Shown here in pieces: positions 1-64,000 of a stretch of 64,000 nucleotides of DNA (position 1 is the first letter of the stretch; each line of letters opens with the position of its first letter). Source of the DNA: Acidobacteriaceae bacterium (GTDB lineage: Bacteria; Acidobacteriota; Terriglobia; Terriglobales; Acidobacteriaceae). A program made the translations under genes and the position numbers. The notes under the pieces are model-generated. The model was not told where the DNA came from. It saw only the letters and a program-made list of their open reading frames with translations, and searched no databases. Where the stretch lies: assembly GCA_030041435.1 (NCBI GenBank), contig JASHNW010000007.1, positions 1 to 64,000 of the forward strand. Direction: 5' to 3'.

Positions 1-188
1 TGCTGTTCGACCGCGGCGACGAGATCCAGGTGCAGGCGGGGCCGGAGGGGATTCGCTTCCTGCTGGTGAGCGGGCAGCCGATCGAGGAGCCGGTGGCGTG
101 GCATGGTCCCATCGTCATGAACACGCAGCAGGAGCTGCGCCAGGCGATGGCGGAGTTGCAGAACGGCAACTTTATTCGGCATCGGTGA
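1..188 (+). CDS. Pirin family protein, C-terminal fragment
   Basis: The reading frame enters the window at base 3 and stops at TGA 186-188, giving the last 62 residues. The stretch GQPIEEPVAWHGPIVMN followed by a short amphipathic end (TQQELRQAMAELQNG, FIRHR) is the typical end of the second cupin of pirin-family proteins. Pirins are bicupin, iron-containing proteins; several act as quercetin dioxygenases or redox-sensitive cofactors, and the exact role cannot be told from the fragment. The start and both metal-binding cupin motifs lie outside the window. The heptad repeat array begins 5 bases after the stop codon. Confidence 0.85.
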   Translation, partial: LFDRGDEIQVQAGPEGIRFLLVSGQPIEEPVAWHGPIVMNTQQELRQAMAELQNGNFIRHR

Positions 189-192
189 AGCG

Positions 193-437
193 AGCGGACA
201 GCGGACAGCGGACAGCGGACAGCGGACAGCGGATAGCAGACGGCAGAGAGCGGACGGCGGATAGCGGACAGCGAAAGGCGTGGAGCGGACAGCGGGTAGC
301 AGACGGCAGAGAGCAGACAGCAGAGAGCAGACGGCAGAGAGCAGACGGCAGACAGCAGACGGCAGACAGCAGACGGCAGACAGCGGGTAGCGAAAGGCGT
401 TGGGCGATCAGCTGTCAGCTCTCAGCTCTCAGAGGTC
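193..437 (+). repeat. Heptanucleotide tandem array, locus A (35 units)
   Basis: From base 193 the sequence divides into 35 consecutive 7-base units with no insertion or deletion. It begins with five AGCGGAC, passes through AGCAGAC / GGCAGAC / GGCAGAG variants and ends with AGCTGTC, AGCTCTC, AGCTCTC, AGAGGTC. A longer motif recurs inside it: AGCGAAA followed by GGCGTKG occurs at 270-283 and 389-402. Because 7 is not a multiple of 3, all three forward frames read the same units in turn. The array fills the gap between the pirin and brnT genes and stops just before the BlaI-like boxes. No spacers are present, so it is not a CRISPR. Confidence 0.95.
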
Positions 438-448
438 AGAAAACAGCC

Positions 449-470
449 TACATTTGTAGTTACAAACGTA
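449..470. promoter_or_regulatory. Paired BlaI/MecI-like operator boxes upstream of brnT
   Basis: Two dyads lie side by side: TACATTTGTA at 449-458 (within CTACA-TT-TGTAG) and TACAAACGTA at 461-470, with centres 12 bp apart. TACA/TGTA dyads are the known recognition form of BlaI/MecI-type winged-helix repressors, which are numerous in Acidobacteriota. A TAGACT at 472-477 could be the -10, with the first box on the -35 position; transcription would then start close to the GTG codon at 483. No blaI gene is in the window, and BrnA itself could be the regulator instead. This is prediction from sequence only. Confidence 0.5.
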
Positions 471-482
471 GTAGACTGATGT

Positions 483-758
483 GTGGAATTCGAATGGGAT
501 TCCGGGAAAGCGGACGCCAACGAGCGGAAGCACGGAATCTCATTCCCATTTGCGACGCGGGTCTTTCTGGATGAGCGCCGGCTGGAGCGGGCCGACGAGA
601 CTGCCTCGGAGAAGTTTGGCGAGGAGCGATGGATTACGGTAGGACTCGTGGATGAGTTTGAACTTGTCGTTGTGTACACGCTGCGCGGAGAGATTGTTCG
701 GGTGATTTCCGCAAGAAAGGCGGACCGCTATGAGAGAGAAGCGTACTGGAACGGTTAG
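483..758 (+). CDS. brnT: BrnT family toxin (type II toxin-antitoxin)
   Basis: This 91-residue protein has the BrnT signature: an N-terminal FEWDSGKADANERKHGISF stretch (family pattern F-x-W-D-x-x-K-x-x-x-N-x-x-KHG-V/I-S-F), then GEERWITVG, VVVYTLRGE and a basic VRVISARKADRYERE end. BrnT proteins are RelE-fold ribonucleases that inhibit translation and are neutralised by BrnA. The start is GTG at 483. There is no clear Shine-Dalgarno sequence, so a leaderless transcript from the promoter inside the BlaI-like boxes is possible. The gene overlaps brnA by 29 bases, the usual arrangement for this pair. Length is normal for the family, so it is probably intact. Confidence 0.93.
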   Translation: MEFEWDSGKADANERKHGISFPFATRVFLDERRLERADETASEKFGEERWITVGLVDEFELVVVYTLRGEIVRVISARKADRYEREAYWNG

Positions 759-1032
759 GTTCGAACTGGATCGCGCTGCGCTGCCGAAGCTGACCGAGAA
801 GCAGGCGGCGGATTTGCGGGCGAGGAAGGTGGACACCAGCGACATTCCTTCGCAGGCGGGCGTCGAATGGACGCGGCCGGGGGCGCTTGTCTCCGCGGAG
901 AACAAGCAGCAGGTGACATTGCGGCTGGACCGCGAGGTGCTGACATTTTTCAGGAGCACGGGGAGGCGCTACCAGAGCCGGATCAATGCGGTGCTCCGGG
1001 AATATGTGAAGGCCAATCGCAGATCTGGCTGA
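730..1032 (+). CDS. brnA: BrnA family antitoxin
   Basis: This 100-residue protein starts at ATG 730 inside the end of brnT. The C-terminal half matches the BrnA ribbon-helix-helix region: KQQVTLRLDREVLTFFRS, then RRYQSRINAVLREYV. The N-terminal half (AADLRARKVDTSDIP) is the segment expected to contact the toxin. In characterised pairs BrnA dimers bind both BrnT and the operon promoter, so self-regulation is likely. Nothing suggests damage. It is the last gene of the module, and korA follows about 150 bases later with its own promoter-like sequence. Confidence 0.92.
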   Translation: MREKRTGTVRFELDRAALPKLTEKQAADLRARKVDTSDIPSQAGVEWTRPGALVSAENKQQVTLRLDREVLTFFRSTGRRYQSRINAVLREYVKANRRSG

Positions 1033-1124
1033 AGGCTGGTCTTCGGGAGTCTGGCTGAATTCTCTCGTACTTGTAAAGATTCCCATGGTGTTGAGGGATG
1101 GGGATATTGGCGGGTTGGCGTCGT

Positions 1125-1130
1125 TATAAT
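1125..1130 (+). promoter_or_regulatory. Candidate -10 box (TATAAT) for korAB
   Basis: A perfect TATAAT lies 51 bases before the korA ATG, followed by a purine-rich leader. No convincing -35 hexamer lies 16-18 bases upstream (1102-1107 reads GGATAT), so strength and sigma factor are uncertain. The ribosome binding site AAGGGA lies about 7 bases before the korA start. Confidence 0.5.
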
Positions 1131-1181
1131 AAGGAGAGAGAAAGAGACGAGTTCTTTCCACTCTCGAACTGAAGGGAACAC

Positions 1182-3065
1182 ATGGCGACGACCAACGCCG
1201 GCGCCCCGTCTGCACCGGCCCCCGCAGGGGACCCCGCGGCCCAGGGTGAGGCAACAGCAGGCCCAGCAACTCCTCCCAAGCCAGTCATCAACGACTTCTC
1301 GATCCAGGTAGCGACCGTGAACGGATCCGGTTCGCAGAGCGCGAACAGCGTGCTGCTGCGCAGCATCTTCGCCATGGGCGTGCCGGTGAGCGGCAAAAAC
1401 CTGTTCCCGTCGAACATTGCGGGGCTGCCGACGTGGTACACGATCCGCGCCAGCAGGCACGGGTATGTGGCGCGCAAGAAGGACATCGACGTCCTGATTG
1501 CGATGAACGCGGAGACGGCGCGCGAGGACATTCTGTCGCTGCGGCCGGGCGCGGTGGCGATTTACGAGGAGAGCGCGAACCTGAAGCAGTATCGCGACGA
1601 TGTGGTGTGCTATCCGGTGCCGTTCGACAAGCTGACCGCGGCGGTTTGCCCGGAGGCAAAGCTGCGCAAGCTGGTAAAGAACATGATCTATGTGGGCGTG
1701 GCGGCGCAGCTGCTGCACATGGACATGGAGGCGGTGGAAGGCGCGCTGCGCAAGCAGTTCGCGAAGAAACAGAAGGCCGCCGATTTGAACTGGGCGGCGG
1801 TGGAAGCGGGCTACAACTACGCGGCGCAGACGCTGACGAAGGCCGATCCGTTCCTGGTGGAGCGGATGCATGCGACGGAAGGGAAGATCATCATCGACGG
1901 AAACGCGGCGTGCGCGCTGGGCGCGATGTTCGCGGGGGTGACGGTGGTGACGTGGTATCCGATCACGCCGTCGTCGTCGGTGGTGGAGCAGCTGATCGAT
2001 TTTCTGAAGAAGTACCGCGTGGAGCCGGACGGCAAGGCGAGCTTCGCGGTGGTGCAGGCGGAAGACGAGCTGGCGGCGATCGGGATGGTGCTGGGCGCAG
2101 GCTGGGCGGGTGCGCGGTCGATGACGGCGACGTCGGGGCCGGGGATTTCGCTGATGGCGGAGTTTGCCGGGCTGGGGTATTTTGCCGAGCTGCCGGGGGT
2201 GATTTTCGACATCCAGCGCGTGGGGCCGTCGACGGGGTTGCCGACGCGGACGGCGCAGGCGGATTTGCTGTCGGTGGCGTTCCTTTCGCATGGCGATACG
2301 AAGCATCCGGTGCTGCTGCCGGCGAACGTGACGGAGTGCTTCGAGTTTGCCTGCGCGGCGTTCGATCTGGCGGAGGGGCTGCAGACGCCGGTGTTCGTGC
2401 TGAGCGATCTGGATCTGGGGATGAATAACTGGATGTCGGATCCGTTCGCGTATCCGGAGAAGCCGATCAACCGCGGCAAGGTGCTGACGGCGGAGGATCT
2501 GGCGAAGCTGCCGGATTGGGGCCGGTATAAGGATGTGGACGGCGACGGGATTCCGTACCGGACGCTGCCAGGGACGGATCATCCGAAGGCGGCGTACTTT
2601 ACGCGCGGCAGCGGACACAACGAGAAGGCGCTGTATTCGGAACGGCCGGAGGACTACCAGAATCTGATGGAGCGGCTGGCGCGGAAGTTTGACACCGCGC
2701 GCACGATGGTTCCGGCGCCGCTGGTGGTGCAGACGGGGAAGTCGAAGGTCGGCGTGATTGCGTACGGGACGTCGGACTTCGCGGTGGGCGAGAGCCGGGA
2801 TCAGCTGAAGAAGGAATACGGGCTGGAGGCGGATTACCTGAGGATTCGGGCGTATCCGTTTGCCAGGGAGATTCGGGAATTTGTGGCGTCGCACGAGCGC
2901 GTGTACGTGGTGGAGCAGAACCGCGACGCGCAGATGCTGAGCCTGCTGAAGCTGGATCTGCCCGCCGGCGAGACGACGAAGCTGCGCAGCGTGCGGCACT
3001 TTAACGGGCTGCCGATCGACGCACGCTCGGTGACGGACGAAATCGTGATGCAGGAAGGGCTGTAG
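1182..3065 (+). CDS. korA: 2-oxoacid:ferredoxin oxidoreductase, fused gamma-alpha subunit
   Basis: This 627-residue protein pairs with korB to oxidise a 2-oxoacid, most likely 2-oxoglutarate, to its acyl-CoA with ferredoxin as electron acceptor. The first 35 residues are a Pro/Ala-rich leader. Residues about 40-215 are the gamma domain (TVNGSGSQSANSVLLRSIF, MGVPVSGKNLFPSNI). Residues from about 245 are the alpha (pyrimidine-binding) domain with the hallmark TWYPITPSSSVVEQL and ATSGPGISLMAEFAGL. The fusion is standard for the two-subunit Kor type. The gene is followed by a heptad array and then korB, 94 bases away on the same strand. Substrate (2-oxoglutarate versus another 2-oxoacid) is inferred from family resemblance. 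Confidence 0.93.
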   Translation: MATTNAGAPSAPAPAGDPAAQGEATAGPATPPKPVINDFSIQVATVNGSGSQSANSVLLRSIFAMGVPVSGKNLFPSNIAGLPTWYTIRASRHGYVARKKDIDVLIAMNAETAREDILSLRPGAVAIYEESANLKQYRDDVVCYPVPFDKLTAAVCPEAKLRKLVKNMIYVGVAAQLLHMDMEAVEGALRKQFAKKQKAADLNWAAVEAGYNYAAQTLTKADPFLVERMHATEGKIIIDGNAACALGAMFAGVTVVTWYPITPSSSVVEQLIDFLKKYRVEPDGKASFAVVQAEDELAAIGMVLGAGWAGARSMTATSGPGISLMAEFAGLGYFAELPGVIFDIQRVGPSTGLPTRTAQADLLSVAFLSHGDTKHPVLLPANVTECFEFACAAFDLAEGLQTPVFVLSDLDLGMNNWMSDPFAYPEKPINRGKVLTAEDLAKLPDWGRYKDVDGDGIPYRTLPGTDHPKAAYFTRGSGHNEKALYSERPEDYQNLMERLARKFDTARTMVPAPLVVQTGKSKVGVIAYGTSDFAVGESRDQLKKEYGLEADYLRIRAYPFAREIREFVASHERVYVVEQNRDAQMLSLLKLDLPAGETTKLRSVRHFNGLPIDARSVTDEIVMQEGL

Positions 3066-3072
3066 CGGGCGC

Positions 3073-3135
3073 AGTCAGCAGACAGCGGTCAGCGGTCAGC
3101 CCGGAAGCAGACAGCGGTTAGCAGACGGCGGGCAG
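3073..3135 (+). repeat. Heptanucleotide array, locus B (inside the korA-korB operon)
   Basis: After AGTC the units run AGCAGAC, AGCGGTC, AGCGGTC, AGCCCGG; one extra A shifts the register, then AGCAGAC, AGCGGTT, AGCAGAC, GGCGGGC. The array fills most of the 94-base gap between the two kor genes and so lies in their presumed common transcript. The korB ribosome binding site AGGAGA follows it. Confidence 0.9.
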
Positions 3136-3159
3136 AGATTTTCAGGAGAGATTGAAATC

Positions 3160-4203
3160 ATGGCGGCAACAGTTACAAATCCAGGACCGAAGGTGAACCG
3201 CATCGGGCTGCCGGTGCTCGAGTACCGCGGCGGCAAGACGACGCTGTGCGCGGGCTGCGGGCACAACGCGATTTCGGAGCGCATTATCGACGCGATGTTC
3301 GAGATGGGCGTGCAGCCGGAGCGGGTGATGAAGCTGTCGGGGATCGGCTGCTCGTCGAAGAGCCCGGCGTACTTTCTGTCGCGCTCGCACAGCTTTAACA
3401 GCGTGCACGGACGCATGCCGTCGGTGGCGACGGGCGCACTGCTGGCCAATCACACGATGATGGGGATTGGAATTTCGGGCGACGGCGACACGGCGTCGAT
3501 CGGAATGGGGCAGTTCGCACACCTGATGCGGCGCAATCTGCCGCTGATCTACATCATCGAAGACAACGGCGTGTATGGGCTGACGAAAGGGCAGTTTTCA
3601 GCGACGGCGGATATCGGGTCGAAGCTGAAGACGGGAGTCGTGAACGATCTGCCGGCCATCGACACGTGCTCGCTGGCGATCCAGCTGGGGGCGACGTTTG
3701 TGGGGCGGTCGTTCTCGGGCGATAAGAAGCAGCTGCTGACGATGCTGAAGGCGGCCATCGCGCACAAGGGCACGGTGATGCTGGACGTGGTTTCGCCGTG
3801 CGTGACCTTCAACGATCATGAAGGCTCGACGCGCAGCTACAAATACATGCAGGACCACGAAGAGCCGATCGGCGAAGTGGGGTTTGTGCCGGCGTTCGAA
3901 GAGATCGACGTGGAGTACGATCCGGGCACGACGCTGGACGTGACCATGCACGACGGATCGAGCCTGCGTTTGAAGAAGCTGCACGAGGACTACGATCCCA
4001 CGGATCGCGCGCACGCCGTGAAGACGCTGCTGGAAGCGCACGAGAAGGGCGAGGTGCTGACCGGGGTGTTCTACATCGACACGAAGAAGGCGGCCTTTAC
4101 CGATCTGCTGAACCTGGTGGACGATCCTCTGGCGACGCTCAAGCAGGAGCGGACGCGGCCGGGCCGGCAGGTGCTGGAGGAGATTATGGGGCGGCTGAAG
4201 TAG
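3160..4203 (+). CDS. korB: 2-oxoacid:ferredoxin oxidoreductase, beta subunit
   Basis: This 347-residue subunit binds thiamine diphosphate and one [4Fe-4S] cluster. Candidate cluster ligands are visible: TTLCAGCGHNAIS near the N-terminus, GIGCSSKSPAY, and SPCVTFNDHEGST further on. The TPP/Mg motif is GISGDGDTASIGMGQF followed by the NNGVYG-like DNGVYGLTKGQFSAT. Length and order match the short two-subunit KorB. The AGGAGA ribosome binding site is well spaced before ATG 3160. It is the last gene of the operon; a terminator-like hairpin follows within 70 bases. Ferredoxin itself is not encoded here. Confidence 0.94.
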   Translation: MAATVTNPGPKVNRIGLPVLEYRGGKTTLCAGCGHNAISERIIDAMFEMGVQPERVMKLSGIGCSSKSPAYFLSRSHSFNSVHGRMPSVATGALLANHTMMGIGISGDGDTASIGMGQFAHLMRRNLPLIYIIEDNGVYGLTKGQFSATADIGSKLKTGVVNDLPAIDTCSLAIQLGATFVGRSFSGDKKQLLTMLKAAIAHKGTVMLDVVSPCVTFNDHEGSTRSYKYMQDHEEPIGEVGFVPAFEEIDVEYDPGTTLDVTMHDGSSLRLKKLHEDYDPTDRAHAVKTLLEAHEKGEVLTGVFYIDTKKAAFTDLLNLVDDPLATLKQERTRPGRQVLEEIMGRLK

Positions 4204-4210
4204 GGAGACA

Positions 4211-4238
4211 GGGTATAGGGGTTAGGGTATAGGGTTTA
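4211..4238 (+). repeat. Heptanucleotide array, locus C (GGGTATA type)
   Basis: Four exact 7-base units: GGGTATA, GGGGTTA, GGGTATA, GGGTTTA. They sit 7 bases after the korB stop and directly before the terminator hairpin. In the shifted register they read TAGGGTA / TAGGGGT, the same heptad frame as the TAGCGGA-type arrays. Confidence 0.85.
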
Positions 4239-4239
4239 G

Positions 4240-4271
4240 AGCGCCCTGCTTGTGCGGGGCGTTCGCTTTTT
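4240..4271 (+). terminator. Rho-independent terminator after korB
   Basis: AGCGCCC (4240-4246) can pair with GGGCGTT (4257-4263, one G-U pair), with a 10-base loop, followed by CGC and five T (4267-4271). It lies after the plus-strand korAB operon and before the stop codon of the minus-strand gene at 4284. Confidence 0.7.
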
Positions 4272-4283
4272 GGCGGGATTCAT

Positions 4284-4658
4284 TCACGCGCTATAGTTTG
4301 CGACGACGCGAATGACCTGACCCTGGGCGCTGCATTCCATGAACTCGGCGGTTCTTGTTCCGCTTTGGTTGGTGTAGACCAGCACGGCGCTGGCGAGGCC
4401 GTGGAATACATCGAGCAGCTCAAAACGCAGGCCGGGATAGGCCTGGAGGCCGCGGGCGAAGTAGACTCGCAGCGCGTCGATGCCGGCGACGGTTCCGGAA
4501 GGGTCACCCAGAAGCCGGGCCGCTACCGGCGAGGTGAGCACGACGCCGGGCGCGTAATGGGCCAGGATGGCTTCGAGATCGTGCGCATTCCACGCGGCGA
4601 TCCATTCTGCGGCGAAGCGGCGGGCGTGTTGCTCGGAAATGGGCGGGATGCAGGGCAT
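4284..4658 (-). CDS. SnoaL/NTF2-like domain protein
   Basis: A 124-residue single-domain protein with the NTF2-like alpha+beta pattern: helix 1 ending RFAAEWIAAWNAHDLEAILA, then HYAPGVVLTSP, GIDALRVYFARGLQ, and strands FELLDVFHGLASAVLVYTN and QGQVIRVVANY. Members include ketosteroid-isomerase-like enzymes, polyketide cyclases and many proteins of unknown role, so no substrate is assigned. No signal peptide is seen. It is followed on the same strand in the window by doxX-like DNA at 4719-5147, which lies upstream in transcription with a 60-base gap, so the two may be co-transcribed. Confidence 0.8.
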   Translation of the reverse strand: MPCIPPISEQHARRFAAEWIAAWNAHDLEAILAHYAPGVVLTSPVAARLLGDPSGTVAGIDALRVYFARGLQAYPGLRFELLDVFHGLASAVLVYTNQSGTRTAEFMECSAQGQVIRVVANYSA

Positions 4659-4718
4659 TATTCTGCGGAGATAGCATGATTCACCACGGGCTGCTGCGCC
4701 GCGGAGGGTCAGGCGGCG

Positions 4719-5147
4719 CTACTCCTTCGCGATGGCGCGATCGACGGACATGGCGCCGCCACCTTTGAAGATGATGAGGATGGCGAGGGCCAGCAGGGCG
4801 AGAGGATACTCGTAGCCAGCGCCGTGCGGGCCGCCAAGCAGGCCGTTGTGCAGGTGGACCCTGAGGATGGCGACCATCATGTTGATGGCGATGGCGAGAG
4901 CCGCGAGGCGGCTGAGGAAGCCGGCGAGCAGCAGGATGCCGCCGAGGAACTCCGCCAGGATGGCGCAGACGGCGAAGAAAGCGGGAATGTGCATGCCGGC
5001 GGTGAACATCTGCATGGTGCCATGCCAGCCGGGGCCCTGCCACCAGCCGAGGGCTTTTTGTGTGCCGTGGCCGAGAAAAATGAATCCGAGGATGAGGCGC
5101 ATCAGGGCGAGGACTTTGTCATCGGAGGAACGCAGGAAGCTTTTCAC
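4719..5147 (-). CDS. DoxX family membrane protein
   Basis: A 142-residue protein with four predicted membrane helices: residues about 13-30 (LMRLILGFIFLGHGTQK), about 55-75 (AFFAVCAILAEFLGGILLL), about 80-95 and about 113-130. The LGHGTQKALGW and AEFLGGILLLAGFLSR motifs are typical of DoxX/YphA-like proteins. Relatives occur in thiosulfate:quinone oxidoreductase and in redox stress complexes, but most are uncharacterised. The start is GTG at 5147 with GGGAGAAG upstream. It may form a two-gene unit with the NTF2-like gene downstream. Confidence 0.85.
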   Translation of the reverse strand: MKSFLRSSDDKVLALMRLILGFIFLGHGTQKALGWWQGPGWHGTMQMFTAGMHIPAFFAVCAILAEFLGGILLLAGFLSRLAALAIAINMMVAILRVHLHNGLLGGPHGAGYEYPLALLALAILIIFKGGGAMSVDRAIAKE

Positions 5148-5408
5148 TTACTTCTCCCTTTGAGATTTTCGAAACTGCTCATGCAGGCAGAGATGGGAAC
5201 GGAAAAACCTGGTTCATGGATACTGAAATCACGGGGCGGTTGCAAGGAAAATCGGCGCGGCGGGCGCAGCAGATTCCACCTGCCTCGACTACACTGAAGA
5301 GGGAACCCTTGTTGTGCCAAGGGGAGACGCGGCTGCCGGCATCGGCACTGCGGCTTCGGTCCGCCAGGGACCAGAGGCCGGCCGGGTGAACCGCCAAAGG
5401 AATCAATC

Positions 5409-8390
<2,982 letters not shown>

Positions 8391-8471
8391 TCCGACCGGC
8401 CTGAAGCACTTGAGAAAGTGTCACAACGGCGCGGCCCTGCGCTGAGCGGCGCGATCTACGATCGCGTCGTT

Positions 8472-8978
8472 ATGAGATACCTGACCCAGGCAGTTTCGAT
8501 GGTTCTGGGCTGCGCTCTCGCGTTGCCGGCGGGAGCGCAGACTGCGCCGCAACCAAATAACTCAAAGTCCGACTGGCGGGTGGTGGAAGCGCTGCAGCCG
8601 GGGACGCCGATTTCCGTGCGCAGTGGCGGGCGGTGGCACCGTTGCAATTTCGATTACGCCGACGACGCATCCTTGAAGTGCTGGAAGGAGGGATTCCAGC
8701 AGCGCCTGACCGCTGCGACCATGGCGGCGCGTTCTCCGGTGTTCCGGCGCGAAGATGTGAAGACAGTCCGCCTGGAAAGGGAAATGGATGCGACGCCGAT
8801 CGGGGCAGCCGCGGGCGTGGGGCTGGGCGTGCTCGGCGGGGCACTGCGGGGCAACAGCGGCGGCTACACGCAGTCCGGGGAGATGATGGGGCTGGGCCTG
8901 ATCGGCGGGGTGGTGGGCGGCGTTACCGGGCACGTGTTTCCCATCGGGCATCACACGGTGATTTACGAGCGGCCTTGA
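8472..8978 (+). CDS. Hypothetical exported glycine-zipper protein
   Basis: Starting at ATG 8472, the 168-residue product opens with a signal peptide (MRYLTQAVSMVLGCALALPAGAQ, cleavage after AQ). The middle holds a small domain with two cysteines (WHRCNFDYADDASLKCWKEG). The end has a glycine-zipper-like membrane or oligomerisation segment (about residues 113-155: GAAAGVGLGVLGGALRG and GLGLIGGVVGGVTGHVF). An earlier in-frame GTG at 8418 would put 18 residues before the signal peptide and is less likely. No family is recognised. It lies 80 bases after secA on the same strand. Confidence 0.7.
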   Translation: MRYLTQAVSMVLGCALALPAGAQTAPQPNNSKSDWRVVEALQPGTPISVRSGGRWHRCNFDYADDASLKCWKEGFQQRLTAATMAARSPVFRREDVKTVRLEREMDATPIGAAAGVGLGVLGGALRGNSGGYTQSGEMMGLGLIGGVVGGVTGHVFPIGHHTVIYERP

Positions 8979-8994
8979 GCCGGATGGCGATTCC

Positions 8995-9336
8995 TCAGGA
9001 GTGCGGCGTTTTGGTCGATTCCAGCAGCCAGTCGAGATACGGCTTGCTGGCCGACTCCGGCGTGAGGACGAGGAACTCCGGCAGGTCGTAGGAATGCAGG
9101 CCGCGCAGCGCGGATTCCAGACGTTCGAGATTCGCCACCGTGGTTTTGATGAGAAGCAGCACTTCCTGGGCGGTTTCCACTTTGCCCTGCCAGCGGTAGA
9201 CGGAAACGAGCCCGGGCAGGAGGTTGACGCAGGCGGCGAGATGCGCGTCGACGAGGGCGTGTGCGATGCGCTCGGCCTCTTCGCGCGAGCCGGCGGTGGA
9301 GAGAACGATGCGGAAATCGGCGGCGGGCAGGATCAT
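8995..9336 (-). CDS. cutA: CutA1-type divalent ion tolerance protein
   Basis: 113 residues with the CutA core: RIVLSTAGSREEAERIAHAL, then HLAACVNLLPGLVSVYRWQGK and a VLLLIKTT strand, ending LVLTPESASKPYLDWL. CutA1 proteins are very stable PII-like trimers linked to copper tolerance in E. coli; the biochemical function is unsettled. Length is normal. The start codon lies 1 base from a heptad array that fills the gap to the divergent phosphohexomutase gene. The convergent gene 3' to it ends 16 bases away. Confidence 0.92.
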   Translation of the reverse strand: MILPAADFRIVLSTAGSREEAERIAHALVDAHLAACVNLLPGLVSVYRWQGKVETAQEVLLLIKTTVANLERLESALRGLHSYDLPEFLVLTPESASKPYLDWLLESTKTPHS

Positions 9337-9337
9337 A

Positions 9338-9379
9338 CAGGGTGCAGGGTGTAGCGTGTAGCGTATAGCGTTTAGGGTA
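9338..9379 (+). repeat. Heptanucleotide array, locus D (TAGCGTA type)
   Basis: Six units in register: CAGGGTG, CAGGGTG, TAGCGTG, TAGCGTA, TAGCGTT, TAGGGTA, then CAGG. This locus joins the GGGTATA and AGCGGAC types, because TAGCGTA and TAGGGTA alternate in the same register. It lies in the divergent gap between cutA and the phosphohexomutase gene. Confidence 0.85.
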
Positions 9380-9440
9380 CAGGTGGAGTGCTGCGGGGTG
9401 TGCAGACGGCATCTTACGAAAAAAGTATACGAGGGAAAGC

Positions 9441-10838
9441 ATGGCGGTCGAGATCAAGTTTGGGACTTCGGGGTGGCGCGCGATTGTCGCTGACGAATTC
9501 ACCCTGAGCAATATCCGGCGCGCGGTGGCCGGCATCGCGCAGTACGTGGCCGGTGCGGACGGGCCGAAGACAGTGCTGGTAGGGCGCGATCCGCGCTTTC
9601 TGGGCGAGATGTTTGTGGCTGAGGCGGCCAGGGTGCTGGCTGCGCACGGCGTGACGCCGGTGATTATTCCTGCTGCGGCTCCGACGCCGGCCATTGCCTA
9701 TGCGGTGCGACAGCTGAAGACGGGCGGATCGATTAACTTTACGGCGTCGCACAATCCGCCGGAGTACAACGGGATCAAGTACTCGACGCCGGACGGCGCG
9801 CCGGCGCTGCCGGAGGTGACGCAGCGGATCGAGGCGAATGTGAAGGCGCAGGGCTACGTACCGGCTCCGCCGGATTCGGGAGCGAAGTTCGACGAAGTGG
9901 ATGTGAAGCCGGACTACCTGAAGCGGATTGCGGAGCTGGTGGATCTGCCGGCGATCAAAAAGTCGGGGCTGAAGGTCGTCTTCGATCCGTTCTGGGGCGC
10001 GGCGCGCGGCTACAGCTGCCATATTCTGCGCGAGCACGGCGTGGAGACGGCGACGGTTCACGATTATCGCGATGTGCTGTTCGGCGGGCACGCGCCGGAG
10101 CCGGACGATGATCTGCTGGGCGAGTGCAGGAAGAAGATGAAGGAGACGGGAGCGGGCATCGGCATTGCGACCGACGGCGATGCGGACCGGTTTGGGGTTG
10201 TGGATGGAGACGGGACGTTTATGCAGCCGAACTACATCATCGCGCTGCTGTTCAACTACCTGGTGGAGACGCGCGGGTGGAAGAACGGCGTAGCGAAATC
10301 GGTGGCGACGACGAACCTGATCAATGCGCTGGCCGAACACTACGGCGTTCCGCTGTATGAGACGCCGGTGGGATTCAAATACATCGGCGAGCTGATTGAC
10401 AAGGACAAGATCGCCATTGGCGGCGAAGAGAGCGCGGGGCTGACGATCCGCGGGCACGTGCCGGAGAAAGACGGCGTGATTGCCGGATTGCTGGCGGCGG
10501 AGATGGTGGCGGTGCGCGGGAAGAGCCTGGGCGAACAATTGCAGCAGCTATTTGACCGGGTAGGTTCCTACTACCCGATTCGGGAGAATTTCCGCTTGAC
10601 TCCGGAGGTGAAGGAAAAGTTCACTGAGAAGGTAAAGACAGATCCGGCGGAAATTGGCGGACGCAAAGTGAGCAAAGTGGTGCGGACGGACGGGCTGAAG
10701 CTGATCCTGGAGGATGGATCGTGGGTCTGCTACCGGCTGAGCGGGACGGAGCCGGTGGTGCGGGTGTATTCCGAGGCGCGCAAAGAGAGCGACAGCGCAC
10801 CGCTGAGCGACGCGGCGAAGGCTTGGGTGATGGGCTAG
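9441..10838 (+). CDS. Phosphoglucomutase/phosphomannomutase family protein
   Basis: A 465-residue alpha-D-phosphohexomutase, interconverting hexose 1- and 6-phosphates. The N-terminal KFGTSGWRAIVADEF is the domain-1 sugar-phosphate motif. The catalytic phosphoserine is S103 in TASHNPPEYNGIK, the Mg2+ loop is DGDADR at residues 245-250, the sugar loop is GGEESAGL, and the phosphate loop is RLSGTEPVVRVY near the C-terminus. All four functional loops are present, so it should be active. Phosphomannomutase, phosphoglucomutase or phosphoglucosamine mutase activity cannot be separated by eye; the GEESAGL loop favours a glucose/mannose substrate. A heptad array lies at each end of the gene. Confidence 0.92.
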   Translation: MAVEIKFGTSGWRAIVADEFTLSNIRRAVAGIAQYVAGADGPKTVLVGRDPRFLGEMFVAEAARVLAAHGVTPVIIPAAAPTPAIAYAVRQLKTGGSINFTASHNPPEYNGIKYSTPDGAPALPEVTQRIEANVKAQGYVPAPPDSGAKFDEVDVKPDYLKRIAELVDLPAIKKSGLKVVFDPFWGAARGYSCHILREHGVETATVHDYRDVLFGGHAPEPDDDLLGECRKKMKETGAGIGIATDGDADRFGVVDGDGTFMQPNYIIALLFNYLVETRGWKNGVAKSVATTNLINALAEHYGVPLYETPVGFKYIGELIDKDKIAIGGEESAGLTIRGHVPEKDGVIAGLLAAEMVAVRGKSLGEQLQQLFDRVGSYYPIRENFRLTPEVKEKFTEKVKTDPAEIGGRKVSKVVRTDGLKLILEDGSWVCYRLSGTEPVVRVYSEARKESDSAPLSDAAKAWVMG

Positions 10839-10843
10839 AGGCG

Positions 10844-10892
10844 GGGGATAGGGTGTAGGGGATAGGGTGTAGGGATGCAGCCAGCAGTTAGC
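10844..10892 (+). repeat. Heptanucleotide array, locus E (GGGTGTA passing to AGCGGA type)
   Basis: Units GGGGATA, GGGTGTA, GGGGATA, GGGTGTA, GGGATGC are followed in the same register by AGCCAGC, AGTTAGC. One array therefore changes from the GGGTGTA type to the AGCGGA type, which supports a common origin. It runs up to the first possible ATG of the ftsB-like gene. Confidence 0.85.
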
Positions 10893-10894
10893 GG

Positions 10895-11326
10895 ATGGCG
10901 AGCGCGGGTGAGGGAATGGCAGTGGGCGGGACAGAGAAGAACAATCAGACAGCCGGTGTGCCGAAGACGATTGTGGCCGGCGCAGGATTTTTGTACCGCG
11001 TGCGGCGGCGGATTGCCACGTTTCTGGTGATTGGGGCCGCGCTGTTCTTTGGCTATCACGCATTCTTTGGCGAGAACGGCGTGAACATGTACGAGCAGAA
11101 GCGGGCGGAAGGGCGCGACCTGACGAAGCGCATCGCCGATCTGGAGCAGCAGAACGGGCAGCTGCAGCAGCAGGTGAAGGAACTGAAAAGCGATCCTGAT
11201 GCGATCGAGCACGAGGCGCGCGAGCGGCTGCACTATGCGCGGCCGGGCGAGGTGATCTGGACGGAAGACGACCAGCCCAGCTCAGGACAGGTCCAAAGCC
11301 CGAGTTCACAATCCACGAAAAAGTAA
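10895..11326 (+). CDS. ftsB: FtsB/DivIC-like septum formation protein
   Basis: A bitopic protein of the divisome core. From ATG 10895 it has 143 residues: a short cytoplasmic tail, one membrane helix (about residues 40-56, RIATFLVIGAALFFGYHAF), a coiled coil (about 65-100, KRAEGRDLTKRIADLEQQN then QLQQQVKEL) and the DPDAIEHEARERLHYARPGEV motif that ends the FtsB domain. In known divisomes FtsB joins FtsL and FtsQ and activates FtsWI. The start is uncertain: GTG 10922 has a better placed GAGGGA, and the segment before it is contiguous with the heptad array. It is not next to eno here. Confidence 0.82.
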   Translation: MASAGEGMAVGGTEKNNQTAGVPKTIVAGAGFLYRVRRRIATFLVIGAALFFGYHAFFGENGVNMYEQKRAEGRDLTKRIADLEQQNGQLQQQVKELKSDPDAIEHEARERLHYARPGEVIWTEDDQPSSGQVQSPSSQSTKK

Positions 11327-11343
11327 CTACAGCGGTAACCTAT

Positions 11344-11375
11344 CGGCAGCGAAGGGCGCCCGCTCTCCGCTGCCG
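11344..11375 (+). terminator. GC-rich hairpin after ftsB
   Basis: CGGCAGCGAAGGGC pairs with GCTCTCCGCTGCCG (14 bp, one mismatch and one G-U pair) around a 4-base GCCC loop, 18 bases after the ftsB stop. There is no T run, so it may end transcription weakly or act only as an RNA structure. Confidence 0.5.
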
Positions 11376-11695
11376 GTATGCAGCGCGATCGCGGTGGTCG
11401 AGTATGCGATCGCGCAGGCATAGCGCGCCTCCGAATCAGTAGCCCGGCAATTCCTCTTGACTTTTGCTGGTGACTAAGGTTACGCTTCTGCCACTTTTGT
11501 GTAGCACCAAAGTGACCAGAATGAGTTACTATTTGGGGATTGCAATTCTTGCGACTCTTTTGCCTTGCCGGCGCAGACAGGTGCAGCCTGCGGCGGCGGG
11601 TGAAGCCTTGCTCTCGTAAGCCATTCGATACATTGCGACAGTAGCTCGCGTGGTTTTCAGCGGTCAACCCGACCTCCAAAAGGGGGAAGCCTGCC
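11376..11695. other. Intergenic region between ftsB and the TonB-dependent receptor
   Basis: About 320 bases without a credible gene. It starts with a 10-bp inverted repeat, GCGCGATCGC (11383-11392) and GCGATCGCGC (11406-11415). Further on TTGACT and TTACGC with a 17-base spacer form a weak sigma-70-like promoter candidate near 11457-11485. The last 100 bases before the receptor start show no clear motif apart from AAAAGGGGGAAG about 10 bases before GTG 11696, a plausible ribosome binding site. Confidence 0.5.
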
Positions 11696-13921
11696 GTGTG
11701 TCTACGTGGAATCAATATCTTTCTTCTGCTATTTCCTGCTTTGGTTTTTCGTGCTTCCGGTCAAACGATTGCCGCCGAAATGTCTGCTCTGCCGGTAACC
11801 GGGAACGTGCTCGGCGGCATTGTGGAAACGCCGATACCGCCCGCGCCGGTGGGGATACCGATAGCGCGAACGGTGGTGCATGTGACGGCGGATATGAATC
11901 AGCTTACGGTGGACAGCACGTCGCCTCCGGCGTTTCACGCGACTGCGCCGGAGATTTTGCCTTCGGCGGGCACGTACGGGGATTTCGTGCGCTATCTCGA
12001 GGATTATCCGGGAGTGGCGGGCAACGGGGACTGGAGCAACGATCTGATCGTGCGCGGCGGCAACCCGATGGAGAACCTGTTTCTGGTGGACGGGATCGAA
12101 GTGCCGAATATCAGCCAGATTGCGGTAGAGGGAAGCACGGGGGGACTGAGCACGATGATCGATACGGCGGCGATTCGCGGCGTCGATCTCTATACCGGGG
12201 GTTACGACGCGACGTATGACGAGCGGCTGTCTTCGATTGTTGCCATCGAAACCCGCAGCGAGTCCGATGGCGAGCAGCACGGCGAGGGAGATGTGGGGTA
12301 CATTGGCGCGGGTGGGTTGACGCTGATCCCGCTGGGCCGGAACGGCTCGATGGCGATGTCGGCTCACCGCAGCTTTCTTAACCTGATCAGCAGCAACATT
12401 GGATTGGGGGGCACGCCGGTCTACAGCAACATGCTGCTGGATGCGAGGATTCATCCGACAGACGCCGACGAGCTGAACTTTCTGAATTTGAGCGGATGGG
12501 ACCAGCTGGATACGGCCCCCGGAGGCCCGGAGCACGATCCTTACGGAAGCAACGAGATCAACATGCAGTTCTCGGGATGGCGGACGACGAACGGCTTCCG
12601 CTGGCGCCACATGGCCAGCCGGAGACTGCTGGGAACGCTGACGGCGAGCGACTCCGAGGGGCAGGAAAATATCGAAGAGCAGGATCAGTTCCCTGACGTG
12701 TTGAGCATCACGCCCCAGCAAGGCCAGCAATTGCAGCCGGTCCCGGTGTACTCGCAGATCAGCCACGATGGCCGGGCGAACCTGAAGTACGACGTACTTT
12801 ACGACGGCGGTGCGAAGTGGTTGCTGATGGCGGGCACGGGCGCGTACCTGAACCGCATCAACTACCGGGTGGCACAACCGGCGGGAGAGCAGTCACCGTA
12901 CAGCGCCGATCCGACCGCGACGGACGCTGACTCGTTTGCTCCCAACTTCATGAGCGGCGAGACGGCCTCGTATGCCGAGCTGACGTGGCATCCGGCGACG
13001 CGGTGGAGCGTGAGCGGGGGCGGGCGCGTGCAGACCTTTGCGGAGGACGGTCGCTGGACGGCAACACCGCGGCTGAACAGCGCTTTCCAAATTTCGCGGC
13101 ATACGGGGATTCACGCGGCGTTCGGCGAGTATGCGCAATTGCCGCCCATGATGGACATGATTTCCTGGACGCAGAACCGCAGTCTGCTGCCGATCCGCGC
13201 GCGGCATTTTGTAGCCGGGGCGGACCTGTACCGCGGCATGCACGGACGGATCGGGATTGAGGCGTACCAAAAAAATTACCGGGATTATCCGGTGTCGACG
13301 CAGTATCCGTCTCTGTCGCTGGCCAACATGGTGGACGACCTGGGGACGCAGATCTCATGGCTTCCGCTGACGAGTGAAGGCGCAGGACGGGCGCGGGGCG
13401 TGGAACTGTCTGCGGCGGCGCATGTGGGCGAGCACCTTTCCGGCCAGCTTAGTCTTGCGCGGTCGCATGTGGACTATGCGGGAACGGACCATGTGCTGCG
13501 GCCGGGTAACTTCGACTATCCCATCGCCGGCACGACTTCCGGCACGTGGCGGTCGGGCAATCGCTACGAGGCGAGCTGGAAGTACGAATACAGCAGCGGA
13601 CGGCCGTACACGCCGTTCCTGCTGCAGCAATCGATGGAGCAGAACCGGACGATCTACGACACATCGCGTCTTAACGCGCTGCGCGGGCCGGTGTATTCGC
13701 GGCTGGATGTGGAGGCGGACCGCAACTTTACGATCGGGTTGCGCCATCTGGTGGTTTATGCCGGAGTCGACAATTTGTGGAACCGGAAAAACTTCCTTGA
13801 ATATCTGTGGATGCCGCGAGCAGACGCCTACTGGGGTTGCCATGGGAATGCGAAGAACTGCGTCACGGAAATCGACAGCTTTTCCCGTTATCCGGATGGG
13901 GGCATTCGCTACCGATTCTGA
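11696..13921 (+). CDS. TonB-dependent outer-membrane receptor
   Basis: 741 residues with a signal peptide (INIFLLLFPALVFRASGQ), a plug domain (about 95-200: FVRYLEDYPGVAGNGDWSN, IVRGGNPMENLFLVDGIEV, TGGYDATYDERLSSIVAI) and a beta-barrel ending in aromatic GGIRYRF, as needed for BAM insertion. The plug motifs match the large Oar/CarA-like receptors of Acidobacteriota. It is short, and the usual N-terminal carboxypeptidase-regulatory-like domain is absent. The substrate is unknown and no transporter or regulator is next to it. GTG 11696 is the best start. murA follows 90 bases later. Confidence 0.85.
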   Translation: MCLRGINIFLLLFPALVFRASGQTIAAEMSALPVTGNVLGGIVETPIPPAPVGIPIARTVVHVTADMNQLTVDSTSPPAFHATAPEILPSAGTYGDFVRYLEDYPGVAGNGDWSNDLIVRGGNPMENLFLVDGIEVPNISQIAVEGSTGGLSTMIDTAAIRGVDLYTGGYDATYDERLSSIVAIETRSESDGEQHGEGDVGYIGAGGLTLIPLGRNGSMAMSAHRSFLNLISSNIGLGGTPVYSNMLLDARIHPTDADELNFLNLSGWDQLDTAPGGPEHDPYGSNEINMQFSGWRTTNGFRWRHMASRRLLGTLTASDSEGQENIEEQDQFPDVLSITPQQGQQLQPVPVYSQISHDGRANLKYDVLYDGGAKWLLMAGTGAYLNRINYRVAQPAGEQSPYSADPTATDADSFAPNFMSGETASYAELTWHPATRWSVSGGGRVQTFAEDGRWTATPRLNSAFQISRHTGIHAAFGEYAQLPPMMDMISWTQNRSLLPIRARHFVAGADLYRGMHGRIGIEAYQKNYRDYPVSTQYPSLSLANMVDDLGTQISWLPLTSEGAGRARGVELSAAAHVGEHLSGQLSLARSHVDYAGTDHVLRPGNFDYPIAGTTSGTWRSGNRYEASWKYEYSSGRPYTPFLLQQSMEQNRTIYDTSRLNALRGPVYSRLDVEADRNFTIGLRHLVVYAGVDNLWNRKNFLEYLWMPRADAYWGCHGNAKNCVTEIDSFSRYPDGGIRYRF

Positions 13922-14011
13922 GGCTGCCAGGGGCGGAACGGCGAGGGCGGCAATCCACAGACCGGCGGTGGGTTCCAGCGTGCCGAGCCGTTTACACTGT
14001 ACGCAGCAGCT

Positions 14012-15319
14012 ATGGATAAATTCGTAATTCGCGGCGGCAATCCGCTTCTCGGAACGATTCGGGTGAGCGGCTCGAAGAATTCCGCGCTGCCCTGCATGGC
14101 GGCGGCGATTCTGACGGAAGACGAAGTGGTGCTGGAGAACATTCCACAGGTGCGGGACATCGAGACGGAGCGCAAGCTGCTGGTTTCGATGGGGGCCGAG
14201 GTGGAACTGGGCTACGGCCGGGCGCAGCATCGCACGACGATCAGCTGCCGCGTGCTCTCCGATCCGACGGCGAAGTATGAGATTGTGAAGACCATGCGGG
14301 CGTCGGCGCTGGTGCTGGGGCCGCTGGTGGCGCGAACGGGTTTGGCGCGCGTTTCCATGCCGGGCGGGTGCGCGATCGGGGCGCGGCCGATCGATCTGCA
14401 CATCAAGGGGCTGGAAACGATGGGCGCGCAGATCAGCTACGAGCACGGCTACATTGAGGCGCGCGCGGAACGGCTGAAGGGCGCGCATATTCTCTTCGAC
14501 AAGATCACCGTTACGGGGACCGAAGACCTGCTGATGGCGGCCGCGCTGGCCGAGGGCGAGACGGTGATGGAGAACTGCGCGCGCGAGCCGGAGGTGACCG
14601 ACCTGGCCGCGCTGCTGACGGCGATGGGCGCGCACATCGAAGGCGCGGGGACTTCGACCATCCGGGTGAAGGGTGTGGAGAAGCTGCATGGGGCGAAGCA
14701 CCGCATCAATCCGGACCGCATCGAGGCGGGGACGTTTCTGGTGGCCGGAGCGATTACGGGCGGGGATTTGTGCGTGAGTCACTGCAATCCCGCGCACGTA
14801 GCGGCGATTATCGGGAAGCTCGAGGAGGCGGGGGCACGCGTGGACATCCTGGGGCGCGATCAGATTCGCGTGCGCAGCGAGGGCGCTCTGAAGTCCGCCG
14901 ATATTTCGACGGAAGAGTATCCGGGCTTTCCGACCGACATGCAGGCTCAATACATGGCGCTGGCGACGCAGGCCGAGGGCGCCTCGCTGGTGAAGGAGAA
15001 CATCTTCGAGAACCGGTTCATGCACGTGCAGGAGCTGGTGCGCATGGGCGCGAACATCCGCGTGGATGGACGGACGGCGACGGTGCGGGGCAAGACGCCG
15101 CTGTCGGCGGCGGCGGTGATGTGCAGCGACCTGCGGGCTTCGGCATCGCTGGTGCTGGCGGCGCTGGTGGCGGATGGGGAGTCGATCCTGGACCGCGTGT
15201 ACAACATCGATCGCGGCTACGAGCACATCGAGGAGAAGCTGCGCGGCGTGGGAGCGCAGATTCGGCGCATGGGGAATGTTTTCGCCGAGAAGCGCGAGGC
15301 GGAGCTGGCAGAAGCTTAA
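14012..15319 (+). CDS. murA: UDP-N-acetylglucosamine 1-carboxyvinyltransferase
   Basis: First committed step of peptidoglycan synthesis: transfer of enolpyruvate from PEP to UDP-GlcNAc. The 435-residue protein has the inside-out alpha/beta barrel motifs: N-terminal [19 protein letters not shown], the catalytic cysteine C120 in [31 protein letters not shown], and a [15 protein letters not shown] segment containing the conserved RAS. The presence of Cys rather than Asp in the active loop predicts fosfomycin sensitivity of the enzyme. Length is normal. A palindromic repeat follows the stop within 30 bases. Confidence 0.97.
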
Positions 15320-15346
15320 TTGGTCTCGGGCAGGGCGAGCGAAGCG

Positions 15347-15418
15347 TCCCTCAGGGGCAAAAGCCCGACCTATTCTCGCTCAATTACGGCACGGCTGAAG
15401 CCGTGCCCTTTCAAAACA
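15347..15418. repeat. REP-like palindromic repeat, copy 1
   Basis: Contains CCCTCAGGGGCAAAAGCCC, then a loop, then the perfect-arm palindrome GGCACGGCTGAAGCCGTGCC (15388-15407) followed by CTTTCAAAACA. The same order (CCCTCAGGGGCTGAAGCCC, then GGCACGACTGAAGTCGTGCC, then CTGATACAAAAC) is present at 29938-30010. The two copies have compensating changes inside the palindrome arms, so the hairpin is what is conserved. The 3' flank continues with a partial second copy (GCCGTGCCCCTTCAAAGC). Confidence 0.85.
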
Positions 15419-15465
15419 CAGACGCCGTGCCCCTTCAAAGCATCGGACTTGCTTCAAAACATCGG

Positions 15466-15620
15466 ACCTGGTCCGTGACCGCATGAAGTTTTCCGGGCCT
15501 GAAGGCCGGGGAGTTTGTGACCGCCCGTTCCCCGGCCTGAAGGCCGGGGCTTCTACCGCAGTGCCGCAAGCGGCACGCGCTTCGCGCCAGGTCCCAGATC
15601 ATGCGGTCAGGGGCCCAGGT
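15466..15620. repeat. MITE-like element with about 21-bp imperfect terminal inverted repeats
   Basis: The left end 15466-15486 is the inverted complement of the right end 15599-15620: 11 bases (TGACCGCATGA against TCATGCGGTCA) pair exactly, and the outer ACCTGG/CCAGGT part pairs imperfectly. Inside are two copies of the palindrome GGCCTGAAGGCC, followed by the hairpin GTGCCGCAAGCGGCAC (15561-15576). There is no coding capacity. The size (about 155 bases) and structure suit a miniature inverted-repeat or REP-doublet element. The region 15419-15465 between this and the REP copy holds two CATCGGAC repeats. Confidence 0.6.
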
Positions 15621-15708
15621 GGATCGTGAGTGGCGCCGGCAGCACCTGCCTAAAGAATCCGTCCTGGCGGCGGGGCTCCGCATCGAACTGCGCAGAGGAG
15701 ATTCATCC

Positions 15709-16194
15709 ATGGCCAATACCGAGGATCGCGCCCTGCGGGCGCAGCTGGTGGAATTCCTGCGCGGGGGCAGCGCGCATGCCGATTTCACGTCCGTCGTCGA
15801 CGGCTTTCCGAAAGAGGTGCGCGGCGTGAAGCCGAAGGGCTCGCCTTACACAGCGTGGCAATTGCTGGAGCACATCCGCATCGCGCTGGACGACCTGTAC
15901 GACTTCTCGACCAATTCGCACTACGCGCAGCCGGACTGGCCTGCAGATTACTGGCCCAAAGAGGAAGCGCCCCCGAGCAGCGCGGCGTGGGAGGCCTCAG
16001 TGAGGGCGGTGAAGAACGGCCTGGCGGATTTTGAAAAGCTGATCGGGGATCCGGACACGAATTTCCACGCAACGATTCCGTGGGGCAGCGGGCAGACGAT
16101 TTTGCGCGAGGTGCTGCTGGCCGGGCAGCACACCAGCTATCACCTGGGGCAGCTGGTGCTGCTGCGGCGGGAACTGGGGGCGTGGAAAGAGTAG
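15709..16194 (+). CDS. DinB/YfiT-like metal-dependent four-helix protein
   Basis: 161 residues from ATG 15709, chosen because GAGGAG lies 9 bases upstream; an upstream in-frame ATG at 15601 falls in the terminal repeat of the MITE-like element. The DinB-like fold is suggested by SPYTAWQLLEHIRIALDDLYDF (first His of the metal triad), and near the end by LAGQHTSYHLGQLVLLRRELG (second and third His). Members include thiol transferases (bacillithiol, mycothiol) and many unknown proteins. No partner gene gives a function. It converges on the histidine kinase gene across a strong hairpin. Confidence 0.82.
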   Translation: MANTEDRALRAQLVEFLRGGSAHADFTSVVDGFPKEVRGVKPKGSPYTAWQLLEHIRIALDDLYDFSTNSHYAQPDWPADYWPKEEAPPSSAAWEASVRAVKNGLADFEKLIGDPDTNFHATIPWGSGQTILREVLLAGQHTSYHLGQLVLLRRELGAWKE

Positions 16195-16242
16195 AGGCTG
16201 TTATTAACTTTCCCACGGCCGCGCGAAAGTTAATAACAGCCT
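16195..16242. terminator. Bidirectional hairpin between convergent genes
   Basis: AGGCTGTTATTAACTTTC (16195-16212) and GAAAGTTAATAACAGCCT (16225-16242) are perfect 18-bp inverted arms around a 12-base GC-rich loop. The hairpin starts on the base after the dinB-like stop codon and ends 7 bases before the stop codon of the opposite kinase gene, so it can end both transcripts. The stem is AT-rich, unlike the surroundings. Confidence 0.8.
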
Positions 16243-16249
16243 CCAGCGA

Positions 16250-17596
16250 TCAGCGCCGCTGCTCGGCACTGAGCGCGATGCGGAATGCGGCGAGGTCCAC
16301 GTCAGGATGCTGGGCGGGAAAGGCGAGGGTCACTTTGGTGCCGCGGCCGGGCTGGCTGTGGACGTCGAAGAGCGCGGCCTCGCCGTAGAGCACCTGCAGG
16401 CGCTCACGAACGTTTTTCATTCCGATGCCGGTCCCCTGGAGGACGCCGCTCGTGTGGGCGCGGCCGGGCGCGATGCCGACACCATCGTCTTCGACTTCGA
16501 TGACCAGACGATCGCCTTCGCGGCGGCTGCGCAGCGTGATGATGCCGCCGGCGATGCGGGGTTCGAGGCCGTGCTTGATGCTGTTCTCCACGAGCGGCTG
16601 AATCAGCATGGTGGGCACGGGAATTTCCAGCGTCGCGGGATCGATTTCTTTCTCCACGCGCAGCTTCTCCGCGCCGAAGCGCACCACTTCGATGCTGAGG
16701 TAGTCCTCCGTGGTGGCGAGTTCTTCGTGCAGGGGGACGAAGGCGTCGTGCTCGCGCAGCATTCTGCGCAGGATGTTGGCCAGCTTGACGATCAGCTCGC
16801 GCGCCTGCTCGGGGCGGAAGCGCACCAGCGAGGCGATGGAGTTGAGCGTGTTGAAGAGGAAGTGCGGGTTGATCTGGCGCTGCAGGGCGTCCAGACGGGC
16901 TTCGAGCAGCAGGCGTTTTTGCTCTTCGAGGGAGCGCTCGATGCGGATGGCGTTCCAGATTTTGAGGGGAATGCCGACCACAATGGGGGCGCTGGCCCAG
17001 ATGGCGAGGCGAATGATCCAGCTGCTGGAGGTGAGCGCGAAGATACGATGCGGATCGAGGCGATGGATCCATTCGCGCAGAATTTCCATGGCGACGATGA
17101 GGACGAGGAGGAGAATCTGACGGTCGATGCTGGGGCGGAGCAGGTTGCGACGGACCCAGCGGTAGATGCTGAGGTCGACGAAGGGCGAGAAGGACCAGAC
17201 GTCTTCTTTGTCGACAAAGTGGCCGTAGATGCCGGCGGTGACGGCGACGGCGAGGAGGAAGGGCAGATCGAGAAATTCGCGGTGCAGGACGGCGGGCAGA
17301 GCCAGCACGATGGCGCCGATGAGCGCGGCGCCGGGGCCGACGAGGATGCCGATAAGAATGGTCGTCTCAAGGGAAATGTCTGCGCCGAGGAAATTGGGGA
17401 CGGTGACGCGGAACCAGACGCCGAGGCCGAGCGGGATGCAGATGAAGGCGAGCAGGCCGAGGGTCTGGCCGAGGGTTCGATCGTCGCGCAACAGCAGGCT
17501 CTGGAAGGTGCGCGAGCGGGCCAGCGCGGCGGCGACGGCCGCGGCCACACCGAGCTTGATGAGCAGGGTGATGAGGATGAGGCGGGAATCGAGCAC
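16250..17596 (-). CDS. LytS-type sensor histidine kinase
   Basis: 448 residues. The N-terminal half has about six hydrophobic helices (residues about 5-25, 45-65, 78-102, 111-125, 160-175, 193-212). A linker leads to the HisKA_7TM/LytS-type kinase: phospho-acceptor H245 in QRQINPHFLFNTLNSIASL, N-box N338 in PLVENSIKHGL, and G boxes DDGVGI (370-375) and GTGIGMKNVRERLQVL. LytS/YehU kinases normally pair with a LytTR response regulator; none is adjacent, so it is an orphan in this window. The start is GTG 17596 with AAGGA upstream. Confidence 0.88.
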   Translation of the reverse strand: MLDSRLILITLLIKLGVAAAVAAALARSRTFQSLLLRDDRTLGQTLGLLAFICIPLGLGVWFRVTVPNFLGADISLETTILIGILVGPGAALIGAIVLALPAVLHREFLDLPFLLAVAVTAGIYGHFVDKEDVWSFSPFVDLSIYRWVRRNLLRPSIDRQILLLVLIVAMEILREWIHRLDPHRIFALTSSSWIIRLAIWASAPIVVGIPLKIWNAIRIERSLEEQKRLLLEARLDALQRQINPHFLFNTLNSIASLVRFRPEQARELIVKLANILRRMLREHDAFVPLHEELATTEDYLSIEVVRFGAEKLRVEKEIDPATLEIPVPTMLIQPLVENSIKHGLEPRIAGGIITLRSRREGDRLVIEVEDDGVGIAPGRAHTSGVLQGTGIGMKNVRERLQVLYGEAALFDVHSQPGRGTKVTLAFPAQHPDVDLAAFRIALSAEQRR

Positions 17597-17627
17597 GTCC
17601 TTAGCGTACAGCGATCAGGGGAATGCC

Positions 17628-17722
17628 GGTCAGCAGACAGCGGGGAGCGGACACCAGCCTGCTGCTTGCCGCTGACTGCCAACCGCTAACCGCTAACCGC
17701 TAACCGCTAACCGCTGCCTGCT
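17628..17722. repeat. Heptanucleotide array, locus F (both orientations)
   Basis: Forward units GGTCAGC, AGACAGC, GGGGAGC, GGACACC (17628-17655) are followed by the same repeat on the other strand. Plus-strand CCGCTAA repeated four times at about 17690-17717 equals AGCGGTT units on the minus strand, preceded by GCTGACTGCCAA. The two halves can pair as a loose hairpin. The array occupies the divergent gap between the kinase gene and ribA and ends just before the ribA -10 box. Confidence 0.85.
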
Positions 17723-17734
17723 TCTTCGGGCTTC

Positions 17735-17740
17735 TATAAT
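17735..17740 (+). promoter_or_regulatory. ribA -10 box, possible leaderless start
   Basis: TATAAT at 17735-17740 ends 6 bases before ATG 17747, so transcription would begin at or next to the start codon. No Shine-Dalgarno sequence is present in that gap. A good -35 is not seen; the position falls at the edge of the heptad array. Confidence 0.55.
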
Positions 17741-17746
17741 GGCAGT

Positions 17747-18400
17747 ATGGCTATCACGTCCGTCCGGAAGGTCGCCGACGCGGATTTCCCGACGCGCTGG
17801 GGACACTTCCGCATCCTCGGCTTCGAGGGCGCGTATGCGGCTGCTGCGGGCACCGAGGGGTGCAACGCCACTCCGGAGAAAGAGGAAGCGGTTGCCCTGA
17901 CGATGGGCGACGTTCACGCGGCGCCGCCGCTGGTGCGCATTCATTCGCAGTGCCTGACGGGCGACGTGTTCCACTCGCTGCGGTGCGATTGCCGGCTGCA
18001 GCTGGAGCTGGCGCTGAGCAAGATCGTTGAGGCCGGCGCGGGCATCCTGATTTATGAGCAGCAGGAGGGTCGGGGCATCGGCCTGATGGCGAAGCTGCGC
18101 GCCTATGAGCTGCAGGACCAGGGGCTGGACACCGTGGACGCGAATCTGCAGCTGGGGTTCCAGGCAGACTGCCGGGAATTTGAGCTGCCAGCGGAGATTC
18201 TGCGGCAGATGGGCGTCGCGTCGGTGCGGCTCATCACGAACAATCCCGACAAAGTGGCTGCGCTGGAAGCCGCGGGGGTGCGCGTGGCCGAGCGCGTCTC
18301 CGCCGAGGTGCCTGCTGAGGACACCTTCGAGCAGTACCTGCGCGTGAAGCAGGAGAAGATGGGCCACCTGTTCGACGGGCTGGAGACGACAGCGAAATAG
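17747..18400 (+). CDS. ribA: GTP cyclohydrolase II
   Basis: Opens the riboflavin pathway by converting GTP to 2,5-diamino-6-ribosylamino-4-pyrimidinone 5'-phosphate. The 217-residue protein has the zinc cysteines C69, C80 and C82 (QCLTGDVFHSLRCDC), the EQQEGRGIGLMAKLRAY motif with the catalytic Arg/Tyr region, and LITNNPDKVAAL near the end. Compared with E. coli RibA (196 residues) it has a small N-terminal insertion (AAAAGTEGCNATPEKEEA, residues 31-48). It is a stand-alone enzyme without a RibB domain, and no other riboflavin gene is nearby. Confidence 0.95.
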   Translation: MAITSVRKVADADFPTRWGHFRILGFEGAYAAAAGTEGCNATPEKEEAVALTMGDVHAAPPLVRIHSQCLTGDVFHSLRCDCRLQLELALSKIVEAGAGILIYEQQEGRGIGLMAKLRAYELQDQGLDTVDANLQLGFQADCREFELPAEILRQMGVASVRLITNNPDKVAALEAAGVRVAERVSAEVPAEDTFEQYLRVKQEKMGHLFDGLETTAK

Positions 18401-18421
18401 CTTGCTCCGATCAGGAGCAAG
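18401..18421. terminator. Hairpin between convergent ribA and GH3 genes
   Basis: CTTGCTCC, a 5-base loop GATCA, and GGAGCAAG form a perfect 8-bp stem that begins on the base after the ribA stop codon. The convergent GH3 gene ends 15 bases beyond. There is no T run on either side. Confidence 0.65.
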
Positions 18422-18436
18422 GCGGTGTTCGAGCCG

Positions 18437-20692
18437 CTACTGCTCTCCGAGCTTCACTACAGCACTGAGCGGGAGGTCGCGCGACGAGCTGCCTGCCGAG
18501 ATTGTGTAATCGCCCGGGGCCATCGTCCAGCGGTCCTTGTCCACATCGAAAATCGAGAGATAGAGCGGTTCAACGTGAATCGTGACGATCCTGGATTCGC
18601 CAGGTTCGAGGCGGACTTTCTGCCAGCCGACGAGGCGGCGCGGCGGCTCCTCGGCGGCGGCAGGCAGCGAGGCGTAGATCTGCGCGACTTCCTGGCCGGC
18701 GCGACGGCCGGTGTTGCGCACGCGCACGCTGACATCGAGCCCGTCGCCGCGCACGACTTTCAGGTCGGAAATGGTGAAGGTGGTGTAGGAGAGGCCGAAT
18801 CCAAAGGGGAAGAGCGGCGTTTTGTTCTCGGCGTCGTACCACTTGTAGCCGACCTTCAGTCCTTCGTCGTAGTGGACGTCGAAGATCGTTTGGTTCTGCC
18901 GGAGCATGGGCAGGCCGGGCATGGCGTTGAGCGGGCCGGCGGGCTGCTTCGCTTCTTCGGGATGCGGCAGGTCCGCTTCGGTTTTCGGGAAGGTGATGGG
19001 CAGACGGCCTGAGGGGTTGACCTGACCGAAGAGAATGGCGGCAATCGCCTGTGCTCCGCGAATGCCGGGGTACCAGGACTCGAGGACCGCGCTCACCTGG
19101 CCGAGCCAGGGCATGGTGACCGCGCCGCCGCTTTCGAGCACGACGATGGTGTGAGGATTAGCCGCGGCGACAGCCTCGATGAGCGCGTCCTGATTATTGG
19201 GCAGCGAGAGGTTGGGCAAGTCGGTGCCTTCGGACTCGTGCTGGATGGCGAAGACGATGGCGACGTCAGCGGATTTGGCGAGGCTGGCCGCGCTTGCCGT
19301 ATCGATTCCGGGATCGAAGGTGACCTTTGCGTCGGGCGCTGCTGCGCGCAGGGCATCGAGCGGCACAGAACGGTGGTAGACCCATTCAGACAGGAGCGCC
19401 ATGATGCCGGTGGGACTGCCGGACGGAGGCTGAACGGCATTGCCGCCGGCGGGATCGACCTGAGCGGAGCCGCCGCCGGAGAGAACGCCGGCATCGGCAT
19501 GGCCGCCGATGACGGCGATGGAATGGATGGTCGCCGCGACGAGCGGGAGCTGATGGTTCGCGTTCTTCAGCAGCACCGCTCCCTCTTCTTCCACGTGCTG
19601 GGCGACGGCGAAGCCGTGCATTACGTCCACTACTTTCGGTTGCGGGGGATCGTCGACGATGCCGGTGGCGAACTCGGTGCGCAGGACGCGGTGCACCATT
19701 TCGTTGAGCTGCGCCGCGGAGATTTCGCCATCCTGCACGGCTTTCTTCAGAGGTTCGCCGAAGTAGCCATTGCCGGGCATCTCGATGTCGAGGCCGGCTT
19801 TGGCTGCGGGGACGGTGCTGTGCGTGCCGCCCCAGTCGGAGACGACAAAGCCCCGGAAGCCCCAGTCCCTGTCGAGCACGTCGTGGAGCGTGTAGGGATT
19901 CTCGCAGGCGTAGGTGCCGTTGATGAGGTTGTAGCTGCACATGACCGCGCCCACGCCGGAGTCGCGGATGCCGATTTGGAAAGCGAGCAGGTCGGATTCG
20001 CGCATGGCGCGCTGGCCAATGATGGAGTTGGCGTAATTGCGGCCGTTTTCCTGATCGTTCACCGCGTAATGCTTGATGTCGCCGATGATGTGCTGGTCCT
20101 GTTCGCCTTTCATCATCTGGCCGACCATGGCGCCGGCGAGGATGGGATCTTCGCCTTCATACTCGAAGGTGCGGCCGTCGCGGGGCTCGCGCGTGAGATT
20201 GACGCCGCCACCGAGGGACATGTTGAAGCCCTGGTCGCGCAGCTCGGATCCGATGAGCGCGCCGTATTCATAGGCGATTTTCGGGTCCCAGGAGGCTGCA
20301 TCGGCGACGCCGGAGGGAAGGGCCGTGGAGTAGCGGCTTTTCTGCGCGCCGCGCGCGACGCCTACGGCGGCATCGGACATCTGCAGATCGGGGATGCCGA
20401 GGCGAGGAATGCCGGGAATGAATCCGGCGCCGCCGAGCGAGCGCACGGCGGGACCGGACTCCGTCGGCATAAACAGCGACCTCCATCCCAGGCCGTGCAG
20501 CAGCTGGATTTTCTCGTCGAGGGTCATCTGCGCGATGACGAGATCGGCGCGCTGGTCGGGCGACAGGCTCTTGTTGGACCAGGGGCCGCTCGGCGCTGCA
20601 TGCGGCGCGCCAAACTGTGCGTGGAGCGACGCGGATCCGGCGACGAAAAGGACGATGCCCATCGCGAGGGCCGACCATCTGCGCATGTTCAT
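18437..20692 (-). CDS. Secreted glycoside hydrolase family 3 (beta-glucosidase/xylosidase type)
   Basis: 751 residues with a signal peptide (WSALAMGIVLFVAGSASLHAQ). The GH3 N-domain includes GVNLTREPRDGRTFEYEGEDP and KHYAVNDQENGR. The catalytic nucleophile is D286 in FVVSDWGGTHS. The GH3 C-domain has VLLKNANHQLPL and FGQVNPSGRLPITFPK, and a fibronectin-III-like C-terminal domain follows (GFGLSYTTFTISDL, RAGQEVAQIYASLP). It hydrolyses terminal beta-linked sugars in the periplasm or outside; glucose versus xylose preference cannot be read here. It lies 30 bases after the esterase stop on the same strand, so the pair is likely one transcript. Confidence 0.93.
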   Translation of the reverse strand: MNMRRWSALAMGIVLFVAGSASLHAQFGAPHAAPSGPWSNKSLSPDQRADLVIAQMTLDEKIQLLHGLGWRSLFMPTESGPAVRSLGGAGFIPGIPRLGIPDLQMSDAAVGVARGAQKSRYSTALPSGVADAASWDPKIAYEYGALIGSELRDQGFNMSLGGGVNLTREPRDGRTFEYEGEDPILAGAMVGQMMKGEQDQHIIGDIKHYAVNDQENGRNYANSIIGQRAMRESDLLAFQIGIRDSGVGAVMCSYNLINGTYACENPYTLHDVLDRDWGFRGFVVSDWGGTHSTVPAAKAGLDIEMPGNGYFGEPLKKAVQDGEISAAQLNEMVHRVLRTEFATGIVDDPPQPKVVDVMHGFAVAQHVEEEGAVLLKNANHQLPLVAATIHSIAVIGGHADAGVLSGGGSAQVDPAGGNAVQPPSGSPTGIMALLSEWVYHRSVPLDALRAAAPDAKVTFDPGIDTASAASLAKSADVAIVFAIQHESEGTDLPNLSLPNNQDALIEAVAAANPHTIVVLESGGAVTMPWLGQVSAVLESWYPGIRGAQAIAAILFGQVNPSGRLPITFPKTEADLPHPEEAKQPAGPLNAMPGLPMLRQNQTIFDVHYDEGLKVGYKWYDAENKTPLFPFGFGLSYTTFTISDLKVVRGDGLDVSVRVRNTGRRAGQEVAQIYASLPAAAEEPPRRLVGWQKVRLEPGESRIVTIHVEPLYLSIFDVDKDRWTMAPGDYTISAGSSSRDLPLSAVVKLGEQ

Positions 20693-20722
20693 GGACTGAC
20701 TCCTTACGACCAGGGTGACCGG

Positions 20723-22351
20723 CTATTTCGTTACGGTTTTCGCTTCCTGTGCCGGAGCGGTGGACGATTCCGCGGGCTTCGTCGCCATGGCTTCGATCAG
20801 ATCGAGCCGGTCCTTCCACGGATCGGCCTGCGCGACCGGACCGTCGTTGGTGAAGTTGAGCAGTTCGTCGCCGGCTGCGGTGTAGGCTGGCCAGTTGGGA
20901 AGGCCCGCGCCGTTGGGATTGCCGGTCTTCACGAAGTTGATCCAATACGCGTTGGCCTGCTTGGCGGCTGCTTCATCTTCGGGAGCCAGCTTGTCTCCAT
21001 AGGCGGCCTTTACCGTGTCGAAGACGAAGGGAATTTCGCTGGCGTGCAGGGCTCCGGGAAACTGACTGCGCCGGGTTTCGGCGACATAGGAGAAGCGATA
21101 TTCGTAGGCGGGCAGGCCGGCGGCTGCGACCGTGCCGGCGACGAAGCGCGCAGGCTCGACCATCATCATGTCGGCGGCGATTTTCCAGCCTACCAGCATG
21201 ACGCTGGCGGACTTCGTGGGGTCGTAGAGCGCCGCGGCCTTGCCGGCATTGGGGCCAAAGGCGGCCCAGGTATCCGCGAGCGTGTGCCAGCGCGGGAAGC
21301 CAATGTCGGCGCTGTTGGCGCCGATCATCACGGGAACCTTCCAGTAGTGGCCGCTTTCAAGGGCCTGCTCGGGCGTCTGTGTGACGATGACGCCATCCTG
21401 AATGGGGCCGCCGTAGGTGGCCGCGGCGCGGCCCATGCTGGCCATGTTGAGGCCACTGACGACTTTTTCCGCAGGGAGCGCGCGCAGCGCAGCCAGCGCC
21501 GCGTCGCCGGTGCCCTCGATGCCATTGGCTTTCGCGAACGCGACACCGACGGCTTCTTCGGAAGGCAGACCGTGGGGCGAGGTCTTATCGAGATAGCGGA
21601 CGCCCATGAGCGCATCGCGGCCGCCGCCGGATTCGACGATGGCTCGCTCGAAGAGTCCTTTCGTTACCGGGGAAGTCAGGAGCGCGAGGACCGATCCGCC
21701 GCCGGCCGACTCGCCAAAGATGGTTACGTCGGCGGGGTTTCCGCCGAAGGCGCGGATGTTGCGCTGCACCCATTTGAGTGCGGCGATTTGATCCATGTAT
21801 GCGTAGTTGCCGAGGGGATGGCCGGCGCCTTCGCGGGAGAGCGCGGGGAAGGCGAAGAAGCCGAAGCGGCCAACGCGATAATTGAAGCTGACGAAGACGA
21901 CTCCGCCACGCGCGAACTGCGAGCCGTCATATACGGCGGGCGAACTGCCGCCGTTGACGAAGCCGCCGCCGTAGATCCACACCATCACGGGAAGTTTTTC
22001 GGTGGCTTTGTGGGCCGGGGTCCAGACGTTGAGATAGAGACAGTCTTCGCTGGGTGGAGTGCCGAGCGGCGCGGCATCCGACGGGAAGGGAAGCTGCATG
22101 CAGTCGGCGCCGTACTGTGTCGCCTCGCGTACGCCGGACCAGTGCGCGGCAGGCTGGGGAGGACGCCAGCGGAGGTCGCCTACGGGAGGCGCTGCGAAGG
22201 GGATGCCCCGGAACGAGACGATGCCGTTCTCCTGGGCGCCGCGAACTGTGCCGGTGTCGATCCTGACCTGCTGCAAGCTGCTCTGCGCTTCCGCGGCCAG
22301 CAGCGGCGCGACGACGAGAAATAGTTGCGCGGCGATTTTGAGGACTCTCAT
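20723..22351 (-). CDS. Secreted carboxylesterase type B, copy 1
   Basis: 542 residues from ATG 22351, chosen because AGGAA lies upstream and a signal peptide follows (VLKIAAQLFLVVAPLLAAEAQ); an upstream in-frame TTG at 22411 lies inside the predicted promoter. The alpha/beta-hydrolase features are FRGIPFAAPPVGDLRW, EDCLYLNVWTPA, the oxyanion WIYGGGFVNG and the nucleophile about S215 in IFGESAGGGS; His is in ALHASEIPFVFD. It cleaves carboxylic esters, plausibly acyl or feruloyl groups on plant or microbial polysaccharide given the GH3 neighbour, but this is inference. Its own promoter is predicted at 22411-22439. Confidence 0.9.
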   Translation of the reverse strand: MRVLKIAAQLFLVVAPLLAAEAQSSLQQVRIDTGTVRGAQENGIVSFRGIPFAAPPVGDLRWRPPQPAAHWSGVREATQYGADCMQLPFPSDAAPLGTPPSEDCLYLNVWTPAHKATEKLPVMVWIYGGGFVNGGSSPAVYDGSQFARGGVVFVSFNYRVGRFGFFAFPALSREGAGHPLGNYAYMDQIAALKWVQRNIRAFGGNPADVTIFGESAGGGSVLALLTSPVTKGLFERAIVESGGGRDALMGVRYLDKTSPHGLPSEEAVGVAFAKANGIEGTGDAALAALRALPAEKVVSGLNMASMGRAAATYGGPIQDGVIVTQTPEQALESGHYWKVPVMIGANSADIGFPRWHTLADTWAAFGPNAGKAAALYDPTKSASVMLVGWKIAADMMMVEPARFVAGTVAAAGLPAYEYRFSYVAETRRSQFPGALHASEIPFVFDTVKAAYGDKLAPEDEAAAKQANAYWINFVKTGNPNGAGLPNWPAYTAAGDELLNFTNDGPVAQADPWKDRLDLIEAMATKPAESSTAPAQEAKTVTK

Positions 22352-22410
22352 GGGATGATTCCTGTGTGCGTGGATGAACACCTGATGCGGGACTTGCGGC
22401 CCGGCTGCCA

Positions 22411-22439
22411 AGTATACGGTCGCACCCTGATGCGTTCAA
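22411..22439 (-). promoter_or_regulatory. Sigma-70-like promoter for esterase 1 - GH3
   Basis: On the minus strand TTGAAC (22439-22434) and TATACT (22416-22411) are separated by exactly 17 bases, close to the sigma-70 consensus. Transcription would begin near 22404, giving a leader of about 50 bases before ATG 22351. This shows the two-gene unit can be transcribed separately from esterase 2. Confidence 0.7.
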
Positions 22440-22446
22440 TAGATTG

Positions 22447-22467
22447 ATCGAATCGTCATGATTCGAT
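22447..22467. promoter_or_regulatory. 8-bp inverted repeat upstream of the esterase/GH3 promoter
   Basis: ATCGAATC, a 5-base spacer GTCAT, and GATTCGAT form a perfect dyad placed about 8 bases upstream of the -35 box (about -43 to -63 relative to the predicted start). That is a usual place for an activator or an upstream operator. No regulator gene is adjacent. It could also be a hairpin at the end of the upstream esterase 2 transcript, which stops about 60 bases before it. Confidence 0.5.
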
Positions 22468-22527
22468 TTCCCCATTGGAGAAATTGGGGCGTGGATTCCA
22501 AATACGAAGTTACGCAGGGCAGCGTGT

Positions 22528-24174
22528 CTATTGCGCCAGGCGCTGCACGATGTGCGCCTGCAACAGGACGCAGGCGGGGCGCAGCTCAAGAGGAGAAGCT
22601 GCGGCCGATCCCTGCGCGGTAAAGTGCATGAGCGCGGGAGAGCTTCCGCGATACGCAGGCCAGTTTGGAAGTCCGGCGCCGTTCGGGTCGCCCGTTTTTG
22701 CGAAGTTTGTCCAGTAGCCCTGCATCTGCTCAGAGAGCGCGGCGTCGGCGGGGCCGTAGGTTGCGCCCATAACGTGGTAAGCGGGAAGCTGCGCCCAGCC
22801 GAAGACGTAGGGCAGCTCGCCGCTGTGGCGCGTGGACGGCGAGCTGGTGCCGGGGAGGGGGCGCTCGAACTGGTATTCCCACACGGCGATGCCGCGCTTT
22901 GCCAGCCAGGCGCCGGCGATGCGTGCGGGGCAGCGGAACATCGTGTCAGTCATGAGTTGCGTGCCCGCGGAACCCAGCTGCTGGTCGACCGGCGGCGCAT
23001 CGGAATGCGCAAGGCCGTACGCGGCGATGGCGGCCGGCCCCTGCTCGCCGAAGTCGCGCAGGATTGCTTTGCGCAGAGCCTCCGGAGGATCGGGCGGCGC
23101 ATTGGGCTGGATCACGCTGGACCGGCTGAAGGAAAACTCCTGGATATTGTTGCCAATGAGGAGTGGAACGTCGTGGGAGTGGCCGTCGCGCAGGGCCGCT
23201 GCCGGCTGCTGGGGCAGAATCCAGCCATCGACGATGAGTTCGGGGCCCTGGTGCGTGGGGACGCCTTCCTTGTCGGGTGCGGTGAAGCGGTGGGCCGCGT
23301 CGAGGAGTTCGGATGCCGGGATTTTGCGCAGAGCGGCCAACTGGCCTGGCCCGGCGGGTGCTCCGGCGAAGGCTGCGAAGGTCTGGCCCAGGGTTTCAGC
23401 GTCGTGCAGCGTGGGCAGGATCGGATTTGGCGCGATGGCGCCGCCGCTCTCACTGATGGCTCGCTGCAAGAGGCCGGCACTCAGCGGGCTGGTGAGCAGC
23501 ATGCCCACGTCAATGGCGCCTGCCGATTGACCGGCAATGGTGACGTTGTGCGGATCGCCGCCAAAGCGGGCGATATTGTCGCGCACCCAGCGCAGCGCGG
23601 CGATCTGATCGAGCAACGCGTCGTTGCCGGAAGCGTGATGCGGCGATGCAGCGGTGAGCTGGGGCAGCGCGAGGAATCCGAAGACGCCGAGACGATAGTT
23701 GATGCTGACGAGGACGACGCCTTGCCGGGTGAGCGTCTGGCCGGCGGGATAGCGGCCGGAGCCGTTGTAATTCGCTCCGCCGTGAATCCAGAAGAGGACG
23801 GGCAGGGGATGCGCGGGATGCAATGAGGGCGTGGCTACGTTCAGATAGAGGCAGTCTTCGGACTCGTCCTCGGCATCGCGGGCGTTCCAGCCCCAGTCGA
23901 TCTGCATGCACGCGTGGGGAGGGGTGGTTGCGTCGCGCACGCCGGTCCAGTGCGGCGGCGGCTGCGGCGGCTTCCAGCGGAGATCGCCGACGGGTGGGGC
24001 AGCGTAGGGAATGCCCTGAAAGATGGCGGCACCCTGGGCGCCCGTTTGGCCGCGCAAGAGTCCCTGCCGCACACGGACCTGAGGCGCTGCTGGCGGCGGT
24101 GGCGGGGTTTGCGCGACGGCCAGCGCACCGGCGAACAGCGCCACCGCGCAGGCGGCGAATTTTCCTGGGTGCAT
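22528..24174 (-). CDS. Secreted carboxylesterase type B, copy 2
   Basis: 548 residues from ATG 24174, with GGAG upstream and a signal peptide (KFAACAVALFAGALAVAQ) followed by a Pro-rich linker. It has FQGIPYAAPPVGDLRWKPP, SEDCLYLNVATPSLH, oxyanion WIHGGANYNG and nucleophile about S217 in IAGQSAGAIDVG. The probable His is in STRHSGELPYVFGW. It is a paralogue of esterase 1 (same layout) but clearly diverged, with GQSAG instead of GESAG, so it probably differs in substrate. It is upstream in the same direction, about 175 bases from esterase 1. Confidence 0.9.
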   Translation of the reverse strand: MHPGKFAACAVALFAGALAVAQTPPPPPAAPQVRVRQGLLRGQTGAQGAAIFQGIPYAAPPVGDLRWKPPQPPPHWTGVRDATTPPHACMQIDWGWNARDAEDESEDCLYLNVATPSLHPAHPLPVLFWIHGGANYNGSGRYPAGQTLTRQGVVLVSINYRLGVFGFLALPQLTAASPHHASGNDALLDQIAALRWVRDNIARFGGDPHNVTIAGQSAGAIDVGMLLTSPLSAGLLQRAISESGGAIAPNPILPTLHDAETLGQTFAAFAGAPAGPGQLAALRKIPASELLDAAHRFTAPDKEGVPTHQGPELIVDGWILPQQPAAALRDGHSHDVPLLIGNNIQEFSFSRSSVIQPNAPPDPPEALRKAILRDFGEQGPAAIAAYGLAHSDAPPVDQQLGSAGTQLMTDTMFRCPARIAGAWLAKRGIAVWEYQFERPLPGTSSPSTRHSGELPYVFGWAQLPAYHVMGATYGPADAALSEQMQGYWTNFAKTGDPNGAGLPNWPAYRGSSPALMHFTAQGSAAASPLELRPACVLLQAHIVQRLAQ

Positions 24175-24371
24175 TCTGCTTCTCCGCGGGTACCGGCGGC
24201 CCTTTCGCGCGCAGCGGCCCGCGAGGAAGTCTACCACCGGCTGCCTGAGAGAGCGGGAATTGCGGGGAAGGCGGCTGGCGTTGTGAGGTTTTTCAACTCG
24301 CCGATGAGGGCGCGGGCGCCGCGTTTTGAGTTTGAGCGTTGCGCCAGGAATTCAGCGGCCAGAAAGAGGGA

Positions 24372-25115
24372 CTATGCAGGCAGACGTCGCAGAGCTTTTC
24401 TGGCGCGTCGAAACCAGGGACGCTCGCGGCGGCGCAGATAGCCGGGCATGGCGGGGGCTTTCTCAAGGACCTTGCGTGCCCACTCGCGGGCTTCAGCGGT
24501 GCGTCCTTCGGCAGCGAGCAGATCGGAAAAGTTGAGATAGGTCTCAGAGAGCGTGGAGAGCTTCGTTGTCTCGCGGAAGAGCGCTTCGGCTCTCTCTTTT
24601 TGGCCAATCATGGCGTACGCGTGAGCCAGCAAGCCGGCGGCGCGATGGAAATCGTAGTCGGGCTCCTTTGCGACCACTCGCTCGAGGTCGGGGATCGCGG
24701 CCTGCGCGTCGCCGAGGAGCACAGCGCAGACGCCGCGGCGATAGAACGGATCGAGAGTGGTGGACCCGGCGGCGATGGTTTTGTCGAAGGCGGCGCGCGC
24801 CAGGGCCAGGCGGCCTTCGTCCATGTAGCGGTCGCCGAGCTCCTCGATGTTGCCCACGGCGGAATTCACCTGCACGAGCGCTTCGAGCTCACGGATGCGC
24901 TTGCGGCGGGAGAATCCGCGTACGGACTGGCCGCTGAGGAAGCTGAGGTCGGGCGCAGCTTCAATGAGCAGATAGATGGCGGCGCCGAGGGGTCCGAGGA
25001 AAATGATGACGAAGAGCCACCAAAAGTCAGGACGGCGGCGGATGAAGTGGATGATGGCGAGGGCTTCGAGCAAAATGCCCCACCAGGTGAAAATGAAATT
25101 GAAGAGAAATCCCAT
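24372..25115 (-). CDS. Membrane-anchored TPR protein
   Basis: 247 residues. Two N-terminal membrane helices (about 5-25, FIFTWWGILLEALAIIHFI, and about 30-52, FWWLFVIIFLGPLGAAIYLL) resemble the PLDc_N/cardiolipin-synthase N-terminal module. Tetratricopeptide repeats follow from about residue 85 to 215 (NIEELGDRYMDEGRLALARAAF, FYRRGVCAVLLGDAQAAIPDL, AAGLLAHAYAMIGQKERAEAL). The end is very basic (GYLRRRERPWFRRARKALRR). TPRs suggest a protein-protein contact role on the cytoplasmic side; nothing else can be assigned. About 200 bases without a gene separate it from esterase 2, with no clear motif. Confidence 0.75.
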   Translation of the reverse strand: MGFLFNFIFTWWGILLEALAIIHFIRRRPDFWWLFVIIFLGPLGAAIYLLIEAAPDLSFLSGQSVRGFSRRKRIRELEALVQVNSAVGNIEELGDRYMDEGRLALARAAFDKTIAAGSTTLDPFYRRGVCAVLLGDAQAAIPDLERVVAKEPDYDFHRAAGLLAHAYAMIGQKERAEALFRETTKLSTLSETYLNFSDLLAAEGRTAEAREWARKVLEKAPAMPGYLRRRERPWFRRARKALRRLPA

Positions 25116-25232
25116 GAGCGCTTTGCGCGGCGTGGACTGCCGGCAGAATGAATTAGTTTATACCGGCGAGACAGGTTGCCCGTACGGACAGGCCGCAGAG
25201 TCAACGCTGAATTCCGAAGGGAGAGGGTTGGG

Positions 25233-25583
25233 GTGAAGACGGTCGAGGAGTTTTTCCGGCATATTTATGAGCGCTTCAACGCGCGCGATATAGAGACCGT
25301 GCTCGCCGCGATGCACGAAGACGTGCTGTGGGCGAACGGCATGGAAGGCGGCCACGTGCGCGGGCGCGAAGGCGTGCGCGCCTACTGGACGCGGCAGTGG
25401 GCGATGATCGATCCGCGCGTTGAACCGGTGGGTTTCAGCGTGGGGCCGGAGGGCGAAACGATCGTCGAGGTGCATCAGGTGGTGCGCGATCTGAGCGGGA
25501 ACCTGCTGGTCGATCAGATGGTGGGGCACATCTTTCGCGTGGAGGGCGGGCTGATCCGGCGGTTCGACATTCGCGGGGCGTGA
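25233..25583 (+). CDS. SnoaL-like (NTF2-fold) protein
   Basis: A 116-residue single domain from GTG 25233, chosen because GGGAGAGG lies about 7 bases upstream; an earlier in-frame start at 25176 gives an unlikely basic leader. SnoaL features are VEEFFRHIYERFNARDIETVL, HEDVLWANGMEGGHVRGREGV, YWTRQWAMIDPRVEPVGF and a final HIFRVEGGLIRRFDI. Ketosteroid-isomerase-like proteins of this kind are mostly uncharacterised. It is divergent from the TPR protein and convergent with pyrD. Confidence 0.8.
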   Translation: MKTVEEFFRHIYERFNARDIETVLAAMHEDVLWANGMEGGHVRGREGVRAYWTRQWAMIDPRVEPVGFSVGPEGETIVEVHQVVRDLSGNLLVDQMVGHIFRVEGGLIRRFDIRGA

Positions 25584-25605
25584 TGCACGGTGGCCGGTCT
25601 GCGGC

Positions 25606-26547
25606 TCAGGCCGGGGGCGCGGCGGGATTGGGCAAATCCAGGGCTCCGGTGAGGTCCGCGACGCGGGCGACGTGGTGGCGGGCGCACCACTGCTCCAGGC
25701 CCTGCGCGATGCGCTCGGTGGCGCGTGGGTCGGCGTAACTGGCGGTGCCCACCTGCACGGCGGCCGCGCCGGCGAGCAGAAATTCGACGGCATCTTCGGG
25801 AGTGGCGATGCCGCCGAGTCCGATGACCGGAATTTTGACGGCGCGCGAAGCCTCCCACACCATGCGCACGGCGATGGGCTTGATCGCAGGGCCGGAGAGG
25901 CCGCCGGTGGTGTTGGCGAGGCGCGGGCGGCGCGTTTCCACGTCGATGACCATGGACAGGAAGGTGTTGACCAGGGAGACGGCGTCGGCGCCTGCCTCTT
26001 CCGCAGTGTGCGCCATGGCCGCGATGGAGGTGACGTTGGGCGACAGCTTCACGATCAGAGGGCGCGCAGATTTGGCTTTGGCGCGCGTGACGAGGTCGAA
26101 GAGTGTGCCACTGTCTGAGCCGAAAGCAATGCCGCCGAAGTGGGTGTTCGGGCAGGAGACGTTCAGTTCGTAGGCGGCAATGCCCTCTGCGTCGTTCAAT
26201 CGTTCAATCACGGCCAGGTAATCGTCGAACTGATAGCCGAAGACGTTCACGATGACCGCGCAGCTGGGATAGTGGCGGAGGGGCGGCAGCTTTTCCGCGA
26301 GGAATTTTTCGACTCCGATGTTCTGCAGGCCGATGGCGTTGATCATGCCGGCAGCGGTTTCAATGAGGCGCGGCGCCTGGTTGCCGGGCATGGGCTCACG
26401 CGAAAGGCCTTTGGTGACGAGGCCGCCGATGCGGCGGAGGGAGACGATCTCTTCGAACTCGATGCCGTAGCCGAAGGTGCCGCTGGCAGCGATGACCGGA
26501 TTCAGCAGCTCGATGCCGGCGAACTGAACGCGCATGTCGGGCTTCAT
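25606..26547 (-). CDS. pyrD: Dihydroorotate dehydrogenase, class 1 (1B type)
   Basis: Oxidises dihydroorotate to orotate in pyrimidine synthesis. The 313-residue FMN barrel starts with VQFAGIELLNPVIAASGTFGYG. The active-site cysteine is in ELNVSCPNTHFGGIAFG, which marks class 1 (class 2 uses Ser), and the phosphate-binding end is PVIGLGGIATPEDAVEFLLAGA. Class 1B enzymes use a PyrK Fe-S/FAD subunit to pass electrons to NAD+; no pyrK is present in this window, so 1B rests on sequence style. A heptad array lies just upstream of its start. Confidence 0.93.
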   Translation of the reverse strand: MKPDMRVQFAGIELLNPVIAASGTFGYGIEFEEIVSLRRIGGLVTKGLSREPMPGNQAPRLIETAAGMINAIGLQNIGVEKFLAEKLPPLRHYPSCAVIVNVFGYQFDDYLAVIERLNDAEGIAAYELNVSCPNTHFGGIAFGSDSGTLFDLVTRAKAKSARPLIVKLSPNVTSIAAMAHTAEEAGADAVSLVNTFLSMVIDVETRRPRLANTTGGLSGPAIKPIAVRMVWEASRAVKIPVIGLGGIATPEDAVEFLLAGAAAVQVGTASYADPRATERIAQGLEQWCARHHVARVADLTGALDLPNPAAPPA

Positions 26548-26570
26548 GCGAGCGACCTCCGGCCGCTCGC

Positions 26571-26605
26571 AGCGGTCAGCAGACAGCGATCAGCGTTCAG
26601 CCAAA
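26571..26605 (+). repeat. Heptanucleotide array, locus G
   Basis: Units AGCGGTC, AGCAGAC, AGCGATC, AGCGTTC, AGCCAAA in perfect register. It lies in the short gap between the pyrD start and the stop of the upstream gene, both on the minus strand. The G-rich strand of the array is still the plus strand. Confidence 0.85.
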
Positions 26606-26659
26606 ACCCGGCTCGGATGCAGGAATTCAGGTTTGTTGCGCGGGAGCTGTCGTACGTGG

Positions 26660-28534
26660 TCATGGATGCGGTGCTGCCTCCGGAGCAGCATGATGCGCGG
26701 CGGCTGCGTTGCGAGCGGAAGCCGGATGACGCACACGGGGCGGCGGCAGAGCTTTGGGGTAGGCAACGTCTGCCGCGGGCTTGAGCGCCTCGGTAAGGAT
26801 GTGACCGACCGAGGCCGAGGGCTGGTTGATGCCCATGAGGGCGGCGAAGGTTGCGGCGATATCGACGGGCTGAACGCGGTTGAGATAGGTGCCCGGAGCG
26901 AAGGGGGCTCCGTAAAAGCCGAGCGGCACGTGCCGATCGTAGGAGTAAGGCGTGAAGTGCGTGGTGCCGTGACTGACGGCCATTTGGAACGCGGTGGGAA
27001 TCACCATGATGTACCACCCGCCATTGGGCGAGTAACTGTGGGCGAGGAGGGTGCCCCAGGGAGTGGGCGGATACGGCCCGTCGGCAAGCTGCTCGCGGGT
27101 GTAGCTGCGGAAGAGCGCGGGGCGCGGAGGAAGACGCGTCTGCGAGGGAAGGATTTCAGGTTTACCCGTGCCGGCCAGGGACGCGTCGCTGGGCGGGGGC
27201 GTGGGCTGCTGCGGCACGAGCGAATCGAGAGCAGCGGGCAGGGCCTGCTGCACGGCCTGCTCAGCTTCCTGCTCGTTGATGCCCGCTTTCGTGAACTGCG
27301 ATTCGTTGAGAGAAATGTAGGGCAGATCCTCGTGCGGCAGGATGTATTCGACCTTCTCGCCCGGCGAGAATTTCATGTTGATGGCGTAATTCAGGGCGGC
27401 GATCAGCTTGGTGAGATCGATGGTCGCGGCATTCAACCCGTATTGCGCGGCGGTTGCGGGAAGAGGAGCGACGCCGTGGTCGGCGGTGAGGGCGATCCAC
27501 ACGTTGCCGAGACCGCCGGGAATGTTCTTGTCGAGCCAGGTAAAGAAGGTGTCGAGCTGGGTGTCGAGGGCGTCGACCATCTGCTCTTCGTCGGGCGAGT
27601 CGGGCCCGGCGGCGTGGCCGAGGATATCGTTTGCCGAAAGGGAAATGGTCAGCAGATCGGTGACATTGCGCTGGCCGAGCTGCTCGCCCTGAATGAGAGC
27701 TTCGGCGAAGTTGAGCTCATAGGCGTTGGCGGCCGGCGTTTTGCCCACGTCCTCGTAGAAATTCTTTGTGTTCGCCGCGTTCGCGTCCTGTTCGGCCTGG
27801 GCGATGGCGGGGCTGGCGTTGAAGGCCGTGGCCCAGTCGGGAAGCTGCGGCATGTAGAAGGTCGAAGTGACCCAGTCGCCGGAGGCGGGATCGATCCAGA
27901 ATGCGCCGTTGGCGGCTGCGCCGGCGGTCAGGATCGCCGCGCGGTCCTTGAGAGAGATGCCGAAGACCTTCGACTGGCCCTGGGTGGCAAGGCGCAGCTC
28001 ATCGCCGACAGTGGAAGCGAGCAGATTGCGCGGCGAGCTGCCGGTAACGTACTTCGCGCCCGGCGGAATGCTGGAGGCGGGCAGGCCGACGAGCTGATAG
28101 CGCTCGTCTTCGACTGAGGTGACGGGCCGCTGTTGATTGCGGCTCAGGTCCCACCATTCGTTGCTGGCGATGCCGTGGCCATCGGTGTACGCGCCGGTGC
28201 CGATGGTGGCGTGGCCGGGAGCGGTCTTCGTGTTCGCGTAATCGTAGTAGCAGTCGGGGAAGTAAGCGCCGCGATCGAGGAACAGGTCGAATCCATCGCC
28301 TTTGAAGTCGGAGCGCCAGCGGTCGAGATAGTCGCCGCGAAACTGATCGATGACGAGGATGATGGCGAGCTTCGGGTGATCGTTGTAAGCGCTGTAGGGC
28401 ACGGCGGGCTCGTGGGTGCGCGGGGCTTCGCGGTGCGCGTGCGCCGGCTGGGATGGCGCTGTGGTCTGAGCAGAAACGATCGGGGCCACGAGAACCAGAG
28501 CGAAAAGGAGGGAGGGAAGGCGCAGGGGATTCAT
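26660..28534 (-). CDS. Secreted alkaline phosphatase superfamily protein (PafA type)
   Basis: 624 residues from ATG 28534 with a signal peptide (PSLLFALVLVAPIVSAQ). First metal Asp is D63 in LAIILVIDQFRGDYLDRW; the nucleophile Thr lies in ANTKTAPGHATIGTGAYTDGHG (T102 or T104) with N124 in IASNEWWD. Further metal ligands are in SANDILGHAAGPDSPDE and LTADHGVAPLPA. The pattern is that of PafA-like, Ca/Zn-dependent phosphomonoesterases of the phosphodiesterase/NPP branch. Its likely role is extracytoplasmic phosphate release. The C-terminus is Pro/Ala/His-rich. Confidence 0.88.
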   Translation of the reverse strand: MNPLRLPSLLFALVLVAPIVSAQTTAPSQPAHAHREAPRTHEPAVPYSAYNDHPKLAIILVIDQFRGDYLDRWRSDFKGDGFDLFLDRGAYFPDCYYDYANTKTAPGHATIGTGAYTDGHGIASNEWWDLSRNQQRPVTSVEDERYQLVGLPASSIPPGAKYVTGSSPRNLLASTVGDELRLATQGQSKVFGISLKDRAAILTAGAAANGAFWIDPASGDWVTSTFYMPQLPDWATAFNASPAIAQAEQDANAANTKNFYEDVGKTPAANAYELNFAEALIQGEQLGQRNVTDLLTISLSANDILGHAAGPDSPDEEQMVDALDTQLDTFFTWLDKNIPGGLGNVWIALTADHGVAPLPATAAQYGLNAATIDLTKLIAALNYAINMKFSPGEKVEYILPHEDLPYISLNESQFTKAGINEQEAEQAVQQALPAALDSLVPQQPTPPPSDASLAGTGKPEILPSQTRLPPRPALFRSYTREQLADGPYPPTPWGTLLAHSYSPNGGWYIMVIPTAFQMAVSHGTTHFTPYSYDRHVPLGFYGAPFAPGTYLNRVQPVDIAATFAALMGINQPSASVGHILTEALKPAADVAYPKALPPPRVRHPASARNAAAAHHAAPEAAPHP

Positions 28535-28690
28535 GGCAATCACATTCCAAGGTAGCAAAAGGAGGGTCCAGGTTTCAGGGGAGATCCTCGGCGTCTTCGC
28601 TCAGGCAGGAACACAGAGCATCGAGGAGAGCCAGCGGAGAACCGCGCAGCGCCGTTTGCGTATCCTAAACACAACAGCATTCGCTATGCG

Positions 28691-29866
28691 ATGAAAAGGG
28701 ATCTGCCCGGGACCGGCAGCGGAGGGGCGATGGAACGGCCGACGTTCACCGAGCGCGCGAATCGATTCTGGCAGCGCGTGACGGAGGGCATGCAGCTCAA
28801 CGAGATCTGGCGCCAGTTTGAGGCCGACGCGCGGTCCAGCTATCGGCTCTACTCCAAAGAAGTAGACTCGGCGCGGGCGGCGGGGGAATCGAAAATCCGC
28901 CGCGCCTTTCACATTGCGGGCCAGTTTCTGTGGGCGGTTCTGGACAAACTCACTCCGGGACGGCGCATTCTCCTTTTGCTTGCGCTGGCGCTGCTGATCC
29001 TGCCGGTGGGCAGCTGGATTTGGCAGTCAGGATCGTCAGGGGCGTACACGAATGCGCCGGACTTCCATTTCCTGGCGGCGTTGCTGCTGTTTGCGCTGCT
29101 GATTATGGAAGTGGGCGACCGGGTGGTGATGAAGCGCGATCTGCAGATCGCGAAGGAAATTCAGGCCTGGCTGCTGCCGGCGAATCCGCCGCAGGTGCCG
29201 GGGCTGCAGATTGCCTTTGCCACGCGTCCGGCGAACACGGTGGCGGGAGACTATTACGACGTCTTCGCGCGGCCCGGCTCAGGGGACAGCCCGCGATTCC
29301 TGATTGCCATCGCCGACGTCGCGGGCAAGAGCGTCCCGGCCGCCATGCTGATGGCAACGTTTCAGGCGAGCCTGAAGACGCTGAGCGACACGCCGGGGCC
29401 GCTGACAGACCTGGTGGCGAGGATCAATCGTTATGCCTGCAGCAACAGCCAGAATGGACGCCGCTTCACGACCGCGTTCATCGCCGAGTACGACCCGGCG
29501 ACGCGCGGGCTGACCTATGTGAATGCGGGACACAACAGTCCGATCCTGCTGCGGCGGACAGGGGCGATTGAGCGGCTGGATGTGGGAGGCGTGCCGCTGG
29601 GGGTGATGGATGCGGCGCCGTATGTATCGGGCGAAGTGAGGCTGGAAGCCGGAGACTGGCTCGCCGCGTTCACTGACGGAGTGATCGAAGCGGAAAATCC
29701 GCGGCAGATGCAGTACGGGGAGGATCGTCTGGTAACCATGCTGCGCTGGGGCTCGCAACTGGCGCCTGCAACGCTGCTGCAGCAGATCCTGATCGATATC
29801 GACCGCTTCGTGGAGCGAGCACCGCAGCACGACGACATCACCTGCATCCTCATGCGGGCGGTGTGA
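28691..29866 (+). CDS. SpoIIE/RsbU-type PP2C serine phosphatase, membrane protein
   Basis: 391 residues. The N-terminal 90 residues are hydrophilic, two membrane helices follow (about 94-112 and 126-140), then an RsbU-like phosphatase domain: RDLQIAKEIQAWLLPANPP, metal Asp in TVAGDYYDVFAR, FLIAIADVAGKSVPAAMLMA, YVNAGHNSPILL, FTDGVIEAENP, and HDDITCILMR. Such phosphatases dephosphorylate anti-anti-sigma factors; no STAS or anti-sigma gene is nearby, so the target is unknown. ATG 28730 has a closer GGAGGGG and could be the true start. Divergent from the phosphatase gene at 26660-28534. Confidence 0.9.
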   Translation: MKRDLPGTGSGGAMERPTFTERANRFWQRVTEGMQLNEIWRQFEADARSSYRLYSKEVDSARAAGESKIRRAFHIAGQFLWAVLDKLTPGRRILLLLALALLILPVGSWIWQSGSSGAYTNAPDFHFLAALLLFALLIMEVGDRVVMKRDLQIAKEIQAWLLPANPPQVPGLQIAFATRPANTVAGDYYDVFARPGSGDSPRFLIAIADVAGKSVPAAMLMATFQASLKTLSDTPGPLTDLVARINRYACSNSQNGRRFTTAFIAEYDPATRGLTYVNAGHNSPILLRRTGAIERLDVGGVPLGVMDAAPYVSGEVRLEAGDWLAAFTDGVIEAENPRQMQYGEDRLVTMLRWGSQLAPATLLQQILIDIDRFVERAPQHDDITCILMRAV

Positions 29867-29937
29867 GCGAGCGAGGGCGCTAATGTCCTGGCGCTGAAGT
29901 CGTTGAGATTTTGACCGATGGAAGCGCACGAAGAACA

Positions 29938-30010
29938 ACCCTCAGGGGCTGAAGCCCATTTGATTTTGGGCTCGTGCGGCACGACTGAAGTCGTGCCCTG
30001 ATACAAAACC
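29938..30010. repeat. REP-like palindromic repeat, copy 2
   Basis: CCCTCAGGGGCTGAAGCCC, then TTTTGGGCTCGT, then GGCACGACTGAAGTCGTGCC and CTGATACAAAACC. It has the same architecture as the copy at 15347-15418, with a paired base change in the palindrome arms. It lies between the convergent SpoIIE and aldo/keto reductase genes. Confidence 0.85.
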
Positions 30011-30047
30011 AAAGAACAATTCCCGAGGGAACTTCCGGGACGCGAGT

Positions 30048-30929
30048 CTACGCGAGGGCGGCGTTGATGTTCTCGATCGCCTCGTCGATCTCCGCATTGT
30101 TCTTAAAGCCGACGGTCACGCTGTCGACGCCGGCGTTGCGGAAGGCGAAGCGCATGGCCTTCTGACGATCTTCGCGGTTGAAGGTGCCTTCACCCGTCAG
30201 CTTCATGCTGATGACGCCCATGCCCGCGGCGCGCGCCTGATGGATGTGCTCGACCACTTCGGTCACGTTGCCGAGGCCGGGTCCGTCGGCGATCTCGGTG
30301 TCCATACGCGTGCCTTTGTGGTTGACGCGAATCATAGCCACCTGCAGCCACTCGAAACTCGGAACCTGACGCAGCGCCGGGAGCCCGTGTACGGAGGCGC
30401 CGCGAATGCGAACGGCGTGGCGCTGCTGGGCCACGACGACGGCGTCCTGCCAGCGGCGGGTATCTTCGGTCCAGGTTGCGGTGTGCTGCCAGTGCAGGAG
30501 CAGGATGTCGAAATAATCGCTCCTGATCTGTTTGCGCAGCTCGTCGATTTTCTGCTGCGGGTCCATCGGATCTTCGGTGGTCACCTTGGTCATGATCCGG
30601 TAGCTGTCGCGGGGGATTCCCGCCAGCGCGATGCCGAGCATGCGGTGCATGCCGCCGTAGCTGTCCGATGTCTCGAAAAAGCGTATGCCGGAATCGTATG
30701 CATGGCGGACGAGGCGGTTGAATCCATCCTGTCCCAGATTGCGCTGCACCGCGCCGCTGTAAGTGCCGGTGCCGAAGGCGAGCCGAGTGACCTTCACGTC
30801 GCTTTTGCCGAGGGGGACCCAGTCGGTTGCGGATGCGGATTCGGCAGGCAGCGGGAGAGAGCCGAGGCTGGCCAGGGCGCCCGCAGCAGCGCTGGTTCTG
30901 AGGAATTCGCGCCTGGAAAAATAGGTCAT
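30048..30929 (-). CDS. Exported (Tat) aldo/keto reductase family protein
   Basis: 293 residues from ATG 30929. The N-terminus is a twin-arginine signal (SRREFLRTSAAAGALASLGSL). The AKR barrel keeps the catalytic set: Asp/Tyr in FFETSDSYGGMHRML, Lys in RIMTKVTTED, His in FDILLLHWQHT. The C-terminal NADPH-binding end is short (GVDSVTVGFKNNAEIDEA). Tat-exported AKR-like oxidoreductases are known from environmental bacteria but substrates are rarely known. The divergent receiver gene starts about 160 bases away. A long in-frame extension upstream is not coding, since it runs antisense to that receiver gene. Confidence 0.87.
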   Translation of the reverse strand: MTYFSRREFLRTSAAAGALASLGSLPLPAESASATDWVPLGKSDVKVTRLAFGTGTYSGAVQRNLGQDGFNRLVRHAYDSGIRFFETSDSYGGMHRMLGIALAGIPRDSYRIMTKVTTEDPMDPQQKIDELRKQIRSDYFDILLLHWQHTATWTEDTRRWQDAVVVAQQRHAVRIRGASVHGLPALRQVPSFEWLQVAMIRVNHKGTRMDTEIADGPGLGNVTEVVEHIHQARAAGMGVISMKLTGEGTFNREDRQKAMRFAFRNAGVDSVTVGFKNNAEIDEAIENINAALA

Positions 30930-31091
30930 GGATTTCCCCTCCCGTTGGCGGAATCGTAGCACAGGTCCGGGGGCGCCAGAAACCGGCAGGCTGGGATCGC
31001 AAATCGGCAAGCGGGGCGCGGGTTGACGCGATTTATTGAGCGAGGGCAGCGCGCATGGCACCAAATTTGCATCTACCTGCATGAGGCCGAT

Positions 31092-31505
31092 ATGACCGGC
31101 GCCGTACCAGCAACTACCGTTCTGATTGTCGACGACGACCAGGCCATAGCAGACACACTTGCGGCCATCTTTCGCATGCACGGCTACACCGCGCGCGTGG
31201 CCTATTCGGCCGAGGAGGCGATCGAGTCCATTGCTTCCTGCGTGCCGGACCTGGCACTGCTGGACGTGAATCTGCCGGGTATGAACGGGATCGACCTGGC
31301 GATTGTGCTCAAGGCCAATCATCCGGAATGTCATCTGCTGCTGGTTTCGGGCCACGAGCGGACGGGCAGCCTGCTGGAGGAGGCGGCCAAGAAGGGTCAC
31401 ATGTTCGACATTTTGGCCAAACCGGTGCACCCAACCTTCATTTTGGAGCGCGTGAAGGGGCTAATGGCTTCGGGCGCGAAAGGCCCCCGGGGACGGTTCG
31501 ACTAA
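31092..31505 (+). CDS. Single-domain response regulator (CheY-like receiver)
   Basis: 137 residues from ATG 31092. The receiver domain shows VLIVDDDQAIADTLAAIF, phospho-acceptor Asp in DLALLDVNLPGMNGIDLA (about D56), Ser of the switch in LLLVSGHERTG and the conserved Lys in DILAKPVHPTF. There is no output domain. No kinase is adjacent; the nearest are the LytS-type kinase at 16-17.6 kb and CheA at 44.6-46.9 kb, so the partner is unknown. It converges on the Mrp gene with a 15-base gap. Confidence 0.9.
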   Translation: MTGAVPATTVLIVDDDQAIADTLAAIFRMHGYTARVAYSAEEAIESIASCVPDLALLDVNLPGMNGIDLAIVLKANHPECHLLLVSGHERTGSLLEEAAKKGHMFDILAKPVHPTFILERVKGLMASGAKGPRGRFD

Positions 31506-31520
31506 AGTCGCCGCGACTCG

Positions 31521-32351
31521 TTAAGTGATCTCAAAGATGTTCTCGGTCTTTTCCGCCTGCGCCTGCGCCCGGTGGGCCAACTGGCGGGCAATGGAGTAGA
31601 ACTCCGCAGCATGAGGCGAAGCGGGTCCGGCCAATGCGACCGGCAGTCCGGTGTCGCCGCCCTGACGAATCTCGGGACTGAGTTCGACAGATCCGAGAAA
31701 CGGGATGTTGAACTGCTTTGCGGTCCGCTCCGCTCCGCCTTTGGAGAAGATGTCAATCTCCTGGTGGCAGTGCGGGCAGGTGAAGTGGCTCATGTTCTCG
31801 ACGATGCCGAGAACCTCGACGTTCACCTGATGAAACATCTCGAGCGCTTTGCGGGCATCCTGCAGCGAGACGTCCGACGGAGTGGAGACGACGATGGCGC
31901 CGGTGAGCGGAACGGTCTGCACCAGGGAGATGACGACATCGCCGGTGCCGGGGGGAAGATCGATCAGCAGGATATCCAGCTCGCCCCACTCCACCTGCTG
32001 CAAAAACTGGCGGATGATCTGGTGCAGCATGGGGCCGCGCATTACCAGCGGCTTATCGCCGGGAGAAATGAATCCGACGGAGATGACTTTCACGCCATGG
32101 GCGACGTTGGGCTCGATCTGATTGTTGGGCCGAATCGTCGGCTGGCGCGTGGTGCCCAGCATCAGGGGCACGTTGGGCCCGTAAATGTCCGCGTCGATGA
32201 GGCCGACGCGATAGCCGAGCCTGGCGAGGGCGATAGCCAGGTTGACGGCGAGCGTGGTTTTGCCCACGCCACCTTTGCCGGAACCGATAGCGACGATGGA
32301 TTTGACGCCGGGCAGTGCCGCGGGGGGCTGGGGAGCTTGTGCATGAGCCAT
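31521..32351 (-). CDS. Mrp/NBP35-type P-loop ATPase, Fe-S carrier
   Basis: 276 residues from ATG 32351, chosen for AGGAG 10 bases upstream. The deviant Walker A is AIGSGKGGVGKTTLAVNLA, followed by LIDADIYGPNVPLMLG, LLIDLPPGTGDVVISL and the cluster-binding CxxC in HFTCPHCHQEIDIFSKGG. Mrp/ApbC proteins carry and deliver [4Fe-4S] clusters. The usual N-terminal MIP18/DUF59 domain is absent; instead there is a short Ala/Pro-rich leader. The thioesterase gene lies 31 bases upstream on the same strand, so the two may share a transcript. Confidence 0.93.
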   Translation of the reverse strand: MAHAQAPQPPAALPGVKSIVAIGSGKGGVGKTTLAVNLAIALARLGYRVGLIDADIYGPNVPLMLGTTRQPTIRPNNQIEPNVAHGVKVISVGFISPGDKPLVMRGPMLHQIIRQFLQQVEWGELDILLIDLPPGTGDVVISLVQTVPLTGAIVVSTPSDVSLQDARKALEMFHQVNVEVLGIVENMSHFTCPHCHQEIDIFSKGGAERTAKQFNIPFLGSVELSPEIRQGGDTGLPVALAGPASPHAAEFYSIARQLAHRAQAQAEKTENIFEIT

Positions 32352-32382
32352 GGTTGGGGGTCTCCTGTGTGCGGCCAGATTT

Positions 32383-32904
32383 TCACCGGGTGGCGGGTTC
32401 GAATTTGGGGATGCGGCGGCGGCGGGCTTCGGCTTCGCGGACATCGCGGCGGCGGCCGGCGTCGTCGAAGCGGCGCTTTTCATCTTCGGTTTGTGGGTCG
32501 AGCGGTGGAACGGGAACGCGCCGGCCCTGCGAATCGATGGCGACGAACGTGAGGTAAGCCGAGGCGACGTGGTGATGCACGCCGGCGAGGGTGTTCTCCA
32601 CCCAGACCTTCACGCCCACTTCCATCGAGGTCTTGAAGGCGCGGTTCAGAGACGACTTGAGAATGACGAGATCGCCGACATGGACGGGCGCGATGAAGTC
32701 GATGTGCTCCATGGATGCGGTGACCACGTGGCTGCGCGCGTGGCGATAGGCGGCCATGGCGCCGACGAGGTCGATGAAATTCATGAGGCGGCCGCCGAGC
32801 AGATTGCCCAGGGTGTTGGTGTCGTTGGGCAAAATCAGCTCGGTCATCTCCGACTGGGATTGCGCTACGGTGCGTGCGGGCAGCGCGGGGCCGTTCAACT
32901 CCAT
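32383..32904 (-). CDS. Acyl-CoA thioesterase, hotdog fold (YciA/BACH type)
   Basis: 173 residues from ATG 32904 with GAGGAAA upstream. The hotdog motifs are ELILPNDTNTLGNLLGGRLM and FIDLVGAMAAYRHARSHVVT (the active-site Asp region), then IDFIAPVHVGDLVILKSSL and HHVASAYLTFVAID. It hydrolyses acyl-CoA to free acid and CoA; chain-length preference is unknown. The C-terminal 40 residues are highly charged (DEKRRFDDAGRRRDVREAEA). Divergent from the small TPR protein. Confidence 0.9.
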   Translation of the reverse strand: MELNGPALPARTVAQSQSEMTELILPNDTNTLGNLLGGRLMNFIDLVGAMAAYRHARSHVVTASMEHIDFIAPVHVGDLVILKSSLNRAFKTSMEVGVKVWVENTLAGVHHHVASAYLTFVAIDSQGRRVPVPPLDPQTEDEKRRFDDAGRRRDVREAEARRRRIPKFEPATR

Positions 32905-33023
32905 GCAGGTTTCCTCTTCTTCCAGCTTACGGGCTGAAGAGCCTGCTGCGCAAAGGGCGCGTCCGCTTTGCGTCGCAGCCCCTCGCCAGGGAATCATAAG
33001 AAGGTATAACGGTTGCAGGACGC

Positions 33024-33341
33024 ATGGATAAGATTGCACAGCTGAAAGAGATCCTTGAGCAGGACCCGCAGAATGCATTTGCACGCTATGGTCTTGCTAT
33101 GGAGTTTGCCGGCGGCGGAGAAACCGAGAGCGCGCTCTCTGAGTTCGACCGCCTGCTGACAGACCATCCGGATTACACGGCCGGATACTTTATGGCGGCG
33201 CAGACGCTGGCGAAGGCCCGGCGCCAGGGGGAAGCGAAACAGCGCCTGGCCGACGGCATCGCCTCAGCCAAGCGCACCGGCAACCAGCACGCACAGAGAG
33301 AGATGCAGGCGATGCTCGACGAACTGGAGCTTCTGGAATAG
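33024..33341 (+). CDS. Small tetratricopeptide repeat protein
   Basis: 105 residues made of about two and a half TPR units: IAQLKEILEQDPQNAFARYGLA, GETESALSEFDRLLTDHPDY, TAGYFMAAQTLAKARRQGEA. There is no signal peptide or membrane segment. It is a probable soluble protein-interaction module. It is followed after 100 bases by the Lon-N-domain gene on the same strand, so co-transcription is possible. Confidence 0.78.
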   Translation: MDKIAQLKEILEQDPQNAFARYGLAMEFAGGGETESALSEFDRLLTDHPDYTAGYFMAAQTLAKARRQGEAKQRLADGIASAKRTGNQHAQREMQAMLDELELLE

Positions 33342-33441
33342 GGGGGAGCCGACCTGGGGCGGGGCGCGTCTGTAGGCCAGCGAAAAATAAGTGTGCCTGC
33401 CTCTGTCACGTGCGACCCGGCACGAGCATAATGTCACCATC

Positions 33442-34035
33442 ATGCGAATTCCCCTGTTTCCGCTGGATACGGTGCTTTTTCCGGGAACGGCGCTGCCGCT
33501 GCACATTTTCGAGGAACGATACCGCGAAATGATCGGCGAATGCCTGACCCAGGACAAGGAGTTCGGCGTGGTGCGCGCGGAAGGGGACAAGCTGGCGATC
33601 ATCGGCTGCACGGCAAAGGTGGTGCGCGTGCTGGAGCACTATCCGGACGGACGCATGGACATTCTGTGCGAAGGCGAGCGGAGATTCGAGATCGAGGGTC
33701 TCGATGAGTCGCGGACCTTTCTGCAGGCCGACGTCGATTTCTTCGAGGATGAAGGCGCCGGCTCCACGCGCATGGAGCGCGAGGAATGCGCCGCGCTGCA
33801 TTTTGCCACGCTGCATCTGGCAGGCATCGACTCGCCGGCCATGCACCTGGACCTGAACGCGCCTGTGGCCTTCCAGCTGGCTGACGCGCTGCCGTCGGAT
33901 CTGGGATTCAAACAGCAGTTGCTGGGCAGCCGTTCGGACGCGGACCGCACGACGCGGCTCCGCGATTTCTACAATGAAATGCTGCCGAAGCTGCAGAGCG
34001 TGGCTGGCGACGCACCCTCCGGCCGGGTGATGTAA
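33442..34035 (+). CDS. Lon N-terminal (LAN/PUA-like) domain protein
   Basis: 197 residues from ATG 33442; an in-frame upstream start at 33391 is less likely. The Lon substrate-binding domain is clear: MRIPLFPLDTVLFPGTALPLHIFEERYREM, GVVRAEGDKLAIIGCTAKV, DILCEGERRFEIEG and a helical C-terminus. There is no AAA+ or protease domain, so it is a stand-alone adaptor-like protein of unknown role. It precedes the MoxR-type gene by 70 bases on the same strand. Confidence 0.88.
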   Translation: MRIPLFPLDTVLFPGTALPLHIFEERYREMIGECLTQDKEFGVVRAEGDKLAIIGCTAKVVRVLEHYPDGRMDILCEGERRFEIEGLDESRTFLQADVDFFEDEGAGSTRMEREECAALHFATLHLAGIDSPAMHLDLNAPVAFQLADALPSDLGFKQQLLGSRSDADRTTRLRDFYNEMLPKLQSVAGDAPSGRVM

Positions 34036-34106
34036 TCAAAAGTGAGACGGCCGGGGGATCCGGGCGTCAAAAAAAGAAGAACAACTGCGCGCGAGAGACA
34101 GGAGCG

Positions 34107-35691
<1,585 letters not shown>

Positions 35692-35693
<2 letters not shown>

Positions 35694-35776
35694 CGTTCGG
35701 CGGTTAGCAGTCAGCAGACAGCGAGTCAGCGCCTGCGGAGCAGTAGGTCAGCAAGGCAGGAAGTCAGTGAGTCAGG
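35692..35776 (+). repeat. Heptanucleotide array, locus H (7-bp then 8-bp period)
   Basis: Units AGCGTTC, GGCGGTT, AGCAGTC, AGCAGAC (7 bp) are followed by AGCGAGTC, AGCGCCTG and, nearer the next gene, AGCAAGGC, AGGAAGTC, AGTGAGTC, AGGA (8 bp). The array begins at the MoxR stop codon and ends directly at the VWA start ATG 35778, so the only AGGA-type ribosome binding sequences of the VWA gene (35758-35763, 35774-35777) are array units. Confidence 0.8.
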
Positions 35777-35777
35777 A

Positions 35778-37013
35778 ATGAAGAGCGTTCGCTACACCAA
35801 GTTCACCGGCGATTTGGCCAGCGAAATGAGCATGGAGGACCTGCTCAAGGCGTTGTCCGATTATCTGCTCGACTCGGGCTTCCAGAATCCCTGGGCGGAA
35901 TTTCAGGATCTCGATCAGACGATGGAGAATCTGCGCGAAGCGCTGCGACGCGCGCTCGAGCAGGGCGATGCGTTCGACGAGAGCATCCAGCAGAAGATCG
36001 ATCAGATGGCTGCCGAGGGGCGGCTCGACGAACTGATCGACAAGCTCATCGACCGCATGGAGCGCGAGAACTATATCTCCACCGAGCGATCGCAGGATCC
36101 AGGGGAGATCTCGCAATCGGCAGGTCAGCTGGGCGGACCGCAGACGGAGGCTCGGTTCGAGGTAACCGATAAGAGCCTCGACTTCCTTGGCTACAAGACG
36201 CTGCGCGACCTGCTGGGATCATTGGGCAAAGCGAACTTTGGCCGGCACGACACGCGCTACTTCGCCACGGGCGTGGAGACCAGCGGCGGCTCGCAGCCGT
36301 ATGAGTTTGGCGACACGCTGAATCTGGACGCGCCGGCGACGCTGAAGTCGGCGATTGCGCGCGAGGGTCTGACGCTGCCGCTCAATCTCGAGTACAGCGA
36401 TCTGCAGGTCCACCAGTCGGAATACCAGAGCTCGTGCGCGACGGTTGTGATGCTGGACTGCTCGCACTCGATGATCCTCTACGGCGAAGATCGCTTTACG
36501 CCGGCGAAGAAAGTCGCGATGGCGATGGCGCATCTCATCCGCACGCAGTATCCGGGCGATACGCTTTCTCTGGTGCTGTTTCACGACTCTGCGGAAGAGA
36601 TGCCGGTGTCGCAGCTGGCGCGCGTGAAGGTCGGTCCGTACTACACGAATACGCGCGAAGGTCTGCGGCTGTCGCAGCGCATTCTGCAGCGCCAGCGCAA
36701 AGACATGAAGCAGATTGTGATGATCACCGACGGCAAGCCATCGGCGCTGACTCTGCCGGACGGACGGATTTACAAAAATGCCTTCGGCCTCGATCCGCTG
36801 GTGGTGAGCGAGACGCTGGAAGAGGTTTCGCGCTGCAAGCGGCAGAACATCCTCATCAATACGTTTATGCTGGCGTCGGACTTCGGGCTGGTGCAGTTCG
36901 TGCAGAAAGTGACGCAGATGTGCAAGGGCAAAGCGTACTTCACCACGCCTGAGACGCTGGGCGAATACCTGCTGATGGACTACATGCAGCGGCGGATGAA
37001 GACCATCCACTAA
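35778..37013 (+). CDS. VWA domain protein, partner of the MoxR-like ATPase
   Basis: 411 residues. The N-terminal 200 residues are helical and acidic ([39 protein letters not shown]). A von Willebrand A domain starts at about 220, with the MIDAS motif D227-C-S229-H-S231 in [14 protein letters not shown], further MIDAS residues near [12 protein letters not shown] and a [17 protein letters not shown] strand. The domain should bind Mg2+ and a client Asp/Glu. The ChlI-ChlD-like pairing with the upstream gene is typical. There is no signal peptide, so it is cytoplasmic. Confidence 0.88.
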
Positions 37014-37015
37014 AA

Positions 37016-37039
37016 GACAGCGGATAGCGGATAGCGATT
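37016..37039 (+). repeat. Heptanucleotide array, locus I
   Basis: AGAC then AGCGGAT, AGCGGAT, AGCGATT in register. It fills the gap between the VWA stop and the convergent lhr stop. The last unit includes two bases of the lhr stop codon (TTA on the plus strand, 37038-37040). Confidence 0.8.
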
Positions 37040-40000
37040 AACCACCTTGAGCAGGGGCGGCAACATAGCGGACCTGGTAGCCGCGGGGCGAGGGATGGAA
37101 GCCGGCTTCAACCAGAAAATGTGCGAAGAAATGTTCGTGCGCGGGGTGACCGCCAACCGCCGCGATGAGCAAGCCGCCGTGATGACGCGTCTCGGGATTC
37201 TGTAACAGTTCCTGAGCGTAATTCGCGAGAAATGAGGCCAAATCGCGCGCCGCTGCGGACCGGTCCGGTTCATCCTGGGGAAGAAAAATCTGGATTTCCG
37301 GATTGTTGCGCCGCAGATAGGCGACCAGGTCGCCATTGCGAAGAACGACGCTGGCACCCACGGAGCGCGTCAGCGACGGCGAGGCATCGCCGGAAACCCA
37401 GTCGGGCTGCGGCCAGCGCAGGATGCTGCCCCACGGATTCGCCGGATCGGCTGCGGTGAGCATCACCATCTCCGGCTTCTCCGGCGCTGGGAGACCCAAC
37501 GACCGCAGCAACTCGACGGCTGCCGGCAAGGCGAACTGCGCGCCGCCCAGGCCAGCGACAAAATACCCGCGCCTAATCTTACCGCCGGCCTCCAGCGCTT
37601 TCAGGACTTCATAGACGGCGCTAAATCCGCCGGGAAGGTTCTCCAGGGCTGCGGTTTCGCGTGTGACGATCCCGTAGCGCTCGAGAAGTTGCAACGCCAG
37701 GGCATGGCTCCATGCTGTCTGCGCGGCCGGTGTGGAGCGGTCGACGATCGGAACCAGCGCCCATCGGCCCTGCGCACTGGGCGGCGTGGTGCGCCTGGAC
37801 CGAAAGGCAGCCTGATTGTGGATGCGCTTTGATGAGCGCGCGGTACCGGGCTTCTCGACGTAGGCGCGCAAAACGTGCAGCGTGTCGTTGGTAACGAGAC
37901 CGCGCCACACCAGGCTCCAGAGCGCATCGACGGTTTCGCCGGGATAGCCGCCTCCGAGCGCCTCATGCAATTGCGCAAAGAACATCGCGCCACCGCGATG
38001 CAGCTGGGCCTGAATGGCTTCCTCGCGCGGCGTCAGCGGCTCGCCAGGGCCAGTCCGGGATGGCAGCAAATCGGCGATTCGGTCGGCAAGGTAGAGCGCG
38101 ATGCGGCCATCGCGTTCCCCCAGCGAATCGACGCCGCACCAGACTACCTCGCCGGCGGCGATCAGCGTGTCGAGGTCGGCGGAAGAATAACGCGCAAGCC
38201 TCGCGGGGAGGATTTTCGATTCCAGAAGCGAGGCGGGCAGCGGCGCGCCCTGCAGCGATTCGACGGTGTCGAGAAGGGCATCGAGGCCGCGGCGCCTGGC
38301 GAGCACGCCGTGCCAGTGTGTCTCGAGGCGAGCAAGCAGGCGCGGCTCCGCCGGTTCGATCTCCTTGCGCAGGCGCGCCAGCGACTTCATGCGAATCAGC
38401 CGCAGCGATTCGGCATCGCACCACTCACGATGCGCGCCGCCACGGCGAAATCCACCTTCCAAAATGCGACCGTCGAGCATGAGCGTGCGGAGGGCTGCTT
38501 CTACACTGCGCGGCTCCATGCCGAAGCGGTTGGCAGCTTCCTCAAGCGTGAACGGCCCATGCGTGCGCGCGAAGCGGCGGACCAGCTCGAGCACGGGCGC
38601 AGCTACGGGCTGCTGCAGTGCCTTCGGCAGGGAAGCCGGCAGCGCGATGCCCAAAGCATCGCGATAACGAGCAGCATCTTCGGCGGCGATGAAGCGCTGC
38701 TCGCCGGCGATTGAAACTGGGAGCACGCGCTGCGCGCGTGTGAGGCTGGTCAGGGACTTCAACAATTCCGGCGAGGCAACTCGCTGTGCAATCTCCTCGC
38801 GCGAAAGATCCCCAAGCCGGAGCAGCAGCTCGTGCGTGCCGTCGGCTGTCCGGATACGCTGTGCTTCGCCGAGCAGCTGGAGATGCGCCTCAACGTCGCT
38901 GATCGCGATGGGGTCAAGCAATTCGCGCAGGTCGGCTTCGCCGAGGAGCTCGCGCAGCTGGTTCTGATCGATGGAGAGCGCCTGGGCGCGGCGTTCGGCG
39001 AGAGGCGCGTCGCCGTCGTAAATGAAATTGCCGACGTACCCAAACAGCAGCGACGCTGCAAACGGCGACGCCTTCGGGGTATCGACCACGTGCACCTGAA
39101 TGCCGCCGTCTTTGATGGAGCGCAGCACGTCAACCAGCGCCGGCATGTCGAAGCTGTCGCGCAGGCATTCGCGATACGCTTCGAGGAGCATTGGAAAGGA
39201 AGGGTAGCGCGACGCGACCGCGAGCAAATCGGCTGCTCGTTTTCTCTGTTGCCACAGCGGAGCCCGCGACTGGGCGCGACGGCGCGGCAGCAGCAAAGCC
39301 CGTGCCGACGCCTCGCGGAATTTTGCCGCAAAGAGGGCGGTTCGGCTGAGCTGGCTCACCACCAGGTCGGTCGCTGCCGCGGGATCGGGCTGCAGCAGTG
39401 CCGCATCCGGCGGAGTATCGACATCGGGGAAGCGGAGGACGAATCCATCGTCGGTCCACATCGTCTCCACGTGCGGACCATCTGCGCTTTCGATCTGTGC
39501 GACCGCGGCCATCGCCCAGGGTGCGTGCACGCGGCTGCCGAAGGGCGTGAGGACACAGACGCGCCAGTCGCCCAGGTCGTCGCGAATGCGCTCCACGACG
39601 ATGTTCCGGTCATCTGGCACCGTTGTGGTTACATTTGCCTGATCGGCAAGGAACTGAAGGAGGCTTTCGGCGCCTTCGGTGTCCAGATCGTGCTCGCGCA
39701 CGAGGCGGCTGATCGCCGCATTCGGAGGCTGGGCGCGCAGCTCGCGCACCAGAGCGCCGACGCGGCGGCCGAACTCGAGCGGCCGGCCCGCCTGGTCGCC
39801 ATGCCAGAAGGGCAGTTTGCCTGGCTGTCCGGGAGCGGGAGAGACGAGGACGCGGTCGTGCGCAATCTCATCGATCCGCCAGCTGGACGCGCCGAGCGCG
39901 AAGACTTCTCCAACGCGGCTTTCGAAGACCATCTCCTCGTCGAGCTCGCCGACGCGGACGGGCTTTCTGCCACCCCGGCGAGGAGGCTCGCCGGGGGCCC

Positions 40001-41741
40001 CGGATTTGTGTTTGCCGGTGAGGAACACGCCGTAGAGTCCGCGATCGGGAATGGTGCCGCCGTTCAGGATGGCCAGGTTTTTTGCGCCTTCACGCGGGGT
40101 GAGGATGTTCGCGTCGCGGTCCCAGGTGATGCGCGGGTGCAGCTCGGCAAATTCGTCGGATGGGTACTTGCCGGAAAGGAGGTCGATCACCGTTTCCAAA
40201 GTCGATCGGCTGAGCGAGGCGAAGGGAGCGGCTCCGCGCACGATGGAAAAGAGGTGGTCGACCGCGATCTCCGCTTCCCGCGGGCGTTCGCCCTTTTCAC
40301 GCGGCATCGACAGCCGGGGCGGCTGGGCCACGATGGCGACAATCTGTTGCGCCAGGACATCGAGAGGGTTGCGAAGCATCGAGGTGGATTCCACCAGACC
40401 TTCATGCATGGCGCGCGTGACCGCGGCGCAGGCGACCAGGTCGGCACGGTATTTCGGGAAGATGATGCCTTCGCTGACGACGCCGACGCGATGTCCGGCG
40501 CGCCCGATGCGCTGCATACCGCTGGCGACGGAAGGCGGGGATTCGATCTGGATGACCAGGTCGATGGCGCCCATGTCGATGCCGAGCTCCAGGGACGATG
40601 TGGCGACCAGGGCGCGGATGCGGCCGCCCTTCAGCTGCTCTTCAATCTCGCGGCGCTGTGCGGCGGCGAGCGAGCCGTGATGGGCGCGGGCAATCGGTTC
40701 CTGGGCCAGATCGTTGATGGCGCCCGCCAGCCGCTCCGCCGTGCGGCGATTATTAACGAAGATCAGCGTGGACTGCCGCTGTCGGATGATCCTCAGCAGG
40801 CGCGGAGGGATCGTCGTCCAGATGGAGGCGCGCTTCGGCGGCTCGCCGGGCGCAGAGGGTTCCGGGGGAGCCAGTTTGGCGAGGTCCTCGACCGGCAGGT
40901 ACACCTGGAGGGCGAGGCGTTTCGGCTCGCCGGCGTTGACAATGGTTACGGGGCGGAAACGGCGGGCGTCGCCGTCGCTGCCATGCGCGTCAGGTTCGTC
41001 GCTGAGGTTTGACTCGCCGGCTCCTGCCGATTCGGTTCCACCGAGGAAATGCGCCACCTCCTCGAGCGGACGTTGGGTGGCGGAAAGCCCAATGCGTTGG
41101 ATTCGCCGCGGAACGATGGCCTCCAGGCGTTCGAGGCTCAGCGCCAGATGCGCGCCGCGTTTGGTGGGGACCAGCGCGTGAATCTCGTCGACGATGACGG
41201 TATCGACGGTGCGCAAGGCCGCCGCCGATTCGGAAGTGAGCAGCAGGTAGAGAGACTCCGGGGTGGTGATGAGAATATCCGCCGGCTGGCGGCGAAAGCG
41301 GGCACGCTCGCTCTGCGGTGTGTCTCCGGTGCGGATGGCGATTTCCGGCGGGCGGGAAAACACGTCGCTGTTCCGGGCGAGCGCGGCCATGCCTGCGAGC
41401 GGAACGCGCAGATTCCTTTCGACGTCGACGGCGAGCGCCTTGAGCGGGCTGATGTAAACGACACGGCAGCCGGGTGACTGGTTTTCGCCGTGGAACATCA
41501 GGCGATCGAGACACGACAGGAAAGCGGCGAGCGTTTTGCCGGTGCCGGTGGGCGCGAGGATCAGGGTGCTTTCGCCGCGCGCAATTGCCGGCCAGCCGAG
41601 GCGCTGCGGGGCGGTGGGGACGCCGAGCACCGAGCGAAACCACGCGCCGGTGACGGGGTGAAAGAGCGCGAGCGGATCCTCGGCTACCGGAGCAGGGCGG
41701 GGAAGGGTCTCGCGCGGTTGTCTCGATTTCGTGGGCGACAT
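37038..41741 (-). CDS. lhr: Large Lhr-type superfamily 2 helicase
   Basis: 1567 residues, the size of full-length Lhr. RecA-like domain 1 has Walker A LILAPTGTGKTLAAFL, VVYISPLKALAVDVERNL, ITTPESLYLLLTS and the DExH box VDTVIVDEIHALVPTKRGAH. Domain 2 has STLIFVNNRRTAERLAGAIN, VATSSLELGIDMGAIDLV and QRIGRAGHRVGVVSEG. The large C-terminal region corresponds to the Lhr winged-helix and extension domains. Lhr is a 3'-5' ssDNA-dependent helicase implicated in DNA repair. No nuclease or 3'-phosphatase partner is adjacent. It lies 56 bases downstream of cheR on the same strand. Confidence 0.95.
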   Translation of the reverse strand: MSPTKSRQPRETLPRPAPVAEDPLALFHPVTGAWFRSVLGVPTAPQRLGWPAIARGESTLILAPTGTGKTLAAFLSCLDRLMFHGENQSPGCRVVYISPLKALAVDVERNLRVPLAGMAALARNSDVFSRPPEIAIRTGDTPQSERARFRRQPADILITTPESLYLLLTSESAAALRTVDTVIVDEIHALVPTKRGAHLALSLERLEAIVPRRIQRIGLSATQRPLEEVAHFLGGTESAGAGESNLSDEPDAHGSDGDARRFRPVTIVNAGEPKRLALQVYLPVEDLAKLAPPEPSAPGEPPKRASIWTTIPPRLLRIIRQRQSTLIFVNNRRTAERLAGAINDLAQEPIARAHHGSLAAAQRREIEEQLKGGRIRALVATSSLELGIDMGAIDLVIQIESPPSVASGMQRIGRAGHRVGVVSEGIIFPKYRADLVACAAVTRAMHEGLVESTSMLRNPLDVLAQQIVAIVAQPPRLSMPREKGERPREAEIAVDHLFSIVRGAAPFASLSRSTLETVIDLLSGKYPSDEFAELHPRITWDRDANILTPREGAKNLAILNGGTIPDRGLYGVFLTGKHKSGAPGEPPRRGGRKPVRVGELDEEMVFESRVGEVFALGASSWRIDEIAHDRVLVSPAPGQPGKLPFWHGDQAGRPLEFGRRVGALVRELRAQPPNAAISRLVREHDLDTEGAESLLQFLADQANVTTTVPDDRNIVVERIRDDLGDWRVCVLTPFGSRVHAPWAMAAVAQIESADGPHVETMWTDDGFVLRFPDVDTPPDAALLQPDPAAATDLVVSQLSRTALFAAKFREASARALLLPRRRAQSRAPLWQQRKRAADLLAVASRYPSFPMLLEAYRECLRDSFDMPALVDVLRSIKDGGIQVHVVDTPKASPFAASLLFGYVGNFIYDGDAPLAERRAQALSIDQNQLRELLGEADLRELLDPIAISDVEAHLQLLGEAQRIRTADGTHELLLRLGDLSREEIAQRVASPELLKSLTSLTRAQRVLPVSIAGEQRFIAAEDAARYRDALGIALPASLPKALQQPVAAPVLELVRRFARTHGPFTLEEAANRFGMEPRSVEAALRTLMLDGRILEGGFRRGGAHREWCDAESLRLIRMKSLARLRKEIEPAEPRLLARLETHWHGVLARRRGLDALLDTVESLQGAPLPASLLESKILPARLARYSSADLDTLIAAGEVVWCGVDSLGERDGRIALYLADRIADLLPSRTGPGEPLTPREEAIQAQLHRGGAMFFAQLHEALGGGYPGETVDALWSLVWRGLVTNDTLHVLRAYVEKPGTARSSKRIHNQAAFRSRRTTPPSAQGRWALVPIVDRSTPAAQTAWSHALALQLLERYGIVTRETAALENLPGGFSAVYEVLKALEAGGKIRRGYFVAGLGGAQFALPAAVELLRSLGLPAPEKPEMVMLTAADPANPWGSILRWPQPDWVSGDASPSLTRSVGASVVLRNGDLVAYLRRNNPEIQIFLPQDEPDRSAAARDLASFLANYAQELLQNPETRHHGGLLIAAVGGHPAHEHFFAHFLVEAGFHPSPRGYQVRYVAAPAQGG

Positions 41742-41797
41742 GCCTGCAAGAGAGAATATCGCCCGCGCCGCCGGGTTGCAGCATCAGGACGCGCACG

Positions 41798-42622
41798 TCA
41801 GGACACGGGCAAAGGGCGGTACCACACAGCTTTCGCGGTGAGGACGGTCTGCCAGTGGGAATCCATCCGTGCCTGCTCGCTCAGGCCGAGGAAAAGCATG
41901 CCGTCCGGCGCCAGCGAGCGGTGCATGGTCAGGAGCACCTTGCGGCGCGTTTCCGGGGGGAAATAGATCATCACGTTACGCAGAAGGATGACGTCGAATC
42001 GTTCCTGCGTGGGCGGCGTGTCGCATAAGTTGCGCTGCTGAAAGCGGCACATGCGGCGAAGGTCCGGCGAGACTTCCCACTCGTCGCCGGTGCGCACCAT
42101 GTACTTGAGCAGGAAGCGAGCCGGCAGGCCGCGGTTGATCTCCATGCGCTGGTAGCATCCGGAGCTCGACCGGGTGACCATTTCGGCGGAAATATCTGTG
42201 CCCAGGATGTCGATTTTCCAGGAGGCGAGGGCAGGAAAGTGCTCGCGCAGGAGCATAGCAAGCGACCAGGCCTCCTGCCCGCTGGAACTGGCGGCGGACC
42301 AGAAGCGCAGGGTGCGCGTATTGCGGCGCGCGGCGATCAGGGCCGGGAGCAGTTCTTCGCGCAGCAGGTCAAAACTTGCTGTGTCGCGAAAGAAGCTGGT
42401 CTCGTTGATCGTCATGGCTTCGGCGACGGAATGCTCGAGAGTCGAACCGGACTCCGATCGCAGCGCGCGGACCAGCTCGTCGAGCGACTGCATTCCGCAG
42501 TTGCGCACTATGCGCTGCAGGCGCGATTCGAAAAGATAATCGCGGGCCGGATCGAAACGATTGCCGGAGTTGCGCATGACCACGGTGCGCAGGTAGTCGG
42601 CGTCGATGGAGGACAGGCTCAC
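41798..42622 (-). CDS. cheR: Chemotaxis protein methyltransferase CheR
   Basis: Methylates glutamates of chemoreceptors using S-adenosylmethionine. 274 residues: CheR-N helical domain, then the linker TINETSFFRDTASFDLLREE, the SAM site FWSAASSSGQEAWSLAMLL, EILG-like KIDILGTDISAEMVTRS and DVILLRNVMIYFPPETRRKV. The canonical SAM motif has TGQEPYS; here SGQEAWS, a mild change. The C-terminal beta-subdomain is present; there is no receptor pentapeptide-tethering TPR. Its start overlaps the cheB stop by 4 bases. No receptor gene is in the window. Confidence 0.95.
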   Translation of the reverse strand: MSLSSIDADYLRTVVMRNSGNRFDPARDYLFESRLQRIVRNCGMQSLDELVRALRSESGSTLEHSVAEAMTINETSFFRDTASFDLLREELLPALIAARRNTRTLRFWSAASSSGQEAWSLAMLLREHFPALASWKIDILGTDISAEMVTRSSSGCYQRMEINRGLPARFLLKYMVRTGDEWEVSPDLRRMCRFQQRNLCDTPPTQERFDVILLRNVMIYFPPETRRKVLLTMHRSLAPDGMLFLGLSEQARMDSHWQTVLTAKAVWYRPLPVS

Positions 42623-43716
42623 GGGGCAACTGCCTCAGCCGCTGCAGTTCGTGACAGAGCAGGTCCGGCGAGCCGGACCATTTCGCCGGCGATCTCATCG
42701 AGGGGAAGAATCCTGTTGGCCAGGCCGGCGTTTGCAACACTGCCGGGCATACCCCAGATGATGCTGGTGGCGGCGTCCTGAACCACGATTGTGCCACCGG
42801 CCGCTCGGATGGCGCGACAACCGGCCAGCCCATCCGAGCCCATGCCGGTGAGCACAATGCCCAGCACGCGGCCTGCGGTGGCGACCGACGCCGAACGAAA
42901 CAAGACGTCCACCGAAGGACGGCAGAAGTTTTCCAGGTCGTTTTGGTTCAGGCGGAGGCGGAAGTCGCGGCTCAGCTCCATGTGCCAGTCGCCGCGCGCG
43001 ATATCCACCACCCCCGGCTCCGGGCGGACGCCGGAGTCGGCCTCGCGCACACGCAGAGCGCACAGCGAATTCAGGCGCTCGGCGAGCAGCCCGGTAAACA
43101 GCCGGGGAATGTGCTGCACGATGAGGATCGGCAGGGGAAAGGATGCCGGGAGTTTGGGCAGCAGGGTTTCAAGCGCAGCCGGCCCGCCTGTGGAAACCCC
43201 GAGGACAACCACGCGTGGGGCAGGCACTGGCGAAGGCGCAGATGCCGCCGCGATGCGGGATGCGGGCGCGGGCGCCGGCTCGGGCGGCAACAGGGCCAGA
43301 ATCTTCGGCAGCAACTCACGCGCCAGGGTTTCCATCCCCTCGCGAAAGCCCCGCTGCGCGGCCGGCTTGCTGACGTAATCGGTTGCTCCGCGCGACAGAG
43401 CTTCGATGGTGATGCGGGCGCCACGCCAGGTGAGGGTGCTGCACATGATCACAGGGACGCGCCGGTTGCGCCGGCGAATGGCGGAGACGACATCGAGGCC
43501 ATTCATCCCGGGCATCTCGATGTCGAGCAGCACCAGGTCAGGCCGCAGCCGGTCGAACTCAGCCAGCGCCTGCTCGCCGCCGGCGGCCGCGGCGACAATC
43601 TCGATACCGGGCTTGCTCTCCAGAACCATGCGCAGCAGGCTGCGCATCACCGCGGAGTCGTCGGCAAGGAGCACGCGAATTTTTCGTGTGCAGGGGTGCT
43701 CGCCTGGCTGATTCAA
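42619..43716 (-). CDS. cheB: Protein-glutamate methylesterase CheB
   Basis: 365 residues: receiver domain with D65 (VLLDIEMPGMNGLD) and Lys in DYVSKPAAQR, a Pro/Ala linker (about 146-168), then the methylesterase/deamidase domain with catalytic S175 in VVLGVSTGGPAALE, H202 in LIVQHIPRLFTGL and Asp in IVLTGMGSDGLAGC. All catalytic residues are present. It demethylates receptors when phosphorylated by CheA and so provides adaptation with CheR. It overlaps cheY and cheR by 4 bases on each side, indicating translational coupling. Confidence 0.96.
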   Translation of the reverse strand: MNQPGEHPCTRKIRVLLADDSAVMRSLLRMVLESKPGIEIVAAAAGGEQALAEFDRLRPDLVLLDIEMPGMNGLDVVSAIRRRNRRVPVIMCSTLTWRGARITIEALSRGATDYVSKPAAQRGFREGMETLARELLPKILALLPPEPAPAPASRIAAASAPSPVPAPRVVVLGVSTGGPAALETLLPKLPASFPLPILIVQHIPRLFTGLLAERLNSLCALRVREADSGVRPEPGVVDIARGDWHMELSRDFRLRLNQNDLENFCRPSVDVLFRSASVATAGRVLGIVLTGMGSDGLAGCRAIRAAGGTIVVQDAATSIIWGMPGSVANAGLANRILPLDEIAGEMVRLAGPALSRTAAAEAVAP

Positions 43717-44087
43717 AGCTCGTCCACTCCCGCCATGCGAAGTTTGTCGAATAGGCCGGCTTCGTCGAAAGGCTTGACCAGGTATTCGTCCGCGCCAGCC
43801 AGCAGAGCGGCTTCGATATGATCGTTCTCCGCCTCGGCGGTGACCATGACGAACTTTGTGCCATCGAAGGCATGGTCGGACCGCGCCGCGCGCAGCAGAT
43901 CGAAGCCCGACATCACCGGCATATTCCAGTCCACCAGCGCGACCGCGAAGGGCCCGGAGCGCTGCAGACAGTCCAGGCCCTGGCGGCCGTCGGCGGCCTC
44001 GACGCAGTCGACGCCATGGTCGACCAGGAGCGAGTGCAGATAATGACGGATGAACCGCGAGTCGTCGACGACAAGGGCGCGCATCAT
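43713..44087 (-). CDS. cheY: CheY-like response regulator of the che operon
   Basis: 124 residues from ATG 44087 (a second ATG follows at once at 44084), after a GAGAAGAG stretch. Receiver features: RALVVDDSRFIRHYLHSLL, phospho-acceptor Asp in FAVALVDWNMPVMSGFDLL, Thr in KFVMVTAEAEND and Lys in DEYLVKPFDEAGL. There is no output domain. In the usual scheme CheA phosphorylates it and it acts on a motor or another output; no flagellar gene is present here. It lies 23 bases after cheW and overlaps cheB by 4 bases. Confidence 0.93.
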   Translation of the reverse strand: MMRALVVDDSRFIRHYLHSLLVDHGVDCVEAADGRQGLDCLQRSGPFAVALVDWNMPVMSGFDLLRAARSDHAFDGTKFVMVTAEAENDHIEAALLAGADEYLVKPFDEAGLFDKLRMAGVDEL

Positions 44088-44110
44088 GGTTTTCTCTTCT
44101 CCAGCTGCTT

Positions 44111-44572
44111 CTAGCCGGCCAGGCTGGCCGCCAGGCGAACGGGCTCCAGCCGTTCCGGCTCCAGAGTGACCAGCAGCTGGTCCGTCAGCTTCCATGCGCC
44201 CGCAAACAGAGCCTGCCTGCGGCTCTCCAGCGTTGCCGGATTGGGCTCATGGTCGGCATCGGAGACCTGCATCACCTCGCCAACCGAGTCCACAAAGAGG
44301 CCAAACGGGCCCTCCGGCGTCTCGAAGACCAGCACGTCCTCGGGCGAGGAAGAATCTTCCATGCCAAGGAGCCGCCGCAGCGAGACCGCCGTCAGGACTT
44401 CGCCGCGATAGTGCACAAGTCCGCCGACGAAGTGCGGCGCGAGCGGAACGGACTGGGTCGCGGGCTTGCCCAGTATCTCCAGCACATGCGCGATGGGAAC
44501 GCCGTAGAGCGTGTCGCCCACCCGAACCGAGCAGACCTGCCGGGACTGTTGCGCAGAATTCTCGTTGGTCAT
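44111..44572 (-). CDS. cheW: Chemotaxis coupling protein CheW
   Basis: 153 residues with the CheW SH3-like double barrel: QVCSVRVGDTLYGVPIAHVLEI, the receptor-contact region PHFVGGLVHYRGEVLTAVSLR, then FGLFVDSVGEVMQVSD and a KLTDQLLVTLEPERL end. It links CheA to receptors. It overlaps cheA by 4 bases (ATGA type), so stoichiometry is probably set by coupled translation. Confidence 0.95.
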   Translation of the reverse strand: MTNENSAQQSRQVCSVRVGDTLYGVPIAHVLEILGKPATQSVPLAPHFVGGLVHYRGEVLTAVSLRRLLGMEDSSSPEDVLVFETPEGPFGLFVDSVGEVMQVSDADHEPNPATLESRRQALFAGAWKLTDQLLVTLEPERLEPVRLAASLAG

Positions 44573-46947
44573 TCCGCCTCCGCAGGGAATTCAGGATTTG
44601 CCTGAACGAAATCGGCGAGGCCATCCAGCGAGGGGATAGCGGCCAGGCTCACAATGCCGGTTACGTGCTCCTGGAGCAGGGTGATGCCGTTGGCGACTGC
44701 TGCGGAGCCAGCTTCCTCCAGTTGCCGGCCGGCGGCAACATCGAGCACCTGCGCAACCGTCATGCCTACCTGCCGCTTTCCGTCGCAGCAGACGACCACG
44801 GTGGTTTGCGCATCCGGATCGTCGCCGGCGACCGCGCAGGCTGCGTCGTCGAGGGGCAACAAGGCTCCGTCGAAACGCAGCACGGGCCGCGAGCCCGCGC
44901 GCTCAATCCGCGAGCGAGGAATGCGTTCGATGCGCACGACGGTCTCGAGAGGCAGTGCGGCGCGCCGCCCGTCGGCTTCCACCAGCAGATAGTTTTGCTG
45001 CGCGTTCCGGCTTTCGTCGGCCTGCGCCTCGTCGACGTCGCTGGTGAGGCCCAGGCCCGCGTTCAGGGCAATCGCGCCGGGGTTCAGGATGAGCGCCATC
45101 TCGCCGTTGCCGAGAATCGTGGCGCCGGCGTAGTAGCCGATTTCGCGCAGCACGGCGGCGAGGGGCTTCACGACAATTTCTTCCGGATCGGCCAGGCCGT
45201 CGACTACCAGCCCGAAGCGGCGGCCGTCGGCGTTGAGCACCGCGATGTCGCAGGGCTGCGAGCGCTGGCGCGCAGGCTGGCGGAGCAGACGATCGAGAAA
45301 GATGAGCGGCAGCAGCCGCCCGCGCAGCCGGTACAGGGCCGCACTCTCCAGCCACTCGATGCGGCTGTCGCTTTCGCCGGCGCTCAGGTGCGCCAGCTCA
45401 GTGAGCGAACTCTGCGGCACGGCAAAGTTCTGGCTGCAGCTGCGAACGATGAGAGCGGGAATGATGGCCAGGGTGAGGGGAATGCGCAGGCGCAGCACCG
45501 TTCCCTGGCCGGTGCGGCTGTCGATCTCAACCTTGCCGCCGATCTTCTCCACGTTCGTGCGCACCACGTCCATACCCACGCCGCGTCCCGACACGCTGGT
45601 GACCGAGGAAGCGGTCGAGAATCCGGGCAGGAAAATCAGCTGCAGAATCTCGCGTTCGCCCATCTGGTCGGCGCGCGCCGGCGATACGAGTTGCCGTTCC
45701 ACGGCTTTCCCGCGGATGCGCTCGATGTTCATGCCGGCGCCGTCATCGTGCACTTCGACGATGACGTGGCTGCCCTCGTGGCAGGCGCGCAGACGCAGCA
45801 GACCTTCCGCCAGCTTGCCGGACGCGATGCGCTGCTCCGGTGATTCGATGCCGTGGTCGATGGCGTTGCGAATGGCGTGCGTGAGGGGGTCGCGGATGGC
45901 CTCAAGCAGGCTTTTGTCCAGCTCCGTCTCCTGGCCTTCCAGTTCAAGATGAACGCGCTTGCCCAGGCCGCGCGCCAGGTCACGCACCAGTCGCGGAAAG
46001 CGCGAAAAGACATGGCTCACCGGCTGCATGCGCGCCCGCATCACGCTCTCGCGCAGATCGGCCGTCACCATGTCGAGGCGGCGCCCCAGCAGCGCGAATC
46101 CGGCATCGGCGCTGGTGGCCTGCAGGATTTGGTTGCGGGTGAGCACCAGTTCGCCGACCAGATTCATCATGCGATTCAGCAGCTCCACATCCACGCGCAG
46201 CGTGGAATCGGCCGTGCCGCCGGAGCACGCAGGCGGCGCTTCGGCGGGCGGCGGGTCAGCGTGGTCAACCGTGGGCCGCATGGCGAGCGGGGCGGCTTCT
46301 TCTGCGGAAGGGGGAGCCTGTTGCGGTCCTTCTTCCAATGCAGCGGAAGCTGCTCCGATCGCCGCGTGCGGCCCTGCCTCTCCGGCGGTCGAATCTACAG
46401 GACGGGCTGGAGGAGGCGAAACCTTTTGCGGCAGCGGCGAGCGCGGACGAGACGTACCTGGCCGGCGCGAGCCGGGTTGCTGCGAACGGCCTTTGCGCGG
46501 GGCAGCCGGGTGAGCGTGCGGAGAGGCAACCGCGGCGAGCATGTCCGCCTCCGCGGCGGTGGCGCTGCCGCTTTGCAGCGCTTCGAGACGCGCGATCATC
46601 TCGCGGTCCTCGAGGCGGCTCTCGCCTTCAGCGCTCGTGGCCTCGATGGACCGCAGGATGCCGCGCAGGTTGTCCATGAGAGCCAGCAGGCCGCTGACGA
46701 TCTCAGGATTTGCGGCCAGGCTGCCGTCGCGCAGCAGGCCGAGCAGATTCTCCCCTGCATGCGACAGGGCCTCCAGCCGGCCGAAGCCCAGGAACCCCGT
46801 CGTTCCCTTGATGGTGTGCACCGCACGGAAAATCTCCGCCAGCAGCTCGGTATCGCCGGGGCGTGCCTCCAGGTCGGTGAGACACCGTTCCATGCGGTCC
46901 AGCCCTTCCTGGCTTTCGAGCAGAAATTCGCGCGTCAGGTCGTCCAC
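44569..46947 (-). CDS. cheA: Chemotaxis histidine kinase CheA with two CheW-like domains
   Basis: 792 residues. The HPt domain has the phospho-acceptor H44 in EIFRAVHTIKGTTGFLG. A long Pro/Ala/Arg-rich linker (about 140-245) replaces a clear P2 domain. The dimerisation helix starts at VDVELLNRMMNLVGELVLTR. The ATPase domain has THAIRNAIDHGIESPEQR (N box), DDGAGMNIERIRG and TSVSGRGVGMDVVR. At the C-terminus a CheW-like domain (about 520-640) is followed by a second, more diverged one (about 660-780, NYLLVEADGRRAALPLETVV). The start is GTG 46947. First gene of cheA-cheW-cheY-cheB-cheR; receptor and motor genes are not nearby, so motility versus another output is open. Confidence 0.95.
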   Translation of the reverse strand: MDDLTREFLLESQEGLDRMERCLTDLEARPGDTELLAEIFRAVHTIKGTTGFLGFGRLEALSHAGENLLGLLRDGSLAANPEIVSGLLALMDNLRGILRSIEATSAEGESRLEDREMIARLEALQSGSATAAEADMLAAVASPHAHPAAPRKGRSQQPGSRRPGTSRPRSPLPQKVSPPPARPVDSTAGEAGPHAAIGAASAALEEGPQQAPPSAEEAAPLAMRPTVDHADPPPAEAPPACSGGTADSTLRVDVELLNRMMNLVGELVLTRNQILQATSADAGFALLGRRLDMVTADLRESVMRARMQPVSHVFSRFPRLVRDLARGLGKRVHLELEGQETELDKSLLEAIRDPLTHAIRNAIDHGIESPEQRIASGKLAEGLLRLRACHEGSHVIVEVHDDGAGMNIERIRGKAVERQLVSPARADQMGEREILQLIFLPGFSTASSVTSVSGRGVGMDVVRTNVEKIGGKVEIDSRTGQGTVLRLRIPLTLAIIPALIVRSCSQNFAVPQSSLTELAHLSAGESDSRIEWLESAALYRLRGRLLPLIFLDRLLRQPARQRSQPCDIAVLNADGRRFGLVVDGLADPEEIVVKPLAAVLREIGYYAGATILGNGEMALILNPGAIALNAGLGLTSDVDEAQADESRNAQQNYLLVEADGRRAALPLETVVRIERIPRSRIERAGSRPVLRFDGALLPLDDAACAVAGDDPDAQTTVVVCCDGKRQVGMTVAQVLDVAAGRQLEEAGSAAVANGITLLQEHVTGIVSLAAIPSLDGLADFVQANPEFPAEAE

Positions 46948-47015
46948 GGATTGGTTATCGGAAAAGCGGTGGGGAACTTGAGAGCAGTTTGCCTCAGGTC
47001 GTTGGAAACGTTACG

Positions 47016-47125
47016 GCAATTCCTGAGTTCCTGTGGCCCGTCGGATTCCGGGCAAGGTCGCCGCTCCCTGAGGGTCGCGTCGACTTGAGCAGAGCGGCTT
47101 CGGGATACACTGGCTCAGGAATTGC
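47016..47125. promoter_or_regulatory. Divergent promoter region with a separated 12-bp inverted repeat
   Basis: GCAATTCCTGAG (47016-47027) and its exact inverted complement CTCAGGAATTGC (47114-47125) lie 86 bases apart in the gap between the divergent cheA and cdd genes. TTGAGC (47085-47090) and TACACT (47106-47111) with a 15-base spacer form a weak promoter for cdd; the right arm begins just after that -10. The arrangement suits two operators bound by one looping regulator, but no regulator gene is present. Confidence 0.5.
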
Positions 47126-47142
47126 GATAGCCTCATAGCTAA

Positions 47143-47565
47143 ATGCCTGCGATCGATTCTGTCGCTCTGGACCGCCTGCGCCAGGCTGCGCAGGAAGCCG
47201 CCGGGAACGCCTATGCGCCTTACTCGAGGTTCTGTGTCGGCGCGGCTCTGCTCTTCGACGACGGCCAGGTTGTGACCGGGTGCAATGTGGAGAATATGTC
47301 CTACGGCCTGACCAGCTGCGCCGAGCGCAACGCACTCTTTCGCGCCATCAGCGAGCGCGGCGCAGGCCGCAGAATCGTCGCCTTCGCCGTCGCCAATCGC
47401 AACGGAGCTGCTTCGCCGCCCTGTGGCGCCTGCCGCCAGGTGATGAGCGAATTCGTAGCCTCCGACGCGGTCGTAACTTTTCCCGGCGAGCACGGCCCGG
47501 AGACGATGCCGTTCGCAGAGATTTTCCCTCGCAGCTTCCACTTCGAGAAGCCGGGACGGCCATGA
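47143..47565 (+). CDS. cdd: Cytidine deaminase
   Basis: Deaminates cytidine and deoxycytidine to uridine and deoxyuridine. 140 residues, the small homotetramer type. The zinc site is visible: SCAERNALFRAI (Cys ligand and catalytic Glu) and SPPCGACRQVMSEF (two Cys). The substrate loop NAYAPYSRFCVGAAL and CNVENMSYGLT are intact. First gene of the nucleoside operon; its stop overlaps the deoA start by 4 bases (ATGA). Confidence 0.96.
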   Translation: MPAIDSVALDRLRQAAQEAAGNAYAPYSRFCVGAALLFDDGQVVTGCNVENMSYGLTSCAERNALFRAISERGAGRRIVAFAVANRNGAASPPCGACRQVMSEFVASDAVVTFPGEHGPETMPFAEIFPRSFHFEKPGRP

Positions 47566-48929
47566 CCCTGCACGCGGTCGACCTGATCCGGAAAAAACGC
47601 GATGGGGAAGCGCTGAGCGCCGAGGAGATTCGTTTCGTCGTGGAAGGCGCGGCGCGCGAGACCATCCCGGAAGAGCAGCTCTCCGCCTGGCTGATGGCTG
47701 TCTTTCTCCGCGGTCTCTCGCTGGCGGAGCTGGACACTCTGACGACCGCGATGCGATATTCCGGCGAAGTGCTCGACCATCAGGGCGATGGCCGCCGGAC
47801 GGTCGACAAACACTCCACCGGCGGCGTGGGAGACAAGACATCGTTTCTCGTCGCGCCCATTGCGGCGGCCGCCGGCCTTGCCGATCCGATGATCAGCGGA
47901 CGCGCTCTGGGGCACACCGGCGGCACACTGGACAAACTGGAGTCGATCCCGGGCTACCGGACGCACCTGTCGCTCGACGAAATGCGCGGCGTGATCGCGA
48001 AGTGCGGCTGCTGCATCGTCGGACAAACGAATAACCTTGTTCCCGCTGACCGAAAGCTCTACAGCCTGCGGGACCGCACCGCGACCGTCGAAAGCCCGTA
48101 CCTCATTTGTGCGTCGATTATGAGCAAGAAGCTCGCTGCGGGCCTCGATGCGCTGGTGATCGACGTCAAGGCCGGCTCGGGCGCGTTTCTTCGCGACGAA
48201 TCCGAATCCGCCTATCTTGCCGCGCTCATGGTCGAAACCGGCGAGCGCGCAGGCACGCGTACGGTAGCCATCCAGACCGATATGAGCCAGCCACTGGGCC
48301 GCTTTGCCGGCAACTGGGTCGAAATCCAGGAGTCGCTCGCGCTGCTCGGCAACCAGCGGCATCGGCTCAGCGAAGATTGCCGCGAAGTCTCGCTGGTGCT
48401 CGCCGGATGGATGATCTACCTCGGCGGCAAAGCGAGGAGCGCCGAGGCTGGCCGCGGCATCGCCGAAGAGAAGCTCGCCGACGGCTCGGCTCTCCGCATC
48501 TTTCGTGAGATGGTGGCTGCGCAGGGGGGCGACCTGGCCGCGCTCGATGCCGGCGCGGCCTTCCACGCACCGCGTTTCCGCCGCAGATTTTGCGCCGAAC
48601 GCAGCGGTTTTTTCTCCGCCTGCAACTGCACCGGGGTGGGCTGGGCCGTGCAGCGCCTGGGCGCCGGGCGTGAGCAGGCCGGAGAGCCTGTGGAAGCGCA
48701 GGCCGGTCTCGAGATGCACGTCAAGCTGGGCGACAAAGTCGAGTCCGGCCAGCCGCTGGTCACGCTCTTCACGGAAGACGAAGCGCTTTTTGCCGAGCCG
48801 GAACATCTGCTGCGCGCAGCGATTACGATCGCTGACGAACCGATCGATCCGCCGACGCTGATTCGCCAGGTAATCAATGCCGACAACAAAAATAAGTTTC
48901 TGAAACCCGCCGGCCACAAATACGATTGA
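47562..48929 (+). CDS. deoA: Pyrimidine/thymidine phosphorylase
   Basis: 455 residues from ATG 47562, set by the ATGA overlap with cdd. It splits thymidine, deoxyuridine or uridine with phosphate to base and (deoxy)ribose 1-phosphate. Motifs: LIRKKRDGEALSAEEIRFVV, the phosphate loop DKHSTGGVGDKTSF, SGRALGHTGGTLDKLES, KLYSLRDRTATVESPYLI and DVKAGSGAFLRD. The C-terminal alpha/beta domain is present (VEAQAGLEMHVKLGDKVESG). Thymidine-specific DeoA and broader Pdp cannot be separated by eye. Confidence 0.93.
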   Translation: MTLHAVDLIRKKRDGEALSAEEIRFVVEGAARETIPEEQLSAWLMAVFLRGLSLAELDTLTTAMRYSGEVLDHQGDGRRTVDKHSTGGVGDKTSFLVAPIAAAAGLADPMISGRALGHTGGTLDKLESIPGYRTHLSLDEMRGVIAKCGCCIVGQTNNLVPADRKLYSLRDRTATVESPYLICASIMSKKLAAGLDALVIDVKAGSGAFLRDESESAYLAALMVETGERAGTRTVAIQTDMSQPLGRFAGNWVEIQESLALLGNQRHRLSEDCREVSLVLAGWMIYLGGKARSAEAGRGIAEEKLADGSALRIFREMVAAQGGDLAALDAGAAFHAPRFRRRFCAERSGFFSACNCTGVGWAVQRLGAGREQAGEPVEAQAGLEMHVKLGDKVESGQPLVTLFTEDEALFAEPEHLLRAAITIADEPIDPPTLIRQVINADNKNKFLKPAGHKYD

Positions 48930-48950
48930 GAAAAACTGAGGGAGACGGAT

Positions 48951-50210
48951 TTGGCTCGATTCACGGGTGTGCTGGGACTTGCGACCATGCTCCTGCTGGC
49001 ATGGCTTTTCTCCACCAACCGCAGAGCGATCCGCTGGCGCACCGTGGCGTGGGGACTGGGGCTGCAAATCGTCTTCGCGTTTCTCGTGCTCAAGTGGCCG
49101 GTGGGCGAACGCATCCTGCACAGCGCCGGCGCTGCGGTGAATAAGCTGCTGGGCTACGCTTTCGCCGGTTCCACGTTTGTCTTCGGCGATCTGGCGGCGC
49201 AGCCGTCGAAGATCGGAAGCGCTTTTGGCACCAGCTTCTTCGCCTTCCAGGTGCTGCCCACCATCATCTTCATCTCCGCATTCTTCGCCCTGCTGTACTA
49301 CCTCGGCATCATGCAGCTGGTGATTCGCGCCTTTGCGCGCGCGATGCAGTGGACGATGAAGATTTCCGGGGCCGAGAGCCTCAATGTTGCGGCGAGCATC
49401 TTCATGGGGCAGACCGAGGCCCCGCTTACCATCCGCCCGTTCCTGCCTGGCGCCACGCGGTCTGAGCTGATGACGATTATGACCAGCGGCATGGCGCATG
49501 TCTCCGGCGGGATTATGGCGGCGTACATCGCCTACGGCATATCGCCGAGCTTCCTGCTGGCTGCGGTGATCATGACGGCGCCGGGCACGATTCTTATTTC
49601 CAAGATGCTGGTGCCGGAAACGGAGAAGTCCGCCACCGAGGGCGTCGTACATCTGCCGGAAGGCGAGGAGTACAAGGACGAAAACCTGATCGGGTCGGTT
49701 GCGCGAGGCACGATTGACGGCGGCCGCCTCGCATTCAACGTCGGGATCATGCTCATTTCTTTTTTGGCGCTGATCGCGCTGGTCAACGGCATCCTGGGCG
49801 GAACACACGCCTGGCTGGGTGTGCACCACATCCCGTTCCCGCACTCGCTGGACACCATTCTCGGGTTCTGCTTCGCGCCTATCGCCTGGCTTATCGGCAT
49901 TCCGTGGCACGATGCGCCGACGGTCGGCAACCTGCTGGGCACGCGCATGGTGCTGAACGAGCTCGTGGCTTACACGTATCTGGGCGGACTGGCGAAGACA
50001 GGAGCGCTGGCTGCGCGCTCGGTCACGATTGCGACTTTTGCGTTGTGCGGATTCGCCAACCTCAGCTCCATCGGCATCCAGATCGGCGGCATTGGCGCGC
50101 TGGCTCCGAACAAGCGCAACGAGCTGGCCAAGCTTGGCCTTCGCGCCATGCTGGCCGGGACCATGGCCAACCTGATGTCGGCTTCGATTGTGGGGATTCT
50201 GCTCAGGTAA
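48951..50210 (+). CDS. nupC: NupC-type concentrative nucleoside transporter
   Basis: 419 residues with about ten hydrophobic helices; a CNT family member that imports nucleosides with H+ or Na+. Motifs: FGTSFFAFQVLPTIIFISAFF, SGAESLNVAASIFMGQTEAPL (core substrate-binding hairpin), MTSGMAHVSGGIMAAYIAYG, and the late GFANLSSIGIQIGGIGAL. The start is TTG 48951 with GAGGGAGAC upstream. It lies 21 bases after deoA and 2 bases before the phosphorylase gene, so it is in the same operon. Confidence 0.94.
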   Translation: MARFTGVLGLATMLLLAWLFSTNRRAIRWRTVAWGLGLQIVFAFLVLKWPVGERILHSAGAAVNKLLGYAFAGSTFVFGDLAAQPSKIGSAFGTSFFAFQVLPTIIFISAFFALLYYLGIMQLVIRAFARAMQWTMKISGAESLNVAASIFMGQTEAPLTIRPFLPGATRSELMTIMTSGMAHVSGGIMAAYIAYGISPSFLLAAVIMTAPGTILISKMLVPETEKSATEGVVHLPEGEEYKDENLIGSVARGTIDGGRLAFNVGIMLISFLALIALVNGILGGTHAWLGVHHIPFPHSLDTILGFCFAPIAWLIGIPWHDAPTVGNLLGTRMVLNELVAYTYLGGLAKTGALAARSVTIATFALCGFANLSSIGIQIGGIGALAPNKRNELAKLGLRAMLAGTMANLMSASIVGILLR

Positions 50211-50212
50211 CT

Positions 50213-51100
50213 ATGACGGATACGCTTTACGACCGAGCCAACGCCGCTGCTGAGTTCGTCCTCGTCCGCACCCCGCTGCGGGCGCGCATCGGCATTGTGT
50301 TGGGATCGGGGTTGGGGGCATTCGCCGAGCAACTTGCAGATGCGACCGCCATCCCTTTCGCAGACATTCCACACTTTCCGCAATCCACAGTCCCCGGCCA
50401 TTCGGGCCGTCTTGTGCTCGGGACGGTTGCCGGGGTCCCCGTTGCTGTCATGCAGGGACGCGTCCACGCTTACGAAGGCTACAGCTCCGACGAAGTGACC
50501 TTCCCGGTGCGCGTGCTGGGACGCATGGGCGTTACCCAGCTCATTCTTACCAACGCCGCGGGCGGCATCAACCCGGCGTTTCATCAGGGGCAGCTGGTGC
50601 TGATCGCCGACCACATCAACTTGACGGGACGCAACCCCGTCGCCGGTCGCAACGACGAACGCTTTGGGCCGCGCTTTTTCGATATGTCCGAGGCCTACTC
50701 CGTGCGCTTGCGGAGTCTGGCGCACGATGCTGCGCGGAGCATGGATTCGTCACCCCAGGCTGCCGAAACCGGGCATACCGGGGGCCACGGTTTCCGGTTC
50801 GACGAAGGGGTTTACCTGAGCGTGCTCGGGCCGAGCTTCGAAACGCCGGCGGAGATTCGCGCCTTCGCGGCGATGGGCGCTGACCTTGTCGGCATGTCCA
50901 CCGTGCAGGAGACGATTGCTGCGCGCCACATGGGGATTGAGGTGCTGGGCATCTCCTGCGTGACAAATATGGCCGCCGGGATTCAGAAGGAGCCGTTGAG
51001 CCATGAAGAGGTGATGGAGACGGGGCGGGCTGTGGAGGCGCGGCTGGCTGGGCTGCTGAGGAGATTGGTGCCGCTGGTGGCAAGTACTGCGACGCAATAA
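50213..51100 (+). CDS. Purine nucleoside phosphorylase, trimeric type
   Basis: 295 residues from ATG 50213, 2 bases after the nupC stop. It splits inosine, guanosine or their deoxy forms with phosphate. Motifs: IGIVLGSGLGAFAEQL (phosphate loop), PGHSGRLVLG, MQGRVHAYEGYS, LTNAAGGINPAFHQG, LGPSFETPAEIRAF and DLVGMSTVQETIAARHMG. A small insertion (SSPQAAETGHTGGHG) lies before the FETPAE region. Last gene of cdd-deoA-nupC-PNP, a full route from imported nucleosides to bases and sugar phosphates. Confidence 0.95.
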   Translation: MTDTLYDRANAAAEFVLVRTPLRARIGIVLGSGLGAFAEQLADATAIPFADIPHFPQSTVPGHSGRLVLGTVAGVPVAVMQGRVHAYEGYSSDEVTFPVRVLGRMGVTQLILTNAAGGINPAFHQGQLVLIADHINLTGRNPVAGRNDERFGPRFFDMSEAYSVRLRSLAHDAARSMDSSPQAAETGHTGGHGFRFDEGVYLSVLGPSFETPAEIRAFAAMGADLVGMSTVQETIAARHMGIEVLGISCVTNMAAGIQKEPLSHEEVMETGRAVEARLAGLLRRLVPLVASTATQ

Positions 51101-51147
51101 GTACGCCGCATCCGGTCGGACAGCGTGCCTGGGTGACCTGCTACATC

Positions 51148-52419
51148 TCAATCGATTCGGAAATTCACTTTTATTTGTATTTCCGTAGCTACATTCTGCC
51201 CCTGATAGGCTGCGGGTTTGAATCGATATTGCTGAACGGCTTTCACTGCCTTCTGGTCCAGGTCGTTGCCGAATCCCTGAACTACATGTACATCGTTGGG
51301 ATTCCCCGATTTGTCGACGATGAGGCTGACGATCACGGTACCCGTCACTTTTTCTTTGCGCGTCTCTTTCGTAAAAAACGGACCAGGAGCGTAAATCAGC
51401 ATTGGAACCTTTAATCCCACAGGAAACGGCGGGCGGAAAATCGAAACAGCTGAAGCAGGACTCGCTGATGCATTCGTCGGGGTTGCTGCCTCGGGCTTCC
51501 ACTCCGGCACCGGCTCGGCGCTTTTCACCCAGGCTGCCACATACAGATCGCGCAGCATCGACGCCCCGGCCGCCAGCCGCTCCGCGGTGAACTGCTTTGC
51601 CTCCGCAGTGCCCGCGCCGTCGAAGCCGTGATCCTTGTCGAGTTGATAGACCTTCTCGACTAATGAATTCGTGTGGCGCAGATAGGCAAGGTAGTCGTCC
51701 CACTCGTCGCCAATGGGGTGGAGCGGAGCGATGAGCGGCTGCACATCGGGGGCGTTGATGTTGGCGTCTACAAAGTCCGTTTCAAATCGAGCGTGGATCG
51801 TGTGGTCGGTCGTGTAGCCGTTCGGATTGGGCCCCGTCCAGCCGTTGTACTGAATAGTTGTGTGCAGCGGCTGGGAGCCGTCGCCCACGTAGTGCCCGAG
51901 CCACGCGGCGTAGAAGAGGATCGCCGCCTGCACTGGCTTTGTATCCTGATTCTGCGCGCTAAGCTCGCGGTAATCGCGCATGGCGCTCTTGAGCCGCTCC
52001 CATACCTCTTCTGTGATGTATGGCTGGAAGCCGACGCGCTCCGGGCGCATCTCCTGCGCCTGGTCGGGATGCGCCGCGGCATACGCATAGAGCGCCGCGA
52101 TGTAGTCGTAGCGACGGCGGGGCAGAGTGCCAATGCGCTCCGCAAACTCCATGTCGATAAAGTGATCCGGCGCCTGTTCGGCGCTCAGCTCGGGCTCGGC
52201 GCGGGAACGCCAGCGGTCCGGCTCCGGCCCGAGATATTCGATCTCGTCGATGGCCTCCGGCGTGCGCATGAAGGCCGGCATATCCGTGGGCAGCGCCTCC
52301 GCCGCCAGGCGATTGATCATTTTATGGCCCTTGCTGCCCCATCCAAACGAGGGCGGAACGGCGACCAGAGGCAGCGCCAGCAGAACACACAACGCGCGAG
52401 CAGAATGCAGGGATTTCAT
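51148..52419 (-). CDS. Secreted S1/P1 nuclease fused to a TonB C-terminal domain
   Basis: 423 residues from ATG 52419. The signal peptide ends at SFG, so the mature chain begins W27-G-S-K-G-H32, matching the S1/P1 family, in which the N-terminal Trp binds zinc. Other zinc ligands fit: D68, H86 (APDHFIDMEF), H176 and D180 and H186 (WLGHYVGDGSQPLHTT), H209 (DHTIHARFETDF). Residues about 340-421 are a TonB_C domain (KVTGTVIVSLIVDKSGNP, LDQKAVKAVQQYRFKPA). There is no membrane anchor apart from the signal peptide, so it is not an ordinary TonB energy transducer. It converges on the nucleoside salvage operon. Confidence 0.9.
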   Translation of the reverse strand: MKSLHSARALCVLLALPLVAVPPSFGWGSKGHKMINRLAAEALPTDMPAFMRTPEAIDEIEYLGPEPDRWRSRAEPELSAEQAPDHFIDMEFAERIGTLPRRRYDYIAALYAYAAAHPDQAQEMRPERVGFQPYITEEVWERLKSAMRDYRELSAQNQDTKPVQAAILFYAAWLGHYVGDGSQPLHTTIQYNGWTGPNPNGYTTDHTIHARFETDFVDANINAPDVQPLIAPLHPIGDEWDDYLAYLRHTNSLVEKVYQLDKDHGFDGAGTAEAKQFTAERLAAGASMLRDLYVAAWVKSAEPVPEWKPEAATPTNASASPASAVSIFRPPFPVGLKVPMLIYAPGPFFTKETRKEKVTGTVIVSLIVDKSGNPNDVHVVQGFGNDLDQKAVKAVQQYRFKPAAYQGQNVATEIQIKVNFRID

Positions 52420-52492
52420 GAGGGTGAGTATAGCGGGGGTGATGTAATTGCGATCGCTGACCGCGGCCGCATTGCAATGTCTCAACTGACCG

Positions 52493-52526
52493 GCATTCTG
52501 CGAACAATGTGGCAGAATGCTATAAT
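52493..52526 (+). promoter_or_regulatory. Promoter with 9-bp inverted-repeat operator for the AbrB-VapC pair
   Basis: GCATTCTGC (52493-52501) and GCAGAATGC (52512-52520) are perfect inverted arms with a 10-base spacer, and a perfect TATAAT follows at once (52521-52526). The dyad covers the -35 to -10 interval, so a bound protein would block RNA polymerase. Self-repression by the AbrB-type antitoxin is the natural reading. The gene starts at 52545, giving a leader of about 12 bases that contains AGAGGAG. Confidence 0.7.
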
Positions 52527-52544
52527 CTGTCAGAGGAGATGGAA

Positions 52545-52799
52545 ATGGCATCCAGCGAAGTCCGTTTGCGCCTTGCTGAAAATGGCCGAGTCGTCATTCC
52601 TGCCCAGGTGCGGAAGGATCTGGGGGTGGAGTCGGGCGGAGAAATCATCCTGGAGCGACAGGAAAATGGATATCGCCTGACCACCCGACGCCAACGCATC
52701 GAGGAGGCGCGCAGAAACATTCGTCGATACATCAAGCCTGGCGTCTCGCTCGTAGACGAGCTGCTTGCCGAACGGCGCGAAGCTGCCAGGCATGAATAA
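52545..52799 (+). CDS. AbrB/MazE-type antitoxin
   Basis: 84 residues from ATG 52545, chosen because AGAGGAG (52532-52538) is 6-7 bases upstream; an ATG at 52539 is too close to it. The SpoVT-AbrB swapped-hairpin domain is the first half: EVRLRLAENGRVVIPAQVRK, LGVESGGEIILERQENGYRL. The second half is a charged helix for toxin binding (IEEARRNIRRYIKPGVS). It overlaps the PIN toxin gene by 8 bases. Confidence 0.9.
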   Translation: MASSEVRLRLAENGRVVIPAQVRKDLGVESGGEIILERQENGYRLTTRRQRIEEARRNIRRYIKPGVSLVDELLAERREAARHE

Positions 52800-53178
52800 A
52801 TGTGTTCTGGATGCATCGGCGATTCTGGCTGTGCTGCTGAACGAGCCGGGAAATGAACTTCTAACCGACGAAGTGCTGGCCCAATCCGTCGCCGGGACAG
52901 TGAATCTCGCCGAAGTGCAGACGCGCATGGTGCGCCGGGGCATGCCTCCCGGTGACGCGTGGAAACATGCGCTCGTTCCGGTGAATGAAGTGATCACGTT
53001 CACGCAGGATCAGGCGCGTGTCGCAGGCACTCTTGTCACACAAACTCGTGCGCTCGGACTCTCGCTTGGCGACCGTGCCTGTCTGGCTCTGGCTCTTGAA
53101 TTGAAGGCGCCCGTCTATACGGCGGATAAGAACTGGAAGAAGCTCGATCTGGGAATCTCGGTGCACTTGATCCGGTGA
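52792..53178 (+). CDS. PIN-domain toxin (VapC-like ribonuclease)
   Basis: 128 residues from ATG 52792. PIN acidic residues: first Asp in KCVLDASAILAVLLNEPG, Glu in GTVNLAEVQTRMVRRG, Asp in LGLSLGDRACLALALE and a last Asp in PVYTADKNWKKLDLG. All four positions needed for the Mg2+ site are filled, so it should be an active RNase. Overlap with the antitoxin gene and the operator upstream complete a standard type II module. Confidence 0.92.
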   Translation: MNKCVLDASAILAVLLNEPGNELLTDEVLAQSVAGTVNLAEVQTRMVRRGMPPGDAWKHALVPVNEVITFTQDQARVAGTLVTQTRALGLSLGDRACLALALELKAPVYTADKNWKKLDLGISVHLIR

Positions 53179-53196
53179 TCCTGCCTGTCGAAGGTC

Positions 53197-54873
53197 TCAC
53201 ACCCCTACCGGGAACGGCTTGGGAGACGTGTCTTCCAGATTGGTCCCCGAGCGCCAGCGTTCGAAGCGGCCCTGGAAGAGCGAGAGCATTCCGGTATACA
53301 GATAGCCAATGACAAACAACAGCAGAAACGGCACGGTGAAGTAGTTCTCGTTGGCCATGGCGTACCAGATGCACAGGACGAAGTAGCCGCCCACCAGCAG
53401 CTCGAGAAACGGAATCATTCCCAGCCGCTTGCGGTATTTCGACGCCTTCGACCGCTCGCCCTTCTTCTGCACGCGATACTTGGGCGTGCGCTTGAAGGCG
53501 CTCTGGATGCCGAAGATCGCCTCCATCACGGCGATCGTATTCGTAATCGTCAGCCCGATGCCCAGCGCCATGAGGAAGGGAAGATAGAGAAATGTTTTGT
53601 ACCAGTGGCGCGGGAACAGCTCCTTCTGCGAAACCAGGTAAAAGGACGAGATGGAGAACGTCGAAGCGAGGAAGAGGGGGAAGTCGATGTACAGCATCTC
53701 CCACCACCCCTGATAGAAGCGGATGATCATGGCCGGCATCAGCAGCACGGAAAGGACCACCATCAGCGGATAGCTGATGTTTGCCGTCAGGTGATACCAG
53801 GCCTCAATCTTCACGCGCAGGGGCACGTCGCTCTCGAAAACCCGCGGCAGAATCTTTTTCGATGTCTGGATAAGACCCTTGGCCCAGCGCTGCTGCTGCG
53901 TCTTGAAGGCGGTCATTTCAATGGGCACTTCCGCAGGACATTCCACATCGAGCAGGTATTTGAATTTCCAGCCGAGAATCTGCGCCCGGTAGCTCAGGTC
54001 GGTATCTTCGGTGAGGGTGTCGTGCTGCCAGCCACCGGCCTGGTCGATGACGCACCGGCGCCACATGCCCGCCGTGCCGTTGAAATTGAAGAACAGGCCG
54101 GAGCGGGCGCGCGCGCCGTGCTCCAGCACAAAGTGGCCGTCCAGAAGGATCGCCTCCACCTGGGTGAGGAAGCTGTAGTCGCGGTTCAGATGCGTCCAGC
54201 GCGTCTGCACCATGCCCACGTCCGGTTCGGCAAAGTGGTGCACCACCTTCAGCAGCCAATCCGGAGGCGGCACAAAGTCGGCGTCGAAGATGGCGACCAG
54301 TTCGCCCGTCGCCGTCTTCAATCCCTCCTGCAGGGCTCCGGCTTTGAAGCCGGTGCGATTTGTCCGGTGCAGATAGACGATGGGCTCGCCCATGGCGCGA
54401 TAGCGCTCCACGATGGCCGCGGCCACCTCGGTCGTCTCATCCGTGGAATCGTCCAGCACCTGGATCTCCAGCAGGTCGCGGGGGTACTCGAGGCGGCACA
54501 CGGCTTCAATCAGCCGGTCGATGACAAACTGCTCGTTGAAAATGGGCAGCTGCACGGTGATGCGCGGCAGCTGGTCGAAATGCTTCGACGGCCCGTGCGT
54601 GGCCCTTTTCCTGTAGTGGTAGTACTGCCACACCAGCTTGTAGCGGTGGAGGCCATAGATCGACAACACGATCATCACGGCGAAATACGGCGTCAGCAGC
54701 AGGGTATCGAAGGAGAAGAGCTGCCAGTGGTACAGGTTCTGGAAGGTATGGTCGCCGTAATGCGAACGCAGGTAGTGGCGCAGGTCGTTCTTGACGAACA
54801 ACAGACACAGCGCCTGCGCGCACGCCAGGAGCAGGCGCGCGACCGAAGCCGCGACTAAGAGAGAACTGTGCAT
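53197..54873 (-). CDS. Processive family 2 glycosyltransferase, cellulose/mannan-synthase-like
   Basis: 558 residues. Two membrane helices at the N-terminus (about 5-25 and 55-75), a cytoplasmic GT2 domain and four or five helices in the C-terminal half. Catalytic motifs: LPRITVQLPIFNEQFVIDRL, DDSTDETTEV, DxD-type VAIFDADFVPPPDW, TEDTDLSYRA and QQQRWAKGLIQT (QxxRW of processive synthases). The closest style is the CslA/mannan-synthase-like group; product unknown. There is no PilZ domain or BcsB partner. The outer-membrane barrel gene lies about 100 bases upstream on the same strand. Confidence 0.9.
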   Translation of the reverse strand: MHSSLLVAASVARLLLACAQALCLLFVKNDLRHYLRSHYGDHTFQNLYHWQLFSFDTLLLTPYFAVMIVLSIYGLHRYKLVWQYYHYRKRATHGPSKHFDQLPRITVQLPIFNEQFVIDRLIEAVCRLEYPRDLLEIQVLDDSTDETTEVAAAIVERYRAMGEPIVYLHRTNRTGFKAGALQEGLKTATGELVAIFDADFVPPPDWLLKVVHHFAEPDVGMVQTRWTHLNRDYSFLTQVEAILLDGHFVLEHGARARSGLFFNFNGTAGMWRRCVIDQAGGWQHDTLTEDTDLSYRAQILGWKFKYLLDVECPAEVPIEMTAFKTQQQRWAKGLIQTSKKILPRVFESDVPLRVKIEAWYHLTANISYPLMVVLSVLLMPAMIIRFYQGWWEMLYIDFPLFLASTFSISSFYLVSQKELFPRHWYKTFLYLPFLMALGIGLTITNTIAVMEAIFGIQSAFKRTPKYRVQKKGERSKASKYRKRLGMIPFLELLVGGYFVLCIWYAMANENYFTVPFLLLFVIGYLYTGMLSLFQGRFERWRSGTNLEDTSPKPFPVGV

Positions 54874-54973
54874 GCGGGCTCGCGCCGGTCAGGCCGCCGG
54901 AAGTTCGTGCACATTGTAACCACAGCCCTGATCCGGCAGGCTTGCTCCGGGTGCTGAGGCCCGGCGGCCGCTT

Positions 54974-55741
54974 TCATTTCCTGCCGAACCGGTACACCAC
55001 GCCCAGGCTGCCCCCGGCATTGTACTGAAAGGTGCTGCCGTAATTCGTGATGAGGTAATTCGGGGTAAGGCGAATCGCCAGCGCCGGCCCCAGGTTGTAA
55101 TCCACCGACGCCCCCGCCGAGACATTCAGCACGGTTGTATCGGTGTAGAGCCCTACCAGCTGCGGAGGCAGGCCGTTGGTTCCCGTGCCGAAGTTGCCGT
55201 GGCCGGCGCCGGCTTCCACCTGGGCCGTCCAACCCCAGTGCTGCCCCTTGTAGAAGCGGTAGCGAGGGCCAGCCAGGAAGGTGTACTGGCTGATGCTGGG
55301 CTCGTAGACGGAATACGGGTTCGTCCCCGTATACGCGACTCCGTAGTAGCCGCGAAAGTCTGCCGTGATGCCCAGGTCGCCCTTCAGGTAGTCGGTGATG
55401 TCGATGTTCCAGCCGGATTCGCTGTTGTGCTGCAGGCTGCTGCCGGGGCGGAAGCGCAGGTACCCGCCGCCGAAATCCAGCTCGTATTTGTGGCTGTAGG
55501 TGTCCTGGATGATCTGCTTAATGCGCAGTTTGCGCCGTGCATTCACGCGCGCCTGCGCTTCGCGCAGCACCTGGGCCCGCTGCTGCGGAGTGCTCTGCGT
55601 CTGGATCTGGTCGGTCTGCGACTGCGTGTTATCGGCTGGCTGCTGGGGTGTCGAGTCCTGCGCGCGCGCTGCGAAAGGAGCCAAAAGAAGTACTGCCAAA
55701 AGCGGATACGCGGCGTATCCGGAACACCTGCGAAAGTGCAT
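54974..55741 (-). CDS. Outer-membrane beta-barrel protein
   Basis: 255 residues from ATG 55741 with GGAGG upstream. A signal peptide (PLLAVLLLAPFAARAQ) is followed by a Gln-rich, helical segment (TQSQTDQIQTQSTPQQRAQ, then RINAR-like basic region) and alternating strands typical of an 8-stranded OmpA/OmpW-like barrel (YELDFGGGYLRFRPGSS, ITADFRGYYGVAYTG, YTFLAGPRYRFYKG, TPNYLITNYGSTFQYN, GGSLGVVYRFG). The chain ends RFGRK rather than in the usual terminal aromatic residue. Function is unknown. Confidence 0.82.
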   Translation of the reverse strand: MHFRRCSGYAAYPLLAVLLLAPFAARAQDSTPQQPADNTQSQTDQIQTQSTPQQRAQVLREAQARVNARRKLRIKQIIQDTYSHKYELDFGGGYLRFRPGSSLQHNSESGWNIDITDYLKGDLGITADFRGYYGVAYTGTNPYSVYEPSISQYTFLAGPRYRFYKGQHWGWTAQVEAGAGHGNFGTGTNGLPPQLVGLYTDTTVLNVSAGASVDYNLGPALAIRLTPNYLITNYGSTFQYNAGGSLGVVYRFGRK

Positions 55742-55937
55742 GAACCTGCGTTCCTCCACTACCCTCTGGGAAAAAAGGAAATTGCTCTGACTTGTATTAA
55801 ACCATCTGCGAGGCATCGGCCGCCGAATTCGCGTTCACCCTGGACTTCGATCGTCAGGCGTTAGACGTGCCGTGGAGGTTGCAGGGAACAGAAGTGCGCA
55901 GCCGGAAAACGCTCGTGCCGGCCGCAAGGCAACCCGC

Positions 55938-58427
55938 TTACTCGCCCCGCAGCGCCTGGAGGGGATCGACCGAGGCCGCGCGGCGAGCGGGCAAAGCGGA
56001 GGCCACCAGAGCCAAAATGAAGACTGCGAGGGCGGTGAGGATCATCACCAGTGGATCGAACGGGCTCACATGGAAAAGGAACGACCGCAGGACGCGGGCC
56101 GCCGCGATCGCCCCGGCCAGCCCCAGCACGCAGCCGACAGCCGCCAGCCTGAGGCCGGAGATGACAACCAGCCGCATAATGTGCGAGCGCGGCGAGCCGA
56201 GCGCCATGCGGATGGCCATTTCCTGCACGCGACTGGCAACGGAGAAGGCAATGATGCTGTAAATGCCCAGCACGGCCAGAAGGACCGCAGCCAGCGCGAA
56301 GCTGGAGATGACCACCGTGTTGAAACGGCGCGGCGCTTCGCTTTGCGCGACTACCTGATCCATGGTCTCGACCTGGCTGATCGCCAGTTGCGGATCGAGC
56401 GCGTGCACGTTGGAGCGCAATGCATTCTCCATCTGTTCCGGAGGCACCGCGGAGCGCAGGATCACGTAGTCCACGTTGCCGTCGATGTCGGAGGGCTGGG
56501 CATACGCGCCGGCGTCCTTTTCCACCTGCGCCACCGGCTGATAGAACTGCTCGGCAGTATCGGCGTCGGGAGCGTTAAGCCGGGCATCGGCCACCTCGCC
56601 CACGACGGTCATCCAGGGATTGTTCGACTTCTGGGTGCCCACGCGCATGCGCTTGCCGATGGGATTCTGGTGCGGCCAGTAGCGCCGGGCGAACTCATGG
56701 TTCACGATGACGACGAGTTGGCTGTCAGCCTTGTCGGCCTCGGTGAAATAGCGGCCGCGCAGCAGAGAAATTCCCATTGCTTTGAAGTAGTCGCCGATGA
56801 CCTGCGATGGCGCTGCAGCGGTTCGGTCGGGACCGCGCGGATCGACGTACCCCTCCACGACAAACGACTCAATGCCGCTGCCGGTGGTGGGCAGCGTGCT
56901 GGTGAGGCCCACCGCTTCAACCCCGGGCAACTGGCGCAGTCGATCGAGCAGGGTGCGGTTGAAGGAGTCCACCAGCGCCTGTGTGGAATATTGCTTCGGC
57001 GGCAGCGCGTAGACGCCGGTGGTCACGTGGTCGGGGCGAAAGCCCAGATCGACATCGCTCATGGCGCTGAAGCTGCGCAGCAGCAGGCCCGACGCGGCCA
57101 GCAGAACGATGGCGACAGCGATCTCGATCACCACCAGAGCGGAGCGCAGCCGCGCGTGGCTGCCGCCGGACGAGCCGCTGCGACCGCCTTCCTTCAGCGA
57201 GGCATTGACATTGATGTGCAGGGCGGCGAAACCGGGCGCCAGGCCACAGAAGAAGCCGGTCGCCAGGGCAAGGGCCAGAGCGAAGCCGGCCACCGTCCAG
57301 TTGAGCGCGATGTCATTCTGCAGCGGCCAGGTTTCCGGCAGCAGGTTCCTGCCGAATGCGAGGGCGAGGGCGGCGAGCCCGAGGCCCACAATGCCGCCGC
57401 TGAGACTGAGGGCGAGGCTTTCGAGGATCATCTGCCGCAACAGGGTGAGCGCGGGCGCCCCGATGGCCAGGCGCACAGCGACCTCGCGCTGCCTGTGGAT
57501 GGCGCGTACCAGCAGCAGTCCGGCGAGATTGGCGCAGGCAATGAGCAGGACCACGGCGACGGCGAGAAACAGCATGCGCAGCAGCGGACGCGTCCGCTCG
57601 ACCGTGATCTGCTGCAGCGGGTACACGACGGCGCGGATATGGAAGTTGGCCTCGTCCGGCGGATAGGTGCGCATCATCTGCTCCGCGATGCGCTCTGCGT
57701 CGCTCTGTGCCTGGGCGGGCGTGACGCCGGGTTTGAGACGCCCGACCATGTTCAGGTACCAGCTGGAGTCGGCTTCAGGAGAAAGCTCCTGCGGGGAGAG
57801 GCTGATGGGCACCCACAGCTCGCAGCGGTACATGCGCCCGGGATATAAGGGAAACTCGAAGTTCCTGGGCATGACGCCGATCACGACATAGGGCTTGCGA
57901 TCGAGCAAAACTTTTTTGCCGAGGATGCCCGGATCGCCGTTGAATCGACTCTTCCAGGTCTTGTAGCTCAGGACCGTGACCAGCTGTTGTTGCCGATCTT
58001 CTTCAGTTGTGAAGACGCGGCCCATCAGCGGCGCAACGCCCAGCGCGGAGAAGACCGCGGGCGACATGCGCGATGCCACCACCTGTGCCGGCTGGCCGAT
58101 GCCCGAAATTTCGAAACCGTCCCAGCCGTACGCCCCGAGACTCTCAAAAGTGTGCGTGTCGCGGGGATAGACGACGGATTCCGGCCCGCTGATGGGACCC
58201 TGGTCGTGCTGGCCCCAGTTCGTGCCGCTCACCTGATCGCCCAGTGTCACCAGGCGGTCGGCATGGGGAAAGGGAAGGGGCCGCAGCAGGACGCCGTCGA
58301 CGATCGAGAAGATCGCTGTCGTCGCGCCGATGCCGAAGGCCAGCATCAGCACCGCGGTCACGGCGAACCCCGGCGAGCTTCGCAACTGCCGGAAGATCAG
58401 TTTCAGATCGGAGAAAAAGCTCTGCAT
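55938..58427 (-). CDS. Acidobacterial duplicated orphan permease (ADOP), MacB/FtsX-like
   Basis: 829 residues from ATG 58427. An N-terminal short basic segment (DLKLIFRQLRSSPGF) leads to a first membrane helix (AVLMLAFGIGATTAIFSIV), a MacB periplasmic core domain, and FtsX membrane blocks around 285-420 and 690-820, separated by a second periplasmic domain. This duplicated layout without an ATPase gene next to it defines the ADOP family, very numerous in Acidobacteriota. Function is unknown; a MacB-like role in moving lipids or peptides is guessed for the family. No ABC ATPase or membrane-fusion gene lies beside it. Confidence 0.9.
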   Translation of the reverse strand: MQSFFSDLKLIFRQLRSSPGFAVTAVLMLAFGIGATTAIFSIVDGVLLRPLPFPHADRLVTLGDQVSGTNWGQHDQGPISGPESVVYPRDTHTFESLGAYGWDGFEISGIGQPAQVVASRMSPAVFSALGVAPLMGRVFTTEEDRQQQLVTVLSYKTWKSRFNGDPGILGKKVLLDRKPYVVIGVMPRNFEFPLYPGRMYRCELWVPISLSPQELSPEADSSWYLNMVGRLKPGVTPAQAQSDAERIAEQMMRTYPPDEANFHIRAVVYPLQQITVERTRPLLRMLFLAVAVVLLIACANLAGLLLVRAIHRQREVAVRLAIGAPALTLLRQMILESLALSLSGGIVGLGLAALALAFGRNLLPETWPLQNDIALNWTVAGFALALALATGFFCGLAPGFAALHINVNASLKEGGRSGSSGGSHARLRSALVVIEIAVAIVLLAASGLLLRSFSAMSDVDLGFRPDHVTTGVYALPPKQYSTQALVDSFNRTLLDRLRQLPGVEAVGLTSTLPTTGSGIESFVVEGYVDPRGPDRTAAAPSQVIGDYFKAMGISLLRGRYFTEADKADSQLVVIVNHEFARRYWPHQNPIGKRMRVGTQKSNNPWMTVVGEVADARLNAPDADTAEQFYQPVAQVEKDAGAYAQPSDIDGNVDYVILRSAVPPEQMENALRSNVHALDPQLAISQVETMDQVVAQSEAPRRFNTVVISSFALAAVLLAVLGIYSIIAFSVASRVQEMAIRMALGSPRSHIMRLVVISGLRLAAVGCVLGLAGAIAAARVLRSFLFHVSPFDPLVMILTALAVFILALVASALPARRAASVDPLQALRGE

Positions 58428-58573
58428 GGAAGTACTCGAAGCCGGCAGCCAATGTTCGGCGCGGCACGATCTGTGTGTCCAGTAAAACATGAATGCCGCG
58501 GGATTGCGGAATGTTCACCGGCATGCAACCATGCGAAGAAAGCCAGTTGCCAACCTTTTGAGGCGCACGACGC

Positions 58574-59119
58574 ATGACAAAATTCCTGCTTGGCCTGATC
58601 CTCGGTCTTCTCGTCATTCCGGTCTGGATGTGGACGTATCTCAGCTTCGGGCATCCCGCGGTCGCCGTGGGCGACAAGCCGCTTCCCTTTGAGAAGCAGG
58701 TTGTGAGGGTTCCGCTCCACGCACGCATCGATAAGGAGATGCCGGCCGGCGCGCCCATCGATCCCAGCCCGGCGAATCTCGCCGCCGGGGCGCAGATCTA
58801 CCGCGAGCAGTGCGCGGCGTGCCACGGCCTGTCCGGTCATTCTTCCGATTTTGCCGACCACATGTATCCGCACGCACCGCAGCTGTGGTCGAAGCATGGC
58901 AACGGCGTGGTCGGCGTCAGCGACGATCCTGTTGGGGAAACCTACTGGAAGGTCGCCAACGGCATTCGGCTGAGCGGCATGCCGGCCTTCGCCAAAGTGC
59001 TCAGCCAGACGCAGATGTGGCAGGTGAGCCTGCTGCTCAAACAGGCGGATCAGCCGTTGCCGCCGGATGCGATGCAGCTGGTTCGGACGCCGATGGCTGC
59101 GTCGGCGCCATCGAACTAG
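58574..59119 (+). CDS. Membrane-anchored c-type cytochrome
   Basis: 181 residues. An uncleaved N-terminal helix (FLLGLILGLLVIPVWMWTYL) anchors the protein. A class I cytochrome c domain follows: haem motif C80-A-A-C83-H84 in REQCAACHGLSGHSSDF and the probable axial Met M136 in IRLSGMPAFAKVL. It is a likely periplasmic electron carrier; redox partner unknown. It is divergent from the ADOP gene. Confidence 0.9.
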   Translation: MTKFLLGLILGLLVIPVWMWTYLSFGHPAVAVGDKPLPFEKQVVRVPLHARIDKEMPAGAPIDPSPANLAAGAQIYREQCAACHGLSGHSSDFADHMYPHAPQLWSKHGNGVVGVSDDPVGETYWKVANGIRLSGMPAFAKVLSQTQMWQVSLLLKQADQPLPPDAMQLVRTPMAASAPSN

Positions 59120-59142
59120 TTTCCTGGGGACGGAGGGCGGGA

Positions 59143-59167
59143 TATAAAATGGCCACAGGAGTGGTCA
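59143..59167 (+). promoter_or_regulatory. Promoter and dyad over the ribosome binding site of the third TA pair
   Basis: TATAAA at 59143-59148 is a plausible -10. TGGCCAC (59150-59156), AGGA, GTGGTCA (59161-59167) form an inverted repeat with one mismatch that spans the transcription start and holds the Shine-Dalgarno sequence AGGAG in its centre, 1 base before ATG 59169. It could be a protein operator or an RNA hairpin hiding the ribosome binding site. Confidence 0.5.
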
Positions 59168-59168
59168 C

Positions 59169-59444
59169 ATGAAAATTGCTACGGTGCGCGAGTTTCGCGA
59201 CAAGGCTACGGGATTTCTGCGCTCGAGTGACCCCGTCCTGATCACACGTCGCGGCCGCCTGGCTGGGATTTTCTTTCCGCAACCGGAATCGAGTTTACCC
59301 ATCGAGATGAAGCGGGAGATATTTCCGATTCTCAGCGCGGAAATCGCGCGCCAGGTACGGACTGTGGGATTAGCAGAAGACGAGGTACTGGCCGACTTCA
59401 GAGAATGGCGTAAGCGGAAACGTGAAGCTCGTCGCAGACGCTAA
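59169..59444 (+). CDS. Phd/YefM-like antitoxin of a PIN toxin
   Basis: 91 residues. The N-terminus KIATVREFRDKATGFLRSSDPVLITRRGRLAGIFF is the Phd/YefM DNA-binding pattern (strand, helix, then hydrophobic strand with G-R-L/P-A). The C-terminal part is helical and ends in a very basic tail (RKRKREARRRR). It overlaps the PIN gene by 23 bases, a usual toxin-antitoxin spacing. Confidence 0.82.
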   Translation: MKIATVREFRDKATGFLRSSDPVLITRRGRLAGIFFPQPESSLPIEMKREIFPILSAEIARQVRTVGLAEDEVLADFREWRKRKREARRRR

Positions 59445-59835
59445 CGTCCTGATTTCCGCCGTGCTCGGTGGCCGTGCGGCGCTCGTTCTGAATCACCCCG
59501 GTGTCGATGAGGTGATGACTACAGAGTTCACCCTTGCTGAGGTACAGGAGTACGTGCTTCTGCTCGGCCGAAGGAAAGGGATCACCGAAGAAATCCTGCA
59601 ACTCGCTATTGCCGCATTGCCCATCACGATTGTGGCGCCGGATAGTTACCGCTCGGAAATAAAGCAGGCGCGAAAACTCATGGAGAAGCGGGATCCGGAT
59701 GACGTAGAACTCCTCGCTTTGGTTCTCCACACCGGGGAGCCCCTATGGTCCAACGACAGCGACTTCGCGAAATGCGGTATTCCGTGGTTCACGACAGCGG
59801 AGATTTTGCGGCGGCTCGGTATTCTCGGTAAGTGA
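59422..59835 (+). CDS. PIN-domain toxin, second type
   Basis: 137 residues from GTG 59422. PIN acidic residues: D6 in KLVADANVLISAVLGG, Glu in TEFTLAEVQEYVLLL, Asp in KRDPDDVELLALVLHTG and Asp in LWSNDSDFAKCGI. The ADANVLISA start and DPDDVELLALAL pattern mark the PIN_3-like putative toxin group, different from the VapC-like protein at 52.8 kb. It converges on the DUF481 gene, 10 bases apart. Confidence 0.88.
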   Translation: MKLVADANVLISAVLGGRAALVLNHPGVDEVMTTEFTLAEVQEYVLLLGRRKGITEEILQLAIAALPITIVAPDSYRSEIKQARKLMEKRDPDDVELLALVLHTGEPLWSNDSDFAKCGIPWFTTAEILRRLGILGK

Positions 59836-59845
59836 ATGGTGCCCC

Positions 59846-61090
59846 TCAGTACTTCGTCTTAATCGCGTAGGTCAGCCCGGTCGTGAACTCAAACGAATTC
59901 CGCATCGTCGGCGGCGTGGCTGGCGGCGGATCGTTCAGGTAGCTGTCGATCGATCCCACCGAGAACGCCAGGTTCCTGAAGAAGGGCATGGTCAGCGAGT
60001 TGGTTTCCCCCGCCGAATACGCGTAGGGATTATTGTAGGCAGGGATCCAGTTGACCTGCTGCTTGAACAGCACCTTGTGCGGCAGCTTCACAGCCCAGGT
60101 CGAGTCCAGGGTGGAACCAATCAGGTTCTGGTTTTGCCCGGCGGTTGCGTCCAGAAACTGCTGCGACTCGTACTGCAGCGTCGACTTTACGTCCAGCTCC
60201 TGTGTGGGCTGCTTGATCGCCGTCCATCCGATGCCTGCCCCGTAAATCTGCTGCAGGTCGAGTTCCTGGCCGTAGTTGTGATCGAAGGAGGTCTGCGCGA
60301 GGGCGTAAAAGCGCGGGGAGAAGTATTCGTCGCGCTCCGCGTCGGCGTGATAGATGGAGCTCTTCGACGCGCTGGCAGGCGTAAAGACGCCATCGCTGGT
60401 GTAGGCCGGCTGAATGATTTTCCCAAACGATCCGCTGAAGTCCAGGGACGTGCGGTTTTTGGTGTCGAGCCATGCGACGGTCGGCACCGCCCGCAACAGA
60501 CCCAATGACCCGGTGAACGTGTATTGGTCCTGGCTGGCCTGCACGACGGTAGCGCCCGCCGTCACCGAGCCGTTCCACCCGGCCAGGACACCCGGATGGC
60601 CTGCGATTTGTTTCTTCAGAATCGTCTCATCGACGACGTACATCGCCTTTTTCACGGGAATCTGCGCCGTCTCCGCGCCATTCTCGTCCTCGACCTTAAT
60701 GGTCCCGTCTGCCACGGCCAGCGTCCCTTTCGGGACGTTCACCGGCGCCACGCCGTGTCGCGCGAAGATTCCACCTTCCAGCACCACCAGGCGCGTCCCG
60801 GTACGCAGTTCCTTTACGTTGTCCCATTTCACGGTCACATCGCCGGCAAATGGGCTGTGGAAGTAGACCTCATTGCCCACGGTTCGGAGCAGCTTGCCCG
60901 ATAACCGGTCGCCGTTCTGAAAAATCAGGGTGTCGGGCGTCGGCTGCGGAGCCGATTTCTTCCTGGCGGCTCCGCCGGGAGCGCCGGTGGTGTCTGCCAG
61001 GCCCGGGAGGGTGGCAGCCGCGAGCACGAGAGTGATGGTCATCAAGCCCCGGCACAGGGCGCAAAAAGAGCGGACATACTGCAAAAGCAT
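59846..61090 (-). CDS. DUF481/YdiY-like outer-membrane protein
   Basis: 414 residues from ATG 61090 (an in-frame TTG at 61123 is an alternative). Signal sequence within LMTITLVLAAATLPGLADT. An N-terminal SH3-like part contains DTLIFQNGDRLSGKLLRTVGN and VKWDNVKELRT, followed by a DUF481 barrel of salt-induced outer-membrane-protein type (GVLAGWNGSVTAGATVVQ, TFTGSLGLLRAVPTVAW, SLDFSGSFGKIIQ, FEFTTGLTYAIKTKY end). The function of the family is unknown. Confidence 0.85.
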   Translation of the reverse strand: MLLQYVRSFCALCRGLMTITLVLAAATLPGLADTTGAPGGAARKKSAPQPTPDTLIFQNGDRLSGKLLRTVGNEVYFHSPFAGDVTVKWDNVKELRTGTRLVVLEGGIFARHGVAPVNVPKGTLAVADGTIKVEDENGAETAQIPVKKAMYVVDETILKKQIAGHPGVLAGWNGSVTAGATVVQASQDQYTFTGSLGLLRAVPTVAWLDTKNRTSLDFSGSFGKIIQPAYTSDGVFTPASASKSSIYHADAERDEYFSPRFYALAQTSFDHNYGQELDLQQIYGAGIGWTAIKQPTQELDVKSTLQYESQQFLDATAGQNQNLIGSTLDSTWAVKLPHKVLFKQQVNWIPAYNNPYAYSAGETNSLTMPFFRNLAFSVGSIDSYLNDPPPATPPTMRNSFEFTTGLTYAIKTKY

Positions 61091-61226
61091 GGGGGACACA
61101 ACTCCGAGCGGTAAATGCTTCAAAAACCGGCAGAAAAACAGGCGAACCTCTTCCGATAGTACAGGAAGCAGGGCGGCTCACCCGCCGGGGTTCCTCATTC
61201 GGCACCCCGCAATTTGGGCTGGGGAG

Positions 61227-61270
61227 TGTGACCTAAATCACGGCGCGCCAGCGCGCGGCCTCCGTATGCT
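61227..61270 (+). promoter_or_regulatory. CRP/FNR-type site and promoter for feoAB
   Basis: TGTGA-N6-TCACG at 61227-61242 fits the CRP/FNR superfamily dyad. TATGCT at 61265-61270 can be the -10; the start would be about 61276-61277, which puts the dyad centre at about -42, the usual class II activator position. GGAG at 61281-61284 is the ribosome binding site for ATG 61289. An oxygen-sensing FNR relative would suit a ferrous iron transporter. Confidence 0.55.
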
Positions 61271-61288
61271 TCCCAATATAGGAGCGAA

Positions 61289-61609
61289 ATGGTCGCAATT
61301 GCGCTATCATCGATTTTTGGAGCTGAGACAGACGACGATTTTGACCTGTCCGGAGCCTGGAAGTTGAGCTTGCTGAGCGAATTGCCCATCGGTACAACGG
61401 GGGTCGTCGAGTCTCTGGAACTGCCCGGCGAGATCCAGCATCACCTCATGCACATGGGGTTTGTGCCGGAGGCAAGAATCACGGTAGTGCGCCGGGCCCC
61501 CGCCGGCGACCCTACGGTCTACTCGATCGACGGGTTTGAAGTTGCGCTCCGCCGCGACACGGCGAAGGCGATCAGGGTTCGGGAATACGAGGGGTCGAAC
61601 ACGAGATAG
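61289..61609 (+). CDS. feoA: Ferrous iron transport protein A
   Basis: 106 residues with the FeoA SH3-like core: LSELPIGTTGVVESLELPGE, HHLMHMGFVPEARITVVRRAP, VYSIDGFEVALRRDTAKAIRV. It has about 25 extra N-terminal residues compared with usual 75-85-residue FeoA. FeoA binds the cytoplasmic side of FeoB. It lies 2 bases before feoB, so the two are co-translated. Confidence 0.92.
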   Translation: MVAIALSSIFGAETDDDFDLSGAWKLSLLSELPIGTTGVVESLELPGEIQHHLMHMGFVPEARITVVRRAPAGDPTVYSIDGFEVALRRDTAKAIRVREYEGSNTR

Positions 61610-61611
61610 CC

Positions 61612-63507
61612 ATGAGCAGTTGCTGCAATACAGAGACCATCGAAGTTCCCATAGAACCGCGGGTACCCGGCCGCATTCGCACGGTCGCCCTGGTTGGTCC
61701 GCCCAATTCGGGCAAGTCGACGCTCTTTAACCGCCTCACCGGCCTGCGTCAAAAGGTCGCCAACTACCCCGGCGTTACCGTCGAGCAGCGTGTTGGCCGG
61801 CTGAACGGGATCGACCGCGCAGACCTGACGCTGATCGACCTGCCGGGTATTTACGGCCTCGATACGTACTCCGAGGACGCACGCGTCGCGGTGGACGTGC
61901 TGCACGGCGAAATGCCCGGCACGCCCGCGCCGGACGCCATCCTGCTCGTACTCGATTCGCTGCATCTGCGCCGCCAGCTGATGCTGGCCGCCCCGGTGCT
62001 CTCCCTCGGCCTGCCGACCCTGGTTCTGCTGAACATGAGCGACCTGATGGAAGCCCGCGGCGGCCACATCGATACCCTGGCACTGGCGCAGGAACTCGGC
62101 GTCCCGGTCGCCAAAATCAGCGCCACGCGCGGCGCCGGCCTCGATTCGATCACGCACTTTCTTAATCGCAAGGCTGAGCCGGACGCGCCCCTGTCGGTAA
62201 CGAAGATCGAGCTGCCGGTGGTGGGCAATCCCCGCTCCTATCGCCAGTGGGCCACCGGCATCAGTACCCGCACCAAATACAAAGCGCCGGTCTCCAACCA
62301 GGCGACGAAGCGCATCGATGGGGTCCTGCTGCATCGCGCCTGGGGACCACTGGTTTTCCTGGCCGTCGTCTTCGCCGTTTTTCAGGTGGTCTTTGCCATT
62401 GGCCAGCCGCTCTCCGATGGCTTCGGCAATCTTCTCAACGCCGCCGGCGATGCAGTTGCCCCACTGCTCGGTCACGGCTGGCTGGAATCGCTGGCCATCG
62501 ACGGAGTCTGGCGCGGCGTCGCGTCGGTTCTGGTATTCCTCCCCCAGATTCTGCTGCTCTTCCTTTTCATCGGGGTCCTCGAAGATTCCGGCTATCTGGC
62601 CCGCGCCGCGCTGATCGCCGACCGGGTGATGCGGTCGATCGGGCTCAACGGCAAGGCGTTCATTCCTCTGCTGTCGGCCTACGCCTGCGCCGTGCCGGCC
62701 ATTATGGCCACGCGCACCATTGAGAACAAGCGCGACCGCTTTGCCACCATCCTGGTCGCACCTTTTATGACCTGTTCCGCGCGGCTGCCCATTTATATGC
62801 TCATGATCGCGGCTTTCATCCCGAACAAGCCGCTGCTGGGCGACTTTTTCGGCCTCCGCGCCGCCGTCATGCTCTCGCTGTACGTGCTGGGCTTTCTCGC
62901 CGCACTGGCCACCGCTCGGCTGCTCAAGTCGTCGATCCTGAAGGCTTCGTCGGCGCCCTTCATTCTGGAGCTGCCGCAGTACCGGCTGCCCACCGTGCGC
63001 TCGCTCGGCCTGCGCCTCGTCGACCGCGGCAAGGTCTTTCTCCGCCAGGCGGGGACCGTCATTCTGGCCGTCACGCTGGTGCTCTGGATCCTGAGCCACG
63101 TGCCCTTCCATGCCTCGCTCGGCGAAAGCGTGATTGGGCGGATCGGCCACTTCATCGAGCCAATCATTCGGCCGCTGGGCTTCAACTGGAAGATCGGCAT
63201 CGGCCTGCTGACATCGGTGATGGCCCGTGAAGTGATCGTGGGCACGCTGGGCACGCTGTATGGCGCCGACCCGACGACCCACTCCCTTGGTCTGCAGGCT
63301 GCGCTGCGCCACGACCTCACGCTGGGCGGAGCGATGGCACTGGTGGTCTTCTTCGCCTTTGCCATGCAGTGCACTTCGACGATCGCCATCGTCCGCCGCG
63401 AGACCAACAGCTGGCGCTGGCCAGCCCTGCAGTTCACTTACATGAGCATTCTGGCCTATGTGGCCGCCCTGGCGACGAATCAGGCGATTCTCGCGTTCAT
63501 GCGGTAA
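61612..63507 (+). CDS. feoB: Ferrous iron transporter B
   Basis: 631 residues. A short Cys-rich start (SSCCNTE) is followed by a G domain: G1 VGPPNSGKST (29-37), G2 Thr in NYPGVTVEQ (T56), G3 DLPG (77-80), G4 NMSD and G5 SATRG. The membrane core shows the paired Gate motifs, including AYACAVPAIMATRTIENKR and FAMQCTSTIAIVRRET. It imports Fe2+. It is shorter than E. coli FeoB (773), mainly in the linker and C-terminus; no FeoC gene follows. Upstream FNR-like site suggests induction at low oxygen. Confidence 0.95.
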   Translation: MSSCCNTETIEVPIEPRVPGRIRTVALVGPPNSGKSTLFNRLTGLRQKVANYPGVTVEQRVGRLNGIDRADLTLIDLPGIYGLDTYSEDARVAVDVLHGEMPGTPAPDAILLVLDSLHLRRQLMLAAPVLSLGLPTLVLLNMSDLMEARGGHIDTLALAQELGVPVAKISATRGAGLDSITHFLNRKAEPDAPLSVTKIELPVVGNPRSYRQWATGISTRTKYKAPVSNQATKRIDGVLLHRAWGPLVFLAVVFAVFQVVFAIGQPLSDGFGNLLNAAGDAVAPLLGHGWLESLAIDGVWRGVASVLVFLPQILLLFLFIGVLEDSGYLARAALIADRVMRSIGLNGKAFIPLLSAYACAVPAIMATRTIENKRDRFATILVAPFMTCSARLPIYMLMIAAFIPNKPLLGDFFGLRAAVMLSLYVLGFLAALATARLLKSSILKASSAPFILELPQYRLPTVRSLGLRLVDRGKVFLRQAGTVILAVTLVLWILSHVPFHASLGESVIGRIGHFIEPIIRPLGFNWKIGIGLLTSVMAREVIVGTLGTLYGADPTTHSLGLQAALRHDLTLGGAMALVVFFAFAMQCTSTIAIVRRETNSWRWPALQFTYMSILAYVAALATNQAILAFMR

Positions 63508-63544
63508 TCCCGCGCGGCGAGGCTCGGAGCCGGTGTCGGCTTCT

Positions 63545-64000
63545 CTACTTCAGCGATGAGCTGACCCAGTCGGTGATCTGGCCGGTCATGCGAAGGAGAT
63601 TCAGCTCGACTTTCATCAGAGAGAAGTTCGTGTCGAGCAGGTCTTCGTAGCGCTCGCGCTCGTCGATGTGAGCTTTCTCTGCGGCGGTGGGGGCGACGGG
63701 CTGGGCGGTCGGGGAGCCGGGGCCGCTGGTCAGCTCGGCGTCGATGGTTTTGAGTTGCTCCTGGGCCAGCTCAGATTGAATCTGGGCTACGCGCTGCTCG
63801 GCCTGGAGTTCGAGGATGGTGCGGCGCGCGAGCAGAGATTGCTCGCTGACGGTGTCGCGGGACTGATCGGCCTTAGCCTGCGCCTCGGCGGCATCCGCAG
63901 CGGACTCGCGGGCTTTGGCGCGCCGAGTCGCGTCGAAAAAGGGGAACGTCAGCTGCACTCCGAACTCCACGTTGTTGTACTGGAAGCCGTGAAAGTACTG
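63545..64000 (-). CDS. TolC-like outer-membrane efflux protein, C-terminal part
   Basis: The frame is open from base 64000 to the stop at 63545 and is cut by the window end. The visible residues begin YFHGFQYNNVEFGVQLTFPFFDAT, the strand pair and equatorial turn typical of TolC/OEP repeats, then a long coiled coil (RESAADAAEAQAKADQSRD, AQIQSELAQEQLKTIDAEL) and an end with LLDTNFSLMKVELNLLRMTG. A Pro/Ala-rich loop (GPGSPTAQPVAPTAAEK) interrupts the second coil. Such proteins form the outer channel of RND or MacAB pumps; pump genes are probably outside the window. Confidence 0.88.
   Translation of the reverse strand, partial: QYFHGFQYNNVEFGVQLTFPFFDATRRAKARESAADAAEAQAKADQSRDTVSEQSLLARRTILELQAEQRVAQIQSELAQEQLKTIDAELTSGPGSPTAQPVAPTAAEKAHIDERERYEDLLDTNFSLMKVELNLLRMTGQITDWVSSSLK

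Follow-up and report, generated by a model that had tools for sequence, protein, structure and literature searches.

Introduction

Tandem arrays of seven-base units are known from several groups of bacteria, and those of Cyanobacteria are named STRR. In Xanthomonas and Nostoc, according to the passages that deal with them, GGGAATC and GGGGA(C/T)T heptads are dispersed and mainly intergenic, lie nearer to the 5' neighbouring gene whatever its orientation, in many cases less than 50 bases after a stop on the coding strand, and vary in length and sequence between relatives (Rehm et al. 2015, PMC4692102, where tandem heptanucleotide repeats of Calothrix PCC7601 are also mentioned). TAACTGA repeats, likewise mainly intergenic and dispersed, occur in marine Beggiatoaceae, Cyanobacteria and Bacteroidetes and are mixed with other heptads in some genomes, and most differences between two Cyanothece strains are reported to be "indels in 7 nt increments" (MacGregor 2015, PMC4679880). 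Chloroflexus aurantiacus carries 22 scattered satellites derived from one heptamer, (GATAGRA)n (PMC6749651). Among the longer simple repeats, heptamers are reported to outnumber every other class in many bacterial genomes (Mrazek et al. 2007, cited via MacGregor, PMC4679880), and slippage tied to the contact length of the polymerase has been proposed for them (Mrazek et al. 2007, cited via MacGregor and Rehm).

Here we describe a heptad array from an Acidobacteriaceae genome, located at 193–437 of the window, by which we mean the whole stretch of 64,000 nucleotides that was analysed. This focal array belongs to the known bacterial heptanucleotide simple sequence repeats, and its head-to-tail seven-base anatomy sets it apart on sight from CRISPR, REP/BIME and MITE elements, with their spaced or palindromic organisation or terminal inverted repeats. 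An earlier, sequence-only reading of the window had drawn a parallel with cyanobacterial heptads and knew of no acidobacterial counterpart. The parallel is right in that the Xanthomonas/Nostoc and TAACTGA repeats share the layout of dispersed intergenic seven-base tandems, and our search of the open-access literature likewise found no description of acidobacterial heptad arrays. As far as that search reaches, the new elements are the description in Acidobacteriaceae, a column-specific constant core within otherwise drifting units, and a comparison of empty and filled sites inside an operon.

Like the Xanthomonas and Nostoc heptads, the arrays of this genome are dispersed intergenic seven-base tandems that lie with their 5' end by a gene and often start after stops. 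By comparison, the former have a GGG core, prefer four units and form G-quadruplexes, whereas the focal array has an AG(C) core and 35 units. The GGG that the G-quadruplex heptads of Rehm et al. carry in each unit occurs in the focal array only in two AGCGGGT units and at one unit junction, although GGG is present in arrays of the AGGGTAT type elsewhere in the genome. A further difference is that no conserved array was found here at the spacers compared. The arrays also resemble the TAACTGA repeats in being dispersed, mainly intergenic heptads; the TAACTGA repeats of BOGUAY, however, consist of one unit and stand just upstream of start codons, whereas here the units vary and the arrays often start after a stop. 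Neither TAACTGA nor its complement, in any rotation, is among the 15 distinct units of the focal array. The Chloroflexus aurantiacus satellites derive from a single heptamer, in contrast to the several unit families with a common core found here, and the long simple repeats of Mrazek et al. are of the same general class, a constant core going unmentioned in the cited passages on them.

Anatomy of the heptad array

The focal array lies between a pirin gene and a predicted brnT–brnA gene pair, with the following features.

3–188, + strand: pirin C-terminal domain, truncated by the contig start (Pfam PF05726, E 3e-19)
193–440, + strand: heptad array; 35 RGC-NNNN units at 193–437, then the start of a further unit
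270–283, + strand: first AGCGAAA-GGCGTGG unit pair, by sequence reading
389–402, + strand: second unit pair, AGCGAAA-GGCGTTG, by sequence reading
403–437, + strand: in-register tail of another unit family, GGCGATC AGCTGTC AGCTCTC AGCTCTC AGAGGTC, by sequence reading
483–758, + strand: predicted BrnT-type toxin gene, downstream of the array (Pfam PF04365, E 2.5e-24)
730–1032, + strand: predicted BrnA-type antitoxin gene (Pfam PF14384, E 3.3e-18)

By their Pfam domains, brnT and brnA would form a toxin–antitoxin pair. The array starts 4 bases 3' of the pirin stop and ends 42 bases 5' of the brnT start used, and it is spanned by an ORF (98–574) whose frame differs from that of pirin. The earlier claim of 35 indel-free units is borne out: 193–437 divides into 35 seven-base units with zero indels and 15 distinct sequences, the commonest being AGCGGAC (8) and AGCAGAC (7), and the lag-7 segment 193–440 reaches a score of 117, the highest of the 68 arrays kept in a 1.06-Mb census. 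Shuffled intergenic DNA had been named as a comparison that might give the same pattern; 2000 base shuffles of the spacer (189–482) scored at most 13. The recurrence of an AGCGAAA-GGCGTKG unit is confirmed as well by the copies at 270–283 and 389–402, and the string AGCGAAAGGCG is present in 6 copies across both strands of the 1.06 Mb, these two pairs included. TRF returned 193–384 at period 7 (score 151, 2% indels) and a period of 28 (score 172, 0% indels). The tail closes the array with the unit AGAGGTC, and of 79 matches listed outside this genome, 60 start within it, at query position 203 or beyond.

Heptad arrays across the genome

The census covered eight contigs and 1,059,610 of 5,769,352 bases (C109, C110 and C4 being covered in part). 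These contigs were picked for a match to the focal array, so that the density may be high while the contrast between lags is unaffected; genes were called by a simple script, and pirin, brnT and brnA were added by hand. At lag 7, 71 arrays scored at least 13 and 38 of them at least 20, as against 1–3 arrays each at the lower threshold and none at the higher for ten control lags (4, 5, 8, 10, 11, 13, 16, 17, 19 and 20). At lag 14, itself twice seven, the counts were 56 and 27, respectively. The period-7 arrays are mostly intergenic and dispersed, 68 of the 71 overlapping called genes by at most 30%, on eight contigs. Position counts exclude arrays with more than 30% gene overlap or without a flanking gene (3 of 71; 7 in an earlier array set), and a filter for clear orientation removes a further 12 of the 68, leaving 56.

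When oriented on AG, the units are mostly of the form RG[CG]NNNY and fall into the families AGCGGAY, AGCTGGG, AGGGTWT, AGAGCAC and AGCGWTC, different families being joined in register inside single arrays. Beyond this genome, matches to the focal array at E ≤ 0.001 were found in 28 of 150 genomes of the family. The AGCGGAY array is present in 16 stretches of viral contigs, and the AGCGGAY unit in at least 119 stretches over several phyla (assigned by record title), some of which may be coding repeats. Within the window itself, the further arrays are as follows.

3066–3159, + strand: heptad-filled PORalpha–PORbeta spacer, an array at 3071–3100 plus degenerate units; gained in this lineage, judged by the relatives compared
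4210–4239, + strand: array of AGGGTAT AGGGGTT type, 6 bases 3' of the PORbeta stop (lag-7 score 13)
9338–9383, + strand: array of AGGGTGC, AGCGTGT, AGCGTAT and other units (score 25)
10844–10874, + strand: array of AGGGTGT AGGGGAT (score 12)
17631–17722, − strand: array with two inverted arms, AGCGGTT on − and AGCGGAC-like on + (score 39)
26553–26601, + strand: array of AGCGGTC AGCAGAC AGCGATC AGCGTTC (score 14)
35693–35722, + strand: weak array of AGCAGTC AGCAGAC type (score 11)
37016–37036, + strand: short AGCGGAT array (score 12)

The inverted arms of the array at 17631–17722 could form a long hairpin. Elsewhere, contig C48 terminates within an AGCAGTT heptad array (L028, 12516–12546), a few bases after a stop codon, which suggests that such arrays break assemblies and are under-counted in drafts.

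A constant core within drifting units

All 35 units of the focal array have G in column 2, and 34 of them have C in column 3, whereas columns 1 and 4–7 vary. Between neighbouring units, the GC columns change in 1 of 68 comparisons and the other five columns in 61 of 170. An adjacent column pair as constant as this arose in 0 of 20,000 permutations of the mismatches, a p value that overstates the case, as the permutation assumes independent mismatches and the alternating AGCAGAC GGCAGAC runs inflate columns 1 and 7. Across the genome, mismatches between neighbours amount to 19% at A, 3% at G, 13% at C and 23–38% at positions 4–7, with a phase that was chosen on AG and leans that way. A phase-blind column test, in which 40 arrays were oriented by AG, also found three adjacent columns to be over-constant (mean z 1.58, p 8e-9), the constant triplet being AGC in 12 arrays, CAG in 8, TAG in 2 and others in 18.

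The same core is enriched in the consensus units of the arrays. In this genome, AGC is present in 54 of 71 (expected 16.5, z 10.4) and CAG/CTG in 33 of 71 (expected 18.5, z 4.2), and CTA has a z of 7.4. CAG/CTG is likewise over-represented in the sister species G005 and G006 (37 of 54, expected 16.5, z 6.6; the two share many loci, and their arrays are therefore not independent), in a modest sample of 13 arrays from genus relatives (z 2.9) and in three other genera (G017, G038 and G065; 16 of 23, expected 6.6, z 4.3). A core common to all bacteria was considered and rejected, CAG/CTG in other phyla standing at 19 of 67 (expected 16.8, z 0.7) in a set biased by its construction, with loci found by the AGCGGAY pattern and arrays with that unit then removed.

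Simple slippage followed by substitution does not explain the near-constant columns 2 and 3, nor the polarity of the arrays to gene edges described below. Something keeps the AG(C) core constant, possibly a binding or an enzyme requirement. Most likely, the (Y)AG(C) core stems from a requirement of the duplication step rather than from gene regulation; it would be the sequence on which realignment or priming takes place by a short match.

Register and likeness of units

In 19 arrays of at least eight units, identity at the four variable positions amounts to 0.70 between adjacent units and drops to 0.60 for units five or more apart (null 0.598 ± 0.012). In the focal array it is 0.68 and 0.70 at distances 1 and 2, respectively (null 0.524 ± 0.035). 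Adjacent units are thus more alike than remote ones, which argues that the units are not just kept independently by selection, and the 28-base TRF period fits the duplication of several units at once. Many of the 62 neighbour mismatches of the focal array are inherited by duplication. Indels arise at a rate of about one per ten to twenty substitutions; at that ratio a few register breaks at most are expected, and the indel-free state of the array is weaker evidence than it looks. The state holds for the focal array and not for the class as a whole: six arrays of at most 71 in the 1.06 Mb were flagged for two registers, of which four are real by reading, one is a same-phase artefact and one is ambiguous.

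The premise of the sequence-only reading, that slippage should leave length errors, does not apply to slippage by whole units, which preserves the register, as in the seven-nucleotide steps of Cyanothece. We consider it fairly likely that whole-unit self-copying explains the focal array, as one of many dispersed intergenic arrays. Whole units or small blocks of units would be duplicated or lost through replication slippage or unequal exchange, in steps of 7n, with each unit templated by its neighbours; substitutions would then diversify the units, and the strict register would persist because the steps are multiples of seven, the polymerase step itself being presumed. Between the two causes of register proposed earlier, templated growth is thus favoured, in the form of self-templating, by the fall of likeness with distance and by clean whole-unit differences of 35 and 14 bases between species, while the register can be explained without selection on spacing.

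These differences come from G005 and G006, the closest pair of the genus (89–92% identical, by measure); with one genome per species, the focal one included, all comparisons here are between species. At 14 heptad-bearing spacers, the array is present in both species at 10 and in one at 4. The 35-base difference consists of gaps of 28 and 7 in otherwise well-matching heptads, five units missing in one species, and the same alignment has a one-base indel in a degenerate unit. In a second array, the 14-base difference is two missing units, and a third shows a 7-base gap within heptads, then an 8-base gap across Ns. Most of the 14 spacers are unalignable by reading, several having different unit families. 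Whole-unit steps do occur, and array replacement is equally conspicuous. The length differences were rejected as proof of 7n steps, because only 2 of 14 are multiples of seven, the chance rate of 1 in 7 (11 of 70 non-zero differences in heptad-free spacers), and only the two alignments count. In G005, the spacer at L314 12657–12715 contains a long run of AGCGAAA/GGCGTTT-like units, which belong to the same family as the recurring AGCGAAA-GGCGTKG pair; the G006 counterpart (L322) has a short, different stretch.

Growth from one end was tried and rejected, as the 5' half is not clearly more uniform (18 positive and 12 negative of 35 arrays, p 0.08; 17 of 31 in an earlier, partly overlapping set, p 0.02), and no in-phase decayed units were detected in either array flank. 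The 5'-end position described below is supported, growth at the 5' end is not.

Sites with and without arrays in relatives

In the window, the PORalpha/PORbeta spacer is 94 bases long and consists largely of heptads that set in with the stop codon itself. Both ends of this junction were located in 10 relatives. In 7 of these it measures about −4, 2, 3, 0, −4, 8 and −4 bases, with ends extrapolated from the alignment, and in the other three 74 (heptad-like), 80 and 118; neither end was found in an eleventh relative. The PORalpha/PORbeta heptads are thus gained DNA, and such gain where relatives are empty counts in favour of self-copying. As the spacer at 3066–3159 parts genes that overlap or touch in most relatives compared, it should end any translational coupling between them, and it shows that heptad repeats can make up the DNA separating two genes which adjoin each other in relatives.

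A second site of this kind is the C73 locus, where the flank gap is 31–46 bases in four relatives against 140–149 here, including G009, the nearest relative found (87% identical over POR; 31 against 149); it is 67–131 in five others (157–221 here) and 715 in one (148 here), an eleventh having one anchor only. The C52 locus is less clear: both anchors were found in 4 of 11 loci, three of which have a smaller gap than here (214, 122 and 142 against 275, 190 and 236) and the fourth a larger one (416 against 289), and a heptad stretch of its own is present in one of them. At the C110 locus, both anchors were found in none of three relative loci. In sister species G004, another ORF stands between pirin and POR, with no DNA match to the array or to brnTA.

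Position of arrays relative to genes

Read along the AGC strand, most arrays have a gene closer to their 5' than to their 3' end. This applies to 46 of the 56 arrays with clear orientation (p 1.2e-6), and it holds within all four gene arrangements (15/19, 9/10, 11/13 and 11/14) and under a second orientation rule (43/54). The gene at the 5' side is on the same strand in 29 of the 56 and on the opposite strand in 27, so the polarity does not look like a signal of the gene strand. In other genomes it recurs in 40 of 53 arrays (p 1.3e-4), carried by arrays after a same-strand stop (22/24); among those antisense to the 5' gene, the 5' end is nearer in 18 of 29. It is absent in a mixed genus group (1 of 3 clear), in G038 (3 of 6) and in an earlier set of relatives (4 of 8 clear).

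Arrays after a same-strand gene start near its stop, with medians of 4 and −2 bases. The stops beside arrays are TAG in 13 of 20 cases, compared with 229 of 791 overall (p 0.0008), and in 9 of these 13, by reading, the TAG belongs to the first heptad and keeps its register. Arrays have probably reached into gene ends and supplied new stops, which would explain part of the closeness to stops, although not the pattern at divergent genes.

Alternative explanations

The main rival to self-copying is a DNA- or RNA-binding protein that would contact AG(C) every seven bases, selection keeping the core and the spacing while four positions drift. The invariant G and near-invariant C of the focal units, the low mismatch at these positions genome-wide in a phase set on AG, the over-constant columns in the phase-blind test and the enrichment of CAG in array units from further genera within the family and the order all speak for such contacts. 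Yet the three spacers of this genome for which relatives allowed a comparison gave no orthologous array, G005 and G006 differ in unit families, arrays show no preference for a gene strand (29 versus 27), register breaks exist in other arrays, and the likeness of neighbours shows duplication at work, whatever else is; we regard a binding protein as unlikely. The array could alternatively be a 3'-end RNA element, providing a post-stop structure or a stop or termination signal in the pirin or brnTA transcript. Here the closeness of same-strand arrays to stops and the excess of TAG are to the point, and the + strand of the focal array folds better than 200 shuffles (z −3.1) while the − strand does not (z 0.44). 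However, 27 of the 56 arrays with clear orientation run antisense to their 5' gene, the TAG standing as first heptad is probably supplied by the array, the single terminator-like hairpin in 150–760 lies outside the array, and Rfam gave zero matches within 1–5000, all of which leaves an RNA element improbable. The stretch 150–760 also showed no promoter-like site.

We give an equally small chance to arrays that were moved rather than grown in place, either carried along by a cassette (brnTA, for example) or converted from heptad arrays at other loci. The other ORF of G004 and its want of any match to the array or brnTA, the spacers with different unit families in G005 and G006, and the in-register joining of families within single arrays would suit such transfer; the PORalpha/PORbeta spacer, on the other hand, lacks cassette genes, being made up entirely of heptad-like DNA and, ahead of the start codon, a short further stretch, and neighbour likeness points to local copying. 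Self-copying remains the reading we prefer, and the array is probably self-copied and devoid of a dedicated function.

Possible basis and significance of the core

A more specific proposal, which we rate as a very long shot, is that an intrinsic or dedicated copying process reads the YAG core and that arrays lengthen in seven-base steps through recurrent priming or realignment. Only core-keeping units would then multiply while the other four bases drift, because copying would occur at YAG sites. The complement of YAG is CTG or CTA, which provides a link to priming: these are the primer start trinucleotides given for DnaG primases of Gammaproteobacteria and Firmicutes in the passage cited (PMC5204125). 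The primase reading is speculation, as the trinucleotides come from other bacteria and may not be those of the acidobacterial primase. If it were true, the core would be a replicator-level constraint, the arrays would record priming on the lagging strand, and the strict register of the varied units would be accounted for.

For the seven-base length of bacterial heptad units, slippage over the polymerase footprint is so far a proposal. Units with a constant core and a drifting rest, operon sites both empty and filled, and sister species whose arrays differ in the same spacers make this genome useful as a test case, in which a need of the copying process could be told apart from selection on function.

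Surroundings of the focal array

Bases 1–171 of the contig, the 3' part of pirin, are identical to the end of contig C50 (L027) and the start of C48 (L028), and these two contigs share 96% identity with one another across roughly 1 kb. Either a duplicated pirin gene or an assembly branch accounts for this, so the DNA upstream of the window is uncertain. Between the array and brnT, an imperfect palindrome, CTACATTTGTAGTTACAAACGTAG, is located at 448–471 and is possibly the operator of the toxin–antitoxin operon.
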